DNA from: Phycisphaerales bacterium Planc_01
GTDB lineage: Bacteria > Planctomycetota > Phycisphaerae > Sedimentisphaerales > Anaerobacaceae
Length of the DNA: 64,000 bases
Direction: 5' to 3'
Assembly: GCA_001603075.1 (NCBI GenBank)
Contig: LVBB01000158.1
Location: forward strand, 24,548 to 88,547
Both the position numbers and the translations under genes were made by a program. The stretch's first letter is position 1, and every line of letters starts with the position of its first letter. This document shows positions 1 to 64,000 of the stretch, in pieces. The notes under the pieces were generated by a model. The model was not told the origin of the DNA. It saw only the letters and a program-made list of their open reading frames with translations, and did not search any database.

Positions 1-1745
1 GATGACGCTGATCGCGCCGGTGTTGGCGACCTGTCCTTGGCCGGAGATGCCATAGGCCTCGACTTGAGCGTTTGTGACGCCGGTTTCCGTTGTTGCGGCG
101 CCGCCGGTGGCCTGGACGGCCAGAGCGCCCCAGTTGTCGATGTCGCCTGTGGCGTATATGGCATAGGCCTCGCCGCGGACGCTGACCTCCGCGTCCGTCG
201 TGCCCGTGGCGGTGCCGCCTGTGGCATTGACGTCGATGGCGCCGCTGTTGGTCACATCGCCTCTGTAGGTGGAAATGCCGCGAACCTCTGCGTAGGCGTC
301 GACGGTCTGGCCGCCGCCGGCTGTCCCGCCGAGGGCTCTGGCCCCAATGTCGCCTTCGTTGGTCACGTCGCCACCCCCGACGATGCCTTGCGCTTCCGCA
401 TACGTCGAAGCACGATCTTCGGTGTCGGCCGTCCCTCCCGTGGCGCTGACGTCGATCGCACCGCTGTTGACGGTATTCGCATCGACCGCTCCATTTCCAG
501 GCGGATAGGCGTAGAGACCGAAGGCGTAGGCATACGCCCAGGCCCTGTCGGCGGCCGCGGCGCTGCCGCCCGTTGCGGCGGCGGTAATGTCGCCGCTGTT
601 GGTCGTATCCCCGGTGAACTTCATTCCCTCGGCCCCTGCGGTCGCGGCTGCCTCGCTCTCGGCGGTGGCGTCGCCTCCTGCGGCGGTCACGTCAATGGCG
701 CCGCTGTTGTCGGCCGTGGGAGCGGGGTCCAGGTCGGTTTCACCCCAGATGCCCATGGCGAAGGAACTGGCGAAGGCCTGGTGATTGGAGGAAGAGGTCC
801 CTGCGACGGCCTCTGCGGTGATCGCGCCGCTGTTGACCAGGTTGCCCGTAACGATGATGCCGTAGGCTTCGGGGTCGGCATAGGCATAGGCGTACGTCTC
901 GGCGGTGGCGGTGACGTTTCCGCCGGTGGCGATGGCGATGATGTCGCCGCTGTTGGTCGCATTCCCCTCGGCCAGGATGCCGATGGCGCCGCTGTCTTCA
1001 GAGGCATAGGCCGCGTGGTCTTGCCGGTGCTGGCAAGGACGAGGGTTGCGCCGGAGGCGATCGCCGTGATGGCGCCGGTGTTGTCCACGTCGCCGGCGGA
1101 AATACCCTGGGCGTCGGTCCTGACGAAGAGGCTGGCGTAGCCGATGTTGTCCGGGTCGCCGACGTCCACCATCGTGCCGGGGCCGCCGGTCGCGGTGACG
1201 AGAATGGTCCCATCATTGTGGACGGTTCCGCTGGTCGAGATGCCGTAGGCCCTGGTGTCAGGGCCGGTATTGGCAAAGTTGTTGGCGAGGATGAACGGGT
1301 CGAAGACGCCGGTCCCACCGGTAGTCCCGACGGTCACATCGCCGGAGTTGTCGACGCTGGCCGTGCCCCCGATGCCATAGGCCTCAACGAGGGCGCCACC
1401 GACGACGGTCGCCGTTCCGCCGACCGCGTTGACATCGACGGCGCCGCTGTTGATCAGATCGATGCCGGTATACAGGCCATAGGCGTAGAACGAGCTGTTG
1501 GGGTAATTGGCGTCGTTGGCGCCCCAGGCCCAGAGGTAGATGGCCTCCAGGTTGATGTAGGGGATCGGCGCCCCTGGCGTCTGGAGACCGTAGACGGTCT
1601 GCCCGTCATGCAGATCGGTCTCGTTGACGTCGATCTGGGCCCTTGCCGTTACCGACAGAGACAGGAGCACCGCCATGAGTGTCAGATTGCATCGCCACAT
1701 CGCCCGGGACCCTTCGGTCCGCATCACCTCAAACAGACCCCGCAT
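1..1745 (-). CDS. Repeat-rich secreted protein, frameshifted, truncated at the left edge
   Basis: The ATG at 1745-1743 follows GGGGATGAGACG and leads into a hydrophobic signal peptide (MWRCNLTLMAVLLSLSVTARA). The mature part is low-complexity and built from units of about 35-45 residues with the consensus G-D-V-T-N-S-G-A-I-D-V-x-A-x-G-G-T-A followed by A-Y-G-I, as in autotransporter-type or parallel beta-helix surface proteins. The reading frame breaks near 1015-1022: upstream the repeats read in one frame, ending ASTGKTT, and downstream (AAYASEDSGAIGI...) they read in the -1 frame, which stays open to base 1. This equals one missing base and could be a sequencing error or a real lesion. The 3' end is outside the window, so the length is at least about 580 residues. 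The function is unknown; surface exposure is inferred from the signal peptide and repeats. Confidence 0.65.
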
Positions 1746-1891
1746 CGTCTCATCCCCTTCATCCGAGTTTCCGATAGAACATGCGAACAGTGGGGGGAGA
1801 ATCAGGCCGCTCTCGATGCGCATCGGGACCGCGAGCCTGTCGGCCTGACAAGGATTCCTCTTCTTCTCCCTCCGTGGTGCCACAGCCCCTT

Positions 1892-1921
1892 ATTATACAC
1901 TCTCAGCCGGGGCAATGTCAA
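1892..1921 (-). promoter_or_regulatory. Near-consensus sigma70 promoter of the repeat protein gene
   Basis: On the minus strand TTGACA (1921-1916) is separated by 18 bases from TATAAT (1897-1892), both perfect hexamers. Transcription would start near 1885, giving a leader of about 140 nt before the ATG at 1745. No recognisable riboswitch is seen in the leader. Confidence 0.8.
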
Positions 1922-1999
1922 ACTATTCAGCAGAATCTGGCACCACAAACACCGGGTCCGCCGCAGTTTTCGCCCGGCCCCGCTCGGCGCGCCGAGGGG

Positions 2000-2389
2000 T
2001 TACTCGAACCGTCCCCGGCCTCGTCGGCGGCAGCGGTGGGGGCCTCCCATCGGTCCGCCTCGGCGGCAGGCGGGCCCCGGCGGGCCGGCCTCGGGCTCGG
2101 TCACTTCGACGGGGCCGCCTTCGATGGACAGGGCCTTGCCGTGGACGAGGGCGTCGGCGACTTTCTTGTGGGCGGATTCGATGATGCGTCCGAACGTCTG
2201 GCGCGAGACGTTCATCCGCTGGGCCGCTTCCTCCTGGTAGAGCCCCTCCAGGTCGGCCAGGCGCAGGGCCTCCAGCTCATCGACCGCCAGTTCGACACAC
2301 TGGAGCGCCGACAGCGGCACACCCCTGGGTTTGTAGTAGGCCACGTGGGGAACGATGGCCACCCGCCGGCAGTGTCTGGGTCTGGGCAT
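2000..2389 (-). CDS. DUF134 (UPF0251) family HTH protein
   Basis: A 129-residue protein starting [10 protein letters not shown], with the DUF134 core L[30 protein letters not shown]. It is followed by a sigma-region-4-like helix-turn-helix ([21 protein letters not shown]) and a basic Gly/Pro/Arg-rich tail. The family is a putative DNA-binding regulator that in many anaerobes sits beside NifX-like and Mrp/MinD genes. Here it is the last gene of such an operon, five bases after the Mrp fusion. It is the obvious candidate to bind the palindrome in the operon promoter (6156-6169), but this is inference. Confidence 0.85.
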
Positions 2390-2394
2390 ATCGA

Positions 2395-3528
2395 TCAGTG
2401 ATCGCAGACGTTGTCGCCGGTCTGAAGCGCGCCGGCGAGATAGTCGCTGACAAGGGCCTCCGGCGTATCGACCGGGGCGCCGACGATCACCTCGATCTTC
2501 TTCTCGGCGAACAGCATCTGGGCGCGCTGGCCCATCCCGCCGGCGACGATCAGGTTCACGCCCTTCTCTGCCAGCCAGGCCGGCAATACGCCCGGCTCGT
2601 GCGGCGGTGGGGCCAGCACCACCTGACTCTGGATCGTCTTGCTCTTGGGGTCGACGTCGACGATGGCAAACTGCCCGCAGTGTCCAAAATGCGCCGTCAG
2701 CTTGCCATCGGCCAATGGGATCGCGATCTTCATGTTGCTCGTCTCCTTTTGTTGCGTCTCTTGTTTCGGCTCGCCCAGCAGCGGCTCGAAGACATGCGCG
2801 AATGCCTGTGCCGTGGGGCTGTCCTTCTCGAATGCGATCAGCGGCTTGCCCGCATCACCCGACTGCGCCACCGTCGGGTCCATCGGGACCCCGCCCAGGA
2901 ACGGGACGCCGAAGTCCTCGGCGATCTGCTCGCCGCCGGCGCCGGGGAAGATGTCCGTACGTTTGCCGCAATGGGGGCAGACAAAGCCGCTCATGTTCTC
3001 GATGATGCCCAGCACCGGCAGGCTCAACTGTTTGCAGAACGTCACGCACTTGCGGACGTCCACCACCGCCAGGTCCTGCGGGGTCGTGACGATCACGACG
3101 CCGTCGACCGTGCCGAGCACCTGGACCGCCGAAAGCGCCTCGTCGCCGGTCCCGGGCGGGCAGTCCACGACGAGATCGTCCAGGTCGCCCCAGGCGACGC
3201 CGTCGCAGAACTGCTGGATCATGTTGTGTTTCATCGGTCCACGCCAGATCACCGCCTCATTGGGATTGCTCAGCATGAAGGCGATGCTCATGACCTTCAG
3301 CGAATTGCCGTAGAGGACCGGCTCGATCTTCTCGTCGTACGCCGTCAATCGGGTGCCGTCGAGCCGCAGCAGCTTCGGGACGCTGGGACCATGAATGTCG
3401 ATGTCCAGCAGGCCGACGCGCCGGCCCTGTCCGCCGAGCCAGACGGCCAGATTGACTGCGATGCTGCTCTTGCCCACGCCGCCTTTGCCGCTCATGACGA
3501 GAATTCTGCGACCGATGCGATTCGCCAC
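2395..3528 (-). CDS. Mrp/NBP35-type P-loop ATPase fused to a NifX-like domain
   Basis: 377 residues from a GTG start (3528-3526) preceded by AGGAG, which overlaps the previous stop. Residues about 1-250 are an Mrp/NBP35 iron-sulfur carrier ATPase: deviant Walker [11 protein letters not shown], the DIDIHGPS motif, and the metal-binding C-P-H-C pair (GFVCPHCGK) that bridges a cluster between subunits in the family. Residues about 264-377 form a complete dinitrogenase iron-molybdenum cofactor (NifX/NifB C-terminal-like) domain beginning [20 protein letters not shown]. Joining an Fe-S carrier to a cofactor-binding domain suggests that one protein delivers a metal cluster to, or receives it from, the separate NifX-like protein of the same operon. 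Cytoplasmic. Confidence 0.9.
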
Positions 3529-3540
3529 GTTGCTTCGCTC

Positions 3541-4455
3541 CTACTTCGTTGTCTTCAAAGAGTCCATGATAACGTTCCATACCGAAACGACCTGTGTGGC
3601 GGTTCGGTTCCGAGCATACTCGATGATCGTCTTTTCCGCCACCTGGGCGTACGTCACCGCCGGATCGTAGTCGATCTTTCCGGCCAAGACGAGTCCTTTG
3701 TCCCGAGCGCCCGCTTCGATGGCCTCTGTGACGTCGGGATTGATGTTCCATTTGTTGATGCACACCGCCGTCGGGATGCCGAAGTGGGCCGTCAGTTGAG
3801 CCACACGATCGAGGTCGTGCCGACCCGAAAGAGTCGGCTCCGTCACCACGAGGACGAGATCCGCGCCCGTGATCGACGCAATCACCGGACAGCCGATGCC
3901 GGGCGAACCATCCACCAGTAGGGGCGAATCATCATTCGCCCTTGCGCCCCGCTCGTCGGCAATCCGCTTCGCTTGCTTGCGGATCAGACTGACGAGCTTG
4001 CCGCTGTTTTCCTCGGCGGTGCCCAGCCGGGCGTGGACCATCGGCCCGAATCGCGTCTTAGAGACGAACCATTGGCCGTTGATCGCGTCCTCGAAATCGA
4101 TCGCATCGACGGGACAGAACTGGACGCACACGCCGCAACCCTCGCAGGCCACCGGGTCGATTGTACAGGTCTTGGCGATGATGTCGTTGCCCGGTCCGCT
4201 CAGCGATACGGCCTCGAATCGGCAGACGCGCTCACACTCGCCGCAGCCGATGCACTTGTCGGCGCGGATGCGCGCGAGCTTGCCGCCGCTGAAGTCGTGG
4301 CTCTCCTGCACGTCGGGTTTGAGAATCAGGTGCAGGTCCGCCGCGTCCACGTCACAGTCGGCCAGCACGGCATTCTGCGCCAGGCTCGCGAACGCCGCAA
4401 CGAGGCTCGTCTTGCCCGTGCCGCCCTTGCCGCTGATGACTACGATCTCTTTCAT
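3541..4455 (-). CDS. MinD-superfamily P-loop ATPase with inserted 2[4Fe-4S] ferredoxin domain
   Basis: 304 residues starting MKEIVVISGKGGTGKTS (deviant Walker A). Two bacterial ferredoxin motifs interrupt the ATPase fold at about residues 66-112: C-I-G-C-G-E-C-E-R-V-C and C-E-G-C-G-V-C-V-Q-F-C-P. The later DGSPGIGCPVIAS segment is typical of this family. The start codon directly abuts the stop of the upstream paralogue, so the two ATPases are translationally coupled and probably act as a heterodimer. A copy of the GGGCGAAT palindrome lies inside the gene (3922-3941) and encodes ANDDSPL just before the conserved LVDGSPGIG strand, in what should be a surface loop. The family occurs in orange-protein-like Mo/Fe-S clusters of anaerobes; the exact role here is unknown. 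Confidence 0.9.
   Translation of the reverse strand: MKEIVVISGKGGTGKTSLVAAFASLAQNAVLADCDVDAADLHLILKPDVQESHDFSGGKLARIRADKCIGCGECERVCRFEAVSLSGPGNDIIAKTCTIDPVACEGCGVCVQFCPVDAIDFEDAINGQWFVSKTRFGPMVHARLGTAEENSGKLVSLIRKQAKRIADERGARANDDSPLLVDGSPGIGCPVIASITGADLVLVVTEPTLSGRHDLDRVAQLTAHFGIPTAVCINKWNINPDVTEAIEAGARDKGLVLAGKIDYDPAVTYAQVAEKTIIEYARNRTATQVVSVWNVIMDSLKTTK
3922..3941. repeat. GGGCGAAT palindrome, intragenic copy 1
   Basis: GGGCGAAT-CATC-ATTCGCCC has perfect 8-base arms, preceded by GTAG. It lies within the first MinD-type ATPase gene and is read on the minus strand as A-N-D-D-S-P. Confidence 0.85.
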
Positions 4456-5295
4456 TCAGAGCGCCCCCAGTCGCGTCGCCAGATCGCGGAACCGCTCGGT
4501 GTATTCGGGCAGCGCATCGACGATCATCTGTCCGGTTGAATACGCCTGCGCGATCCGCCGGTCGTCAGGAATACTCGCCACAATCTCGATGCCTTCCGCT
4601 TTGCAGTACGCCTGTGTCTGGTCGTTGCCGATCCCGTCGCGATTGATCGCCACGGCAAACGGCAATCCCATCTCGCGGACCAGCTCTACCGCCAGCTTCA
4701 GGTCGTTGAGACCGAACGGCGTCGGCTCGGTCACGAGCAGGACGAAGTCCACACCCCTGATTGCCGCGACCACTGGACATGATGTCCCCGGCGGCACGTC
4801 CACGATGGCCAGCCCATCGGACTGGATGTGTCGCCTGACCGAACGAATCAGCGAGGGCGTTCGCACGTGGCCGATCTCCAGCCGTCCGGAGACGAACCCC
4901 AACGGTCCGGCCTGGCCCGTCTCGATCTCGCCGATCCGCAGCGGCTCTCGTTCGATCGCCTCGGCCGGACACACCAGCCAGCATCCGCCGCAACTGTGGC
5001 ACAGTTGCTCGAACGTCAGGACCTTTTCGCCGATGCAGACGATCGCGCTGTACTGGCAGATCTGGCCGCACCGGCCGCATCCGATGCACTTGGCGGCATC
5101 CACCTGCGGCACCTCGACGGTCACTTCCTCGCGCCCATCGATTTGCGGCTTCAGGAAGATGTGCCCGTTCGGCTCTTCCACGTCGCAGTCGATATACTGC
5201 GTCGGCCTGCCTGCCGCAGCGCAGACCTTCGCCAGATTCGTCGCCACGGTGGTCTTGCCCGTGCCGCCTTTGCCCGATGCCACCGCGAGAATCAC
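4456..5295 (-). CDS. MinD-superfamily P-loop ATPase with inserted ferredoxin domain (second paralogue)
   Basis: The protein starts at a GTG (5295-5293) placed 6 bases after GGGGGG; the longer open frame upstream to 5331 lacks a ribosome binding site. It begins M-I-L-A-V-A-S-G-K-G-G-T-G-K-T-T (deviant Walker A). Ferredoxin-type motifs C-I-G-C-G-R-C-G-Q-I-C-Q and C-H-S-C-G-G-C-W-L-V-C-P are inserted at about residues 60-110. VDVPPGTSCPVVA is the Walker B-side motif. About 279 residues, normal for the family. Together with the downstream paralogue it forms the conserved tandem MinD pair seen beside NifX-like proteins. Confidence 0.9.
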   Translation of the reverse strand: MILAVASGKGGTGKTTVATNLAKVCAAAGRPTQYIDCDVEEPNGHIFLKPQIDGREEVTVEVPQVDAAKCIGCGRCGQICQYSAIVCIGEKVLTFEQLCHSCGGCWLVCPAEAIEREPLRIGEIETGQAGPLGFVSGRLEIGHVRTPSLIRSVRRHIQSDGLAIVDVPPGTSCPVVAAIRGVDFVLLVTEPTPFGLNDLKLAVELVREMGLPFAVAINRDGIGNDQTQAYCKAEGIEIVASIPDDRRIAQAYSTGQMIVDALPEYTERFRDLATRLGAL

Positions 5296-5371
5296 TGTCG
5301 TCCCCCTTGAAAGCCCGCGCGGTGGCGGCATTCGCGCGCGTACACCGGCTGGATGGGCGCCCTCTCTGCCG

Positions 5372-5737
5372 TCATGAATTCATTCCGGAATGCGACTGCA
5401 CGTTCGGCCCCGTCGCTTCGGTCAGCTTGCCGGCCTTGAACCGCTCGACCGCCTCGGCTACGGCGCCCGTCACGCCCGTATAGAGCGTGATGTTGCCCGC
5501 GCGGAGCGTTCGTTCGGCGTTTGGACCACAGTTGCCCGTCAGCACGGCTCGTGCTCCGGTGTCAATCACGACCTTGGCGGCGCTGATCCCCGCGCCGCCG
5601 GCATCGACGTTGGTGTTCTCGACCGCCTCGAATTCCATGTTATCGGTATCGACAACCACGAAGCAGGCCGCCCGCCCGAATCGCGGGTCCACCTGCGCGT
5701 CCATCGTCCGGCCGGTTGATGTCACGGCTACCTTCAT
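5372..5737 (-). CDS. NifX/NifB-type dinitrogenase iron-molybdenum cofactor domain protein
   Basis: A 121-residue single-domain protein (MKVAVTSTGRTMDAQVDPRFGRAACFVVVD...) with the family signature D-P-R-F-G-R-A near the N-terminus, GGAGISAAKVVIDTGARAVLTGNCGPNA in the middle and YTGVTGAVAEAVERFKAG near the end. GGAGAAG lies 5 bases before the ATG. The family binds iron-molybdenum or related metal-sulfur clusters. No nitrogenase genes are present, so a storage or orange-protein-like role with the MinD pair is more likely than nitrogen fixation. Confidence 0.9.
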   Translation of the reverse strand: MKVAVTSTGRTMDAQVDPRFGRAACFVVVDTDNMEFEAVENTNVDAGGAGISAAKVVIDTGARAVLTGNCGPNAERTLRAGNITLYTGVTGAVAEAVERFKAGKLTEATGPNVQSHSGMNS

Positions 5738-5767
5738 GCGTCTTCTCCAATCAGGGCGCGCAGGGAC

Positions 5768-6094
5768 TCATTTCGTCTCGGTCTGAAGTGCTTCGATGCG
5801 CTTCTGAATATCGGTCAGGGCGCCCTGGAAATAGCTTGCCTGCTGCCTGAGCGTCTCCAGTTCCTGCTCCGGGGGTGGTGCTACCGGCCCGTAGACTGGA
5901 TAACCGGTCCCTATCGGAGCCCACCCGAACCGACCGGCAGCGAACCCGAAACCCCGGCCTCGACCCCACAAGCCTCGGCCTCGACCGCCGATTGGATTCG
6001 CGTAGCCGGGCATCGCATACCCAGCGCAGTATCCGGCCGCTCTTCCCGTCATCGGACCCATACCCATCGGGCCTGTTCCATCTCCACCTGGCAT
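5768..6094 (-). CDS. DUF5320-type Gly/Met-rich small protein
   Basis: The start chosen is the ATG at 6094-6092 preceded by AAAGGGG; the longer frame to 6181 would run through the promoter. The 108-residue product begins MPGGDGTGPMGMGPMTGRAAG, followed by a glycine/arginine/aromatic-rich stretch and a C-terminal helix (EQELETLRQQASYFQGALTDIQKRIEALQ), the standard DUF5320 layout. Members of this family regularly head MinD/NifX clusters. The molecular function is unknown. It is the first gene of the operon that runs down to DUF134. Confidence 0.85.
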   Translation of the reverse strand: MPGGDGTGPMGMGPMTGRAAGYCAGYAMPGYANPIGGRGRGLWGRGRGFGFAAGRFGWAPIGTGYPVYGPVAPPPEQELETLRQQASYFQGALTDIQKRIEALQTETK

Positions 6095-6146
6095 CGCTAT
6101 GCCCCTTTCAATCAGGTTGCTCTTGCACCATCTTTCGAACACGCTA

Positions 6147-6175
6147 TATATATTATGGGCATATGCCCAAAACAA
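6147..6175 (-). promoter_or_regulatory. Promoter with embedded 14-bp palindrome upstream of the MinD/NifX operon
   Basis: On the minus strand a -35-like TTGTTT (6175-6170) and a -10-like TATATA (6152-6147) are separated by exactly 17 bases. That spacer contains the perfect palindrome TGGGCATATGCCCA (6169-6156). An operator lying wholly between the two promoter hexamers is the classical position for repression. The binding protein is not known; DUF134, encoded at the end of the operon, is a candidate. Confidence 0.65.
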
Positions 6176-6230
6176 GTTCAATAGAAAACCGGGAATTTCC
6201 GAAGAGTTTTCACCTGTGACGCCGGTTCTC

Positions 6231-8708
6231 TTACTCGGTGCGATCCGGCATCCGCATTGCGATGGAGCGCTCGACCGCGTTGAAGACGGTGAATCGGACG
6301 GTTCGGCCTTTGCTCTCTGTCGTGATGCGGTGCAGATCGTCGAGCGAATCGACGGCCTGGTCGTTTGCCTTGAGAATGACGTCGCCGCGTCGGAAACCCG
6401 CGCCGGCAGCCCGACTTGCCGGCGGGACCTCGACGAAGAGCACGCCCGTTTCGCGACCGATGCCGGCGGCGGACTTCTCCGCCTCGCCCGTGAGGTTCTT
6501 GATCGTCGCGCCCAACCACGCCACAGGCTCGGGATCGCGGGTGCCTGCCTCCTGTGGCCGCGTCATGGCGACGAAGGTGCGCGGCATCTGGGCGACCTCC
6601 TGGCGGAACGCCGGCTTCAGGACGCCGAACCGATCCATAGGGAAGTTTCGGAAGCCGAGCTTCAGCGCGGGCGAGCCGTCCCTGACGCGATAGTCGCCAC
6701 GGGCGGGATCGACGAACATCGGATCGGCGATGACCGAATGCGTATCGAACCCTCTGGCCTGCCATTGCGCGAAGGTCAGCGGACCGCTGCCGACGCCGGT
6801 GATCCGGATCGCGCCGCCTCGCGAGTAGAACAAATTGTCGTCGAACTGCCTGGCGTACTCCGGGTTGGCGCGGATGAACTGGTACGGCTCGTCGCTGACG
6901 AAGATGTTCCGGGCGATCACGTCGTCGCACCCAGGCATCCAGATGTGAAAGCCGCCGAACCCGTCGATGATGATGTTGTTCTCCACCGTTCGAAAGAACC
7001 CCTCGCGCAGCTTCACGCCCATGCCCAGGCACAGGTTGTCCCGGACGAGGTAGTTGCTCGATCCATCGTCGAGATCGATCCCCCAGGAATGGCCGCCGGG
7101 GTGGGCGAAACGGTTGTTGCGGATGATCGTCGTCTTGTAGTTGTCGAGCTTCGCCCGTTCTTTGGCGAACGGCTCGATATCCCGGCCGCCGTTGTACGAG
7201 GTCTTCCACCAGCGGTCGCGTCCCCAACTGTTGAACGGGCCGTGGTCGCCGCTCTCGCGGACGGTGTCGAAGACGTCGTTGTGCTCGATCATGTGCCCGC
7301 CCCAGCAGCCGTCGTTGATACAGATGGCCGCACGGGGACACTGATAGATCGTGTTGTGGCTGACTGTGATCTCCTCGCTCATGGAGAGGAACACGCCGGC
7401 GACCTGCTTGCCGATGTAGCCGAAATTGTGCATCAGGTTGTTGTGAACGGTGCACTGGGCCGGATAGTCCGGACCTTTCGGGCCCGGCGTCAGATCGATC
7501 TGGTCCTGTGGCAGCGTCGTGCCGTATTCGACGGCCGGCGAGCGGACGGAATCGATATCTCCGACCAGGCAGACGGCGCTTTCGCCCAGCCGTGTGAATC
7601 GGCAGCCCTCGATGCGCACACGTCGATTGTACCGGCTGAGCAAAACGCCATTGCCGCCCAGGTCTTCAAAGTGGCAATCCTGAACCGAGCAGTCCTCAGC
7701 GCCTTCGATATGGACGGCGGCGAGGCGGGCAATCGACCAGTCGCCCCGCAGCAGGCGCTCGTACGGCTCCATGAAGATGCGCTGCGTGTGTCGAAGGTGC
7801 AGCCCCCGAAAGTGCAGGTTGCGCACGGGCTCATCGGCCGTGCCGCGAACGACGACGAGTTGTTTGAGCCCCGCGCCGATGACTTGCGTCTGTGCCAGAT
7901 CGACCTCCGGCTCGGGAATCAGATACAGCGTCCTCGTCTGTGCGTCGAAATACCATTCGCCCGGTGCGTCCAGCTCTTCGAAAAGGTTCTCGACGAACAA
8001 GTAGTCCGTGTGAAAGCCGCCCCGAAAGACGGGGTCGAACCCGCCGCCCCGATTCTCCTGCCAGCCGCCTCTGAACTGAATCGCCCCCTCATCATCGACA
8101 CGAACGATCTCGTAGTGCTTGCTGCCCCACATCGCCTCATGCAGAGCGTGCATGTACCCTCCCTGGGGCCGTCTCCACGTCCTGGCTCGTTCGGGGCTGA
8201 TGGCGTCGCCGCTGGTGCCGCCGAAGAATTTCGCGGTGGGATCGTAGTTGGGATATCGGGCCGGATGCTGTCGCCGGCCGTCGACGAACAGTTGATCGAT
8301 CTTCTCGATTCGATCGGGGACCTTCGCCGAGACGATGCCATCCTTGTACGGCTGCCAGTCCAGCTCCAGCGCAAAGCCCCCGCTGAGCACGACCTCTTCG
8401 CCCGGATACGCCTGATACTCGATCCTCGTATCGTCGTCGCCCGAATCGGCGGCGGTGAACACGATCGGTTCGGTCAGGTAGTAGTCCCCGCCTCGCAGAA
8501 GGACCGTGATCTGCTCGACGTCTCCGCTGCGCGCCTGGCGCACCGCATCTCGCGCCCGCGCCAGCGAGGCAAAGGGTTTCTCCATTGAACCGGAATTCAT
8601 GTCACTGCCGTCGCCGGCGACGTGGAAGACCACTGCTCCGTGCAAGGGCGACGCATGCATCGCCCCTACCATCAGCAGAGCGAACAACAGAGTTGTGCGA
8701 ACCATCAT
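6231..8708 (-). CDS. Secreted right-handed beta-helix protein with C-terminal PDZ domain
   Basis: The start is set at the ATG pair 8708-8703 behind GAGGGA. The product is about 825 residues with a signal peptide (MMVRTTLLFALLMVGAMHASPLHGA), then VFHVAGDGSDMNSGSMEKPFASLARARDAVR, the usual N-terminus of pectate-lyase-like/PbH1 proteins. The central 500 residues contain beta-helix turns (V-H-I-E-G-A-E-D-C-S-V-Q-D-C, N-N-I-I-I-D-G-F-G-G). The last ~75 residues form a PDZ-like domain (GVLFVEVPPASRAAGAGFRRGDVILKAN). Likely a polysaccharide lyase or epimerase-type protein that works with the neighbouring divergent sulfatases; the substrate cannot be read from sequence. A repeat element lies inside the signal peptide coding region (8646-8665). 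Confidence 0.85.
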   Translation of the reverse strand: MMVRTTLLFALLMVGAMHASPLHGAVVFHVAGDGSDMNSGSMEKPFASLARARDAVRQARSGDVEQITVLLRGGDYYLTEPIVFTAADSGDDDTRIEYQAYPGEEVVLSGGFALELDWQPYKDGIVSAKVPDRIEKIDQLFVDGRRQHPARYPNYDPTAKFFGGTSGDAISPERARTWRRPQGGYMHALHEAMWGSKHYEIVRVDDEGAIQFRGGWQENRGGGFDPVFRGGFHTDYLFVENLFEELDAPGEWYFDAQTRTLYLIPEPEVDLAQTQVIGAGLKQLVVVRGTADEPVRNLHFRGLHLRHTQRIFMEPYERLLRGDWSIARLAAVHIEGAEDCSVQDCHFEDLGGNGVLLSRYNRRVRIEGCRFTRLGESAVCLVGDIDSVRSPAVEYGTTLPQDQIDLTPGPKGPDYPAQCTVHNNLMHNFGYIGKQVAGVFLSMSEEITVSHNTIYQCPRAAICINDGCWGGHMIEHNDVFDTVRESGDHGPFNSWGRDRWWKTSYNGGRDIEPFAKERAKLDNYKTTIIRNNRFAHPGGHSWGIDLDDGSSNYLVRDNLCLGMGVKLREGFFRTVENNIIIDGFGGFHIWMPGCDDVIARNIFVSDEPYQFIRANPEYARQFDDNLFYSRGGAIRITGVGSGPLTFAQWQARGFDTHSVIADPMFVDPARGDYRVRDGSPALKLGFRNFPMDRFGVLKPAFRQEVAQMPRTFVAMTRPQEAGTRDPEPVAWLGATIKNLTGEAEKSAAGIGRETGVLFVEVPPASRAAGAGFRRGDVILKANDQAVDSLDDLHRITTESKGRTVRFTVFNAVERSIAMRMPDRTE
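8646..8665. repeat. Variant of the GGGCGA palindrome inside a signal peptide
   Basis: GGGCGACGCATGCATCGCCC has arms GGGCGA/TCGCCC and is followed by CTAC, as in other copies. Read on the minus strand it encodes G-A-M-H-A-S-P-L, the same phase and the same SPL ending as the other intragenic copies. Confidence 0.6.
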
Positions 8709-8874
8709 ATCCAGTCCCTCGAACTTCAGTGACGTGACGAACCTGCCACCCCATTTGACAACAAACGGAGCCGCAAAGCAACCTCGCTCTGACGCTTCTT
8801 GCCTCGTCGCAACCAATGCGCCATAATGGCGCCGAGCCAATGGCCTGCGAACCACCGTCAAGGAGTGCCGCACG

Positions 8875-10407
8875 ATGATACACGACTCGCTGACCCGCCG
8901 TGACTTTCTCAAGGCCACAGGCTGCTTCGCGGCCATGGGTTTCCTACCTGGATGTCGCCATCTGGCTGCTACTACACCCAAGTCGAATCGCCCGAATATC
9001 GTGGTCATCCTCGCCGACGATCTGGGGTATGGCGATCCAGGCTGCTATAACGTACAGTCGAAGATCCCGACGCCGCATATGGATCGGCTGGCGGCCGAAG
9101 GGATTCGCTTCACCGATGCGCACTCGCCGTCGGCGGTCTGCACGCCCACGCGATACGGTCTTCTGACCGGCCGCTACTGCTGGCGGTCGAGCCTCAAGAG
9201 CGGCGTGCTGTGGGGCTACAGCAAACCGCTGATCGAGACCGACCGGCTCACACTCGCCTCGATGCTCAAACGGCACGGCTACCGCACCGGCTGCGTCGGC
9301 AAGTGGCACCTGGGTCTCGGCTGGGTCACGAGCGACCGCGAGACAGCCACAGCCGACAACGTCGATTGGAACCGGCCGGTGACGCACGGGCCGCAATCGC
9401 TTGGATTCGACTACAGCTACATCATCCCGGCCTCGCTCGATATGGACCCCTACTGCTGGCTGGAGAATGGCCGGGTCGTCGAGGCGCCGACCGACCACAC
9501 CCCCGCCAGCCAGCGCCGCTGGGACGGGGGCGGCGGCTACTGGCGAGCCGGACCGATCGCCCCTTCGTTCGATTTCACGGACGTCCTTCCCACCATCACA
9601 AGCAAGGCCGTCGACTTCGTGAAGCGACAGGACAAAGACAGCCCGTTTTTCCTCTACGTCCCGCTGACGGCGCCGCACACGCCCTGGATGCCCACAGACG
9701 AGTTTCGCCGCACCACCGAGGTCGATTGGTACGGTGACTTCGTCGCGCAGACGGACGCCTCCATAGGACGGATCGTCAAGGCGCTGGACGACGCCGGCTT
9801 GCGCGACGAAACATTGGTGGTCGTCACATCTGACAATGGCTCGCATTGGCCTGTCGCACAGATCAAGAGGTTCGGCCATCGCGCCAACGGCGATTGGCGG
9901 GGGCAGAAGGCGGACATCCACGAGGGAGGTCATCGGGTCCCGTTCGTGTGCCGCTGGCCGGGACGCGTCGAGCCCGGCTCGCGCAGCGAGCAGACGATCT
10001 GCCTGACCGACCTGATGGCAACCTTCGCGGCTATTGTGGGCGATACGTTGCCTTCCGACGCCGGGCCCGACAGCTACAACATCCTGCCGGCCGTGCTGCG
10101 CCCGAACTTGGCCGAGCCGATCCGCGAGGCCATCGTCCATCATTCCCTGCACGGCACGTTCGCCATCCGCCAGGGTCCGTGGAAGCTGATCGACGGCCTC
10201 GGCTCGGGCGGCTTCACCGCCCCGCAGAAGATCGAGCCCGAGCCGGGCGAACCCGCCGGACAGCTCTACAACCTCGACGACGATCCCGCCGAGCAGAACA
10301 ACCTCTGGTCGCAACGGCCCGAGATCGTGACACGCCTGACCGCTCTGCTCGAACGCTACAGGCAGCAGGGCCACAGCCGACCCACAACTCCGGATGTACG
10401 CACATGA
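8875..10407 (+). CDS. Tat-exported sulfatase (formylglycine-dependent)
   Basis: 510 residues preceded by AAGGAG. The N-terminus carries a twin-arginine type signal (LTRRDFLKATGCFAAMGFLPGC) that ends in a possible lipobox cysteine. NIVVILADDLGYGD gives the metal-binding Asp pair (about residues 48-49). C-T-P-T-R at residues 89-93 is the type I formylglycine motif; Cys89 must be converted by a sulfatase-maturing enzyme, not encoded here. GKWHLG and the later TSDNGSH motif complete the arylsulfatase family pattern. Its stop overlaps the start of the next sulfatase by 4 bases, so the two are co-translated. Predicted to remove sulfate esters from polysaccharides in the periplasm or at the cell surface. 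Confidence 0.93.
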   Translation: MIHDSLTRRDFLKATGCFAAMGFLPGCRHLAATTPKSNRPNIVVILADDLGYGDPGCYNVQSKIPTPHMDRLAAEGIRFTDAHSPSAVCTPTRYGLLTGRYCWRSSLKSGVLWGYSKPLIETDRLTLASMLKRHGYRTGCVGKWHLGLGWVTSDRETATADNVDWNRPVTHGPQSLGFDYSYIIPASLDMDPYCWLENGRVVEAPTDHTPASQRRWDGGGGYWRAGPIAPSFDFTDVLPTITSKAVDFVKRQDKDSPFFLYVPLTAPHTPWMPTDEFRRTTEVDWYGDFVAQTDASIGRIVKALDDAGLRDETLVVVTSDNGSHWPVAQIKRFGHRANGDWRGQKADIHEGGHRVPFVCRWPGRVEPGSRSEQTICLTDLMATFAAIVGDTLPSDAGPDSYNILPAVLRPNLAEPIREAIVHHSLHGTFAIRQGPWKLIDGLGSGGFTAPQKIEPEPGEPAGQLYNLDDDPAEQNNLWSQRPEIVTRLTALLERYRQQGHSRPTTPDVRT

Positions 10408-11837
10408 ACCGACGTGACTTCATCAAGACGATTGGCCTGGCCTGCGCGGGCTTGACCGTACCGGCCCATCGGTCCGCCTGCGGCGGACTGGCCAACACGG
10501 GCAACGCGTCCGGGCGGCGGCGACCCAACTTCATCGTCATTTTCTGTGACGATCTGGGCTATGGCGACCTGGGGTGTTTCGGCCATCCGACGATTCGCAC
10601 GCCCCATCTGGATCGCATGGCGACGGAGGGCCAGAGGTGGACGAATTTCTGCGTTGGTGCGTCGGTCTGCACGCCCAGTCGGGCGGCTCTGTTGACCGGC
10701 CGCCTGCCGATCCGCAGCGGCATGTGCAGCAACGTGCGGCGCGTGCTGTTCCCCGACTCGGCCGGTGGACTGCCCCAGAGCGAAGTCACCATCGCCCGGG
10801 CGCTCAAGCCGCAGGGCTACGCGACCGCCTGCGTCGGCAAATGGCACCTGGGCCACCTGCCCCAGTACCTGCCCACCAGTCACGGATTCGACTCCTATTT
10901 CGGGATTCCGTACAGCAACGACATGGACCGCGTCGCCGGCGAGGGACGTCAGGCCTTCTGGGACCCGAAGATCGAGTACTGGAATGTGCCTCTGATGCGC
11001 GACGAAGAGATCGTCGAGCGGCCCGCCGACCAGAACACGATCACCAAGCGCTACGCGGACGAGGCCGTGCGATTCATCGAGCAGAAGCGCAACGAGCCGT
11101 TCTTCCTCTACCTGGCCCATAGCCTTCCGCACGTGCCGCTGTTCACTTCGGATGAGTTCCGTGGCACGAGCCGTCGCGGCCTGTACGGCGACGTGATCGA
11201 GGAGATCGACGCGGGCGTCGGCCGGATTCTCGACACGCTCAAGAAGCACAACCTGGCCGAGAACACGTTCGTCGTCTTCACCTCCGACAACGGCCCCTGG
11301 CTGACGTACAACGAGCACGGCGGCTCGGCCGGCCTGCTGCGCGAGGGCAAAGGCTGCACGTACGAAGGCGGGATGCGCGAGCCGACGATCTGCTGGTGGC
11401 CGGGGAGGATCAAGCCCGGCGTGGTTCTCGATATGGGTGCGACGATGGACCTCTACACGACGATCCTCAAGCTGGCGGGCGGTAACACCCCGTCCGACCG
11501 TGTCGTCGATGGTCTCGACCTTACGCCCGCCCTGTTCGGAACCGGTCCCAGCCCCCGCCGGACGATGTTCTATTATCGCGGGACCGAGTTGTACGCTGTA
11601 CGCAAGGGCCCCTACAAAGCCCATTTCATCACGCAGTCGGCCTACGGAAGCGACAAGCCGGTCCGGCACGATCCGCCCGTGCTCTACCATCTCGAACACG
11701 ACCCGTCCGAGAAGTACGACGTCACCAAAGACCACCCCGACATCATCGCCGACCTCCTCAAAGAGGTCGAGAAACATCGCGCCACCCTGACGCCCGCCGA
11801 AGACCAGCTCGCCAAACGCATCCAGAAGGAAGGGTAA
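10404..11837 (+). CDS. Second Tat-exported sulfatase
   Basis: 477 residues. The ATG at 10404 overlaps the previous stop (ATGA), so the longer open frame upstream is not used. It starts MNRRDFIKTIGLACAGLTV (twin-arginine signal), followed by NFIVIFCDDLGYGDLGCFG (metal ligands, Asp49-Asp50), C-T-P-S-R at residues 89-93 (formylglycine motif), GKWHLGHLPQYLPTSHGFDSYFGIPYSNDMD and TSDNGPW. The GFD-YFG-PYSNDM pattern matches arylsulfatase A / N-acetylgalactosamine-6-sulfatase-like members. Different sulfatases in tandem usually attack different linkages of the same glycan. Substrate unknown. Confidence 0.93.
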   Translation: MNRRDFIKTIGLACAGLTVPAHRSACGGLANTGNASGRRRPNFIVIFCDDLGYGDLGCFGHPTIRTPHLDRMATEGQRWTNFCVGASVCTPSRAALLTGRLPIRSGMCSNVRRVLFPDSAGGLPQSEVTIARALKPQGYATACVGKWHLGHLPQYLPTSHGFDSYFGIPYSNDMDRVAGEGRQAFWDPKIEYWNVPLMRDEEIVERPADQNTITKRYADEAVRFIEQKRNEPFFLYLAHSLPHVPLFTSDEFRGTSRRGLYGDVIEEIDAGVGRILDTLKKHNLAENTFVVFTSDNGPWLTYNEHGGSAGLLREGKGCTYEGGMREPTICWWPGRIKPGVVLDMGATMDLYTTILKLAGGNTPSDRVVDGLDLTPALFGTGPSPRRTMFYYRGTELYAVRKGPYKAHFITQSAYGSDKPVRHDPPVLYHLEHDPSEKYDVTKDHPDIIADLLKEVEKHRATLTPAEDQLAKRIQKEG

Positions 11838-11910
11838 GCCGGTATCTCGTATCTCGTGTTTCGTATCTCGTATAGCGTCACGCGGGGACGCACAACTTAC
11901 GAAACACTGT
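11838..11910. repeat. Foldback element of TATCTCG/TTTCGTA units
   Basis: The short gap after the second sulfatase is filled by degenerate repeats GTATCTCGTATCTCGTGTTTCGTATCTCGTAT (split here as about 9-nt units). GTGTTTCGTA at 11856-11865 pairs perfectly with TACGAAACAC at 11898-11907. It sits between two convergent genes and may act as a bidirectional transcription stop. Confidence 0.55.
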
Positions 11911-11919
11911 CCTGCCAAG

Positions 11920-13623
11920 TCACACCTGTGATTCGACGACCGAGAGCACGGCAGCGACAAGCGTGTCCGCATCCGTCAGCCCGACGAACCGCTCGACCAC
12001 CAGTCCATCGCGGAACAGGATCAGCGTCGGGACGCCGGTGATGTCGTACCGCTGCATGATGTCCCTCGCTTCATCCACGTCGAGCTTGGCCACGCGGGCC
12101 TGGCCTCCAAGACGCTCGGCCACCTCGTCGAGGATGGGCGTCTGCATGTCACAGAATGAACACCACGTCGCATAGAAATCGACGAGAACCACACCCTCGG
12201 CAATCTGCGCATCGAAATCCGGCGCAGTCAGTTCGATAACCGTCCCCGCTTCGCTGGCCTCCCTTTCCCACCACAGCCTCGGATAATCTTCGCCCTCGTC
12301 GATCCACCAAATCTCCTCCGTCCCGTTCTCCGTCTCCCCCACGAAGTCCCACCCAGCTTCGAGGAAGGTGCTGGCTGTCTGCATCTCCGTGGTGCTTAAG
12401 CCCTGGCCGCCATCGCTGGAGGTATGGCCTGAGGTGTCGATGTCCCAGAAAGAGGCGGTGACTTCCCCGAAGTCATGCAGCCCGACAAGCCCCCCTGTCG
12501 GCTGACCATCGGCTGAGACACGGCAACTGCTGTAGCAGTGAGTTATGGTGCCATAGTCGTTTGCCCCTCTGTTTCGACAACCGTTTTGTCCGGCCAGCCC
12601 GCCGACATGCCCACTGCCCGTGACGTGGCCCCCTGCATAGCAATTGGTGAGACTGCCGAAGTTCACACCCGCGAGGCCGCCGACGTAGTCAGATCCCCGG
12701 ACCGTAGCCATGCTGTAACTCACAGTGATCTGGCTCCGTCTGGGCTGCAACCCGACAACGCCGCCAACGAGCGCGGTTCCGGTGACCACGCCCGTGCTAT
12801 AGCTCGCCGTGATGCTGCCGTCTCCCACCGCCGTGGTGCCGCCACCCAGCAGCGCGCCGACGTGAGTGCCGGTTCCGTTGACATCCACAGCCACCAAGCC
12901 CAGACGGGAGATGCTCACCCCGGTTTCTATCGCCCCGAAAAGACCAAGGTGGCTCACGCCTACGATCGTCAGGTTCGAGATCGTGTGGTCGTCGCCGTCG
13001 AAGACACCGACAAACGCCGTACCCTGAAACCCCGGCTCAACGTCGTTCGTATCCGAGGCAATCACAGCCCTGTCGAACACCTTCCGGCCGGGGAGGTTGG
13101 GGTCGAGGTCGATGTCGGCGGTGAGGATAAAGTGCTTGTCGTAGTCTTCGGGTGTCTCGCCCAAGGCAATCAGATCGGCGGCGGTGGCAATCTGGTACGG
13201 GTCGTCGGCCGTACCGCTGCCGCCGGCGTACTTGCAGGGGACGGTGTCCCACAGCCAGGCGTTCATGCCGCCATTCATGTCGTAGACCTCCGGAAAGCCC
13301 TTCGCGTCGAGGAAGTTGGCGGCCACGCTGCTACGCCCCCCACTGCGGCAGACCACCAGGATCGGACGGTCCATCGGCAGTTCCGCATAGCGGGCCTGGA
13401 GCACGCCCGACGTGAGCGGATAGTTCAACGCCCCCGGAATGTGCCCCCGCGCGTCGCAAAATTCAGACGGTTCCCGCACATCCACGACGACAAGACCGGC
13501 CGTAGAGGCAATGAGGTCCCGCGCCTGTTCGACGGTCAGGTCGGTATGCGCCAAGACGCGGGCGTCAGAGATGAGCACAACCACACCCGCCAGCAACAGC
13601 GACATTCTGAGATGTGCTTTCAT
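11920..13623 (-). CDS. Secreted rhodanese - GLUG repeat - thioredoxin fusion
   Basis: 567 residues from the ATG at 13623 preceded by GAGGAGGA. Signal peptide at residues 1-26 (MSLLLAGVVVLISDARVLAH). Rhodanese domain about 28-125 with the full active-site loop C92-R-S-G-G-R. Residues about 132-445 hold GLUG-type repeats (YVGGLAGVN, HVGGLAGQN, PTGGLVGLH) typical of adhesin-like beta-solenoids. A thioredoxin domain occupies about 460-567 with W487-C-S-F-C and the cis-proline loop G-V-P-T. All catalytic residues are present. An extracytoplasmic sulfurtransferase joined to a dithiol oxidoreductase through an adhesive repeat region is an unusual architecture; the natural substrate is unknown. Confidence 0.88.
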   Translation of the reverse strand: MKAHLRMSLLLAGVVVLISDARVLAHTDLTVEQARDLIASTAGLVVVDVREPSEFCDARGHIPGALNYPLTSGVLQARYAELPMDRPILVVCRSGGRSSVAANFLDAKGFPEVYDMNGGMNAWLWDTVPCKYAGGSGTADDPYQIATAADLIALGETPEDYDKHFILTADIDLDPNLPGRKVFDRAVIASDTNDVEPGFQGTAFVGVFDGDDHTISNLTIVGVSHLGLFGAIETGVSISRLGLVAVDVNGTGTHVGALLGGGTTAVGDGSITASYSTGVVTGTALVGGVVGLQPRRSQITVSYSMATVRGSDYVGGLAGVNFGSLTNCYAGGHVTGSGHVGGLAGQNGCRNRGANDYGTITHCYSSCRVSADGQPTGGLVGLHDFGEVTASFWDIDTSGHTSSDGGQGLSTTEMQTASTFLEAGWDFVGETENGTEEIWWIDEGEDYPRLWWEREASEAGTVIELTAPDFDAQIAEGVVLVDFYATWCSFCDMQTPILDEVAERLGGQARVAKLDVDEARDIMQRYDITGVPTLILFRDGLVVERFVGLTDADTLVAAVLSVVESQV

Positions 13624-13715
13624 GGATGGTGTCCTCCTCAAAGACAGGCTCGGCCAAACCACAGCCAGTGCCGGACGACGGAGAGACGACAACAACGCCT
13701 TCGCCTTCCACATCC

Positions 13716-13744
13716 ATTGTACACTATCGGCCCGGCTCGGGCAA
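13716..13744 (-). promoter_or_regulatory. Putative promoter of the rhodanese-thioredoxin gene
   Basis: On the minus strand TTGCCC (13744-13739), a 17-base spacer and TACAAT (13721-13716). Transcription would start about 85 nt before the ATG. The same gap must also hold the promoter of smpB, which is not obvious. Confidence 0.5.
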
Positions 13745-13823
13745 GGACGGACGACAGGCGTTCGCGAGCAGACAGGCCTCAAGGCCACCGGCATGCGGGT
13801 TGCCAAGGCCGGCGGCGGGCGGT

Positions 13824-14318
13824 ATGATGGCTCGGATGTCGAAGAAGGGCAAAACAGGGTTTGACAATCCGGCGGCGTTCAACAAGAAGGCGTACCGCGA
13901 TTTTGAGCTGGTCGAGAAGTTCGAGGCCGGGCTGGCGCTGTGCGGCAGCGAGGTCAAGTCGCTGCGCGGTGCAGCGGCCGACCTGAGCGGGTCGTATGCC
14001 CGCCTGGAGAAGGGCGAATGCTGGCTCGTCGGGGCCAAGATCGCACCGTATGCGATGGCCCGCGACGGCGGCCACGACCCGACGCGAAAGCGCAAGGTGC
14101 TGCTGCACAAGGCCGAACTGCACCGGATCTCGGTCAAGCTCGAACAGCGCGGCTTCACGCTGGTCCCTCTTCGCATGTACTTCAGCAGCAGGGGGCTGGC
14201 GAAGGTAGAACTGGCGCTGGCCCAGGGCAAACGGCAGTACGACAAGCGGGCGACCATCGCCGAGCGCAGCCAGAAGCGCGACCTCGATCGCGACATGAAG
14301 AAGTATCGAAGACGATAA
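13824..14318 (+). CDS. smpB: SsrA-binding protein SmpB
   Basis: Up to 164 residues; in-frame ATGs at 13824, 13827 and 13836 are all possible and the last gives MSKKGKTGFDN, closest to typical family starts. Family motifs are clear: NKKAYRDFELVEKFEAGLALCGSEVKSLR, DLSGSYARL, H-D-P-T-R-x-R-K-V-L-L-H-K and the basic C-terminal tail K-R-x-x-D-K-R-A-T-I-A-E-R. SmpB binds tmRNA and stalled ribosomes in trans-translation. The tmRNA gene was not found in the window. Confidence 0.96.
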   Translation: MMARMSKKGKTGFDNPAAFNKKAYRDFELVEKFEAGLALCGSEVKSLRGAAADLSGSYARLEKGECWLVGAKIAPYAMARDGGHDPTRKRKVLLHKAELHRISVKLEQRGFTLVPLRMYFSSRGLAKVELALAQGKRQYDKRATIAERSQKRDLDRDMKKYRRR

Positions 14319-14325
14319 TCGCAGG

Positions 14326-14353
14326 GGCACCCCCTGTGGTCGCCCGAGTTCAA
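14326..14353. repeat. Possible diverged copy of the dispersed palindrome
   Basis: CAGGGGCACCCCCTGTGGTCGCCCG lies just after smpB. It resembles GGGGCGACC...GGTCGCCC with one arm decayed. Weak evidence. Confidence 0.35.
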
Positions 14354-14374
14354 CATTCGAGAAGGACAATCGGC

Positions 14375-14785
14375 ATGGCAGACGAGAAGAAGCTCATCAT
14401 CGACGAGGACTGGAAGAAGCAGGCGCAGAAGGAGAAGGAGGTCCTGGCTGCCAAGGAGAAGCAGGAGAAAGGCAAGGCGGCTGAGGCGGACGAGGCCCCG
14501 AGTCGGTCCGGCCCGTTGCCCGAGGGCGACCTGCTGGCGTTGATCAACATGCTGACGACACAGGCGCTGTTCGCGATGGGCGTGCTGCGGGTCGAGGGCC
14601 ACGACGACAGGGAGCCGGACCTGGAGATGGCGCGGTACAACATCGACATGCTCGAGGTGCTGGAGGCCAAGACCAAGGGCAATCTGACAACCGAGGAGGC
14701 GCAGGTGCTCAAGAACACGCTGAACGAGCTGCGCATGGGTTTCGTCCAGATCGCCGAGTCCGCCGCAGGCGGACCGCAGGCGTAG
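14375..14785 (+). CDS. DUF1844 domain protein
   Basis: 136 residues from the ATG at 14375 behind GAAGGA. The N-terminal 45 residues are charged and low in complexity (Lys/Glu/Ala-rich coil). The rest is the DUF1844 core L-L-A-L-I-N-M-L-T-T-Q-A-L-F-A-M-G-V ... A-R-Y-N-I-D-M-L-E-V-L-E-A-K-T-K-G-N-L-T-T-E-E. The function is unknown. Its stop codon TAG is supplied by the GTAGGGGCGAAT repeat that follows, so the present C-terminus may have been set by insertion of that element. Confidence 0.85.
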   Translation: MADEKKLIIDEDWKKQAQKEKEVLAAKEKQEKGKAAEADEAPSRSGPLPEGDLLALINMLTTQALFAMGVLRVEGHDDREPDLEMARYNIDMLEVLEAKTKGNLTTEEAQVLKNTLNELRMGFVQIAESAAGGPQA

Positions 14786-14805
14786 GGGCGAATCATCATT
14801 CGCCC
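14786..14805. repeat. GGGCGAAT palindrome, intergenic copy
   Basis: GGGCGAATCATCATTCGCCC with flanks GTAG and TTAC; identical in its 20 bases to the copy at 3922. It abuts the DUF1844 stop and precedes trpC. Confidence 0.85.
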
Positions 14806-14833
14806 TTACCGTCACAAACGGGACACGACTGCA

Positions 14834-15637
14834 TTGGCCAACATCTTAGACCAGATCGTTGCGGACAAGCGCCGGGAGGTGCGGGACAGACAGACCCAGG
14901 TCAGTCTGGACCAGCTCAAGACGCGGATCGTCGGCCTTCCGAGGTGCCGGAACTTCTACAAGGCGGTCACCAAACCGAACCGGCGCGGGCTCAACGTGAT
15001 CGCCGAGGTCAAGAAGGCCTCGCCGTCGGCCGGACTGATTCGCGCCGATTTCGATCCCGTGGCGATCGCTCGCACGTACGAGCGGTGCGGCGCCGATGCA
15101 ATCAGCGTCCTGACCGACGAGAAGTACTTTCAGGGCAAGCTGGAATACGTCGAGCAGGTCAAACAGGCGGTCGAGGTGCCGGTGTTGCGGAAGGACTTCA
15201 TCGTCGATCTCTGGCAGGTGTACGAGTCGCGTGCCGCCGGGGCCGACGCCATCCTGCTGATTGCCGACGCCCTGCCGCCGGGCGAGTTGATGGACCTGAT
15301 GATTGCGGCGACGGAACTGACGCTGACCATTCTCGTCGAGGTCCACCAGGCCGATGCACTGCTGAGCGTCCGGAGCCTGATCGGCTTCCCCGAACACGGC
15401 TACAGTGTGCTCGGCATCAACAACCGCGACCTGACGACCATGACCGTCGATCTCAACACGACCAGCCGGCTCAAGGGGATGCTCGACGACGATATGCCCG
15501 TCGTTGCCGAAAGCGGCGTGCGGACGCGAGGCGACGTCGAGAGACTCATCGGCGTCGGCGTTCGGGCCGTCCTGATCGGCCAGACCCTCTGCGAGCATTC
15601 CGACATCGCTGAGAAGTTCGCCGAGCTGTTCGACTGA
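14834..15637 (+). CDS. trpC: Indole-3-glycerol phosphate synthase
   Basis: 267 residues from a TTG start at 14834, 10 bases after GGGA. TIM-barrel family motifs: VIAEVKKASPSAGLI (Glu and Lys of the catalytic site), FQGKLEYV, VLRKDFIVD (general acid Lys), A-D-A-I-L-L-I, LGINNRDL and VAESGV. The enzyme converts 1-(o-carboxyphenylamino)-1-deoxyribulose 5-phosphate to indole-3-glycerol phosphate in tryptophan synthesis. No other trp genes are near, so the pathway is dispersed. Confidence 0.95.
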   Translation: MANILDQIVADKRREVRDRQTQVSLDQLKTRIVGLPRCRNFYKAVTKPNRRGLNVIAEVKKASPSAGLIRADFDPVAIARTYERCGADAISVLTDEKYFQGKLEYVEQVKQAVEVPVLRKDFIVDLWQVYESRAAGADAILLIADALPPGELMDLMIAATELTLTILVEVHQADALLSVRSLIGFPEHGYSVLGINNRDLTTMTVDLNTTSRLKGMLDDDMPVVAESGVRTRGDVERLIGVGVRAVLIGQTLCEHSDIAEKFAELFD

Positions 15638-15671
15638 TCGCCGCGCGGGATGGCAACCGGCAGAGGCGGGT

Positions 15672-16202
15672 TCAGAAGATGACCAGGCCGACGAGCCCGG
15701 CGGCGACAATGACGATCAGAGGGTGGATTCGACGATCGAATACCACCAATGTCAGAAATGCCGCCACGGCGATCCCCAACTCCGGTGCTCCCGAGACAAC
15801 ACCTCGCCCATAGGACCAGACCGCGAAGAGAAGCAGACTCAGAACGCCCGTGTGCATCCCGGTGCGAAAACGCGCGAGGGATTCGCTCGAACGGACGCGG
15901 CGGACAATATGCGACAATATGAAGAGGATCGTGATGGAAGGCAGAACGACGGCTGTTGTGGCCACAACGGCTCCTGCGATCCCTGCGACGCGGTATCCGA
16001 CGAAGGTGGCGGCGTTGATGGCGATCGGGCCGGGTGTCATCTGCGCGATCGCCACGATCTTGCCCATCTCCTGTTGGGACAGCCAGTCGTGCTTCTCAGC
16101 CACCTCATGCTGGATCAGAGGGACCGTCACCAGACCTCCCCCGTACGCGCCGATTCCGATGAGGCAGAAGCTCACAAACAGCGACGACAGCGTTTGGTTC
16201 AT
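15672..16202 (-). CDS. Chromate transporter family protein, second half (CHR short form)
   Basis: 176 residues. The start at 16202 overlaps the stop of the partner gene (ATGA). It begins MNQTLSSLFVSFCLIGIGAYGGGLVTVPLIQHEV, with the CHR signature F-x-x-G-x-x-A-Y-G-G and the A-Q-M-T-P-G-P-I-A-I-N-A-A-T-F-V-G-Y motif, followed by four to five hydrophobic segments. Short CHR proteins act as pairs. CHR members move chromate and, by chemical similarity, possibly sulfate. The divergent sulfur genes favour a sulfur-related role; this is inference. Confidence 0.88.
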   Translation of the reverse strand: MNQTLSSLFVSFCLIGIGAYGGGLVTVPLIQHEVAEKHDWLSQQEMGKIVAIAQMTPGPIAINAATFVGYRVAGIAGAVVATTAVVLPSITILFILSHIVRRVRSSESLARFRTGMHTGVLSLLLFAVWSYGRGVVSGAPELGIAVAAFLTLVVFDRRIHPLIVIVAAGLVGLVIF

Positions 16203-16849
16203 GCGTCTCCTTCCTGCGTTTCGCTCGTGGTCTGTCCCCGCGAGCGGAGTGTACTGCCCTGCGATTCCCCGCTGCCGTTGCTGTCCGACGGTCCGTTCGG
16301 CTCCTGAAGGAAGTAGCTCAGTCCGGCGGCAGCGACCACAGCCCAGATCGGGTGAAGACCCAACAGCACGACCGTCAGACCGACGGCACAGGCCAGGCCG
16401 GTGCGCCAGTTCCGCCGCACCCTGCGGGCGAACGTGTACGTGGCGAAAGCGATCTGTCCGCTGACGGCAACGGCACACCCTTTGAGAAACACCGCCACCG
16501 TCGGATGATCGAAATGGGGCAATGCAGACCACACGATCAGGAGGATCACGAAGAACGACGGACAGATCGTCCCCAGAACGGCGGCGCCTGCCCCCGGAAG
16601 CCCACGGAAACGCTGCCCCTGGAGGAAGGCGAGATTCACCGCGATCACTCCCGGAACAGCGGTCGCCGTGGCCATGGCCGAGACGAAGTCGTCCTCGCCC
16701 AGCCAACGACGCTTGAGAACGAGCTCATATCGCATCACGGCCGCCATCGCCACGCCGCCTCCAAAGGTCAGCAGCCCGATGCGAAAGAACGTCCAGAAGA
16801 GACTGGCCAACGAAATCCGCTGTGCCCCGGTACACATCACAAACTCCAA
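16199..16849 (-). CDS. Chromate transporter family protein, first half (CHR short form)
   Basis: 216 residues starting MEFVMCTGAQRISLASLFWTFFRIGLLTFGGGVAMAAVM. It contains the CHR signature F-R-I-G-L-L-T-F-G-G-G and the matching A-T-A-V-P-G-V-I-A-V-N motif, several transmembrane segments, and a hydrophilic C-terminal tail of about 30 residues. Its stop overlaps the start of the second half by 4 bases, so both subunits are co-translated. The gene faces away from the Rrf2 regulator across a 219-bp gap holding the regulator's operator-like site. Confidence 0.88.
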   Translation of the reverse strand: MEFVMCTGAQRISLASLFWTFFRIGLLTFGGGVAMAAVMRYELVLKRRWLGEDDFVSAMATATAVPGVIAVNLAFLQGQRFRGLPGAGAAVLGTICPSFFVILLIVWSALPHFDHPTVAVFLKGCAVAVSGQIAFATYTFARRVRRNWRTGLACAVGLTVVLLGLHPIWAVVAAAGLSYFLQEPNGPSDSNGSGESQGSTLRSRGQTTSETQEGDA

Positions 16850-16987
16850 GCCTGCCCGGATGACCAGGCCAATGCGCCGTCCTGGCCCTGTGTTCTCCGT
16901 GCAAACGTAACCGATGTATTTCCATGCACTTGCATTCCAGGAGTCTTCCTATCATCAGGAAAGTGCAGCAAATTTGCAAGAAATCTC

Positions 16988-17041
16988 TTGCACGGGAACA
17001 CAACGTTTCGCTATACTCTTCTATTCCTATTGATATGCTAT
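16988..17041 (+). promoter_or_regulatory. Promoter and operator-like site of the Rrf2 regulator gene
   Basis: TTGCAC (16988-16993), an 18-base spacer and TATACT (17012-17017) form a good sigma70 promoter. Directly at the expected transcription start lies ATTCCTATTGATATGCTAT (17023-17041). The same 19-mer recurs in inverted orientation at 17554-17572 with a single mismatch. The placement suggests autoregulation by the Rrf2 protein. Confidence 0.7.
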
Positions 17042-17068
17042 ATATTTTCAGGTGGGCAGGAAACGAAG

Positions 17069-17521
17069 ATGAAGACGCAGTCGCTGGTTTCGAAGAAGTG
17101 TGAGTATGGGCTGAGAGCCGTCTTCGAACTCGCTCGAAACGCCAACGCAGGCTCTATGAAGATCCAGGAGATTGCGTCCGTTCAGGGAATCCCGTCTCGT
17201 TTTCTGGAGGCCATTCTGGTCGAATTGAAGAACGGCGGCTTTGTCGTTTCCAAGAGAGGCAACAGTGGTGGATACAGCTTGGCGCGCGACGCCCGCGACA
17301 TCCACGTGGGCCAGGTCATTCGCCTGTTTGAGGGCCGTTTGACCAATGCAGAGAGCCGCCGTGGCCCAGCCGCCGACCGTGTGGGCGATGTTGCCTTTTC
17401 GCACCTGTGGAAACGAACGCAGGCGGCCATCTCCGAGATCTACGATCAGACGACGTTACGCGACCTCGTCGAAGAGGAGACTGCATACAGGTGTGCCGAC
17501 GCGATGAATTTCGTGATCTGA
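17069..17521 (+). CDS. Rrf2-family transcriptional regulator, probably of sulfur assimilation
   Basis: 150 residues (MKTQSLVSKKCEYGLRAVFELARN...). The winged HTH (K-I-Q-E-I-A-S-V-Q-G-I-P-S-R-F-L-E-A-I-L-V-E-L-K-N-G-G-F-V-V-S-K-R-G-N-S-G-G-Y-S-L-A-R) is standard Rrf2. Only two cysteines are present (C11 and one near the C-terminus), and the three-Cys cluster ligands of IscR are missing. It therefore resembles CymR-like members that sense sulfur status by protein contacts or by other means. Its position directly before DUF2061-cysH-sulfite reductase, and the paired operator sites, support control of this region. Confidence 0.88.
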   Translation: MKTQSLVSKKCEYGLRAVFELARNANAGSMKIQEIASVQGIPSRFLEAILVELKNGGFVVSKRGNSGGYSLARDARDIHVGQVIRLFEGRLTNAESRRGPAADRVGDVAFSHLWKRTQAAISEIYDQTTLRDLVEEETAYRCADAMNFVI

Positions 17522-17540
17522 GGGGACACGAGTGTTTTTT

Positions 17541-17572
17541 TTGACCACAAGCCATAGCAAATCAATAGGAAT
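17541..17572 (+). promoter_or_regulatory. Second operator-like site and possible promoter before the DUF2061-cysH operon
   Basis: TTGACC (17541-17546) is followed by ATAGCAAATCAATAGGAAT (17554-17572), the inverted copy of the site at 17023-17041 (18 of 19 identical). If TTGACC is the -35, the site covers the -10 region, which fits repression of the downstream sulfur genes. Confidence 0.65.
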
Positions 17573-17592
17573 ACATGAGTAGGAATCGAAGG

Positions 17593-17814
17593 ATGGAGAC
17601 ACATTCAAGAAGCATCCTCAAGGCCGTGACCTGGCGGGCGGGTGGAACGGTGGTGACCTGCGCCGTGGCATGGGCGCTCACAGGCAACCTGGACCTGGCC
17701 GCACGGATCGGACTGCTGGACACCGCCGTGAAGATCGGGGCCTTCTATTTCCACGAGCGACTGTGGAATCACCTCCGTTTCGGCAGGGTGGAACCGCCGG
17801 AATACCAGATCTGA
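17593..17814 (+). CDS. DUF2061 small membrane protein
   Basis: 73 residues starting METHSRSILKAVTWRAGGTVVTCAVAWALTG, matching the usual DUF2061 N-terminus M-E-T-H-x-R-S-I-x-K-A. The ATG at 17575 would overlap the operator and promoter and is less likely. Two hydrophobic stretches (about 17-33 and 38-52) and H-E-R-L-W-N-H-L near the end are typical. DUF2061 genes are often found next to cysH/cysD-type sulfate reduction genes. The function is unknown. Confidence 0.85.
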   Translation: METHSRSILKAVTWRAGGTVVTCAVAWALTGNLDLAARIGLLDTAVKIGAFYFHERLWNHLRFGRVEPPEYQI

Positions 17815-17845
17815 CGAATTCAGACAATGAAAGGAGACCGGTACG

Positions 17846-18565
17846 ATGTTGGAAGATGTGATGGTTGACGATGTAGCGGAACTGGTGGCGAATCTGAACT
17901 TCGCCGAGAAGGTGGAGCGATCCCGGCAGTTGATCCGCCTGGCTCTGGAGGAATATGGCAGCGGGCTTGTCGTGGCAAACAGCCTCGGCAAGGACTCCGT
18001 CGCCGTCTGGCACCTGGCCAAGAGCGTCAGTGCGGAGATCCCCGGCTTCATCGTGACGACCCGCTACAAACCGCCGGAGACCGTCCGATTCATGCGCGAG
18101 GAAGTCGCGAGGTATCCTGAACTGCGGGTCTTCCGCAACGATGTGGAGATTCCAGACAACCTCCACCACACCGACCCGGACCGCTGCTGCGACCTGCTGA
18201 AGGTCGAGCCCACGCGGCGGGCCATCGAACAGATGAATGTCACCTGCTGGGTCACGGGCCTGCGATGCACCGAGGGCCGCACCCGCACGGATTTCAAAGA
18301 AGTGGAGGAGCGAGACCCCGGGCTGATCAAGCTCAATCCGATCCTGATCTGGCACGAGCGGGAGGTCTGGCAGTACCTGGCCCTCCATCAGGTGCCCGTC
18401 AATCCGCTCTACGCCCAAGGCTATCGTTCGCTGGGCTGCGCCCCCTGCACGAAGATCACGCTGGGCGCCGACGAACGGGCCGGCCGGTGGATCGGAACCA
18501 GCAAGTGCGGAGGTGAATGCGGCATTCACACGCGCCCGCTGAAGGCCGTCGCACAAGGAAGATAG
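17846..18565 (+). CDS. cysH: Adenylylsulfate/phosphoadenylylsulfate reductase
   Basis: 239 residues preceded by AAAGGAGA. PP-loop-type nucleotide site VVANSLGKDSVAVWHL (S-x-G-K-D-S), then R-C-C-D-L-L-K-V-E-P and G-C-A-P-C-T. The Cys-Cys ... Cys-x-x-Cys set ligates the [4Fe-4S] cluster that marks APS-reducing (bacterial assimilatory) enzymes. The C-terminal K-C-G-G-E-C-G-I-H motif holds the catalytic cysteine. It reduces APS (or PAPS) to sulfite. Four bases separate its stop from the sulfite-reductase-like gene, so the product can be used directly. Confidence 0.93.
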   Translation: MLEDVMVDDVAELVANLNFAEKVERSRQLIRLALEEYGSGLVVANSLGKDSVAVWHLAKSVSAEIPGFIVTTRYKPPETVRFMREEVARYPELRVFRNDVEIPDNLHHTDPDRCCDLLKVEPTRRAIEQMNVTCWVTGLRCTEGRTRTDFKEVEERDPGLIKLNPILIWHEREVWQYLALHQVPVNPLYAQGYRSLGCAPCTKITLGADERAGRWIGTSKCGGECGIHTRPLKAVAQGR

Positions 18566-18569
18566 TGTC

Positions 18570-19928
18570 ATGGAGAAGGAACGGCAGCCGAACGTGTCGC
18601 CGGAATCCGGGGAGGGAACACCCCTCCCCGGTCGGGTGCTTGGCGTCTATCCGCAGAAGCAGAATGGTCTGTACATGCAAAGGGTCAAGATTCTCGGAGG
18701 ACGGATCCACTGGCCCCAATGGCGAAGGATCGCCGAACTGGCCGAGGGCTGCTGCAACGGCTTTCCCCTGCATTTGACGACTCGCCAGGACCTCGAACTG
18801 CACGACATTCGGCGACAGGATGTCGCGACAGTGCAGCAACGTCTGGCGGAAGTCGGCCTGACCGTGTTCGGAGCGTGCGGCGACTCGGTTCGCAACATCA
18901 CCGTCTGCTCCGGCTGTGAGTTCTGCCCCGGTGGTCTCGACGTGATGCCCTTGGCCCAACTGGTGCGTCAAGCCGTCGACCAGGAGCCGGCCGTCTTCAC
19001 CCTGCCGCGAAAGTTCAAGGTCAGCTTCTCGGGCTGTCCGAAGGCTTGCGCCAAGCCCTGGCTGAACGACCTGGGTTTCATCGGACAGCCCGACGGGCGA
19101 TTCATCGTCATCGGGGCCGGTTCGCTCGGCCCCAGGCCTGCTCTTGGCATTGAACTTTACCGCGACATGCCCGCCGGTGATGTTCTGCCCTTGTGCATCG
19201 CAGCCGTGGAGATGTTCGAGAGGCACGGAGACCGCCAGAACAGGCGGCGTGCGCGTTTTCGTCACGTTCGAGAGAAGCTCGGCGACGACGCCTTCAAGAA
19301 GGAGTTGGATGCCCATTTCGAACAGGTCAAGGCGCGCCGGTCGTGGCCTCGCGTCACTTGCGGCGCCGGGCTCGGCCAGATGCAGCAGCAGTGCCGGCTT
19401 CAGTTGCCCGACGGCAACATCACGTCCGCCCAAGCGGTGCGATTGGCCGATGCGGCCGAGCGGCACGAGGCAACCGTGCGGATCGATCTGGAGCATGGAC
19501 TTGTCCTGTACGGTCCGAAGCCTGTGCCGCTGCCGGCGGACCTGGCGGCTTGGGCAACCGGTCCGACGATTGTCGCCTGTCCCGGATCGAGAACATGTCC
19601 CAGAGGCCTGACGGACTGCTGGGCCACGGCCGCAAAGATACGAGAGCGCTTGGCGACGGAGAAGTTCTCGGGCGTTCGCATCAGCATCTCCGGCTGCCCC
19701 AACGGCTGCGCCCATAGCGCAGCGGCATCCATCGGTCTCGTCGGGATGGTCCGGAAGGTCGAAGGTCAAGCCGCACCCCACTGCCAATTGCTTGTCGGAG
19801 GGGGCAACGGCGCCAGCGCCGTGCTTGCCACGGCATGCGAGGTGTTGCCTGTCGGCGATGTCCCCGCAGCCGTCGACAGACTGCTCCGACAGAAGTTGAA
19901 CCGCCGTGGCCCGGCAGTCATGCGATGA
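18570..19928 (+). CDS. Sulfite/nitrite reductase-like siroheme protein with two complete cluster motifs
   Basis: 452 residues behind AAGGAAG. The first half has C113-S-G-C-E-F-C119 and S-G-C156-P-K-A-C160. The second half has C337-P-G-S-R-T-C343 (C-x5-C) and S-G-C376-P-N-G-C380 (C-x3-C), the classical siroheme-[4Fe-4S] ligand set. Each half starts with a ferredoxin-like nitrite/sulfite reductase domain (G-L-Y-M-Q-R-V near residue 35). The CysI family is normally about 570 residues with ligands in the second half only. Its place after cysH argues for sulfite reduction to sulfide rather than nitrite reduction. Electron donor unknown. Confidence 0.85.
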   Translation: MEKERQPNVSPESGEGTPLPGRVLGVYPQKQNGLYMQRVKILGGRIHWPQWRRIAELAEGCCNGFPLHLTTRQDLELHDIRRQDVATVQQRLAEVGLTVFGACGDSVRNITVCSGCEFCPGGLDVMPLAQLVRQAVDQEPAVFTLPRKFKVSFSGCPKACAKPWLNDLGFIGQPDGRFIVIGAGSLGPRPALGIELYRDMPAGDVLPLCIAAVEMFERHGDRQNRRRARFRHVREKLGDDAFKKELDAHFEQVKARRSWPRVTCGAGLGQMQQQCRLQLPDGNITSAQAVRLADAAERHEATVRIDLEHGLVLYGPKPVPLPADLAAWATGPTIVACPGSRTCPRGLTDCWATAAKIRERLATEKFSGVRISISGCPNGCAHSAAASIGLVGMVRKVEGQAAPHCQLLVGGGNGASAVLATACEVLPVGDVPAAVDRLLRQKLNRRGPAVMR

Positions 19929-20030
19929 CGGCCTCCTGTGTCCCGCCGGCCCCAAAGAAACGCGGGTTGGCACGTAAACCGCAACATGCTCCGCGCGACG
20001 AAATCGGCGCGGCGGCCCTCTTGCATGGCA

Positions 20031-20882
20031 TCAGTCGCCGGACCAATCGCCAAAGCGACGAGTCACCGCCTCGATGATTTCGTCGGCGCTCGTCTCAATC
20101 GGCTTGTCCGTCACGCTGATCATCGAGAAGCGATGCTTGTGGCACAGGGCACGAGCCGCTTCCACTTCATCGCAGACGATCTTCGGGTCCGTGTAGGCAG
20201 ACGGGCCGATTGAGCCTCTGCGCGCCTGCCGCTGCCGCCGATGATGAAGCACTCGGTCCAGGTCAATGTCGAGACCGAAGACGCGACCACGATCGATCTG
20301 AGACAGTTCTGACGGGAGCGGCGAGTCCAGGATCAGGGGGACATTGGCCACTTTCCAGCCCAAGACACCCAGGTACATGCTCAGCGGTGTCTTGCCACTT
20401 CGGGAAACGCCGGTCAATACGATGTCCGCCCGGGGCAGATCTTGGGGGTTCTTGCCGTCGTCGTGGGCCAGGGTGAATTCGATCGCCGCGATGCGATCGA
20501 AGTAGTTCCTGCGCAGGTGCCGGTACAGACCGGGTTGCCCTTCAGGTTTCCTCCCCAGAACCTCGGTCAGTCGATCGAGCAGAGGACCCATGAGATCGAC
20601 AGTCACGACCTCTTCCCCGCCCGCGAGCTGGATGAGATACTGTCTCAGATCGGCATCCACCAGAGTGTGAACGATCGTGGCGTTCGCTCGCGAGGCCTTC
20701 AGTACGACATCCCGTACTTGTTTCCTGTGCCGCGTGTGTGCGATCTTGTGGATGGGGATCTGAACGTCCCGAAACTGCGCCAGCACGGTTTCGACCACCT
20801 GTTCGCCGCTGGCGCCCGCTCCGCCCGAGATGATGTAGATCGGCGGGGGCGTCTGTGTCTTGTGCTTGCCGGCATGACCCAT
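20031..20882 (-). CDS. PPSR-type kinase/pyrophosphorylase (DUF299)
   Basis: 283 residues. The family starts with I-Y-I-I-S-G-G-A-G-A-S-G-E, has H-D-D-G-K near residue 150, and a P-loop G-V-S-R-S-G-K-T-P-L-S-M-Y-L. The C-terminal part has S-A-Y-T-D-P-K-I-V-x-x-E-V-E-x-A and S-V-T-D-K-P-I-E-T-S-A-D-E-I. Known members reversibly phosphorylate pyruvate phosphate dikinase or PEP synthase with ADP/Pi. The target gene is not in the window. Convergent with the sulfite reductase gene. Confidence 0.92.
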   Translation of the reverse strand: MGHAGKHKTQTPPPIYIISGGAGASGEQVVETVLAQFRDVQIPIHKIAHTRHRKQVRDVVLKASRANATIVHTLVDADLRQYLIQLAGGEEVVTVDLMGPLLDRLTEVLGRKPEGQPGLYRHLRRNYFDRIAAIEFTLAHDDGKNPQDLPRADIVLTGVSRSGKTPLSMYLGVLGWKVANVPLILDSPLPSELSQIDRGRVFGLDIDLDRVLHHRRQRQARRGSIGPSAYTDPKIVCDEVEAARALCHKHRFSMISVTDKPIETSADEIIEAVTRRFGDWSGD

Positions 20883-20961
20883 GGCATATGTTCCTCACCC
20901 TGATCGGCGCGTCCCGTGCAGGACGCGCCGCCGGTCTTCGGGGCCACGACCATCGACGAAT

Positions 20962-22731
<1,770 letters not shown>

Positions 22732-22960
22732 CACTCAAAGCGTTTGAGGTGCCGTGGCATACCGCGCGATCCGCGCACAACCGGTCCCTGCCGCTGGGGA
22801 TGCAAAGGCCGAACCGCCGACAATCCTACAGACCCGCCCCGCCCCTGTCCACCCCATACTGCTTCGCCAGCGATGACAAACGGAGCCGCGAGACGCAAGG
22901 TGGCAGGCAAGGGGGGCAAACGAGGCTTTCCCCGGTGCAGGGAAGAGACGATCCAAGCCG

Positions 22961-22990
22961 TTGAATTCGGGGGGCCTTCGGTGTTACACT
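22961..22990 (+). promoter_or_regulatory. Putative promoter of the Gp37/68-TcmP pair
   Basis: TTGAAT (22961-22966), an 18-base spacer and TACACT (22985-22990), about 28 nt before the ATG at 23019. The preceding 230 bases hold no gene that I can support. Confidence 0.5.
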
Positions 22991-23018
22991 ATGCCTTGAT
23001 CTCTTTAAGGGCAAGCAG

Positions 23019-23774
23019 ATGGCGGCGAACTCCAAGATCGAATGGACACAGTGCACCTGGAACCCCGTGACGGGCTGCACCAAGATCAGTTCAGGTTGCC
23101 TGAACTGCTATGCGGAGCGCATGGCCCGTCGGCTCCAGGCGATGGGCCAGCCGAACTACCGCAACGGTTTTCGCGTCACCCTCCATCCTCATATGCTGGA
23201 GATGCCGCTGCACTGGCGGCAGCCTCGTACCGTCTTCGTCAACTCGATGAGCGACCTCTTCCACGAAGACGTACCGCTGGAGTTCATTCAGCAGATTTTC
23301 GACGTCATGCGTCGAATGCCCCAGCACCGTTTCCAGATCCTGACCAAGCGCTCCGGGAGACTCTCGCAGCTTGCCACTGACCTGCCCTGGGCTGAGAACA
23401 TTTGGATGGGTGTCACCGTCGAGAGCAGTGACTATATCGCGCGCATCCATGACCTGCGAGAGACGGATGCCGCTATCAAATTCATCTCTTTCGAGCCACT
23501 GCTCGGATCGATCACCAGATGCGACCTTGGCGGGATCGATTGGGTCATCGTCGGCGGCGAGTCGGGCCCCGCGGCACGACCGATGGATCGCCAATGGGTC
23601 GTCGATATCCGGGACCGGTGCCTGACTGCAAACGTCCCGTTCTTCTTCAAACAGTGGGGCGGCGTCAACAAGAAGCGAAACGGACGAAGCCTCGATAACA
23701 TCACGTGGAACGAGCTGCCAGATGCGATCACGCGGAGGGAATCAGATTATGCATCAATTGGATCCACCGGATGA
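23019..23774 (+). CDS. DUF5131 (phage Gp37/Gp68) family protein
   Basis: 251 residues behind AAGGG. It begins [39 protein letters not shown], with the family hallmark I-E-W-T-x-x-T-W-N-P and the three-cysteine cluster C-x6-C-x2-C-Y-A. It continues with S-D-L-F-H-E-D-V-P and [10 protein letters not shown]-x-A-R-P. The fold is related to radical SAM TIM barrels, and the cysteines could hold a cluster. The last 26 bases overlap the tcmP-like gene. These pairs are mobile and found in phages and accessory regions; the reaction is not known. Confidence 0.9.
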
Positions 23775-24567
23775 CGATGGGCTCTACATCCCGTCTGTGA
23801 AAGAGCACTCGAAAGCCAAGCACTGGTTTCTCAGCCGGTACATTGACGCGTTCACCACGTCCATGAAAGGCAAGTGGTCGAGCCTTCATTACATCGACCT
23901 TTTCGCGGGCGCGGGAATTGAACGGCTGAGTGAAACGGGTGCACTCGATTGGGGCTCGCCCCTGATAGCGGCACAGGCACGTTATCCATTTGCCGGATTA
24001 CATCTATGTGAGAAGAACAGGCGCAAATACGAGGCCTTGATACAGCGATTCCATCGACTCGACAGTGACGCCCAGGTACTGCGAGGTGACGCAAACAAGA
24101 GGATCGACGAGATTGTACGCACCGTCCCCTCAAGGACATTGTCTCTGGCGTTCCTCGATCCCTACGGGCTTCACCTGGAGTTCGAGACGATCACGAAGCT
24201 TTCCGGCATTCGTGCTGACCTGATCATCTTCTTCCCCGATCATCTGGATGCGCTGAGGAATTGGGAGAAGCACTATTTGCGGAATCCTGATTCGAATCTC
24301 GACCGCTGTCTTGGCAGCGGGGCCGATTGGCGGCAGATCCTGGGCAGCACACCCCAAGATCACTTGGCCGAGGCGCTACGCAACCTGTATGTCCAACAAA
24401 TCCGGTCGCTCGGATACACGGAATTCCGGTTCCAGCGCATCAGCAGTAAGGGACATCCTCTCTACGTCCTCTTGTTGTGTTCAAGGAGTAGGATCGCAGC
24501 CAAGCTATGGAGTGGGATTTCGGCGAAGGACCGTAACGGCCAACGAATCCTCCCCTTCGGGGAGTGA
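23749..24567 (+). CDS. tcmP: Three-Cys-motif partner protein (TcmP)
   Basis: 272 residues from the ATG at 23749, 9 bases after GGAGGGA. It has the family pattern: [12 protein letters not shown] near the start, then Y-I-D-L-F-A-G-A-G, which resembles a Rossmann methyltransferase SAM-binding loop, G-S-P-L-I-A-A, and L-A-F-L-D-P-Y-G-L. TcmP is by definition the partner of three-Cys Gp37/68 proteins, and here it overlaps that gene by 26 bases. A nucleic acid or protein modification role is plausible but unproved. Confidence 0.9.
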
Positions 24568-24573
24568 GTCGGG

Positions 24574-26217
24574 CTACAGGTCTTTGTAGATTTGCAGGGC
24601 TTGTTCGGCGGCTTGGCGGGCGGCTTGGCGGTCTTCTTCGAGCGCGAAGGTCGGGTTGGTGCCGAGCCAGTGGAGGGTGCCTTCGACGTACTTCTGGAGG
24701 TAGGCAATCGACGCAGGCTCGCGGACTTTGCGGCCATCCTTGAGGAAATAGATCGGGCTGGTGTGGGCAAACACGGACAGCCCCCTCGGCAGCACGCGGT
24801 TGGGCAGGTCCGGATGGTCGATCACGCGGGCGGCCAGCCAGGCGCTGTCCGTCAGCTCGACGGTGGCCTCGACCTCCAGCGAATAGATCCCGTCAGCAGG
24901 CGGATCGCGGTGGATCAGCGGAACCGTCTTGTGGCCGACCTTCCGCCCGTTCATGACGATATCGACGGTGTTGATCGGCAGGATGGAACGAGCCGTGACG
25001 CGGGCCTTGATCGTCCTGCTGCCCTGGAATTCGACCACGTCGCCAGGCGTGTTGCCGTCGACAACAAACTCGAGCATTGGGCCGTTGGTGACGAAGCCGC
25101 GACCGGCCTTGACCGCCGCAAGCCAGGAATCGTAGTTCGGCGCCCCTGTCACACGAGCGTACGTCCGGTTGCTGCCCAGGGGAATCTCCTCACCCATCTT
25201 ATCCGTTCCGGCGGCAATCGGCAGGCGGAATCCGGCATTGAGAAACTGGTAGTACAGGTCCATGCTCCGCATGATTGGAAACTCGGCCTGCGAGAAGCCC
25301 GAATCCTCCCACGGGCCCCAGTGGTTCGGAAGCTGCGTCGGGTCGTTCCAGGTGAGCAACTCGACACCGTCGACCAGATTCAGCGCCAGCGCCACAGGCA
25401 GTTCGGCGCCGGGCAGAGAGCAGATGTGCGGCCAGAGGATCGTGCCGTCCTGTGCGCGCGTCGCCCGCAAGGCCCGCATCAGGTCCCATTGCGGCAGGCG
25501 CTTCCAGTATTCGAGCGAGCCGCCGGCGTGCGGGTAGCCGGGAACCAGAGATTTCAGGCCCAGCAGCGCCAGATGGCCCATCTGCCATTCCTGTATCTCC
25601 TGGCTGACGTAGATCTCGCATCCCGGCGTCGAGCAGGCATCGAGCTTGCCCGTGAAGCAGCGGTTCGTCGCAATGGGCGACTGCGTGTCCGGCAGGTACA
25701 GCAGCGTCAGGGTGTTGAGGTCCTCGGCCCGCATCTGCGGATGGGCAACCTTGGGGACAGGCAGATGCGCATGGATATCGCCATTGACGTAACCTTTGGC
25801 GCCCATGTCGATCCACCGACGCAGGCGGAAGGTCTTCTCGACCTTCTTACTTGATGTCTGGCCGGCGATCTTTGCCGTCAAAGGCAGGGTCTCGAATCCC
25901 CGGCGGATTTCGAGCGAGACACCGCCGGTGGGAACTGTCAGGGCGAACGACCCATCGACGTAGCACCAGCGCTTGCCCAGGTACTCGACGTGCTCGTGCC
26001 GGCCGGCGATCTCGACGAACTTACCGTCCGCATTCGTGACCGCGACCCGTGCCGCCTGGGGCTCCTCGCTGGCGTCATCGACGATGCGTCCCTCCAGGCG
26101 GGTCGCAGCGCCCGCCGACGATGCCAGAGACAGCCATACGAAGGACGTGCAGATCGCTCGTGCGATCCGACGCGGCTGGATGCCGTTTCGCAGGTTCGTT
26201 GCATGATGCGTGAACAT
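24574..26217 (-). CDS. Secreted CehA/McbA-like PHP-type metallohydrolase
   Basis: 547 residues behind CAGGAGAAG. Signal peptide ends near SLASSAGAA, then a carboxypeptidase-regulatory-like beta domain (residues ~40-135). G-D-I-H-A-H-L-P holds the metal-binding H-x-H. The later H-A-G-G, W-P-H-I and A-A-G-T-D-K motifs are consistent with the PHP-type CehA fold. The substrate is not predictable. It is the last gene of the minus-strand block, 45 bases after the DUF1080 gene. Confidence 0.78.
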   Translation of the reverse strand: MFTHHATNLRNGIQPRRIARAICTSFVWLSLASSAGAATRLEGRIVDDASEEPQAARVAVTNADGKFVEIAGRHEHVEYLGKRWCYVDGSFALTVPTGGVSLEIRRGFETLPLTAKIAGQTSSKKVEKTFRLRRWIDMGAKGYVNGDIHAHLPVPKVAHPQMRAEDLNTLTLLYLPDTQSPIATNRCFTGKLDACSTPGCEIYVSQEIQEWQMGHLALLGLKSLVPGYPHAGGSLEYWKRLPQWDLMRALRATRAQDGTILWPHICSLPGAELPVALALNLVDGVELLTWNDPTQLPNHWGPWEDSGFSQAEFPIMRSMDLYYQFLNAGFRLPIAAGTDKMGEEIPLGSNRTYARVTGAPNYDSWLAAVKAGRGFVTNGPMLEFVVDGNTPGDVVEFQGSRTIKARVTARSILPINTVDIVMNGRKVGHKTVPLIHRDPPADGIYSLEVEATVELTDSAWLAARVIDHPDLPNRVLPRGLSVFAHTSPIYFLKDGRKVREPASIAYLQKYVEGTLHWLGTNPTFALEEDRQAARQAAEQALQIYKDL

Positions 26218-26262
26218 CGTCGACTTCTCCTGTTCTATGTGGCGGCCCTTTGCGAGAGGGTG

Positions 26263-26907
26263 TCAAAGCGACTTGATCCGGATGTTCCGGTACCAGGCCT
26301 CGCTGGGCGGGCCGCCATGGATCTGGAGCCCGATGATGCCGGTCTGCGGGATCGCATCGTCCGACTCGGTGTAATCGACCGTCTGCAAGCCGTTGACCCA
26401 GAGCTGAATCCGCTTGCCTTCGCAGCGAATGATGTAGTCGTTCCAGTCGCCGGCGCGAACTACCTCGGCGATCTTGGCCGGCTCCGGGCAGGCCAACACC
26501 TTGTTGCGGCGTGACTCATCGTACAGGCAGCCCCAGTACTGCTGGCCCATATCGGCTTGATAGCCGCTGACCTCATAGTGGTCGGGCACGCGTTGACTGC
26601 GAATCTGGACGCCGGCATTGGCGTTCTCGCCGAGGAGTCTGAATTGCAGCCGCAACTCGAAATCGTCGTACGATGCGAGCGTGCACAGAAACTCATTGTG
26701 GGCGACGTTTGCGGTCAGCGTCCCACCGACGATGGCGCCGTCCTCGATGCGGAAGACCTCTTGCGAGCCTTCCCAGCCTGCGAAGGTCTTCCCATCGAAC
26801 AGGGCGACGAAGCCGACCTGTCTCAATGTCCCGTCTGAGCCGGTGCAGCCGGCCATCATCATCAGCGACAGCATTACGGCAACAGTCAGTCCTTTGTCCT
26901 TCAGCAC
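26263..26907 (-). CDS. DUF1080 (3-keto-disaccharide hydrolase-like) lipoprotein
   Basis: The start is placed at GTG 26907, 6 bases after AAGGAGA. The ATG at 26922, which overlaps the FtsK stop, has no ribosome binding site and would contain that site inside its own coding sequence. A lipoprotein signal ends in M-M-A-G-C. The DUF1080 concanavalin-like fold follows: F-V-A-L-F-D-G-K-T-F-A-G-W-E-G, A-N-A-G-V-Q-I-R-S-Q, E-V-S-G-Y-Q-A-D-M-G and G-I-I-G-L-Q-I-H-G-G-P-P-S-E. The family binds or cleaves sugar derivatives in planctomycetes. About 214 residues. It follows the FtsK gene closely, but its link to that system is doubtful. Confidence 0.85.
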   Translation of the reverse strand: MLKDKGLTVAVMLSLMMMAGCTGSDGTLRQVGFVALFDGKTFAGWEGSQEVFRIEDGAIVGGTLTANVAHNEFLCTLASYDDFELRLQFRLLGENANAGVQIRSQRVPDHYEVSGYQADMGQQYWGCLYDESRRNKVLACPEPAKIAEVVRAGDWNDYIIRCEGKRIQLWVNGLQTVDYTESDDAIPQTGIIGLQIHGGPPSEAWYRNIRIKSL

Positions 26908-26918
26908 AGTTCTCTCCT

Positions 26919-29900
26919 TCATTGATGGGTAGGATTGCCCGCCAGTTGTCTGGCGACATGAGCGAGCCAGTCATCGGTCAGTGCCGCGTAGGGGCGGAAT
27001 TTCTCCAGGCCGCCTTGTTCTTCGCTGTAGAGCAAAGCGCGATGGAAGCCGAGCTGGTTGGCGATGGGCGAATCGATCAGGGTGCTCGAATCCGAGGCGC
27101 TCATCTGGAACAGGATGCGATGGTCGAACTCGCGGATGGTCTGGCGATCGAACGTTCGCTCCAGCGTGCCGAGCGTATCGGCCCAGGTGACGACATGGAT
27201 GCCGACGGCGGCTCCTTCGCGCAGAAGGCCGGCAAACTGCACCTCCGGGCGCGGCGCCACTTCATCGCCCATCGAGAACCCGAAGGCGTCTTCGTTGCGT
27301 CGCAGCATGCGATATCGCTGCAGGCCGTAGATGAGCAGGACCACCGTTGCCGCATCATTCTGATCGGCCTGCACGCGCCGGTCCGCCTCCCGACTCAGTT
27401 CGCCAATGACGGCGGGGACATCGTTCCAGGCGACAATCCGGCAGGCGTGCGGCAGGCCCGAGGCCACGCGCTCGAACGTTCCGGCGCGGGGCGAGTCGGG
27501 CGGGCTGCCGTCGAGAACCACGAATTCGAGCGCCGATGGACCGCGGGACGGAAGCTGGCTTGCCAGGCTGACCATCGCGGCGGTCATCAGATTCATCGCC
27601 ACCTCGTCGCGCTGGCCGACCATCAGGACGTTGCCTCCGCTCTGGCGACGGAGCACCACCGCCGTCGGCTCCTTGATCGTGACGGGCGAGCCCAGCCAGA
27701 TCTTCGGGGCGGGCAGGGGCGAATCATGATTCGCCCCTACGCAGGCGGCCAATTGGCGGTTCTCGCGGATGTCGGCCGCGACGTTGCCTTCGAAGACGAT
27801 CATGGGCTCGCCCGGCTTGAAACCGCGCGCCGCGATCCGGCTCAGGTACGAATCGCGAACCGAATCGCTCAGCCATGCCACCTGGAAGGGGCTGTTGCCT
27901 GCAACGGCGCCGCCGGAGTCGTTGTAGATGGCCTCGCCCGGTCGCGACAGCAGGCGGGCGGCCGTGTTCTCGTCGTCGAGCACGAGCTGCGAATCGACCT
28001 CCGAGCATTGCAGCGCGATCCGCACCGCCATCTGGCCCATCGTGCTGCGGGCCAGCCCGAAGGCGCCGCCCAGCGTCTGCGAGCCGAGCACCACGTGGAT
28101 GCCGAACGCGCGGCCCTGGCGGACGAGCTGCTCCAGCAGGACGATGGCGTCCTGGGCGAGCTTGTCGTCTTCGGAGAAGAACACCTGGAACTCGTCCACG
28201 ATGAGCACCGTGCGGGGCATGGTCTTTCCGGTGGCGCTGCGATAGGCGGCGATGTCCTGCACGCCGGCGGCGCGGAAGAGGTTGCCTCGGTGGGCCATTT
28301 CGGCGTCGAGCCGCTGGAGGATGCTGAGTCCGAACTCACGATCGCTCTCGATGGCGACGGCCCGGGCGTGCGGCAGGCGGTTCGTGACATAGGTCTTGAA
28401 CTCGACGCCCTGTTTGAAGTCGATCAGGTACAGCTCGATCTCGTCGGGCCCGTACCACAGCGCCAGGTTGGTCACCATGACGTGCAGCAGAGTGGATTTG
28501 CCTGAGCCGGTCTTGCCGGCGATCAAGGTGTGCTGGGCGACACCGTGGCCCAGGCGGAAGCGTTGCAGCCGTGTCGCGCCGGTTCGTCCCAGGGGAACGC
28601 TCAGCTCGCGCGCGCTGTCGAGCGACCAGAGCTGCTCTTCGGTCGGTGCGATCGTCTGGAAGGGCACCTCGACGCGAGCGGAGCTGGCGCCGGCCTTGCC
28701 GATGGCGTGCATGAGGTTGGTCAGCACGCTCTCGGAAGGGGGTTTGTCCGGGGTCAGCGGGAACCGCTTCAGAATGGGGTCGCGCCAGACGAATCGGCCC
28801 TTGTCGTAGATGAGGTGGATGCTGCCGGCGCTGATGTCCTCGATGTCGATTCCGCTGGGCAGGTCCTGTCGGGCGTCGTAGGCGATCAACGTGTGGACGC
28901 CGCAACGCGGGCCGCTGTGGATGATGCTGCTCAGACGCCGGGCCGATTCCTCGTTGAAGTTCACCGGGAAGTCGGCGATGACGAGAAACCGATACGGCTC
29001 AGCCAGCTCGCCCGCCTGTTCGTTGTACTGCTCGATCGTCTCGAATTCGTTGCGGAGGTACTTCTGGATCACGTTCTCCATGTGACCGGTCAGGTCCTCC
29101 AACTGCTGTCGGATCTGAGCGGCTTCGGTCCAGATGCGTCCGCCCACGAGCGATTCGAGGTAGTCGCCGGCGTGCATGAAGCCCGCGAAGCTCTCCCCCA
29201 GGCCCACCGGATCGAAGATGGTAAAGCGGACCCGGCCCGGCGGAAGCGAGGTGAACACGCGCACCATGGTCGCACGCAGGGTCTCGATGGCCTCGTCTCG
29301 TCCTTCTCGCTGCGATTGGAGCAGCATCGAGCAGTGTCGGGGGAACTCCAGGACGGCCGGAATCTCCACGGGTGCGGCGGTGTCCAGTGTTTCGGCCGCA
29401 CGGGCCCGAACCGATTCCGACAGCGGCGCCAGATCCAGGTGAAGCGTACCGAAACGGACGATGCCCATGTCCTTTGAAACCGGCGCATCCGAAAGCGTCG
29501 GGGACGGATCGAATTCCGACGGACATCGCGATTGCAGTTCGCAGGCCCTGCTCAGCAGCGTTCGAAGGCAGGCAAGTCCCTCGTCCCATCGGCGTTCGAG
29601 GTGTTGCCGCGACGTCTCGTATCGGTTGCGGCATTCCGCCATCTGGTCGTCGTACTGCTGCTGAATCTCCGCCATCTTTCGGCGGCATTCCTCCTCCAGC
29701 GTCGACTGCTGTTGCTCGTATTCCTGCCGGGCCTGTTCCAGGGCCTCGTCCCGCTCTCTTTGGAGTTCGTCCAGCGTCTCTTGGCGGCGGTGCTCGATCT
29801 CGTTGATCGAGGTGTTGCGCTGCTTGGAGATGCCGGCTTTGGCGATCTCGAACATCTCGCGGGCCCGTTTGAGTTCCGCGTCCTTCTTCTCGACCGAGGT

Positions 29901-30848
29901 GCGCAGCTCGGCCTCGACATCCTCCAACGTGGATCGATATCGCCGCTGCATCGCGTCCCGAGCGCCGGCCATCGCCTCGTGGAAGGCGGCGTACGTCCGT
30001 CGCACCTGCGACTTGGCCTTCTGCCACAGGATTCGTTCTGCGAAGCCGGCCACGATCAAGGCGAGCCCGGCGGCGATCGGATACGTCACCTTTGCCAATG
30101 GCAGCCCGGGGACTCTGAGTGCGTATGGAATCGTCAGCAGGATGAGGACCACGGCCACCGCGCCTGCCGCCAACAGCACGGGTCGCGCGCCGACGAATGC
30201 CTGGGCGGTCCACAGGTGCCTCAGTGTCATAAGGTGCTGTTCGGCCAGAGCCTGCTGTGAGGGGTAATCGCCGTCCGGAGGCGGAGTCCTCGGTTCAACG
30301 GCCTCGATCTTGTGCTGACGATAGAGCCGCAGGAGCCCTGCCGCCTGCCCGGCGAGCGTGTCGAGGTACAGGCGGGCGTTGGCCGCTGTCGATTCCGCTT
30401 CCTGGCGTCGCTGCTCACTTCTGGCCATGGCGCCTTCGGCCACGAACTCGGCAACCATGACGCGGTCCTGGTATTCCTTCTCCGCTTTCTGCTCCAGTTC
30501 GACGGCGATCTGGGTGACCCTTTTGCGCCGGTGTTGCATCTCGACCTTGATCTCGCCAAACCGTTTGTCGTGATCGGTGCGAATCCTCGCGATGCGGCCG
30601 TCATAGCGGTCCTGGATCTCTTTGCTCTGGGTCTGCCGGTGCAGCTCGACGCGACCCTTGTCGGTCTCGAACCGATCCTGCGCCTTGTCCCTGGCGGTCC
30701 CGTAATCCGATTCGATCTTCGATTCGACGGGTCCGACTGTCTCGGCAGACAAATGGATCGCCTCGGCCAGCGCCCGGCGCTGAAGGTCGGTGTAATTTTC
30801 GCCGGGTGCAGCCGGGCTGCGAAGATAGGCTTCCAATTCAGCGTTCAT
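26919..30848 (-). CDS. FtsK/SpoIIIE-type ATPase with coiled coils and central membrane hairpin
   Basis: About 1309 residues from the ATG at 30848, which overlaps the previous stop (ATGA). Residues 1-180 are a charged coiled coil, two hydrophobic segments follow at ~222-246 and ~252-272, then a second coiled coil to ~440. The C-terminal 850 residues hold FtsK-like domains: a degenerate first one (V-R-F-T-I-F-D-P-V-G-L-G), an active one with G-K-T-G-S-G-K-S-T (near 785) and V-L-I-V-D-E-F (near 878), and a third, degenerate one around G-G-N-V-L-M-V-G-Q (near 1075). Three ATPase modules recall EssC/EccC of type VII secretion, but the N-terminal half is different. A GGGCGAAT palindrome inside the gene encodes G-A-N-H-D-S-P-L between the second and third modules. 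Confidence 0.85.
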   Translation of the reverse strand: MNAELEAYLRSPAAPGENYTDLQRRALAEAIHLSAETVGPVESKIESDYGTARDKAQDRFETDKGRVELHRQTQSKEIQDRYDGRIARIRTDHDKRFGEIKVEMQHRRKRVTQIAVELEQKAEKEYQDRVMVAEFVAEGAMARSEQRRQEAESTAANARLYLDTLAGQAAGLLRLYRQHKIEAVEPRTPPPDGDYPSQQALAEQHLMTLRHLWTAQAFVGARPVLLAAGAVAVVLILLTIPYALRVPGLPLAKVTYPIAAGLALIVAGFAERILWQKAKSQVRRTYAAFHEAMAGARDAMQRRYRSTLEDVEAELRTSVEKKDAELKRAREMFEIAKAGISKQRNTSINEIEHRRQETLDELQRERDEALEQARQEYEQQQSTLEEECRRKMAEIQQQYDDQMAECRNRYETSRQHLERRWDEGLACLRTLLSRACELQSRCPSEFDPSPTLSDAPVSKDMGIVRFGTLHLDLAPLSESVRARAAETLDTAAPVEIPAVLEFPRHCSMLLQSQREGRDEAIETLRATMVRVFTSLPPGRVRFTIFDPVGLGESFAGFMHAGDYLESLVGGRIWTEAAQIRQQLEDLTGHMENVIQKYLRNEFETIEQYNEQAGELAEPYRFLVIADFPVNFNEESARRLSSIIHSGPRCGVHTLIAYDARQDLPSGIDIEDISAGSIHLIYDKGRFVWRDPILKRFPLTPDKPPSESVLTNLMHAIGKAGASSARVEVPFQTIAPTEEQLWSLDSARELSVPLGRTGATRLQRFRLGHGVAQHTLIAGKTGSGKSTLLHVMVTNLALWYGPDEIELYLIDFKQGVEFKTYVTNRLPHARAVAIESDREFGLSILQRLDAEMAHRGNLFRAAGVQDIAAYRSATGKTMPRTVLIVDEFQVFFSEDDKLAQDAIVLLEQLVRQGRAFGIHVVLGSQTLGGAFGLARSTMGQMAVRIALQCSEVDSQLVLDDENTAARLLSRPGEAIYNDSGGAVAGNSPFQVAWLSDSVRDSYLSRIAARGFKPGEPMIVFEGNVAADIRENRQLAACVGANHDSPLPAPKIWLGSPVTIKEPTAVVLRRQSGGNVLMVGQRDEVAMNLMTAAMVSLASQLPSRGPSALEFVVLDGSPPDSPRAGTFERVASGLPHACRIVAWNDVPAVIGELSREADRRVQADQNDAATVVLLIYGLQRYRMLRRNEDAFGFSMGDEVAPRPEVQFAGLLREGAAVGIHVVTWADTLGTLERTFDRQTIREFDHRILFQMSASDSSTLIDSPIANQLGFHRALLYSEEQGGLEKFRPYAALTDDWLAHVARQLAGNPTHQ
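27717..27736. repeat. GGGCGAAT palindrome, intragenic copy 2
   Basis: GGGCGAATCATGATTCGCCC is a perfect 20-base palindrome followed by CTAC. It is inside the FtsK-type gene and read on the minus strand as A-N-H-D-S-P. Confidence 0.85.
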
Positions 30849-31078
30849 AGGCCGGATTCCGAACTGCTCCTGCAATCGTGTCGAGCCCCTTCGAGGGCGC
30901 TGCTCATCCGCTCCATCGCGAGAACGGCCGCACGAATGCTCGCCTCCAGAGGCGCCATGTACCTCTGCTCGAAATGTAGGGCGTTCTCATCGCGCCAATT
31001 CTCTCTGGTCTGTTGCCAGTCGGCCAGCATCTTCTTGCCGGCCAGCACCAGTTTGGCGCGGCCTTCGATGGCGCTCAT
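30845..31078 (-). CDS. Small helical protein, WXG100-like (second)
   Basis: 77 residues from the ATG at 31078 behind CAGGAGAA; the longer frame upstream overlaps the neighbouring gene. The product (MSAIEGRAKLVLAGKKM...) is all-helical in appearance, with a central W-x-x-x-R-E-N-W-R-D-E-N-A-x-x-F turn that resembles the W-x-G/W-x-D bend of WXG100 proteins. No signal peptide. It is translationally coupled to the FtsK gene. Family membership is suggested by size, the turn and the context, not proved. Confidence 0.65.
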   Translation of the reverse strand: MSAIEGRAKLVLAGKKMLADWQQTRENWRDENALHFEQRYMAPLEASIRAAVLAMERMSSALEGARHDCRSSSESGL

Positions 31079-31097
31079 CTGAGAATTCTCCTGAAAC

Positions 31098-32120
31098 TCA
31101 TCTCTGCCGTCCCGACGGTACAGGGGTCTGTGACAACACGCTGTCATTCCGGTCGAAGACGGTCGTCGTCCCTTTTCGCCGGTCGATCACCACCAGCGAT
31201 CCTGCCGGCAGGCTCAAGACGCTCTGCCATTGTGCGGCGGCGCGCAACAGGTCTGCCACACGGATGGCGATGTGCCCTTTCGATTCCAATTCACCGCTGC
31301 CGATGAACCAGCCGGAACCGACATGGTGGCCCGCTGTCCGAACGAGAAAGACCACATCGGGCTTGCCTTCAACGCGAGTCACCAGGACCCGATCGTCCGG
31401 TACGGGGGCCGCTTCATCGTCCGGATGGGCATCCGGATTGGCCCACAGGTCAGGCAGGGCGATGTCGGATATCCATTCGGGTGGTTCCGACGCGGCAGGC
31501 GCCTCGGCCCACGCCTCCGGCGCCGGCACGTTGTCTCGCAGCTTCTTCGATGCGTCCCGCAGGTCCGGCTCCGGCTCCGGCCGCAAGACGCTCTGAAGTG
31601 CGGTCTTCTCGATGTCCGCCGGTGTCTCGGGCGGCGCCAACGCGATATAGTCTTCCAGCGAGTCGATCATCTTGTCCAGTCGGGCGCGGGCGTTCGGGAT
31701 ATCGGCGTCGATCGCACTGACCAGGCCCTGAACGCCGCCGCGGTAGTCCGACTGCAACTTCTCGATCTGCAGAATCCACGAGCGGGTCTGGGTCAGCTTG
31801 GATTCGGCCTCGCGCAGTCGCCGTTCCGCGATCGCCAGCGCCTTACGCTCCTCGACGGCCGAGCTGGTCGTTCCGGACAGGGCCCGGTCCAGGACCTGCT
31901 TCTGTTTGAGGGCCAGCTTGGCCTGAACGGCCCGTTCGCGACAGACGCGAACCTGTTCGGTCCAGTACCGCCTGCGGTCCTCGGTCAGCCAGGCCAGGGT
32001 CCGCTGGATGTCGGTGGCCACCTCGTCCAGCGCCACCGCCGCCGTGTCCGAAAACGTGGCGAGCGAAGCCTTCAGAAGCTTCAGCAGGGCAACGGAATTG
32101 ACTCTGGCATACTGGCTCAT
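31098..32120 (-). CDS. Coiled-coil protein of the FtsK/WXG locus
   Basis: 340 residues, no signal peptide or membrane segment. Residues ~1-170 are a long helical region rich in Glu/Arg/Lys/Ala with heptad character, followed by an acidic/proline linker (~185-245). The C-terminal domain of about 90 residues is mostly beta: V-L-V-T-R-V-E-G-K-P-D-V-V-F-L-V-R, G-W-F-I-G, S-L-V-V-I-D-R-R-K-G-T-T-T-V-F-D. I do not recognise the family. Its place between two WXG-like genes and before the FtsK ATPase makes it a likely structural or chaperone-like partner. The ribosome binding site is weak (AAGAG). Confidence 0.7.
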   Translation of the reverse strand: MSQYARVNSVALLKLLKASLATFSDTAAVALDEVATDIQRTLAWLTEDRRRYWTEQVRVCRERAVQAKLALKQKQVLDRALSGTTSSAVEERKALAIAERRLREAESKLTQTRSWILQIEKLQSDYRGGVQGLVSAIDADIPNARARLDKMIDSLEDYIALAPPETPADIEKTALQSVLRPEPEPDLRDASKKLRDNVPAPEAWAEAPAASEPPEWISDIALPDLWANPDAHPDDEAAPVPDDRVLVTRVEGKPDVVFLVRTAGHHVGSGWFIGSGELESKGHIAIRVADLLRAAAQWQSVLSLPAGSLVVIDRRKGTTTVFDRNDSVLSQTPVPSGRQR

Positions 32121-32129
32121 CGATCGCTC

Positions 32130-32402
32130 TTATCGCTGCTGGAGGTAGTCCTCGATGTGGCGGGCCTTCTTCATCAGAAACGAGGCATGTTGGGTCGATG
32201 CTTCGAGAAAGCGACTCAATGCCTTGACCGTCTGTTCGAATTCCTGTGTGAACCGCCGCTGCTCCTGGTCCATCCAGCTCTTTTCCAGCCCGTGTAACCG
32301 CGTCTGCAACCCGCCCATCAGGGCCTCCAGGTCGGAGTTGAAGCGGCTCAAATCGCGTGCGAACCGCCGCAATTCGGCTGGGTCAACGTTGGCTTTGGCC
32401 AT
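32130..32402 (-). CDS. WXG100-like small helical protein
   Basis: 90 residues behind CGGAGG. Two long helices are joined at L-E-K-S-W-M-D-Q-E-Q-R-R-F-x-Q-E-F-E, the W-x-D-x-x-x-x-x-F hairpin seen in WXG100 relatives. The length (about 100 residues) and lack of a signal peptide fit type VII secretion substrates. The C-terminal helix ends K-K-A-R-H-I-E-D-Y-L-Q-Q-R; no clear Y-x-x-x-D/E export signal beyond E-D-Y-L. First gene of the locus. Confidence 0.78.
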   Translation of the reverse strand: MAKANVDPAELRRFARDLSRFNSDLEALMGGLQTRLHGLEKSWMDQEQRRFTQEFEQTVKALSRFLEASTQHASFLMKKARHIEDYLQQR

Positions 32403-32491
32403 GTTCGCCTCCGTGTCACGGGACCTCTTGTCCCCTCAAAAATCGGCATCTGCCGGGCGGGTCGATCCGCCTGCGGCGGACACCCCACAAC

Positions 32492-32520
32492 AGTATACCC
32501 TATCGCAGGGGACCTTGCCA
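32492..32520 (-). promoter_or_regulatory. Putative promoter of the WXG/FtsK operon
   Basis: On the minus strand TGGCAA (32520-32515), a 17-base spacer and TATACT (32497-32492), giving a leader of about 80 nt before the WXG-like gene. The -35 match is poor, so an activator is likely. Confidence 0.45.
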
Positions 32521-32539
32521 CTGATCGGGGACCATCTGT

Positions 32540-32568
32540 TTGCAGTCCGACTGCGACGGGACTATAAT
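32540..32568 (+). promoter_or_regulatory. Promoter of the response regulator, giving a near-leaderless mRNA
   Basis: TTGCAG (32540-32545), a 17-base spacer and TATAAT (32563-32568). The expected start is 32574-32576, and the ATG is at 32577. There is no ribosome binding site before the ATG. Confidence 0.7.
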
Positions 32569-32576
32569 GCGCCGCC

Positions 32577-33950
<1,374 letters not shown>

Positions 33951-34330
33951 AAATCTGAGCTGGGAATCCGGTAGGATGGGCTTTGGCCCATGCTGTATCT
34001 AACCACCTTCTTGGTTGTGAGTTGGGGGTTGAGGGGAGCCTGAGATGGGAGGCAGTTGCCGCGATTGGGAGGTATGGATCGACGCATCGATGAACAGGAG
34101 AAACTCGAAATTCGAATCTCGAAATCCGAAACAAATTCCAGTGCCCCAAACTCGAATGTCCCAAACTCCCGGCTGCAGGGCGCTTTCGAATTTCGGATTT
34201 GGGGCTTTCATGCTTGTTTCGGACTTCGAGATTCCAATTTCGGATTTGGGGGCCGCGTAGAATGGCAAGTCCCTGAAGTCCCGCCGACCCGCTACGCGCA
34301 ACCAATAACCAGGAACCAAAAACCTACGTT
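33951..34330. repeat. Intergenic region with hairpin and AATCCGAAAT-type foldback element
   Basis: No gene. A small hairpin ATGGGC-TTTG-GCCCAT lies at 33976-33991. A large foldback element covers 34104-34244: the 31-base left arm (34104-34134) and right arm (34214-34244) pair at 27 of 31 positions. Both arms are made of degenerate units such as CGAAATTCGAATCTCGAAATCCGAAA. A related element occurs at 44303-44447. A kinase promoter was not recognised. Confidence 0.75.
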
Positions 34331-35680
34331 ATGAGATACGAGCAGCGAATCTTCCTTTTGAGTCTCACCGCGGGGCTGATCGGCTCGGTGCCGGCCGTCG
34401 TTCTCCTTCTGGTCTCCGACTACAGCGTCGGGACGCAGGTGACGGTGATCGTTCTGCTCGTGCTCGTCGCGCTGGGCATCGCCTCCAGCATTGCCGGCAA
34501 GGTCGCCTTTCCGCTTCGGACCCTGTCCAACCTCGTCGGGGCCCTGCGGGAGGGGGATTACTCGATGCGGGCCAGGGGCGCCCGGCACGGCGATGCGCTG
34601 GGCGAGGCGATCTGGGAGGTCAACGCGCTGGCCGCATCGCTCCGCGAGCAGCGGCTGGGCGCGATCGAGGCGACCGCGCTGCTCCGCAAGGTCCTGGCGC
34701 AGATCGACGTGGCGATGTTCGGCTTCGATGGCGACCGGAGGCTGCACCTGGTCAACGACAGCGGCCGGCGTCTGCTGGCGCGGACCGAGGAGGAGTTGAT
34801 CGGCTGCCGGGCCGACGAACTCGGTCTGGCCGAGTGCCTCGACGGCGCCACCCCGCGTCTGATCGACTTGGCCTGCCCAGGCGGCTCGGGTCGTTGGGAG
34901 CTGCGCCGAGGCAGCTATCGGGAGAGGGGTGTATCGCACCAACTGCTTTTCCTGTCGGACCTTACGCGCACGCTACACGAGGAGGAACGCCGAGCCTGGG
35001 AGCGGCTGATTCGCACACTGCGTCACGAGGTCAACAACTCGTTGACGCCGATTCAATCGGTGGCCGAGAGCCTGCGGACGTTGATTGACCGCCGGCCCCG
35101 ACCCGACGACTGGGACGTTGACCTCCAGGAAGGTCTGGCGATCATCGCCGAGCGGTCGGAGGCCCTCGACCGATTCATCGGTGCCTATTCCCGGCTGGCC
35201 CGCCTGCCCCAGCCGCAGCTCGATGTGGTGGCCGTGGCCGACCTGTTCCGCCGAGTGGTCGGCCTGGAGACCCGGATGCCGGTCGTCGTCGAAGGCGGGC
35301 CGGAGGTGAGCGTCCAGGGCGACCGCGACCAACTGGAGCAACTGCTCATCAACGTGATCTCCAACGCCGTCGAGTCGAGCCTGCTGAGCCATCCCGCCGG
35401 AGACGGCCGCGTCGCGGTCAGTTGGCAGGCCGATGCGCACGAGCTTCGTGCCTGCATCGACGACGACGGAGTCGGGCTGGACAACGGCACGGACGCATTC
35501 GTCCCGTTCTACACGAGCAAGGAGCACGGCTCAGGGATCGGCCTGACGCTGTGCCGCCAGATCGCCGAAGCCCACGCCGGAAGCCTTACCCTGGCGAACC
35601 ACCCCGACAAACCCGGTTGCCGAGCTATGCTGCGGCTGCCGGCCGAAGAGGGTCTGAATCGGCGTCCGGCACAGGGGTGA
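34331..35680 (+). CDS. NtrY-like sensor histidine kinase
   Basis: 449 residues. Two membrane segments (about 8-28 and 36-56) are separated by a very short loop, so there is almost no external sensor domain. HAMP ~57-110, PAS ~112-215, then the H-box L-R-H232-E-V-N-N-S-L-T-P-I typical of NtrY-like kinases. ATP-binding motifs N-V-I-S-N-A-V-E-S (N box), D-D-D-G-V-G-L (G1), F-V-P-F-Y-T-S-K (F box) and G-S-G-I-G-L-T-L (G2). Very probably the partner of the preceding response regulator. The signal is probably read in the membrane or cytoplasm. Confidence 0.92.
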   Translation: MRYEQRIFLLSLTAGLIGSVPAVVLLLVSDYSVGTQVTVIVLLVLVALGIASSIAGKVAFPLRTLSNLVGALREGDYSMRARGARHGDALGEAIWEVNALAASLREQRLGAIEATALLRKVLAQIDVAMFGFDGDRRLHLVNDSGRRLLARTEEELIGCRADELGLAECLDGATPRLIDLACPGGSGRWELRRGSYRERGVSHQLLFLSDLTRTLHEEERRAWERLIRTLRHEVNNSLTPIQSVAESLRTLIDRRPRPDDWDVDLQEGLAIIAERSEALDRFIGAYSRLARLPQPQLDVVAVADLFRRVVGLETRMPVVVEGGPEVSVQGDRDQLEQLLINVISNAVESSLLSHPAGDGRVAVSWQADAHELRACIDDDGVGLDNGTDAFVPFYTSKEHGSGIGLTLCRQIAEAHAGSLTLANHPDKPGCRAMLRLPAEEGLNRRPAQG

Positions 35681-35733
35681 CCTGTGCGCTGCCTGTGCCA
35701 TGGAACGCTGGAACGATTTGCGGAGGATGGTAG

Positions 35734-35753
35734 GGGCGAATGATCATTCGCCC
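35734..35753. repeat. GGGCGAAT palindrome, intergenic copy
   Basis: GGGCGAATGATCATTCGCCC is a perfect 20-base palindrome, flanked by TAG and GTAC. It lies between the kinase gene and the multiheme protein gene. Confidence 0.85.
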
Positions 35754-35791
35754 GTACGTCCCCGAGAAGGTGTTGGTCAGAGGAGAAATGC

Positions 35792-38700
35792 ATGGGAACA
35801 TTCCGGTCTCAGGGTGGCAGCGGCAAGCGCGAGCTTGCCGATGGTTTACGGCGCCTGCGAAGAGGTCTCTGTCGGCAAGCTCGCGCTTGCCGCTGCCACA
35901 CGTTCGTGGTCATAGTTGTGCTCACGCTTGGCGCCCAGGCCAGTGCAAACCAAGCCGACGGTTGGCGGGCGGCTGTGCTGGAGGCACAGGCTCAGACGGC
36001 TTCGCTTGGGCCGGGCAGTGATGCACTCGCTGCGGCGGCCGAGGAGTTCTCGGTTCGGGCCGAACGCGAGTTTCCGATGCAGTGGGACTGGTGTTTGCAG
36101 GATGCGAGACCGGACTTTGGCAGGTGGCTGTCGGCTTCCACCGCTGCGGCGACAGCGCAGAAAGCGGCGGCCAAGGCGATCGCGGAACTCGGAGCCAATG
36201 GTAGCGACCTTCGGAATGACTTCGACCACCTTGTGAGTCAGTCCACGCCCGCCGAGTCGGGACGATGGCTCGAGTTGTACCTCCGCGCCGCCGGAGTGCG
36301 TCGCGAGATGCGCCTGCGGAACCTGTGTCGGCAGTATCCTCAGTGGGTCTTCACGAAGCACTGCATCCTGGGCGGCTCGCACTACGCCTACACGGAGGGG
36401 CAGTCTGACGCCCAGCACGAGCGGCAGTTCGAGCCGGGTGCGGCCCTCTGCCGGCTGGAGATCGAAGGCGACCGGTGCGCCGTGCGCACGCTCATTGACG
36501 ACCCCAACGGCGTCATCCGCGATCCGGACGTGTCCTGGGACGGCCGTCACGTGCTCTTCGCCTGGAAGAAGTCCGACCGCCAGGACGACTATCACCTCTA
36601 CGAGATGGAGGTCGCGACAGGCTCGATCCGGCAGTTGACGCACGGACTTGGCTTCGCAGACTACGAAGGGGCCTATCTGCCCAACGACGATATCGTCTTC
36701 AACTCGACTCGCTGCGTCCAGACGGTGGATTGCTGGTGGACGGAAGTGAGCAACCTCTACACGTGCGATCGTGACGGGCGGTATCTGCGCCGTCTGGCTT
36801 TCGATCAGGTCCACGACAACTTCCCGACGGTGATGCCCGACGGCCGGGTGATCTATACCCGCTGGGAATACAGTGATCGTGGACAGCTCTTCGTCCAGGG
36901 CCTGTTTCAGATGAACCCCGACGGGACAGGCCAGACCGAGTTTTATGGCAACAACTCGTGGTTCCCGACCTCGCTGCTCCACGCTCGCGGCATCCCCGGC
37001 ACGCAGAAGGTGGTCGCGACCTTCTCGGGCCATCATACGCTCCAGGTGGGCAAGCTGGGGATCGTGGACCCGGCAAGGGGCCGCCAGGAGAACAGCGGTG
37101 CCCGGTTGATCGCTCCCGTCCGCGAGACGCCGGCCGAGCGCATCGACTATTATGGACAGGACGGCGAGCTGTTTCAGTATCCGTATCCGCTCAGTGAGTC
37201 GGAGTTCGTGGTTGCCTGCGCGCCGCTCGGCTGGTCACGCAACCCAACGCGATTCAAGCTGTACTGGATCGCCGCCGACGGCCGTCGGGAATTGCTGGTT
37301 GCCGATCCGGATATCTCCTGCAATCAGGCGGTGCCCCTAGCGGCGCGACCCCGTCCACTGGTCCGTCCCAGTCTGGTCGATTACAGCAAGACCACAGGCA
37401 CGTGCTATCTTCAGGATATCTACACGGGCCCCGGGCTGGAGGGCGTGGCCCGAGGCACGATCCAGAAGCTTCGAGTGGTTGCGTTGGACTATCGCGCGGC
37501 CGGCATGGGCTGGAACTACAACGCCGGTCCGGCCGGTGACGCGCTGGTCTGCACGCCGGCCGCCATCGGCAACGGGAGCTGGGATGTGAAGACCGTGTTG
37601 GGCGATGCCACTGTGCACCCCGACGGTTCGGCCTTTTTCAACCTGCCGGCGCGGACGCCCGTGTACTTTCAGGCGATCGACGCGCGCGGATATGCGGCGC
37701 AGACGATGCGAAGCTGGCTCACGGTGCAGCCGGGGGAGAACGTCTCCTGCCTCGGATGTCACGAATCAAAGAACAGCACGCTGCCTGCGCAGGCCAGACC
37801 AAGCAAGGCTTTTGCCGCCGGTCCACAGGATTTGGCCCCTTTCCAGGGTCCGCCCCGAGGTTTCAGCTTCTCGCGCGAGATCCAGCCCATTCTGGACCGC
37901 AGTTGTGTCCGCTGCCACAACGATGCGCGGAAGCTTGAGGAAAGACTGGGTCACGTAGTCACGATACCGCCTTCTCCTGCTGTTGCGAGCGAAGCCGACA
38001 ACGAGACCGCCTTCAGCCTGTGCAGCACGGCGGTGACCGAGAGTCTCGCGAAAAGGCAGTGGAGCGCGAGTTATCTGGCTCTCGTCCAGGCGACGCAGAA
38101 GACGTTGGAAGGGCATCTCTATCTGGCGGGGACGAGCAACGCCTTGGTGAACTGGATCAGCGCGCAGTCGGTGCCTGACATGCTGCCGGCGTACTTGGCC
38201 GGGGCGGCCCGCAGCCGGCTGCTGAGCCTGCTGGCGGACCGCCACTATGATGCCCAGGTCACATCGGACCAGATTGAGAGAATCGCCTGTTGGATCGACC
38301 TCCAGGTGCCTTTCTGCGGTGATTACCAGGAGGCGAGCCAGTGGACTGCTGAGGAACAGCAGCGATACGAGCACTTCCTCGCCAAACGTCGGCGCATGGA
38401 AGAGCTGGAGCGTCGCAATATTGCTGCCCTGTTAGAAGCCTACAGTCTCAAGACACAGGCGGCCGCACCGGCGCCAGGCGGCGACAACGGCACTGGCCTG
38501 TCACCCTCTGTGCTGGCCGTAAACGCAGCCACAGAAGAGCTGTATGTCGCAGCGGCTGCCGGTCGACAGATTCTCGTCGTCGATCGGGCGACATGCTCGG
38601 TCCGCCGGAAGATCGATCTGACCGAGGCGCCGTCAGGCGTTGCGATCTCTGCCGACGGCGCGAGTCTCTATGTGACGGCGGGCATGCCAGACGGGATGGT

Positions 38701-40237
38701 CCTGGTTATCGATTCGCAGACCGGCGCTACGCGGGCGAGGATTCCCGCCGGGCACAGTCCGACCGCGCCGGTGCTCAGCGCTGACGGGGGCACGCTTCTC
38801 GTATGCGACCGGTTTCGTTTGCGGCTGCTGGCCATCGACTTGGCCGCACAGACGATGAGGGGTGAACTGCCCGTCGGCCGCGAACCTGTCGCCGCCGCCG
38901 CAACGCCGGATGGTCGTCGCGTACTGGTCGCGAATCTGCTGCCCGCCGGGCCAGCCACGAGTCCGCGTGTCGCGGCCGAAGTGGTCGCGGTCAATGCCGC
39001 CGATCTGACGCTTGTCGGCCGCATCGGGTTGCCCAACGGCAGCACGTCCGTCCATGGCATCTGCGTGTCCCCGGACGGTGCGCATGCCTATGTCGTCCAC
39101 ACTCTGGCCCACTACCAACTGCCAACCACGCAGGTCGATCGGGGCTGGATGAACGCCAGCGCCCTGAGCATCATCGATATCCGCACCTTGTGCCGGCTCG
39201 CCACGGTGCTGCTGGACGACGTGGATCGCGGCGCCGCCAATCCCTGGGATGTGGTCTGCACCGGTGATGGCCGGTGGCTTTGCGTAAGCCATTCGGGCAC
39301 ACATGAGGTGAGCATCATCGATCGGCTCGCCCTGCATCGCAAGCTCGACCGAGTTGCCGGCGGATCGGAGGACGTGGCCAGCGACCTGTCGTTCCTTGCG
39401 GACCTACGCCGACGCGTCCGTCTGCCGGGCAAGGGGCCGCGCGACATCGCGGTCGTCGGACAGACGCTCTACGTCGCTGAGTACTTCTCCGATTCCGTGG
39501 CCACCGTCGATCTGGGTGCCGACGCCAGGGGGCCGGCCGCATCGATTGTGCTGGGGCCGACTGCGGATATGACTGACGCCCGGCGGGGAGAGATGCTCTT
39601 CCATGACGCCGATCTGTGCTTCCAGGGCTGGCAGAGCTGCGCCAGTTGCCATCCGGATGCCCGCGCCGACGGCCTGAACTGGGACCTGCTCAACGACGGA
39701 TTGGGCACACCGAAGAACACCAAGAGCATGTTGTGGTCCCATCGCACGCCACCGGCCATGAGCGTCGGCGTTCGCGAAACCGCCGAGGCCGCCGTTCGCG
39801 CCGGTCTGCACCACATCCAGTTCGTGGTGCGTCCGGAGGCCGATGCTGCCGCCATCGACGCGTACTTGAAGTCCATCGAGCCCCTTCCGAGCCCGTACGC
39901 CGAAGACCGCGACCTCATCGATAAGATCCAGAGAGGCAGGCTCGTCTTCGAGAAGGCGGGTTGCCAGGACTGTCACCCTGCGCCCCTCTACACGTCGCTG
40001 GCGTCCTATGACGTAGGGGCGAATAATCATTCGCCCTTACCCGGCCGGACCGGCGAACCCTTTGACACGCCCACGCTGGTCGAGCTGTGGCGTACGGCGC
40101 CCTACCTTCATGACGGCCGGGCCGCCACCCTCGAAGAGGTGTTGACCAGATTCAACCCCGACGACCGCCACGGCCAGACCTCGAACCTGAACGAAAAGGA
40201 GATCGACGACCTGACCGCATTCCTGCTGTCTCTGTGA
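35792..40237 (+). CDS. Exported HzsA-like multiheme c-type cytochrome / beta-propeller protein
   Basis: 1481 residues from the ATG at 35792 behind AGGAGA. The signal sequence is at ~30-52 (T-F-V-V-I-V-V-L-T-L-G-A-Q-A-S-A), preceded by an Arg-rich stretch encoded by a repeat. Residues ~180-620 carry WD40/TolB-like PD40 repeats and a hydrazine-synthase-alpha-middle-like region. Two heme c motifs follow: C-L-G-C-H (~654) and C-V-R-C-H (~706). A YncE-like beta-propeller spans ~900-1255. The C-terminal MauG/cytochrome-peroxidase-like part has C-A-S-C-H (~1282) and C-Q-D-C-H (~1391) and ends with F-D-T-P-T-L-V-E-L-W-R-T-A-P-Y-L-H-D-G. Likely a periplasmic oxidoreductase; hydrazine metabolism is not implied. 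Confidence 0.85.
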   Translation: MGTFRSQGGSGKRELADGLRRLRRGLCRQARACRCHTFVVIVVLTLGAQASANQADGWRAAVLEAQAQTASLGPGSDALAAAAEEFSVRAEREFPMQWDWCLQDARPDFGRWLSASTAAATAQKAAAKAIAELGANGSDLRNDFDHLVSQSTPAESGRWLELYLRAAGVRREMRLRNLCRQYPQWVFTKHCILGGSHYAYTEGQSDAQHERQFEPGAALCRLEIEGDRCAVRTLIDDPNGVIRDPDVSWDGRHVLFAWKKSDRQDDYHLYEMEVATGSIRQLTHGLGFADYEGAYLPNDDIVFNSTRCVQTVDCWWTEVSNLYTCDRDGRYLRRLAFDQVHDNFPTVMPDGRVIYTRWEYSDRGQLFVQGLFQMNPDGTGQTEFYGNNSWFPTSLLHARGIPGTQKVVATFSGHHTLQVGKLGIVDPARGRQENSGARLIAPVRETPAERIDYYGQDGELFQYPYPLSESEFVVACAPLGWSRNPTRFKLYWIAADGRRELLVADPDISCNQAVPLAARPRPLVRPSLVDYSKTTGTCYLQDIYTGPGLEGVARGTIQKLRVVALDYRAAGMGWNYNAGPAGDALVCTPAAIGNGSWDVKTVLGDATVHPDGSAFFNLPARTPVYFQAIDARGYAAQTMRSWLTVQPGENVSCLGCHESKNSTLPAQARPSKAFAAGPQDLAPFQGPPRGFSFSREIQPILDRSCVRCHNDARKLEERLGHVVTIPPSPAVASEADNETAFSLCSTAVTESLAKRQWSASYLALVQATQKTLEGHLYLAGTSNALVNWISAQSVPDMLPAYLAGAARSRLLSLLADRHYDAQVTSDQIERIACWIDLQVPFCGDYQEASQWTAEEQQRYEHFLAKRRRMEELERRNIAALLEAYSLKTQAAAPAPGGDNGTGLSPSVLAVNAATEELYVAAAAGRQILVVDRATCSVRRKIDLTEAPSGVAISADGASLYVTAGMPDGMVLVIDSQTGATRARIPAGHSPTAPVLSADGGTLLVCDRFRLRLLAIDLAAQTMRGELPVGREPVAAAATPDGRRVLVANLLPAGPATSPRVAAEVVAVNAADLTLVGRIGLPNGSTSVHGICVSPDGAHAYVVHTLAHYQLPTTQVDRGWMNASALSIIDIRTLCRLATVLLDDVDRGAANPWDVVCTGDGRWLCVSHSGTHEVSIIDRLALHRKLDRVAGGSEDVASDLSFLADLRRRVRLPGKGPRDIAVVGQTLYVAEYFSDSVATVDLGADARGPAASIVLGPTADMTDARRGEMLFHDADLCFQGWQSCASCHPDARADGLNWDLLNDGLGTPKNTKSMLWSHRTPPAMSVGVRETAEAAVRAGLHHIQFVVRPEADAAAIDAYLKSIEPLPSPYAEDRDLIDKIQRGRLVFEKAGCQDCHPAPLYTSLASYDVGANNHSPLPGRTGEPFDTPTLVELWRTAPYLHDGRAATLEEVLTRFNPDDRHGQTSNLNEKEIDDLTAFLLSL
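35814..35899. repeat. 28-bp perfect inverted repeat in the 5' coding region of the multiheme gene
   Basis: The arms at 35814-35841 and 35872-35899 are exact reverse complements over 28 bases and share the core GGCAAGCGCGAGCTTGCC, itself almost palindromic. The pair lies between the start codon and the hydrophobic core of the signal peptide, adding about 29 Arg/Leu/Gly-rich residues. Confidence 0.85.
40017..40036. repeat. GGGCGAAT palindrome, intragenic copy 3
   Basis: GGGCGAATAATCATTCGCCC, preceded by GTAG and followed by TTAC. It encodes A-N-N-H-S-P in the C-terminal MauG-like domain, in the loop between Y-D-V-G and F-D-T-P. Confidence 0.85.
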
Positions 40238-40380
40238 GTGAGAGTGTCCGAATCCGGGCGCGCCCGTCCAAAACCGGGCGCAGCCGCAGAGGCCACCTCG
40301 CGTGGCGACCCCCACAGCGCGGTCCTCGCCTGGCACACTGTTTGCACCCCCTCCATGCGAAGACGGTGCGACCGCAAACG

Positions 40381-40474
40381 AGAACGAGTTGTCAGTTCAC
40401 GGTTGGCAGTTGGCAGCGAGAACTGGAAACCAAAAACCGGGAACCAGGAACGACAAACTCAGAATGGGAGTCAC
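40381..40474. repeat. AACTG/GAACC-type leader repeat before permease 1
   Basis: Degenerate units such as CAGTTCACGGTTGG followed by ACCGGGAACCAGGAACGAC fill the 90 bases before the first permease gene. The left part is roughly complementary to the right part. Related elements precede permeases 2, 4, 6 and 7 and the TolC-like gene. Confidence 0.7.
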
Positions 40475-42937
40475 ATGGTGACGACACTATGGCAAGACAT
40501 TCGATACGGCCTGCGGATGCTGGCCAGGTCGCCGGGCTTTACGGCGGTGGCGGTGCTGACGCTGGCGCTGGGCATTGGGGCCAATTTGGCGCTGTTCGGA
40601 ATCCTCAACGAGATGCTGCTGCGCCCCAAGCCGGTCGCCCGACCTGGCGAGTTGTGGTCTATCGTACCGGCCAACAGAGCCGGTCAACCCGCTGGTGAAA
40701 ATTTCTGTAGACCTTATTATGAAGCGTTTCGACAGGAAGAGGGGTTGTTCAAAGGCCTCATTGGCTACGCAGGCATCAGGCCCAAACTCCATACCAGAGA
40801 GGGTTGGGAGGGTATCGAAGCGCAGTTGGTGTCAGAGGACTACTTCTCGTTCCTCGGTATAACCCCTGTGTTGGGACGAGGGTTCCTCCCCGAAGAAGGT
40901 GCCCAGGGCGGGACTCGCGCCGTCGCTGTGATCAGTCATGCCTTCTGGAAGAGCCAGTTCGCCGGAATGAACGATGTTTTGGGAAAGACCGTTACAATCA
41001 ACAATGCAGTGGTGGAGATCGTGGGTGTTGCACCCAAGGAATTTACCGGCCTCGATCTACAGGCACCCTGTCTGTGGATGCCTGCAAGTATGGAGCCTGT
41101 GCTGGGGGCACTGACGGTCTACGAATTCGTCGGCCGCCTGGCGGAACCGGAATTAGCCGCTACCGCTGAGGATCATTTGACCCCTATCGCGGCCGAAGTA
41201 AAAAAGGAGTTGGAGGGTGGCAACGACCCGCGCTGGTATCCCTATTCAACCTCACCAGATTTCCATAGAATCAGGCTCGAGCCCATGGGCCGGGGCCTGC
41301 TGGGTACGTCGCGTTCACTTCTGAAGCCAAAGATCGTCAATTTTCTGAAGTTTGCGGCGATAGCGACGGTGCTGCTGCTCTTGATCGCCTGTGCCAACGT
41401 GGCCGGTCTGTTTCTTGCCCGTGCCCTGCAGCGCCGCAAGGAAACGGCCACCCGAGTCGCCCTCGGCGCCACGCGTTATGACCTCCTGCGTCAGGTGGTC
41501 TGCGAAGGAGTCCTGATCGCGGCCGGCGGCACGCTCGGCGCGCTGCTGGCGTTTTCGTGGGTGAGCCGAACGATCATGCAGTTTGTCACTTGGTGGCCGG
41601 GGATGCCTCTGCGTTTGGTGCCGGACGTGCGGATCCTGCTCTTTGCGGCCGGAGCGGCGCTAGCGGTTGGCATAGGAGCCAGCATCTTGCCCGCGCTACA
41701 GGCGAGCGTGTTCGAGCCATTCGCCGCCCTCAAAGATGGTGGAGGCGCAGGGCGCAGACGACTGTGGCTGCGCCACGGATTGATTGTCACACAGGTGGCC
41801 GGATCGCTCGTTCTGCTGTGCGGCGCCATGTTGTGTCTGCGCAGCATGAGCAAACAGCTCGCCGTGGACTTGGGATACGACCACGACCGGCTGATTACCG
41901 TGCCGCTCGACCTGGAACGTATCGGTTTCACAGAGGATACGTTCGGACCGCAACTGGCAGAGATCATTCGTTGCGTGACCCTCATTCCGGGCGTCGAGCA
42001 GGCTTGTGTGACGCCTGTTCATCTAATGGGTGGACGGAAGACGCATCTGGACGTGTCAGCCTATCAAGGCGATGGATATAGACTCGAAGGATATAACCTA
42101 CCCAATGACGAGACCGTAGAGTTGGGATTCTATCCGGCCGTCGGTGCTGACATGTTCACGGCGATAGGGATTCCGATTCTGCGCGGCCGTGACTTTTCTC
42201 AGGACGATATCGATGCAGGGCGAAAGGTCGCGATCGTGAACGAAAGTCTCGTGCAGAAGTATTGGCCGAACCAGGATCCGCTGGGCAAGTTCATTTACAG
42301 GCGGGAAGTCATCGGTGTCGTCAAGGATGCTTGTTTCGATGAATATGACGAACACTTGGAACCGACAGTGTTTTGGATAACAAAGAAGAAAGAGCTTCTC
42401 CATGCCAACCTGCTGATCCGCACAACAGGAGATGCGCGACACGTGCTTACCGCTGTACGTGGCGAACTGGGCCGAATCCATCCCAAGCTGGCGCAGGGCA
42501 AGGTGTGTACAGTGCGTGACCTGATAAGAGATGCCTTGGCCTTTCAACATACGTCCATGCGGATTTTAGGCGCCCTCGGCGTCCTGGCGCTCGTGCTGGC
42601 ATCGGTTGGCACGTATGGTGTGATGGCCTATGTGGTAAGCAGCCGGACGCGAGAAATCGGCATTCGCATGGCGATCGGGGCGACCCAGGGAAACGTGATG
42701 TGGCGGGTCTTGTCCACGGGTCTGCGTCTGTGGCTGATCGCAACGGCGATTGGCATTCCGCTGGCCCTTGCCGGCGCCGTAGTCCTTCGGCATCAGATTG
42801 CCGGCATCAGTCCGTTCGACCCGGCGTCCTTCATCGCGGTCACGGGCGCGGTTCTGATCGCCCTGGTCGCCGCCTGCTGGCTGCCCGCCCGCCGGGCGGC
42901 AAAGATCGATCCGATGGTGGCGCTGCGATGTGAGTAG
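40475..42937 (+). CDS. ADOP/MacB-type ABC permease 1
   Basis: 820 residues from the ATG at 40475 (GGGAG just upstream). The family N-terminus is [22 protein letters not shown], then TM1 (about 20-42), an extracytoplasmic MacB-like domain, an FtsX module of three membrane helices near 290-440, a second periplasmic domain, and a second FtsX module ending [17 protein letters not shown]. This duplicated layout matches the acidobacterial duplicated orphan permease family. An ATPase must be supplied by a neighbour (44494 or 53051). It is more divergent in base composition in its middle than its paralogues. Confidence 0.92.
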
Positions 42938-43020
42938 GAGTGGAATGAGGGAATACTGGAATGATGGGTGGACAAGGCGACGCTCTTCCAACATTCCAAC
43001 ATTCCGTTATTCCAATGGTC
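42938..43020. repeat. GGAATG/ATTCC-type foldback element
   Basis: Left arm 42942-42967 of GGAATGAGGGAATACTGG-type units, right arm 42988-43013 of CCAACATTCCAACATTCC-type units; 21 of 26 positions pair. It follows permease 1. A longer relative is at 47852-47952 after permease 2. Confidence 0.75.
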
Positions 43021-43035
43021 TTTTGAGGCTTTGGC

Positions 43036-44298
43036 ATGGATATACCTCGAAAATCTGCGAAACGAATGAAGATGATCCGGCGGGGCGTGATCGCCACGGT
43101 GGGGCTGGTGGTGATCGCCGCTGTCACGGTGGGTCTATCGCGGCTGGAGCCGGCGGCGCCGAGCGTGGATCGCCGCACGCTCTGGCTGGACACCGTCAAG
43201 AGGGGCTCCATGCTCCGCCAGGTGCGCGGTGTCGGCACCCTGGTCTCGGAGGACATCCTGGTCGTTCCCGCCCTGGTGAGCGGCCGCGTCACCTACATCC
43301 GGGTCCTGCCGGGCGCCATCGTCGACGCCAATACCGTGATCCTGGAGCTGAGCAATCCCGATCTGGAGCGGGAACTGCTGGATGCCACTTCGCAACTGAA
43401 CTCGGCCAAGGCCAGGCTGAGCGCCCAGCGGACGAGCATACAGGATCAACTCCTGGGAAATGAGGCCTCTTTGGCGCAATACCAGGCTTCCTGCGACGAG
43501 GCCAGGCTCCGCGCCGAGGTCAACCAGAAGCAGTTCGAGCAGGATCTGATCCCCGAATTGGAACTGACGCTGTCCCAGACGAACGCCGAGCGGGCCAAGC
43601 GCCTTCTCGAAATCAACCAGAGACGCTTTGAGATGTTCGAGAAGGAGACGGTGCCGGCGCAGTTGGCCGAGTTGCAGGAATCGGTGAGCCAGGCCGAATC
43701 GCTCTGCGATCTCAAACGCCGACAGATCGAGTCCCTGAAAGTCAGAGCCGGCACGAACGGTGTGCTGGCCCAGGTCAAGGACAAGATCGAGCCGGGCCAG
43801 CAGATCTCGCCTGGAACGGTGCTGGCGCGCATCACGAACCCGACGCGTCTGAAGGCGCAGTTGAAGATCCCCGAAGTGCAGGCCCGCGATGTGCTCATCG
43901 GCTTGCTCGCGGAAGTGGACACGTACAACGGCACGGTCCAGGGCGCCGTCTCCCGGATCGACCCGACGGTGATCGAGGGCAACGTGACGGTGGACGTTAC
44001 CCTCGACGGTGCGCTGCCCAAAGGCGCCCGCCCGGATCTCTCGGTGACGGGGACCATCGAGATCGAGCGGCTGGAGGACGCGCTCAATGTTGGAAGGCCC
44101 GTCTCGGCCTCGTCGGAGGGGGTCTCGGAACTCTTCAAGGTCGTCGAGGAGGGCAAGTACGCGATTCGGACGCGCGTGCGATTCGGCCGCGTCTCGGTCA
44201 GCACGATCGAGGTCCTCGAAGGCTTGGACGTTGGCGACGAGATCATCCTCAGCGACATGTCCCAATGGGACGGCCAGGACCGAATCCGATTGAAATGA
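43036..44298 (+). CDS. HlyD/MacA-type periplasmic adaptor protein
   Basis: 420 residues. An N-terminal membrane anchor (about 15-37) is followed by a lipoyl/barrel-sandwich half (V-R-G-V-G-T-L-V-S-E-D-I-L-V-V-P-A-L-V-S-G-R-V-T-Y-I). A long alpha-helical hairpin (~95-235) contains Q-L-N-S-A-K-A-R-L and Q-A-E-S-L-C-D-L-K-R. The second lipoyl half is V-R-A-G-T-N-G-V-L-A-Q-V and a beta-barrel domain follows. It is expected to bridge the inner-membrane ABC permeases and the TolC-like protein at 61513. The only adaptor in the locus. Confidence 0.92.
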   Translation: MDIPRKSAKRMKMIRRGVIATVGLVVIAAVTVGLSRLEPAAPSVDRRTLWLDTVKRGSMLRQVRGVGTLVSEDILVVPALVSGRVTYIRVLPGAIVDANTVILELSNPDLERELLDATSQLNSAKARLSAQRTSIQDQLLGNEASLAQYQASCDEARLRAEVNQKQFEQDLIPELELTLSQTNAERAKRLLEINQRRFEMFEKETVPAQLAELQESVSQAESLCDLKRRQIESLKVRAGTNGVLAQVKDKIEPGQQISPGTVLARITNPTRLKAQLKIPEVQARDVLIGLLAEVDTYNGTVQGAVSRIDPTVIEGNVTVDVTLDGALPKGARPDLSVTGTIEIERLEDALNVGRPVSASSEGVSELFKVVEEGKYAIRTRVRFGRVSVSTIEVLEGLDVGDEIILSDMSQWDGQDRIRLK

Positions 44299-44453
44299 GA
44301 ATCCGAAATCCGAATATCGAAATCCGAAACAAGTCCAAGGCACGAAATCCGAATGACAGAAACGCTATCGCCCGCCGGATCGGCCGTTTGGAGCATTTGG
44401 ATTGTGATGATTCGTGCTTGTTTCGGATGTCGATATTCGTGCTTCGGATTTGG
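44299..44453. repeat. AATCCGAAAT-type foldback element, second copy
   Basis: Left arm 44303-44333 and right arm 44417-44447 pair at 27 of 31 positions. The units (CCGAAATCCGAATATCGAAA) are the same type as those at 34104-34244, and the two loci share CGAAATCCGAAACAA. It lies between the adaptor and ATPase genes. Confidence 0.78.
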
Positions 44454-44493
44454 TGACCATAGGAACAATAGAATGTGAGCTGGGAACCGTGCT

Positions 44494-45243
44494 ATGACAG
44501 AGTCAAACGAATCGTTGATCCACGTAGCAGACCTGCACAAGGTCTTCATCACCGAAGAGGTCGAGACGCATGCTTTGGCGGGGGTGCATCTGTCGATCGC
44601 GCAGGGCGAGTATGTTTCGATCGCCGGGCCTTCGGGCTGCGGCAAATCGACGCTCATGGCTATTCTGGGCCTGCTGGACTCGCCGACGGAAGGCGGCTAC
44701 TGGCTCGCGGGAGAGCCGGTGGCGGACCTGTCGGCCTCGCAGCGCGCCCGCATCCGCAACCGGGAGGTGGGCTTCATCTTCCAGAGCTTCAACCTGATCG
44801 GCGACCTGACGGTGTTCGAGAACGTCGAGCTGCCGCTGACCTATCGCGGCATGTCGTCGGCCGAGCGGAAGAAGCGCGCCCTCGGCGCCCTGGAGAGGGT
44901 CGGGATGAGCCATCGGACCAAGCACTACCCCGCCCAGCTCTCCGGCGGCCAGCAGCAGCGCGTCGCGGTCGCCCGCGCCGTGGTGGGCAGTCCGTCGATC
45001 GTGCTGGCCGACGAGCCCACCGGGAACCTCGACTCGGCCAACAGCGAGGCGGTGATGTCCCTGCTCGGCGAACTGCACCGCGAGGGCGCGACGATCTGCA
45101 TGGTCACGCACGACCCGCGCTACGCCCGCCACGCTCAGCGGACGGTCCACCTCTTCGACGGCCGGATCGTCGAAGAGGAAGAAGCCGTCCGCAAACAGCA
45201 GGAAACCGCCGAACTCAAACAAAGCGGATTCGACGTGGCATAG
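44494..45243 (+). CDS. MacB/LolD-type ABC transporter ATP-binding protein 1
   Basis: 249 residues. Walker A G-P-S-G-C-G-K-S (45-52), Q-loop F-I-F-Q-S-F-N-L, signature L-S-G-G-Q-Q-Q-R, Walker [13 protein letters not shown], and switch His in M-V-T-H-D. All catalytic residues are present. The P-T-G-N-L-D-S and F-Q-S-F-N-L-I patterns are typical of mechanotransmitting MacB/Lol-type ATPases. It follows the adaptor and precedes permease 2. The C-terminal extension is acidic. Confidence 0.95.
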
Positions 45244-45352
45244 AACAGAGTTGACGGTTCACGGTTGGTCCGCCCGAGGCGGGTCGACCGGGGGAACCAG
45301 GAACCTGCGAACTGAGAACCGACAACCGGGAACTGTGAACTGGAGTCATGCA
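45244..45352. repeat. AACTG/GAACC-type leader repeat before permease 2
   Basis: Starts with GTTGACGGTTCACGGTTGG and ends with CCGGGAACTGTGAACTGGAG, which is partly complementary to the start, so the leader can fold back. It runs into the GGAG ribosome binding site. Confidence 0.75.
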
Positions 45353-47851
45353 ATGGGAACGCTCTGGCACGATGTTCGATATGGTCTGCGGATGCTGGCG
45401 AAGAGCCCGGGCTTCACGGCGGTGGTCGTCTTGATGTTGGCGTTCGGGATCGGTGCCAACACCGGAATCTTCACCATTTTTGAGCAGGTCCTGCTACGCT
45501 CGCTGCCGGTCAAGGACGCCGGTGCGCTGGTGATCATGACGCCCCAGGGCAAATACATCGGGTCGCAGTGGGGACCCTGTGTACTGTCGTACCCAATGTT
45601 CAAGGACTTTCGAGAGAACGAGGATCTCTTCGAAGGGGTTCTATGCCGGCGGACCGAGATCGTCGCACTGAACGACGGGCGCGGAACCGAGCGGATCGGG
45701 GTCGAGCTGGTCTCGGGCAACTACTTCGACGTGCTCGGCGTGCCACCCGCGGCAGGTCGCACGTTCGGCGCCGATGACGAAACGACGCCTGGCGCCAACC
45801 CGGTTGTCGTGCTCAGCAGCGATTTCTGGCGGAGCCGGTTTGGGGCCGATCTCGACGTCATCGGGCGCACGCTGCGGATCAACGACACGGCCATGGAAGT
45901 GGTCGGCGTCGCGGCTCATGGATTCCACGGCCTGAGCCTGGATTCCCGACCGAGGTTGTTCATTCCCATCACCATGAAGCCGCAGGTCAGCCGTGGATGG
46001 GAACGTCGTATGGACGACCGCCGGACGCAGTGGGTCCAGGTCTTCGGTCGCCTCAAGCCGGGGCTCGCGCGCGAACGGGCGGAGGTGGCGATTCAGACGC
46101 CCTACAAGCAGATCATCCAGCGCGAAGTCGAGGACGCGAGTTTCGAAGGCGTCCCGTCAGAGGAACGCGAGCAGTTTCTCCAATCGCGTATGGTGTTGTT
46201 GCCTGGACGCAGGGGGCTGTCGTTCCTGTCCGCGGCGCTCGGCAGTCAGTTGCTGCTGCTGATGGCACTGGCGGGCCTGGTTCTGCTGGTGACCTGCGCC
46301 AATGTCTCCAATCTGCTCCTCGCGCGTGCGGCTCGGCGCCAGAAGGAGATCACCGTCCGACTGGCCATCGGGGCCGGCCGTTGGCGCATCATGCGGCAAG
46401 TGCTCGTCGAAAGCCTGCTGCTGGCGGCTGTCGGCGGGGCGGCGGCCTTGGTGGTAACGGCGCTGACCACTCGTGCAATCCTGCGATTCGCCCCGGGCCA
46501 GTTGAGCCTCACGATCTCCCCGGAGATCAACGGAATCATGCTCGCGTTCAACGTCATCATCTCGGGTGCAGCCGCTCTGCTGTGCGGGGTGCTGCCTGCC
46601 TGGCGAATGACGCAGGTGGAGTTGGCCTCGACGCTCAAACAGCAGGCGACCGCCGTTACCGGTGGCCGAGGCACGCGACTGCGGCAAGGCATGGTCGTCA
46701 CGCAGATTTGCCTGTCGCTGATCCTGCTCATTGGCTCGGGTCTGCTCATCCGCAGCCTCGTGGCGTTGTACCGGGTCGATCGAGGTTTTCGAACCACGAA
46801 CCTGGTTTGCTTCAAGCTGGATCTGACCCTCAGCGGCTACGATGGGCAGCGACAACTCGACTTCTGCCGGCAGGTTCGAACGCAACTGCGATCGATTCCG
46901 GGAGTCACGTCCACCGCGTTTGCCAAGGTGCCGCTGCTGGAAGGGGACTCCTGGTACAACGGGATCATCGTTGAAGGCTATCAGCCCAAGCCGCGCGAGG
47001 ACGTGGCCTCTTACTGCAATTCGATATCATCGGACTACTGCAAGACGGTGGGGACGGCCATGCGGCTGGGCCGTGAGTTCAATGAACTCGACGAGATGCC
47101 CGGCGCCAGGAAGGTGATCCTCGTCAACGAAGCCTTTGTCCGCTGGTTCCTGCCGGATCGCAATCCGATCGGCTGCCGCGTGGGTCTGCGATGGAGTGTC
47201 GATGCCCAGCCCGACCGGGAGATCGTCGGGGTGGTGTGCGATTCGAGGAGCGCCAATCTCCGCTGGTCGGCCAATCCTCAGATACTCTTCCCATACTCGC
47301 AGATCGGCATCGACCAGATGACTGTCTACACGCGAACAAGTCTGCCTTCCGAGGAAGTGTTCAATGCGATCCGGCGAGAGGTCCGCAATCTCAATGCCGG
47401 CATCCCGCTCTTCGAGATGCAGACCATGGAAGACCATTTGGATCGCTCTCTGGCGAACGAGCGACTGGTGGGATTTCTTTCGAGCCTGTTCGGGATCCTG
47501 GCGACCGTCCTGGCGATGGTCGGACTCTATGGTGTCACCGCGTATAGCGTCGCCCAGCGCGTGCAGGAGATCGGCATTCGAATGGCCCTCGGCGCCCAGC
47601 GTCGCAGCGTCGTCTCGTTGATCCTGCGTGAGGGGATGGCCCTGACTGCTGTCGGGGTCACGATCGGTTTGGCCGGTGCACTTGCGTCGATGCGACTGCT
47701 ACGCAGCCAGCTATTCGAAATCAGCCCGACCGATCCGCTGACATTCATCGTCACGGCGTTGCTCCTGTCCACTGTGGCGTTGATCGCCTGCTGGCTCCCT
47801 GCCCGCCGGGCGGCGAAGGTCGATCCGATGGTGGCGTTGAGATGTGAATAG
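45353..47851 (+). CDS. ADOP/MacB-type ABC permease 2
   Basis: 832 residues from the ATG at 45353, 7 bases after GGAG. It begins [21 protein letters not shown] and has the two periplasmic plus two FtsX modules (transmembrane groups near 300-430 and 710-820). It ends [17 protein letters not shown]. The last ~14 codons are almost identical at DNA level to those of permease 1 and other paralogues. Confidence 0.93.
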   Translation: MGTLWHDVRYGLRMLAKSPGFTAVVVLMLAFGIGANTGIFTIFEQVLLRSLPVKDAGALVIMTPQGKYIGSQWGPCVLSYPMFKDFRENEDLFEGVLCRRTEIVALNDGRGTERIGVELVSGNYFDVLGVPPAAGRTFGADDETTPGANPVVVLSSDFWRSRFGADLDVIGRTLRINDTAMEVVGVAAHGFHGLSLDSRPRLFIPITMKPQVSRGWERRMDDRRTQWVQVFGRLKPGLARERAEVAIQTPYKQIIQREVEDASFEGVPSEEREQFLQSRMVLLPGRRGLSFLSAALGSQLLLLMALAGLVLLVTCANVSNLLLARAARRQKEITVRLAIGAGRWRIMRQVLVESLLLAAVGGAAALVVTALTTRAILRFAPGQLSLTISPEINGIMLAFNVIISGAAALLCGVLPAWRMTQVELASTLKQQATAVTGGRGTRLRQGMVVTQICLSLILLIGSGLLIRSLVALYRVDRGFRTTNLVCFKLDLTLSGYDGQRQLDFCRQVRTQLRSIPGVTSTAFAKVPLLEGDSWYNGIIVEGYQPKPREDVASYCNSISSDYCKTVGTAMRLGREFNELDEMPGARKVILVNEAFVRWFLPDRNPIGCRVGLRWSVDAQPDREIVGVVCDSRSANLRWSANPQILFPYSQIGIDQMTVYTRTSLPSEEVFNAIRREVRNLNAGIPLFEMQTMEDHLDRSLANERLVGFLSSLFGILATVLAMVGLYGVTAYSVAQRVQEIGIRMALGAQRRSVVSLILREGMALTAVGVTIGLAGALASMRLLRSQLFEISPTDPLTFIVTALLLSTVALIACWLPARRAAKVDPMVALRCE

Positions 47852-47952
47852 GAGTGGAATGATGGAATACTGGAATGCTGGAATGATGGGTCGCCTCGCC
47901 AGTGCTCCTGCAATATTCCATTGTTCCACCATTCCATTATTCCAACTGGTTC
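47852..47952. repeat. GGAATG/ATTCC-type foldback element, longer copy
   Basis: Left arm from 47856 has four GGAATGATGGAATACTGG-type units; the right arm near 47912-47945 has four ATTCCATTGTTCCACC-type units. It lies between permeases 2 and 3 and starts with the same TAGGAGTGGAATG as the copy at 42938. Confidence 0.75.
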
Positions 47953-47965
47953 TTGGAGTCATGCA

Positions 47966-50401
47966 ATGACGACCTTGTGGCAAGACGTGCGATACGCCCT
48001 GCGGATGCTGGCGAAGAACCCGGGTTTTGCGGTTGTAGTCGTTCTCATCCTGGCGGTGGCCATTGGCGCCAATACGGCGGTCTTCAGCGTGGTCAACGCC
48101 GTGATGGTGAGGCCCTTGCCCTATAAGGACTCGCATGAGTTGGTGTGGATCAGGCAGTCGGGGATCGACCATACCGAGAAGTTCAGGTATCGTCCGAATT
48201 TCCTCTATCTTCGGGAACACAACAACGTGTTCGAATCAGTCGCCGGGTATCGCGGCAACCGGCTGTACGTCCAGGGGATAGAGGCTCCCCATCAAGTCAC
48301 GGCCTTGGACGTTACGGCCAATACTTTCTCCCTGTTGGGGGGCCAGCCGATCCAGGGACGCGGGTTCGGTCCGGAAGACGAGAAGCCTGAAAGCCCACGC
48401 GTAGTGGTCGTCAGTCATGCCTTTTGGCGGGATCACCTGGGTGCGGACCCGAACGCGATCGGTCGGAACCTGAACCTCACGTCTCTGAAGGGTAATGGGG
48501 ATCAGGGCTTTGGCCTGGAGTCCGGGGCCCATACGATCGTCGGCGTGATGCCTCCCGGCTTCAGCTTTCCCTTCGGCAGGGTGGTACAGTTCTGGCGAGC
48601 CATGGTCTTCGTCGAAGGTCCGACGGAGTATTTTGATTCCATAGTCATCCCATTAGCCCGTCTCAAGAAAGGCATCACGCCGGAGCGGGCCAGTGCGGAC
48701 TTGGCGGTTCTCGCCAGTCGTCTCCGACCCACCGAGCCTGCCGACGCTGCACCCAATGTCGTTGAGGTATACCGTTTTCTGGATGGACTCGTCCGCCATC
48801 ATCGCAGGTTGCCGTTGCTGTTATTGGGCGCGGCCGGCTTTGTGTTGTTGACTGCTTGTGCCAATGTCGCCAATCTGTTCCTGGCCCGTGCCAACGTACG
48901 GCAGCGCGAGATGGCCATGCGCATGGCGCTCGGGGCCGGGCGCGGTCGCCTTGTGCGTCAGATGCTCACCGAGAGCCTCCTGCTCAGTCTGGCGGCCGGT
49001 GTTCTGGGTCTGGTCCTGACGTTCTGCTCGGTCAAGGGATTGGTGGCCCTGTGCCCGGCCGACATCCCGCGCTTGCAGGAGACAAACGTCGACCTGCGGG
49101 TCCTCGGCTTCACCTTCGGTGTCTCGTTGCTGACCGGACTGCTGTTCGGCCTAGTGCCCGCGTGGAGGGCCTCCGACATCGGCGTCAACGAGACCCTCAA
49201 GCAAGGGACGGGACGCACCACGGGCACTCGGCGCTGGCGTCGTCTCCACGATGGCCTGGTGGTGAGCCAGTTGGGTCTCTCGCTGGTCTTGCTGATCGGT
49301 GCCGCTCTGTTGATTCGCACGCTGGTGGCCTTGCAGACGGTCGATCTGGGATTCCAGCCGCAGAACCTGCTGGCCGTGGGTTTCGACCTTCCGTGGGCGA
49401 AATACCTCGAAACCGAGCAATGTGACAATTTCTTCAAACCTCTCCTCGAACGCATCCAAATGCTCCCCTCTGTTCGTTCGGTAGGAGCTTATGACGGCAT
49501 CGGCCTCTTCAGTTCACCCGACGCCGGAGGCAGAGATTTCACCATTGCCGGATCGACGGGACCGGGGCAACTTCGGTCTGCCCGTTGGATGGCGGTGACA
49601 CCGGGTTTCTTTGATGCCATGGGCGTGCGCCGGCTCGCCGGGCGGGCGTTTGACGACCGCGATTCGGATGCAATCGTGATTGATGAGACCCTTGCATGTG
49701 AGTGTTTCCCCGACAGCGATCCCCTTGGCCAGACCTTCGTGACGGATGATTCGTCCGGACGGAAGGTCCACACCATCGTTGGGGTCGTGGACACGATTCG
49801 CAGCTTTGCCGCCCCCGGGCCGGTCATGGGGACAGTCTACACGCGAGGCACGGAGTACTGGCAAAGGGCGGCTGTCCTGTTGCGAACGGACGGCGATCCG
49901 ATGCGTCTGGCGCCTGCCATTCGCAAGATCGTTGCCCAATTGGAAAAGGACCAGGTGATCAAGACGATCGAGCCGATGGAGGCGACGCTGTCGGAGATGC
50001 TGGTACATCGGCGGTTCGTCATGATCCTGCTGGGGATCTTCGCGGGCGTTGCGTTGGCTCTGGCGACAATCGGTATCTACGCCCTGCTGCAATACAGCGC
50101 GACCCGGCGAACGCACGATATCGGCATTCGCATGGCGTTGGGCGCCAGAGAACAGGACATTCTGGCTGCCGTGTTGGGACAGGGAATCAGGCTGGCCCTC
50201 ATCGGTGTTGTGGCCGGCCTGGTCGGCGCCGTGGCCTTGACGCGGATCCTTGCCAGCCTGCTCTACGGCGTGACGCCCACCGACCCACTGACGTTGATGG
50301 TCGTTTCGTTCGTGCTGATCGCCGCGGCGCTGCTGGCGAGCTACCTCCCCGCCCGCCGGGCGGCGAGCGTCGATCCGATGGTGGCGCTGCGGCATGAATG
50401 A
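47966..50401 (+). CDS. ADOP/MacB-type ABC permease 3
   Basis: 811 residues. The ATG at 47966 follows TTGGAGTCATGCA. N-terminus [35 protein letters not shown]. Two periplasmic domains alternate with two FtsX helix groups; C-terminus [20 protein letters not shown] of the first ~45 codons is nearly the same as permease 4, suggesting recent duplication or conversion. Confidence 0.93.
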   Translation: MTTLWQDVRYALRMLAKNPGFAVVVVLILAVAIGANTAVFSVVNAVMVRPLPYKDSHELVWIRQSGIDHTEKFRYRPNFLYLREHNNVFESVAGYRGNRLYVQGIEAPHQVTALDVTANTFSLLGGQPIQGRGFGPEDEKPESPRVVVVSHAFWRDHLGADPNAIGRNLNLTSLKGNGDQGFGLESGAHTIVGVMPPGFSFPFGRVVQFWRAMVFVEGPTEYFDSIVIPLARLKKGITPERASADLAVLASRLRPTEPADAAPNVVEVYRFLDGLVRHHRRLPLLLLGAAGFVLLTACANVANLFLARANVRQREMAMRMALGAGRGRLVRQMLTESLLLSLAAGVLGLVLTFCSVKGLVALCPADIPRLQETNVDLRVLGFTFGVSLLTGLLFGLVPAWRASDIGVNETLKQGTGRTTGTRRWRRLHDGLVVSQLGLSLVLLIGAALLIRTLVALQTVDLGFQPQNLLAVGFDLPWAKYLETEQCDNFFKPLLERIQMLPSVRSVGAYDGIGLFSSPDAGGRDFTIAGSTGPGQLRSARWMAVTPGFFDAMGVRRLAGRAFDDRDSDAIVIDETLACECFPDSDPLGQTFVTDDSSGRKVHTIVGVVDTIRSFAAPGPVMGTVYTRGTEYWQRAAVLLRTDGDPMRLAPAIRKIVAQLEKDQVIKTIEPMEATLSEMLVHRRFVMILLGIFAGVALALATIGIYALLQYSATRRTHDIGIRMALGAREQDILAAVLGQGIRLALIGVVAGLVGAVALTRILASLLYGVTPTDPLTLMVVSFVLIAAALLASYLPARRAASVDPMVALRHE

Positions 50402-50519
50402 GAACGATTTGACAGTTCACGGTTGACAGTTGGCAGCGAGAGAGCGATGGGCGACGCCTCCCAACTGAGAACCGACAACCGGGAACTGAGAACTGAGCAC
50501 CGAGAACTGGAGTCATGCA
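50402..50519. repeat. AACTG/GAACC-type leader repeat before permease 4
   Basis: TTGACAGTTCACGGTTGACAG is followed about 40 bases later by CCAACTGAGAACCGACAACC and GAGAACTGGAG. Same family as 45244-45352. Confidence 0.75.
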
Positions 50520-52946
50520 ATGACGATATTATGGCAAGACATCCGATACGGCCTGCGGATGCTGGGTAAGAACCCTGGCTTTGCGGTTGTAGTCGTTCTC
50601 ATCCTGGCGGTGGCCATTGGCGCCAATACGGCGGTGTTCAGCGTGGTCAACGCGGTGGTGCTCAGACCCCTGCCTTACCGGGATGCGGATCATATCGTCA
50701 CGCTCTGGGAGCAGTCGAAATGGGGTGGGCGGCCCCCATCGCACCAGGATTTCCTGACGTGGTATCGACAGAGTCAGGTCTTCGAGGAGGTCGCGGCGTA
50801 TGCCCGGCAGCGCTTCTACGTTGTCGGTATCGACAAGTCGCGTGAGGTCTGGGCCAATCCGGTGTCGGCGAATCTCCTGCCTTTGCTGGGCGTCAACCCC
50901 TTGTTGGGCCGAGTGTTCCGGCCAGAGGAAGAACAGCCGGGGAACGACCAGGTGGTCGTCCTGAGCCATCGCTTCTGGACCGATCGTCTGGGCGCCGACC
51001 CGAACGTCCTTGGCAGAACGCTCAGTCTGACCAGCGATGAGATGAACCGCGACACCAGCCTGAGTTTCGACCGCAGGGACTATACCATTGTCGGTGTCAT
51101 GCCTGCCGATTTCGAGCTTCCTTTCGAGCGTCCGGCGCCGTTCTGGGTGCCGCTGGTCTTCCAGCGCGACTCCTACTGGGAGGAGGGCCGGCCGGTGCGT
51201 CCGATTGCCCGGCTCAAGCGTGCCGTCACCTTGGAGCAGGCGCGCGCAGCGATGGCCGTGCTCTCCGAACAAGCGAAGCAAGCCCAACCCAAGACTCGCG
51301 CCGACCGCAAGATCGAACTCGATCGGATGCAGAACCGCGTGCTCGCAGGCAAGACCCACGGGCTCCTGTTGCTGCTCGGCGCCGCGGGATTCGTGCTGCT
51401 GATCGCCTGCGGCAACGTCGCCAACCTGTTCATGACGCGCGCTGCGGCACGACAACAGGAATTGGCCACGCGCATGGTCCTGGGGGCTTCGCGCGGTCGG
51501 GTCCTGCAACAGATGCTGACGGAAAGCCTGCTCCTGACCACCGCCGCCGGCCTGGCGGGACTGCTGCTGACCTTTCTGACCGTCAAAGCGATCGTGGGTC
51601 TCTGCCCCGTAGATATCCCGCGCCTGGAACAGGCGAGCGTGGACGGAACGGTCCTCGGCTTTACCCTCGGCATTTCCATTCTCACCGGCTTGCTGTTTGG
51701 CACGATGCCCGCCTGGAGGATGGTGGACACGCGTGCGAGCCAGAGCCTCAAGAGCGGTTGGACGCGCCCCTCGATCACACGGCAACGACGCAGACTGCGC
51801 GGCAGCCTGGTCGTCCTGCAGATCGCTCTCTCGCTGATTCTCCTGGTCGGCGCGACCCTGCTGATTCGCAGCTTGATCGCACTGCACCACATGGACCTCG
51901 GCTTTCGACCCGAGAACGTGCTGACGGCTCACATCGAACTGCCGGTGGCGAAGTACCCCGACGGCAAGCACCGCCAACTGTTCTTTGACGAGTTGATCGA
52001 GCGCGTCCGTCGTCTTCCACACGTGCGCTCGGCGGCGCTGGTGCGTGCCTCCCTTCAACTGGGTGAGATGGAAGGAGAACTGTCGTTCTCTGTTCCAGGC
52101 CACCCTGTGCCCGACGGCCAAGAACTCCCTATGGCCAAATGGTCCTGTATCAGTCCCGGTTTTTTCCAGACACTGGGCATTCCCATCGTCAAAGGCCGGG
52201 ATCTCACGGAGCAGGACCATGCCGATCACATCGTCATCGACGAGACCCTGGCGAACCGATATTTCTCCGATGAGGATCCCATCGGTCGCGTCCTTGTCCA
52301 GGAGGGGCACGAGTTGACGATCGTGGGAGTCGCGCGCACCACCAGGGACTTTCTGACGCCCAACCCGGCTGAAGGAGCCATCTACATGCATCTGCCCGCG
52401 AGTCTGCCGGACATGATCTTCCTGGTGCGAACGGACGACGACCCGATACGATTCGCTCCGCTGCTGCGCCAGCAGATCGACGCTTTGAGCCAGGAGGAGG
52501 TTGTCACCCGGATGGAAACGCTGGAGACGATCCTCTCCGATACGCTGGCGGCGCGGCGTTTCGTCATGATCCTGCTGGGTCTGTTTGCCGGCCTGGCCTT
52601 GATCGTCGCGATGATCGGCGTCTATGGTCTGCTGCAATACAACACCGCCCAACAGACGCATGACATCGGCGTTCGCATGGCGCTCGGCGCCAGAGAACAG
52701 GACATTCTGGCGGCCGTGTTGGGCCGGGGAGTGAAACTGGCCTTGATTGGTATCGTTGCCGGCGTGGTCGGCGCCGTGGCCTTGACGCGGGTCCTTTCCA
52801 GTCTCCTGTACGACGTGACTCCGACCGACCCGGCGACGCTGACGCTTGTCTCTGTCGCCTTGGCGGTCACGGCGCTGCTGGCAAGCTATCTCCCCGCCCG
52901 GCGGGCGGCGAAGGTCGATCCGATGGTGGCGCTGCGGCATGAATGA
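50520..52946 (+). CDS. ADOP/MacB-type ABC permease 4
   Basis: 808 residues starting [26 protein letters not shown]. Same duplicated MacB_PCD-FtsX layout. The closest paralogue in the window is permease 3, with a shared R-T-H/Q-T-H-D-I-G-x-R-M-A-L-G-A-R-E-Q-D-I-L-A-A-V-L-G motif in the last FtsX module. It ends [17 protein letters not shown]. Confidence 0.93.
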   Translation: MTILWQDIRYGLRMLGKNPGFAVVVVLILAVAIGANTAVFSVVNAVVLRPLPYRDADHIVTLWEQSKWGGRPPSHQDFLTWYRQSQVFEEVAAYARQRFYVVGIDKSREVWANPVSANLLPLLGVNPLLGRVFRPEEEQPGNDQVVVLSHRFWTDRLGADPNVLGRTLSLTSDEMNRDTSLSFDRRDYTIVGVMPADFELPFERPAPFWVPLVFQRDSYWEEGRPVRPIARLKRAVTLEQARAAMAVLSEQAKQAQPKTRADRKIELDRMQNRVLAGKTHGLLLLLGAAGFVLLIACGNVANLFMTRAAARQQELATRMVLGASRGRVLQQMLTESLLLTTAAGLAGLLLTFLTVKAIVGLCPVDIPRLEQASVDGTVLGFTLGISILTGLLFGTMPAWRMVDTRASQSLKSGWTRPSITRQRRRLRGSLVVLQIALSLILLVGATLLIRSLIALHHMDLGFRPENVLTAHIELPVAKYPDGKHRQLFFDELIERVRRLPHVRSAALVRASLQLGEMEGELSFSVPGHPVPDGQELPMAKWSCISPGFFQTLGIPIVKGRDLTEQDHADHIVIDETLANRYFSDEDPIGRVLVQEGHELTIVGVARTTRDFLTPNPAEGAIYMHLPASLPDMIFLVRTDDDPIRFAPLLRQQIDALSQEEVVTRMETLETILSDTLAARRFVMILLGLFAGLALIVAMIGVYGLLQYNTAQQTHDIGVRMALGAREQDILAAVLGRGVKLALIGIVAGVVGAVALTRVLSSLLYDVTPTDPATLTLVSVALAVTALLASYLPARRAAKVDPMVALRHE

Positions 52947-53050
52947 AACACAGGGATCGGGGATCGGGGTTCAGGGATCGGGCAGGGCGTATCCTGACCT
53001 CCGAGCCCTGGCCCCTGGACCCTGAAATGGAGTCGATTCGAGGATGTGCA
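52947..53050. repeat. GGGATCGGGG-type repeat element before ATPase 2
   Basis: Units CAGGGATCGGGGATCGGGG and TTCAGGGATCGGG are followed by the roughly complementary CCCTGGCCCCTGGACCCTGAA. A further family of the same construction as the AACTG and GGAATG elements. The end of the gap gives AGGA and the ATG at 53051. Confidence 0.6.
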
Positions 53051-53749
53051 ATGATTACTTTGAAGAATGTCGAGAAGTGTTACAAGACCAAGGCGGGATT
53101 CACGTATGTGCTGCGGCAGATCAACCTCCAGATCGCCGAAGGCGAGTTCATCACGATCATGGGGCCGTCGGCGGCCGGCAAGAGCACGCTGCTGAACATT
53201 GTGGGCATGCTCGACCACGACTGGGAAGGGGAGTACACCCTGGCCGGCCAGGCGGTTCACACGCTCAAGCCCAAGCAGCGACAGGCCCTGAACCGCCAAT
53301 ACGTGGGCTTCGTGTTCCAGGCGTTCAACCTGCTCGACAGCCTGACCGTGTACGAGAACCTCGACGTGCCGCTGTCCTACCGAAACGTCAAGACCTCGCA
53401 GCGGGCGGCGATCGTCTGCGACACGCTCGACCGCTTCGGAATCGTGGGCAAGAAGGACCTCTACCCGAGCCAGCTCTCCGGCGGCCAGCAGCAGCTCGTC
53501 GCCATCGCCCGCGCCGTGGTCGCCAATCCCAAGCTGATCCTGGCCGACGAGCCAACCGGCAACCTGCACTCGACCCAGGGCCGCGAGATCATGAAGCTGT
53601 TCAAGAAGCTCAACGAGGAAGGCGCCACGATCATCCAGGTGACGCACAACGAGGAATACGCCGCGTATGGCCGGCGCATCATCCAACTCAAAGACGGCTG
53701 GATGGACGGCGAGATCACACCCGACCAACTGCCTGGAAAGGCACGATAA
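53051..53749 (+). CDS. MacB/LolD-type ABC transporter ATP-binding protein 2
   Basis: 232 residues from the ATG at 53051; the longer frame from 52943 would translate the repeat. Walker A G-P-S-A-A-G-K-S (38-45), Q-loop F-V-F-Q-A-F-N-L, signature L-S-G-G-Q-Q-Q-L, Walker [12 protein letters not shown], switch His in V-T-H-N. Only three bases separate it from permease 5, so the two are probably a matched pair. Confidence 0.94.
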   Translation: MITLKNVEKCYKTKAGFTYVLRQINLQIAEGEFITIMGPSAAGKSTLLNIVGMLDHDWEGEYTLAGQAVHTLKPKQRQALNRQYVGFVFQAFNLLDSLTVYENLDVPLSYRNVKTSQRAAIVCDTLDRFGIVGKKDLYPSQLSGGQQQLVAIARAVVANPKLILADEPTGNLHSTQGREIMKLFKKLNEEGATIIQVTHNEEYAAYGRRIIQLKDGWMDGEITPDQLPGKAR

Positions 53750-53752
53750 ACC

Positions 53753-56254
53753 ATGATAGCACTGTGGCAGGACCTGAAGTACGGATTGCGGATGCTGGCG
53801 AAGAATCGCGGTTTCACGGCGATCGCGCTGGTGACACTGGCGGTCGGCATCGGCGCCAACACGATCATGTTCACCATGTCTGATTTGCTGCTCCGGCCCC
53901 CGACGAAGGTGAAGAACCGCGAGCAGTTGGCGTTTTGCGCGATCCAGGACGCCTTGTTCCCATGGTTTGCCTATTCCGCCTATCTCACGGTGCGCGACAG
54001 TGGTCTGGCCTTCAGTGCTCTTATGGCCCAGGGCGATGACGCCAGACCCATCACCCTCGTTCACAGGGACTCGGTCAGACAGGTGCGCGCGACGTATGTT
54101 TCGGCGAACTACTTTTCTTCTCTGGGGGTGTCCCTGGCACAAGGAAGAGGTTTCCTCCCCGAAGAGGAGCGGGTGGGCGGGGGGCCGGTTATGGTCCTTG
54201 GCCATCGCATTTGGCAGCGGCTCGGGGCCGACCCAAACATCGTCGGCCAGTTCCTCAGCGCCAATGGCGTTCGCTGCCAGGTGGTCGGAGTCGCCCCGGA
54301 GGGTTTCACTGGTGTTACGTTTATTGGCCCGGACCTTTGGCTGCCCCTGGGGAGCTACCTGCCGGTGGCCGAGCTTGCCAGGGGATCGACGCGACGGGCG
54401 AACGCTGGACCGGACCGGGACTATCCGGGGCTTTGTGTCGTGGGACGTCTCAAACCCGGTCTGGGCATGTCAATGGCCCAGGGGCAACTGCAAGCTCTGG
54501 TGCCACGCTTCAAACTGGAGTATGCCAGGCAGTGGAGGGCCAATTCATCGCTGGCCCTTCGCCCACCCGGCCGATTCATGATAGATGCTGACCCTGCAAA
54601 CGAACGTCTCGGGACGACCATATTCAGTCTGGTCCTGATGGCAGTGTCCGCGATCATTCTGTTCATTGCCTGCCTGAATCTTGCGAACATGCTCATCGTC
54701 CAGGGGGCCTCGCGTCACCGGGAGATCGCCATCCGTATGGCTATCGGTGGAGGCCGTTGGCGAATCATCCGGCAGTTGCTTATCGAGTCTGGGCTGCTGG
54801 CGCTGTTGGGAGGCATTCTCGGGTTTCTGCTTGCCTTCTGGGGTACGAGCATCCTCCGCGCGTGGATTGCGGCCGCGCACGATCCGGAATTGAGAACCAT
54901 GCAACCCGGCCTGAACCTGCGTGTCCTATGGGCGACTCTGGGTTTCTGCCTGATTGCCACACTGCTGTTTGGGCTCCGGCCTGCTCTGAAGCTGTCCAAA
55001 CGTGACCTTGCGAGTGAGATGAAGGACACCGGCGGCAGCGCACTTGGACCGCTGCGGAGAAGGCGAGGCGGTCTCTCGGTGGCGGGTCAGATTGCCCTGG
55101 CCGTGGTGCTGGTCCTGGGCGCGACGTTATTGACGCGGAGTGCCATATACTCGGCCCGGCCCGACCCGCGGTTCCCTTTGGAGGACAAGCTGGTCGTCCA
55201 AGTCGACCCCCTTTCCGCCGGATACGACCGGATTCGCAGTATCCAAGCGTGCGAAGCTCTGGCAGACCACTTGGCAGCCCTGCCGGACGTCAAGGCGCTG
55301 GGGACGTCGCCCCGCCTGTTCTTTGGTGGGCGTGATGTCATGTCGATCTACGAGGTTGCACCGGGAACAGAAGAGGGTGGGACGAGAAAACTGATCGCGC
55401 GGTGGGCCGCTACGCCCGATGTGGGCCGGGACTACTTCACGGCACTGGAGATACCTCTTTTGCAGGGCCGTCTCTTCAATCGACTCGACCACGTCCCGGA
55501 CGCGGAGAGGGTCACCATCATCGACGAGACTCTGGCGCGCAGGCTTCGCCCGGACGGGAACGCTCTGGGCTGTCTGATCGAATGGGGTTTCTCCACCGAG
55601 TATTCCGATCCTTACCGAGTGGTCGGAATCGTTGCCAACGTACCGGGCATCGCGGACCGCGAGGTCCACGCGCAGATGTACAAGCCCACCCGACCGGATC
55701 AGTTGTCCCCGTACTTTTATCTGTACGCCAGGGACATGGAATCGGCAGAGGCCCTGGTGCAACGGATCTCTCAGGAGATCCATCAGGTGGATCCACACGT
55801 GCCTGTGCTTTCGGCGGCAACTCTCGCTGACAGACGCCGCGACGATGCCTCCGTGTGGATGGCGAGCTTCGGCGCCCGGCTGGCGCTCGCAGCCGGGGTG
55901 GCCGCCCTGTTTCTGGCGGCGCTGGGCATCTACGCGATCAAGGGCTATATGGTTGCCTCACGAACCTCTGAGATTGGCATCCGCAAGGCGTTGGGCGCGA
56001 CACAGGCAAACATCATCGGCATGGTCTTGCGCGAGGGGCTGGTGCTGACGATCGTGGGTCTGTCTGTCGGCCTGTTGCTGGGCTTGGGTGTGGCACGCGT
56101 CTCCGCCAGCCTGCTCTATGGCGTCAGTCCGCTCGATCCGGTCAGTGTTGTTGTGACGGCGGCCCTGCTGACTGGCGCCTCGCTCCTGGCCAGCTACATC
56201 CCGGCGCGCCGGGCGGCGAAGGTCGACCCGATGGAGGCGCTGCGCCACGAATAG
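53753..56254 (+). CDS. ADOP/MacB-type ABC permease 5
   Basis: 833 residues (M-I-A-L-W-Q-D-L-K-Y-G-L-R-M-L-A-K-N-R-G-F...). It has the same architecture as its paralogues but is one of the most divergent in the N-terminal periplasmic domain. FtsX modules lie near 290-420 and 710-825; C-terminus [17 protein letters not shown]. It lacks the AACTG leader repeat and is instead directly coupled to ATPase 2. Confidence 0.93.
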   Translation: MIALWQDLKYGLRMLAKNRGFTAIALVTLAVGIGANTIMFTMSDLLLRPPTKVKNREQLAFCAIQDALFPWFAYSAYLTVRDSGLAFSALMAQGDDARPITLVHRDSVRQVRATYVSANYFSSLGVSLAQGRGFLPEEERVGGGPVMVLGHRIWQRLGADPNIVGQFLSANGVRCQVVGVAPEGFTGVTFIGPDLWLPLGSYLPVAELARGSTRRANAGPDRDYPGLCVVGRLKPGLGMSMAQGQLQALVPRFKLEYARQWRANSSLALRPPGRFMIDADPANERLGTTIFSLVLMAVSAIILFIACLNLANMLIVQGASRHREIAIRMAIGGGRWRIIRQLLIESGLLALLGGILGFLLAFWGTSILRAWIAAAHDPELRTMQPGLNLRVLWATLGFCLIATLLFGLRPALKLSKRDLASEMKDTGGSALGPLRRRRGGLSVAGQIALAVVLVLGATLLTRSAIYSARPDPRFPLEDKLVVQVDPLSAGYDRIRSIQACEALADHLAALPDVKALGTSPRLFFGGRDVMSIYEVAPGTEEGGTRKLIARWAATPDVGRDYFTALEIPLLQGRLFNRLDHVPDAERVTIIDETLARRLRPDGNALGCLIEWGFSTEYSDPYRVVGIVANVPGIADREVHAQMYKPTRPDQLSPYFYLYARDMESAEALVQRISQEIHQVDPHVPVLSAATLADRRRDDASVWMASFGARLALAAGVAALFLAALGIYAIKGYMVASRTSEIGIRKALGATQANIIGMVLREGLVLTIVGLSVGLLLGLGVARVSASLLYGVSPLDPVSVVVTAALLTGASLLASYIPARRAAKVDPMEALRHE

Positions 56255-56366
56255 GGATGAGTTGGCAGTTCCCGGTTGATAGTTGTCAGCAAGAGCGCCG
56301 ACGGCTCCCGACTGAGAACCGACAACCGGGAACTGTGAACTGAGAACCGAGAACTGGAGTCATGCA
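56255..56366. repeat. AACTG/GAACC-type leader repeat before permease 6
   Basis: GTTGGCAGTTCCCGGTTGAT at the left and CCGACAACCGGGAACTGTG plus AACTGAGAACCGAGAACTGG at the right are partly complementary. It contains AGCAAGAGCGCCGACGGCTCCC, also present in the leader of permease 7. Confidence 0.75.
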
Positions 56367-58790
<2,424 letters not shown>

Positions 58791-58881
58791 GAACGAGTTG
58801 ACAGTTCCCAGTTGACAGTTGTCAGCAAGAGCGCCGACGGCTCCCAACTGAGAACCGACAACCGGGAACTGGAGTCATGCA
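58791..58881. repeat. AACTG/GAACC-type leader repeat before permease 7
   Basis: Starts GTTGACAGTTCCCAGTTGAC, contains AGCAAGAGCGCCGACGGCTCCC as in the permease 6 leader, and ends CCGACAACCGGGAACTGGAG. Confidence 0.75.
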
Positions 58882-61392
58882 ATGGCAACGTTGTGGCAAG
58901 ATGTCCGATATGGCCTGCGGATGCTGGCGAAGAATCCGGGGTTCACGGTGGTGGTGATCGTGATCCTGGCGGTGGGGATCGGCGCGACGACGACGATGCT
59001 CAGTGTCGTCGACGCCATGCTGCTTCGCCCGCCGCCCTATGAGAACCCCGAGAGCCTTGTGCACCTGTTTCCAGGCAAGACCGGCGACGACTCTTACCAT
59101 GACACCACCTCCTACCTGAACTTCGTGGATTGGAGAGACCGGAGCACGGTCTTCGAGCACGTCGCGGGGATCACCACGACAGGCTACCTGACAGCCATCG
59201 CGGAGGCCCGGCGCGAACGCGTCGTGGGGTTGGCGGTTTCACCGGAGTACTTCGCCTTGTTGAGAGTCAAGCCGGTGCTCGGTCGGGTCTTTCTGCCCCA
59301 AGAAGCCGAATTGGGCGGCGAGCCCGTCGCCATCATCAGCCATCGCTTCTGGCAAAGCTGGTTTGGCGGCGACACCGATGTCCTGGGCAAGTCCCTGGTG
59401 CTGGATCAGAAGGTGTACACCGTCGTTGGGGTGATGGCGGCTGACTTCCGATATGCCGACCGTGGCGAGCGCGACGTATGGCTGCCGCTGCTGCCATTTC
59501 TCGGGCCGACCAGCCTGGCCGATCGCGGCAACTGCTACATGTGCGCGATGGGGCGACTGGAGGATGGTGTGACGGTGGCCCAGGCGCAGGCGGAGATGAG
59601 TCTCATCGGGCAGCGCCTGGCCCAGGCGTACCCCGAAGCGAACGCCGGCACGACCGTCCGGGTCATCCCCGTCACCCAGCAGTACAACGCCGAGAATGGG
59701 CGAACCCGACAGACGCTGCTGATCGCCCAGGGCATCGTCACCTTCGTACTCTTGATCGCCTGTTTTCACGTGGCCGGACTGCTGCTGATGCGTTCGGCCC
59801 AGCGCGAACAGGAGATCGCCGTGCGGGCCGCTCTGGGCGCCCGCCGCCGGCGTTTGATCGCGCAGTTGCTCACGGAAGGCGTCCTGCTGTCATCGATCGG
59901 GGGCGCCCTCGGCCTGCTGTTGGCCTATTGGGGCCTCGGTCTGGTCGGTGCCCTGAGGTCCACATCGAGCTCCTGGCTCCTGGCACAGCATATTCAGAAG
60001 CTGATCCCGTGGTTCATCGACTTCCGGATCGATGCCAGGGCAGTGGCCTATGTCACGGCCGTGTCGTTGTCGACCTGCGGCGTTTTCGGGATTCTGCCCG
60101 CGGTCCTGGCCTCGCAGGTGAATCTGCATCAGTCACTCTCCATGGGCAGAATGCCGGGACAGGGTCTTCGCTTCACCAGAACTCGCTTGGCCCTTGTTGT
60201 ACTCGATATCGCCATCGCGTTCGTGCTGCTCACGGGCGCCGGCCTGCTGGTCAACAGCTTTGCGCGCCTGAACTCCGGGCTCGGTTACGAGCCGGACCGT
60301 GTCTTGACAGCGGACATCGACCTGGACTATTCGCAGGCGGAGAAGCGCCTGGCGTTCTACGAACAGGCGCTGGAGCGCCTGAGGAGCCTGCCCGGAGTCG
60401 AATTCGTGGCGGTCTCTGACCAGTCTCCGGCGTGGGGCGGCGGCAATTTCGCTCGCTTCCACATCGAGGGCTATTCCCTCGGCCAGGTCAACGACACCGA
60501 CGACGATGTAGGCGTCCCTGGTATACGCTGGCGGCCCATCTCGCCCGACTACTTCCGCGCCCTCGGGATTCCGCTGTTGAAAGGACGGCATTTCACGGAC
60601 CAGGACCGCGCGGGCAGCACTCCGGTGATCATCATCAGCGACTCGATGGCGCGACGCTTCTGGCCGAATCGCAATCCGGTGGGTACATATCTCACGGAAA
60701 TGAGGGAGACACGCACCAAAGAGGGGGACACAACCGTGACTCCGTTGTCCTATCTGATCGTGGGTGTCGTGGGGGATGCGAAGCACTTCACCTGGTTCAA
60801 AGGCGGTCCGCCCGATCCGGAAACCTATGTCCCCTATCTTCAGGCGGGTTATGGCTGGGGCCTTTTCGTGCTCCGGACGCATTCTGACCCCCGGGGCATC
60901 ATGAAGGCCCTGCGCAGCGAATTGCTGGCGGTTGACAGCGGGATCACCATCGGCAAGATTATTCCTCTGGAAGATGAGATCGCGGGGCACGTGTCACCGC
61001 AGCGTTTCAACATGTTGTTCCTGAGCGTTTTCGCCGTCGTTGCTCTGGCATTGGCGGCCACGGGCATCTACGGTGTCACCGCCTATGCCGTCTCCCGGCG
61101 GACGCATGAGATTGGCATTCGTATGGCTCTGGGTGCGCGGGGCAACGACGTGATGGGAATGGTTCTGCGACACGGACTCCGCCTCACGGCGGTGGGATTG
61201 GCTACCGGTGGGGCCTGGGCCCTGGCGGCCACGCGGATCATCCGTAGTCTGTTATATGACGTCAGTCCGACCGATCCACTGACGTTTGCTGCCACAGCGC
61301 TGCTGCTGACCGCCGTGGCGCTGCTGGCCTGTTATGTCCCCGCCCGGCGGGCGGCGAGGGTCGATCCGATGGTGGCGTTGCGATACGAATAA
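58882..61392 (+). CDS. ADOP/MacB-type ABC permease 7
   Basis: 836 residues ([26 protein letters not shown]). Duplicated MacB_PCD-FtsX layout; C-terminus [17 protein letters not shown]. Its first 12 codons and preceding GGAGTCATGCA are copied exactly at the start of the TolC-like gene downstream. Confidence 0.93.
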   Translation: MATLWQDVRYGLRMLAKNPGFTVVVIVILAVGIGATTTMLSVVDAMLLRPPPYENPESLVHLFPGKTGDDSYHDTTSYLNFVDWRDRSTVFEHVAGITTTGYLTAIAEARRERVVGLAVSPEYFALLRVKPVLGRVFLPQEAELGGEPVAIISHRFWQSWFGGDTDVLGKSLVLDQKVYTVVGVMAADFRYADRGERDVWLPLLPFLGPTSLADRGNCYMCAMGRLEDGVTVAQAQAEMSLIGQRLAQAYPEANAGTTVRVIPVTQQYNAENGRTRQTLLIAQGIVTFVLLIACFHVAGLLLMRSAQREQEIAVRAALGARRRRLIAQLLTEGVLLSSIGGALGLLLAYWGLGLVGALRSTSSSWLLAQHIQKLIPWFIDFRIDARAVAYVTAVSLSTCGVFGILPAVLASQVNLHQSLSMGRMPGQGLRFTRTRLALVVLDIAIAFVLLTGAGLLVNSFARLNSGLGYEPDRVLTADIDLDYSQAEKRLAFYEQALERLRSLPGVEFVAVSDQSPAWGGGNFARFHIEGYSLGQVNDTDDDVGVPGIRWRPISPDYFRALGIPLLKGRHFTDQDRAGSTPVIIISDSMARRFWPNRNPVGTYLTEMRETRTKEGDTTVTPLSYLIVGVVGDAKHFTWFKGGPPDPETYVPYLQAGYGWGLFVLRTHSDPRGIMKALRSELLAVDSGITIGKIIPLEDEIAGHVSPQRFNMLFLSVFAVVALALAATGIYGVTAYAVSRRTHEIGIRMALGARGNDVMGMVLRHGLRLTAVGLATGGAWALAATRIIRSLLYDVSPTDPLTFAATALLLTAVALLACYVPARRAARVDPMVALRYE

Positions 61393-61512
61393 GAACGAGT
61401 TGACAGTTCCCAGTTGACAGTTGACAGCCGGGGAACCAGGAACCTGCAAACTGAGAACCGACAACTGACAACCGGCAACTGAGAACTGAGAACTGTGAAC
61501 TGGAGTCATGCA
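61393..61512. repeat. AACTG/GAACC-type leader repeat before the TolC-like gene
   Basis: GTTGACAGTTCCCAGTTGAC at the left; ACTGAGAACCGACAACTGAC and ACTGAGAACTGTGAACTGG at the right. It is the longest of the leader copies (120 bases) and the only one in front of a gene that is not a permease. Confidence 0.75.
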
Positions 61513-63147
61513 ATGGCAACGTTGTGGCAAGATGTCCGATATGGCCTGAGACGGCTGCCGTGCTGGGTGCTGGCGAGCCTGCTGCTGGCTGGCTGTGGGA
61601 GCACGCAGGTGCGGCGGACGGCGGAACTGGAGGCGTTGGCGGCGCGGTCGGGCGCGATCGAGAGGGTGCAGCTTGAGGACCAATCGCGGTCGGAGCCGGT
61701 GTCAATCGAGCGGGCTACCGAAGCGCTGGCGGCGAAGGCGGTCGAGCCGAATGCCGTGCCGCACAGGGCGGTGGAATTGACTCTCGAAGAGGCTCGCGCG
61801 GCCGCGCTGACGAACAACCTGGACCTGAAGTTCCATCTGGTCGGCCCCTCGATCGCCGAGCAAACGCTGGACGAGGAGCGGGCCAAGTTCGAGTGGACGT
61901 TCTTCGGTTCGGCCGGGTACAGCCGTAGCGAGCAGGACGACGAAGGCAACACCGTCTCCGTGCAGTCCTACGAAACGGGTGTGGCGATCCCGCTGACGAC
62001 AGGCGGTTCGTTGCGGGCCGGCCTGCCGTTCAGTCGTGCCGATACCAGCCTCGACAACGTCGGCGGCGTCGCCGAGGCAGCCGTCAGCGTGTCGTATGTC
62101 CAGTCTTTGCTCCGGGGCGCTGGTACGCGGGTCAACACGCATTCGATTCGGATCGCGACCTATCAGAAGGATATCACAGACGTCTACACGAAGCTCTCCG
62201 CCATCGCGATCCTTGCGAACGTCGATATCGTCTACTGGCAACTCTACGCCGCCCGCCGGGAGCTGGATGTGCGTCGCGAGCAGTACAAGCTCGCCGAGGA
62301 CCAGTTGGACCACGCGCGCCGAAAGGTCGGGGCCGGCGCGGCCGCGAAGATCGAAATCGTGCGTGCCGAGGCCGGTCTGGCCGGCCGGCTGGAAGACGTG
62401 ATCAACGCCGAGACATCGGTCCGGGATCGCGAGCGGGACCTCAAGCGGATCCTGAATCGAGAGGACCTTCCGCTCAGTGTCGAGATCGACATCATTCCGA
62501 CGAGCGAGCCCGATCCCATCGGGCTGGATCTGGACGCCGAAGCCATTGCTGCTATGGCTCTGGACAACCGGATGGAAATGGTGGAACTCGAATTCCAGCT
62601 GGCAGTGGACGACCTGAACATCGAGTTGGCGCGCAACCGGACGCTGCCGGATGTGAGTTTCGACTACAGATATGCCGCCGGGAGCGAATCGGGCAGCTTG
62701 GGCAGTGCCCTTGGAGACATCGGCACCGGTTCTCTACAGGACCATGCCGTGGGCATCTCGGCGGTGATTCCCCTGGGCAACCGCGCGGCGCAGGCTCGCT
62801 ATCGCCGCGCCCGACTGGAGAAGGTCCGGAACCGGATCGACCAGGAGCGCCTGCGTCAGAGCATCCGCCAGGAGGTCTATAACGCGGTCGACGAGCTGCG
62901 ACAGAACTGGCGACGCATCCTCGCGGCCGAGCAGGGCGTGGTCACGGCGTATCGCGACTACAAGGTCGAGCAGTCGCAGTTCACACTGGGCAAGAGCACC
63001 AGTACATTCGTGCTCCAGAGCGCCTCACGGCTGGCCGATGCGCAGTCGCGACGGATTCGCGCCTTCGCGGAATACGAGATTGCCCAGGTCCGACTGGCCC
63101 GTGCCACAGGTACTCTTCTCGGCCGGGGTCGACTGGAGATCCGGTGA
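61513..63147 (+). CDS. TolC-like outer membrane efflux lipoprotein with permease-derived N-terminus
   Basis: 544 residues from the ATG at 61513 (GGAG 7 bases upstream). The first 12 residues, [12 protein letters not shown], are those of permease 7 and are encoded by identical DNA. They are followed by a lipoprotein signal R-R-L-P-C-W-V-L-A-S-L-L-L-A-G-C28. The mature part has two outer membrane efflux (OEP) repeats: L-T-L-E-E-A-R-A-A-A-L-T-N-N-L-D-L-K, and A-E-A-I-A-A-M-A-L-D-N-R-M-E-M with long periplasmic helices. It should form the outer membrane exit duct for the ABC permease/adaptor system. The extra N-terminal residues lengthen the n-region of the signal. Confidence 0.9.
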   Translation: MATLWQDVRYGLRRLPCWVLASLLLAGCGSTQVRRTAELEALAARSGAIERVQLEDQSRSEPVSIERATEALAAKAVEPNAVPHRAVELTLEEARAAALTNNLDLKFHLVGPSIAEQTLDEERAKFEWTFFGSAGYSRSEQDDEGNTVSVQSYETGVAIPLTTGGSLRAGLPFSRADTSLDNVGGVAEAAVSVSYVQSLLRGAGTRVNTHSIRIATYQKDITDVYTKLSAIAILANVDIVYWQLYAARRELDVRREQYKLAEDQLDHARRKVGAGAAAKIEIVRAEAGLAGRLEDVINAETSVRDRERDLKRILNREDLPLSVEIDIIPTSEPDPIGLDLDAEAIAAMALDNRMEMVELEFQLAVDDLNIELARNRTLPDVSFDYRYAAGSESGSLGSALGDIGTGSLQDHAVGISAVIPLGNRAAQARYRRARLEKVRNRIDQERLRQSIRQEVYNAVDELRQNWRRILAAEQGVVTAYRDYKVEQSQFTLGKSTSTFVLQSASRLADAQSRRIRAFAEYEIAQVRLARATGTLLGRGRLEIR

Positions 63148-63154
63148 ATTACAG

Positions 63155-64000
63155 TCAGGGTTGATCCCCATGGCCATCGGGATCGAGACCGGGCTCCTCG
63201 GAAAGGCCTTCTGCCCGGATGGCACGGCCGGCGTCGATTCTCCGTTGTCGCTCCTGTTCACGGGCTCTGACGCCCAGCGGGTCCGTCATCGTCTCGCCCA
63301 TCGTCTGGCCCATCGGCGAGGTGTGGCGGTACTCGATCATATCCGCGACGTTCTGCGGGGGGCGGCCCTTGGTGGAGAGGGTGGGGGTGACGATCATGAT
63401 GACCTCCATGACCTGCTCCTGGGCATCGCGTCCGGAGAACAGCAGACTGAGCACGGGAATGTCCTTGAGAACAGGAACGCCGCGGATCACGTCGCGTTTC
63501 TCGGTTCTGCGGAAGCCGCCGACGATGAGACTCTGTCCGAGTCGGATACGGCTGTTTCCGCTGGTGAGAATCCGCTCGCTCACGGAAGGCATCTGCGTAA
63601 CGCCCTGCGGCCCGAGATAGGAGGCGATCTGAACGCGGGTTTCCAGGCTGACGGACCCATCGGCAAACACCTGGGGCGTGACCTCGAGGGAGTCGATGAC
63701 ATCGTAGTATTCCGTCTGCGTCTGGAGGACCGTGTCCTCACCGAAACCCCCCGTCTGGACGAGAATGCTCTGAAGGGGCACCTGCTGCTTCGACTGGATC
63801 TTGGCCGTCTGTCCATTCAGGACTTGCAGACTCGGATTCATCAAAACTTTCAGATAGCCTCGCGACATCAGCAGGTCGATCAGGAGCTGGACCTGGTGTC
63901 CGGTCAGGGGCCGACTGATGCCGATCTTCAGGCCGAACTTGTCCCTGGCCGGGTCCCTCAATGAGGCCCCCGGAAAGGCGGGCAGCAGTCCTCCGGAAGC
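63155..64000 (-). CDS. Secretin (type II/III secretion or type IV pilus) C-terminal part, cut by window edge
   Basis: The frame is open to base 64000, so the 5' end lies outside; the TTG at 63961 is an internal Leu codon, not a start. The visible 281 residues contain the secretin beta-barrel core: V-Q-L-L-I-D-L-L-M-S-R-G-Y-L-K-V-L-M-N-P-S-L-Q-V-L-N-G-Q-T-A-K-I, Y-D-V-I-D-S-L-E-V-T-P-Q-V, I-R-L-G-Q-S-L-I-V-G-G-F-R-R-T, and the signature V-P-V-L-K-D-I-P-V-L-S-L-L-F-S. A hydrophilic tail of ~70 residues follows. Convergent with the TolC-like gene, with 7 bases between them. GspD-like or PilQ-like cannot be decided without the N-domains. Confidence 0.9.
   Translation of the reverse strand, partial: ASGGLLPAFPGASLRDPARDKFGLKIGISRPLTGHQVQLLIDLLMSRGYLKVLMNPSLQVLNGQTAKIQSKQQVPLQSILVQTGGFGEDTVLQTQTEYYDVIDSLEVTPQVFADGSVSLETRVQIASYLGPQGVTQMPSVSERILTSGNSRIRLGQSLIVGGFRRTEKRDVIRGVPVLKDIPVLSLLFSGRDAQEQVMEVIMIVTPTLSTKGRPPQNVADMIEYRHTSPMGQTMGETMTDPLGVRAREQERQRRIDAGRAIRAEGLSEEPGLDPDGHGDQP

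What the first reader, a model, noticed from the sequence alone, without database searches (positions are those of the whole stretch)
26919..32402. Candidate type VII-secretion-like locus: two WXG-like proteins, a coiled-coil protein and a three-module FtsK ATPase
Seen: four tightly packed minus-strand genes (90, 340, 77 and about 1309 residues; ATGA overlap between the last two). The two small proteins have no signal peptide and a central W-x-D helical turn. The ATPase has one intact P-loop module between two degenerate ones. Known: EssC/EccC ATPases with WXG100 substrates define type VII secretion. Inference: this is a diverged system, because the ATPase has no FHA domains and carries a membrane hairpin between two long coiled coils, and no EccB/EsaA/EssB homologue is present. 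It could be a new secretion or DNA/peptide translocation machine of planctomycetes.
Basis: partly seen in the sequence, partly recalled or inferred. Interest (0 to 1): 0.82.

Follow-up and report, generated by a model that had tools for sequence, protein, structure and literature searches.

The report
Membrane-anchored WXG100/FtsK module of planctomycetes
These four genes are a stripped-down relative of the type VII protein-export machines of tuberculosis and staph bacteria; it was flagged in 2012 as occurring in planctomycetes, and here it proves to be a membrane-anchored, single-copy chromosomal version spread across much of that phylum, with no toxin attached and no known job.

Summary
A 90-aa WXG100 protein, a 340-aa coiled-coil protein, a 77-aa WXG100-like protein and a 1309-aa FtsK/EccC-like ATPase form a tight minus-strand operon. 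[quoted passage not shown]

The unit is real and conserved. In 62 of 64 independent loci with enough contig, all four genes stand in this order. Across 392 Planctomycetota genomes the WXG and ATPase genes co-occur almost perfectly (59 both, 1 and 3 single, 329 neither), even where the operon has broken up.

It is not a classical T7SSa or T7SSb. No YukD or EssB homologue accompanies it, the turn is W-x-D rather than W-x-G, and the C-terminal signal is incomplete. It belongs to a kind already named: [quoted passage not shown] (Zhang 2012, planctomycetes listed). Relatives are H. pylori HP0062/HP0066 and the soluble version in CoCoNuT defence operons.

New here: the membrane hairpin, largely vertical single-copy inheritance (described as "mobile"), the constant CC and second WXG-like partners, and no toxin domain. 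Export of the WXG pair with the CC rod is the best guess, unproven.

The parts
32130..32402 (-). 90-aa WXG100 protein (W-x-D-Q-E turn); the most conserved gene of the unit
   Evidence: PF06013 33.8 bits, cut-off 27.3; profile matches solved HP0062 E=1.8e-12 and EsxB E=3.6e-9; dN about 0 at dS 0.34-0.42 between congeners; single copy in 60 of 60 positive genomes
31098..32120 (-). 340-aa coiled-coil (CC) protein
   Evidence: Same position in every intact locus; single copy in 14 of 16 genomes tested, a second hit to the C-terminal domain only in one, none found in one
31641..32093 (-). CC residues 10-160: long antiparallel two-helix hairpin, the part common to all family members
   Evidence: AlphaFold2, pLDDT mostly 92-98 apart from the turn; no significant Foldseek match in the PDB
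31173..31397 (-). CC residues 242-316: Imm33-like domain, only in the minority of long family members
   Evidence: PF24719 E=7e-4 for the window protein, up to 1.4e-14 in long relatives; alpha/beta in the model
30845..31078 (-). 77-aa WXG100-like partner (SML; invariant W21, W28-x-D30, F36)
   Evidence: Alignments A2 and A7; 7 of 20 members hit PF06013, best 1.3e-6; hhalign to the WXG family E=7e-6, 84%
26919..30848 (-). 1309-aa EccC/EssC-like FtsK-family ATPase
   Evidence: PF01580 103 bits; EccCa domain 115 bits, below the equivalog cut-off of 509; Foldseek best match EccC 4nh0 E=3.6e-33
30204..30791 (-). ATPase N-terminal coiled coil, residues about 20-215
   Evidence: Composition, 34% E/K/R/Q and few P/G; inference from sequence, not folded
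30033..30191 (-). ATPase membrane hairpin, residues about 220-272
   Evidence: Kyte-Doolittle up to 2.5; TM-like segment at the same place in 61 of 63 full-length relatives; absent from the plasmid relatives
29529..30011 (-). ATPase second coiled coil, residues about 280-440
   Evidence: 45% E/K/R/Q, 2% P+G
28737..29369 (-). ATPase module 1 (degenerate; no P-loop, Walker B replaced by ADFP)
   Evidence: RecA-like in the model; residues; VIA-align also places it on the EccC5 DUF, Z 15-16
27867..28604 (-). ATPase module 2 (active-looking); P-loop GKTGSGKS at 28494-28517, Walker B LIVDEFQ
   Evidence: the only P-loop in 63 of 63 relatives; closest by sequence to EccC D1
26982..27704 (-). ATPase module 3 (degenerate), EccC/EssC D3-like fold
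   Evidence: Model matches EccC D3 6jd5 Z 21.4 and 6j17 Z 21.4, and EssC D3 6tv1 Z 17.4

Best explanation
This is a stand-alone, membrane-anchored WXG100/EccC-EssC-like module. Shown: the four genes, their homology, the single active-looking ATPase module, the membrane hairpin and their obligate co-inheritance. Inferred: the ATPase forms a hexamer at the cytoplasmic membrane, held by its hairpin and two coiled-coil stalks. The WXG and WXG-like proteins form a helical-bundle heterodimer, like EsxA-EsxB. That pair docks on a degenerate module (probably module 3, which has the EccC D3 fold) and on the rod-like hairpin of the CC protein, releasing the autoinhibited middle module. ATP hydrolysis then threads the WXG pair, with or without the CC rod, across the inner membrane. 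In plasmid relatives the CC slot can carry a nuclease toxin. In planctomycetes it carries no toxin, so the module would serve a constant housekeeping or envelope function rather than killing.
For: Curated WXG100 match; HP0062 and EsxB profile matches; SML is WXG100-like. EccC is the best ATPase match by sequence and fold, aligned over D1-D3. One P-loop in 63 of 63 and a TM segment in 61 of 63. Four-gene order in 62 of 64; phylum co-occurrence 59/1/3/329, Fisher p = 3e-65; co-retention in 15 of 15 genomes tested, including those with dispersed genes. In a Helicobacter plasmid relative the CC slot carries a WHH/colicin-DNase domain followed by an SMI1/KNR4 protein, between a WXG and a small protein, which is the architecture of an exported toxin. 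Extreme purifying selection on WXG.
Against: No secretion data exist. The complete C-terminal WXG100 signal (HxxxD/ExxhxxxH, PMC3935865) is not met in the alignments. No recurrent envelope or outer-membrane partner is encoded nearby although these are diderm bacteria, and no toxin-bearing copies of the WXG or CC family were found. Soluble relatives without the hairpin exist (and PMC11090510), so the ancestral job need not be export. The complex itself was not modelled.
Confidence: 0.5

Rival explanations
1. A non-secretory membrane or cytosolic machine: the WXG pair is a regulatory ligand or adaptor that switches the ATPase, which pumps or remodels something else (DNA, nascent protein, envelope component) on the inner face of the membrane.
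For: The WXG protein is almost invariant and single copy, unlike effectors. Soluble relatives sit in defence-type or stress operons with Hsp70/GrpE, TerD and TerY-P-like genes. Module 2 is also very close to the DNA motor FtsK (Z about 30). No envelope partners were found.
Against: By sequence the ATPase is closer to EccC/EssC than to FtsK, and WXG100 proteins are established EccC/EssC substrates. No DNA-binding gamma domain was identified.
Confidence: 0.28
2. A conflict or defence cassette: like its CoCoNuT and TerY-P plasmid relatives it delivers or controls an effector, here an effector that acts through the CC protein or is encoded elsewhere.
For: The CC slot carries WHH/colicin-DNase plus SMI1 in Helicobacter sp. 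NHP19-012. Bell 2024 predicts defensive secretion for soluble homologues. The window CC protein has an Imm33-like domain.
Against: Most planctomycete CC proteins end after the coiled coil (median about 200 aa). No mobile-element or defence context recurs, the WXG family was not found in viral contigs, and the pattern is largely vertical.
Confidence: 0.12
3. A true T7SS whose remaining components (EccB/D-like, EssA/B, EsaA, YukD functions) are encoded elsewhere in the genome and are too diverged to see.
For: T7SSc-j of Gram-positives show that accessory sets vary freely around a constant ATPase and WXG100 (PMC11217815).
Against: YukD is absent over its cut-off in 15 of 16 genomes with a working control; EssB (YukC) in 16 of 16. 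The EccB search had no working control, so it is inconclusive.
Confidence: 0.1

Closest known systems
Solo-WXG / YueA-like three-FtsK-domain 'mobile T7SS' (Zhang et al. 2012, PMC3482391, Table 1 footnote 6)
   Same: WXG protein with a distinct ATPase of three FtsK/HerA domains, only the middle one active; planctomycetes are listed.
   Different: Here chromosomal, single copy, largely vertically inherited and co-retained across the phylum rather than mobile; two further constant genes (CC and SML) and a membrane hairpin not mentioned there.
EssC-like/WXG100 extension of Type III-A CoCoNuTs (Bell et al. 2024, PMC11090510; e.g. probably Caballeronia pSBC2-5, L143)
   Same: Three-module ATPase with only D2 predicted active, N-terminal coiled coil, two WXG100-type proteins (one without WxG), a coiled-coil protein in the same operon.
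   Different: Theirs lacks TM helices, has a nuclease fused to the coiled coil and sits between TerY-like VWA genes; here there is a TM hairpin, no nuclease and no TerY-P.
Helicobacter pylori HP0062-HP0066 (PDB 3fx7, 2gts; PMC3397514, PMC4978471) and plasmid pNHP190012_1 (L145)
   Same: WXG100-like hairpin with W-R-D turn beside an FtsK-domain ATPase; best solved match of the WXG profile (E=1.8e-12).
   Different: Plasmid ATPase is shorter (823 aa) without a TM hairpin; the CC slot ends in a WHH/colicin-DNase domain with an SMI1 neighbour.
T7SSa (EccC/ESX) and T7SSb (EssC/Ess)
   Same: FtsK-family multi-module ATPase with N-terminal membrane hairpin and WXG100 partners; WXG pair as in ESX.
   Different: One intact module of three, coiled coils flanking the hairpin, no FHA, no YukD/EssB found, W-x-D instead of W-x-G, incomplete C-terminal signal.

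Membership tests
WXG100 superfamily (90-aa protein) | Passes curated Pfam PF06013 cut-off | tested here: met
   33.8 bits versus 27.3; 15 of 16 relatives' genomes over cut-off
WXG100 superfamily (90-aa protein) | Central W-x-G at the hairpin turn | tested here: not met
   W-x-D in all aligned members; HP0062, with W-R-D, is likewise only called ESAT-6-like (PMC3397514)
WXG100 superfamily (90-aa protein) | C-terminal HxxxD/ExxhxxxH pattern | tested here: not met
   Only A-xxx-E-xx-L before the protein ends; last hydrophobic position missing (alignments, pattern)
WXG100 superfamily (77-aa protein) | Passes PF06013 or shows homology to the WXG family | tested here: inconclusive
   P0002 itself has no hit, but 7 of 20 family members do and profile-profile E=7e-6 at 84%
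T7SSa / T7SSb | EccC/EssC-type FtsK ATPase, equivalog level | tested here: not met
   EccCa 115 bits versus cut-off 509, EssC 95 versus 778: homologous, not equivalog
T7SSa / T7SSb | YukD/EsaB ubiquitin-like component | tested here: not met
   Over cut-off in 1 of 16 genomes, window genome none; B. subtilis control rings
T7SSb | EssB (YukC) | tested here: not met
   0 of 16 over cut-off; B. subtilis control rings
T7SSa | EccB | tested here: inconclusive
   0 of 16 but no control rang
T7SSa / T7SSb | Secretion of the WXG100 protein | not testable with these tools
   Needs proteomics
Solo-WXG / three-FtsK-domain module (Zhang 2012; Bell 2024) | Three RecA/FtsK modules with only the middle one intact | tested here: met
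Solo-WXG / three-FtsK-domain module (Zhang 2012; Bell 2024) | WXG100-type protein encoded with the ATPase, without other T7SS parts | tested here: met
CoCoNuT-associated version (Bell 2024) | TerY-P / CnuB-C-H-E context, no TM helices, nuclease on the coiled coil | tested here: not met
   No such neighbours recur; TM hairpin in 61 of 63; no nuclease toxin domain recurs in the Pfam scan of CC members

The most novel reading that the evidence does not exclude
Planctomycetota possess a phylum-wide, vertically maintained, membrane-anchored WXG100 export machine that carries no toxin and uses only four proteins. It would be a minimal type VII-like exporter in diderm bacteria with a housekeeping or envelope role, from which the mobile, toxin-loaded versions differ by lacking the membrane hairpin and bearing an effector on the coiled-coil rod.
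Probability: 0.22. Interest if true: 0.75.

Novelty: new variant of a known kind. Interest (0 to 1): 0.48.

Why it matters
Type VII secretion is studied almost only in Gram-positive and mycolate bacteria, where many accessory membrane proteins obscure what the ATPase-WXG pair can do by itself. This module keeps the ATPase and WXG pair together with one coiled-coil rod, in Gram-negative-type cells, conserved across much of a phylum and free of toxins. It makes testable whether an EccC-like ATPase and a WXG pair are enough for translocation, and it supplies the chromosomal, membrane-anchored counterpart of the soluble modules now being found in defence islands.

Tried and rejected
Chance or artefact: rejected by conservation and dN/dS. 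Effector role of the WXG protein: unlikely, because it is nearly invariant. A conserved fifth gene: none found; the commonest other neighbour occurs in 14 loci. Operon always intact: rejected, several complete genomes of one family have the genes dispersed but keep the ATPase. Viral carriage: the WXG family was not found in viral contigs; ATPase hits in phage records cover at most half of the protein and match mostly the FtsK core. PADLOC hits (SspH, mad8) reflect the FtsK core only. Foldseek of the CC model gave no significant match. The EccB search had no positive control and is inconclusive. Literature searches for T7SS or WXG100 in Planctomycetes under those terms first returned nothing useful; the 2012 footnote was found only by a broader search. 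Anantharaman 2012, cited by Bell 2024 for the stand-alone operon, is not held. The C-terminus of the Rhodococcus L142 CC protein looks ParB-like by eye but has no Pfam match.

Full report
OBSERVATION. The four genes exist as described. On the minus strand, in transcription order: 32402-32130 (90 aa, here WXG), 32120-31098 (340 aa, CC), 31078-30845 (77 aa, SML) and 30848-26919 (1309 aa, ATPase). Gaps are 9 and 19 bp, then a 4-bp ATGA overlap. WXG passes Pfam's curated WXG100 cut-off at 33.8 bits versus 27.3; the ATPase matches FtsK_SpoIIIE at 103 bits. NCBIfam's closest models for the ATPase are EccCa (115 bits), EssC (95) and EccCb (95), all far below their equivalog cut-offs. The only P-loop is GKTGSGKS at residue 778, and the only membrane hairpin is at about 220-272, between two E/K/R/Q-rich segments.

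CONSERVATION. Relatives of the ATPase occur in 18 of 99 nearest genomes, and the other three genes sit beside it wherever the contig allows. A phylum sample of 392 genomes gave WXG in 60, always exactly one copy, with no match weaker than 2e-20, and the ATPase in 62. Both occur in 59 genomes; WXG only in one, which is 61% complete; ATPase only in three; neither in 329; Fisher p = 3e-65. A separate scan of named genomes returned more than 500 WXG relatives; the best 80 were taken. Of the 64 with more than 5.5 kb downstream, 62 have WXG-CC-SML-ATPase in that order. All 63 full-length ATPases have exactly one P-loop, and 61 have a TM-like segment in the same place. In several complete or near-complete genomes of one family the genes are scattered, yet all 15 tested genomes keep the ATPase and 15 of 16 keep the CC gene. 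Separation without loss argues for a real joint function.

SELECTION AND INHERITANCE. Between congeners WXG is identical in protein (dN about 0) at dS 0.34-0.42, while SML and CC change. A quick ATPase tree shows taxonomic orders strongly clustered: 11 label changes against 25.6 in shuffles. With MAG labels this is only indicative, but it fits mainly vertical inheritance with many losses. No viral contig carried the WXG family.

ANATOMY. AlphaFold2 of ATPase residues 425-1309 (32 sequences, mean pLDDT 84.5) shows three RecA-like modules. The best Foldseek match is EccC 4nh0, E=3.6e-33. VIA-align extends 4nh0 over 743 residues, although at 14.5 A rmsd because the inter-domain arrangement differs; module 2 alone matches FtsK and EccCb1 D2 at 2.3-2.7 A, and module 3 matches EccC and EssC D3 at Z 17-21. 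Module 1 also fits the EccC5 DUF region at Z 15-16, and module 2 is closest in sequence to EccC D1. The parse D1-D2-D3 or DUF-D1-D3 is therefore open. Walker motifs are intact only in module 2.

SMALL PROTEINS. The WXG profile hits solved HP0062 (1.8e-12) and EsxB (3.6e-9), both helical hairpins. SML is more diverged: P0002 has no Pfam hit, but 7 of 20 family members hit PF06013, and the two families match each other at E=7e-6. The two look like a WXG pair, which is inference. The full C-terminal signal pattern of WXG100 proteins (PMC3935865) is not met.

THE CC PROTEIN. Residues 10-160 are predicted as one long helical hairpin at high confidence, with no significant PDB match. Most family members stop soon after it (median about 200 aa). 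The long form seen here, shared by a minority, ends in an Imm33-like domain, E up to 1.4e-14.

RELATIVES ELSEWHERE. Plasmids carry soluble ATPases of this kind without the hairpin. On Caballeronia pSBC2-5 the neighbours are an annotated WXG100, VWA, CARF, PP2C and kinase genes. On a Rhodococcus plasmid the ATPase, a CC-like, a small W-R-D and a WXG protein occur in another order beside TerD genes. On a Helicobacter plasmid the CC slot ends in a WHH/colicin-DNase domain followed by an SMI1/KNR4 gene. This suggests that the CC hairpin is a carrier or docking rod on which toxins can be mounted.

LITERATURE. Zhang et al. [quoted passage not shown] Bell et al. 2024 (PMC11090510) describe the soluble form in CoCoNuTs and cite Anantharaman 2012 for stand-alone operons. 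HP0062/HP0066 is called a minimal T7SS set (PMC4978471). The T7SSa-j census covers Gram-positives only (PMC11217815), and the nomenclature paper advises the name WXG100 system where only the ATPase and WXG100 genes are shared (PMC2763215).

VERDICT. The kind is known; the locus is a variant of it with a membrane hairpin, a constant rod and second WXG-like partner, no toxin, and stable single-copy inheritance. Function by export is the likeliest reading (0.5), resting on homology only. A non-secretory membrane machine is the main rival (0.28).

Noticed in passing
window 26263-26922 (-): A DUF1080/3-keto-disaccharide hydrolase lipoprotein gene (PF06439, 2.4e-41) overlaps the ATPase stop by 4 bp, kept in two congeners; in G063 a family member lies just upstream of the WXG gene (L032). 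The family is large in planctomycetes, so this may be chance.
   Followed up: partly
window 23019-24567 (+): Two overlapping genes that by eye resemble a phage Gp37/Gp68-type radical-SAM-like protein and a three-Cys-motif partner protein, a pair often seen in mobile or defence regions.
   Followed up: no
L090 6611-9631 and 9618-12569 (G204): In one distant planctomycete the ATPase position holds two consecutive large ORFs of about 1000 aa instead of one, reminiscent of the EccCa/EccCb split; no CC match was found in that genome.
   Followed up: no
L075 (G344): Gene order differs (CC, SML, WXG, without the ATPase), the ATPase lying about 180 kb away on the same contig.
   Followed up: partly
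L145 7027-8438 (Helicobacter sp. NHP19-012 plasmid): The CC-slot protein carries a WHH/colicin-DNase nuclease domain and is followed by an SMI1/KNR4 protein: a toxin-immunity pair inside a WXG/FtsK module of an epsilonproteobacterium.
   Followed up: partly
L234 (G442:C2:132052-132282): One planctomycete genome has a clear YukD-family domain (57.9 bits) far from its WXG/ATPase operon.
   Followed up: no
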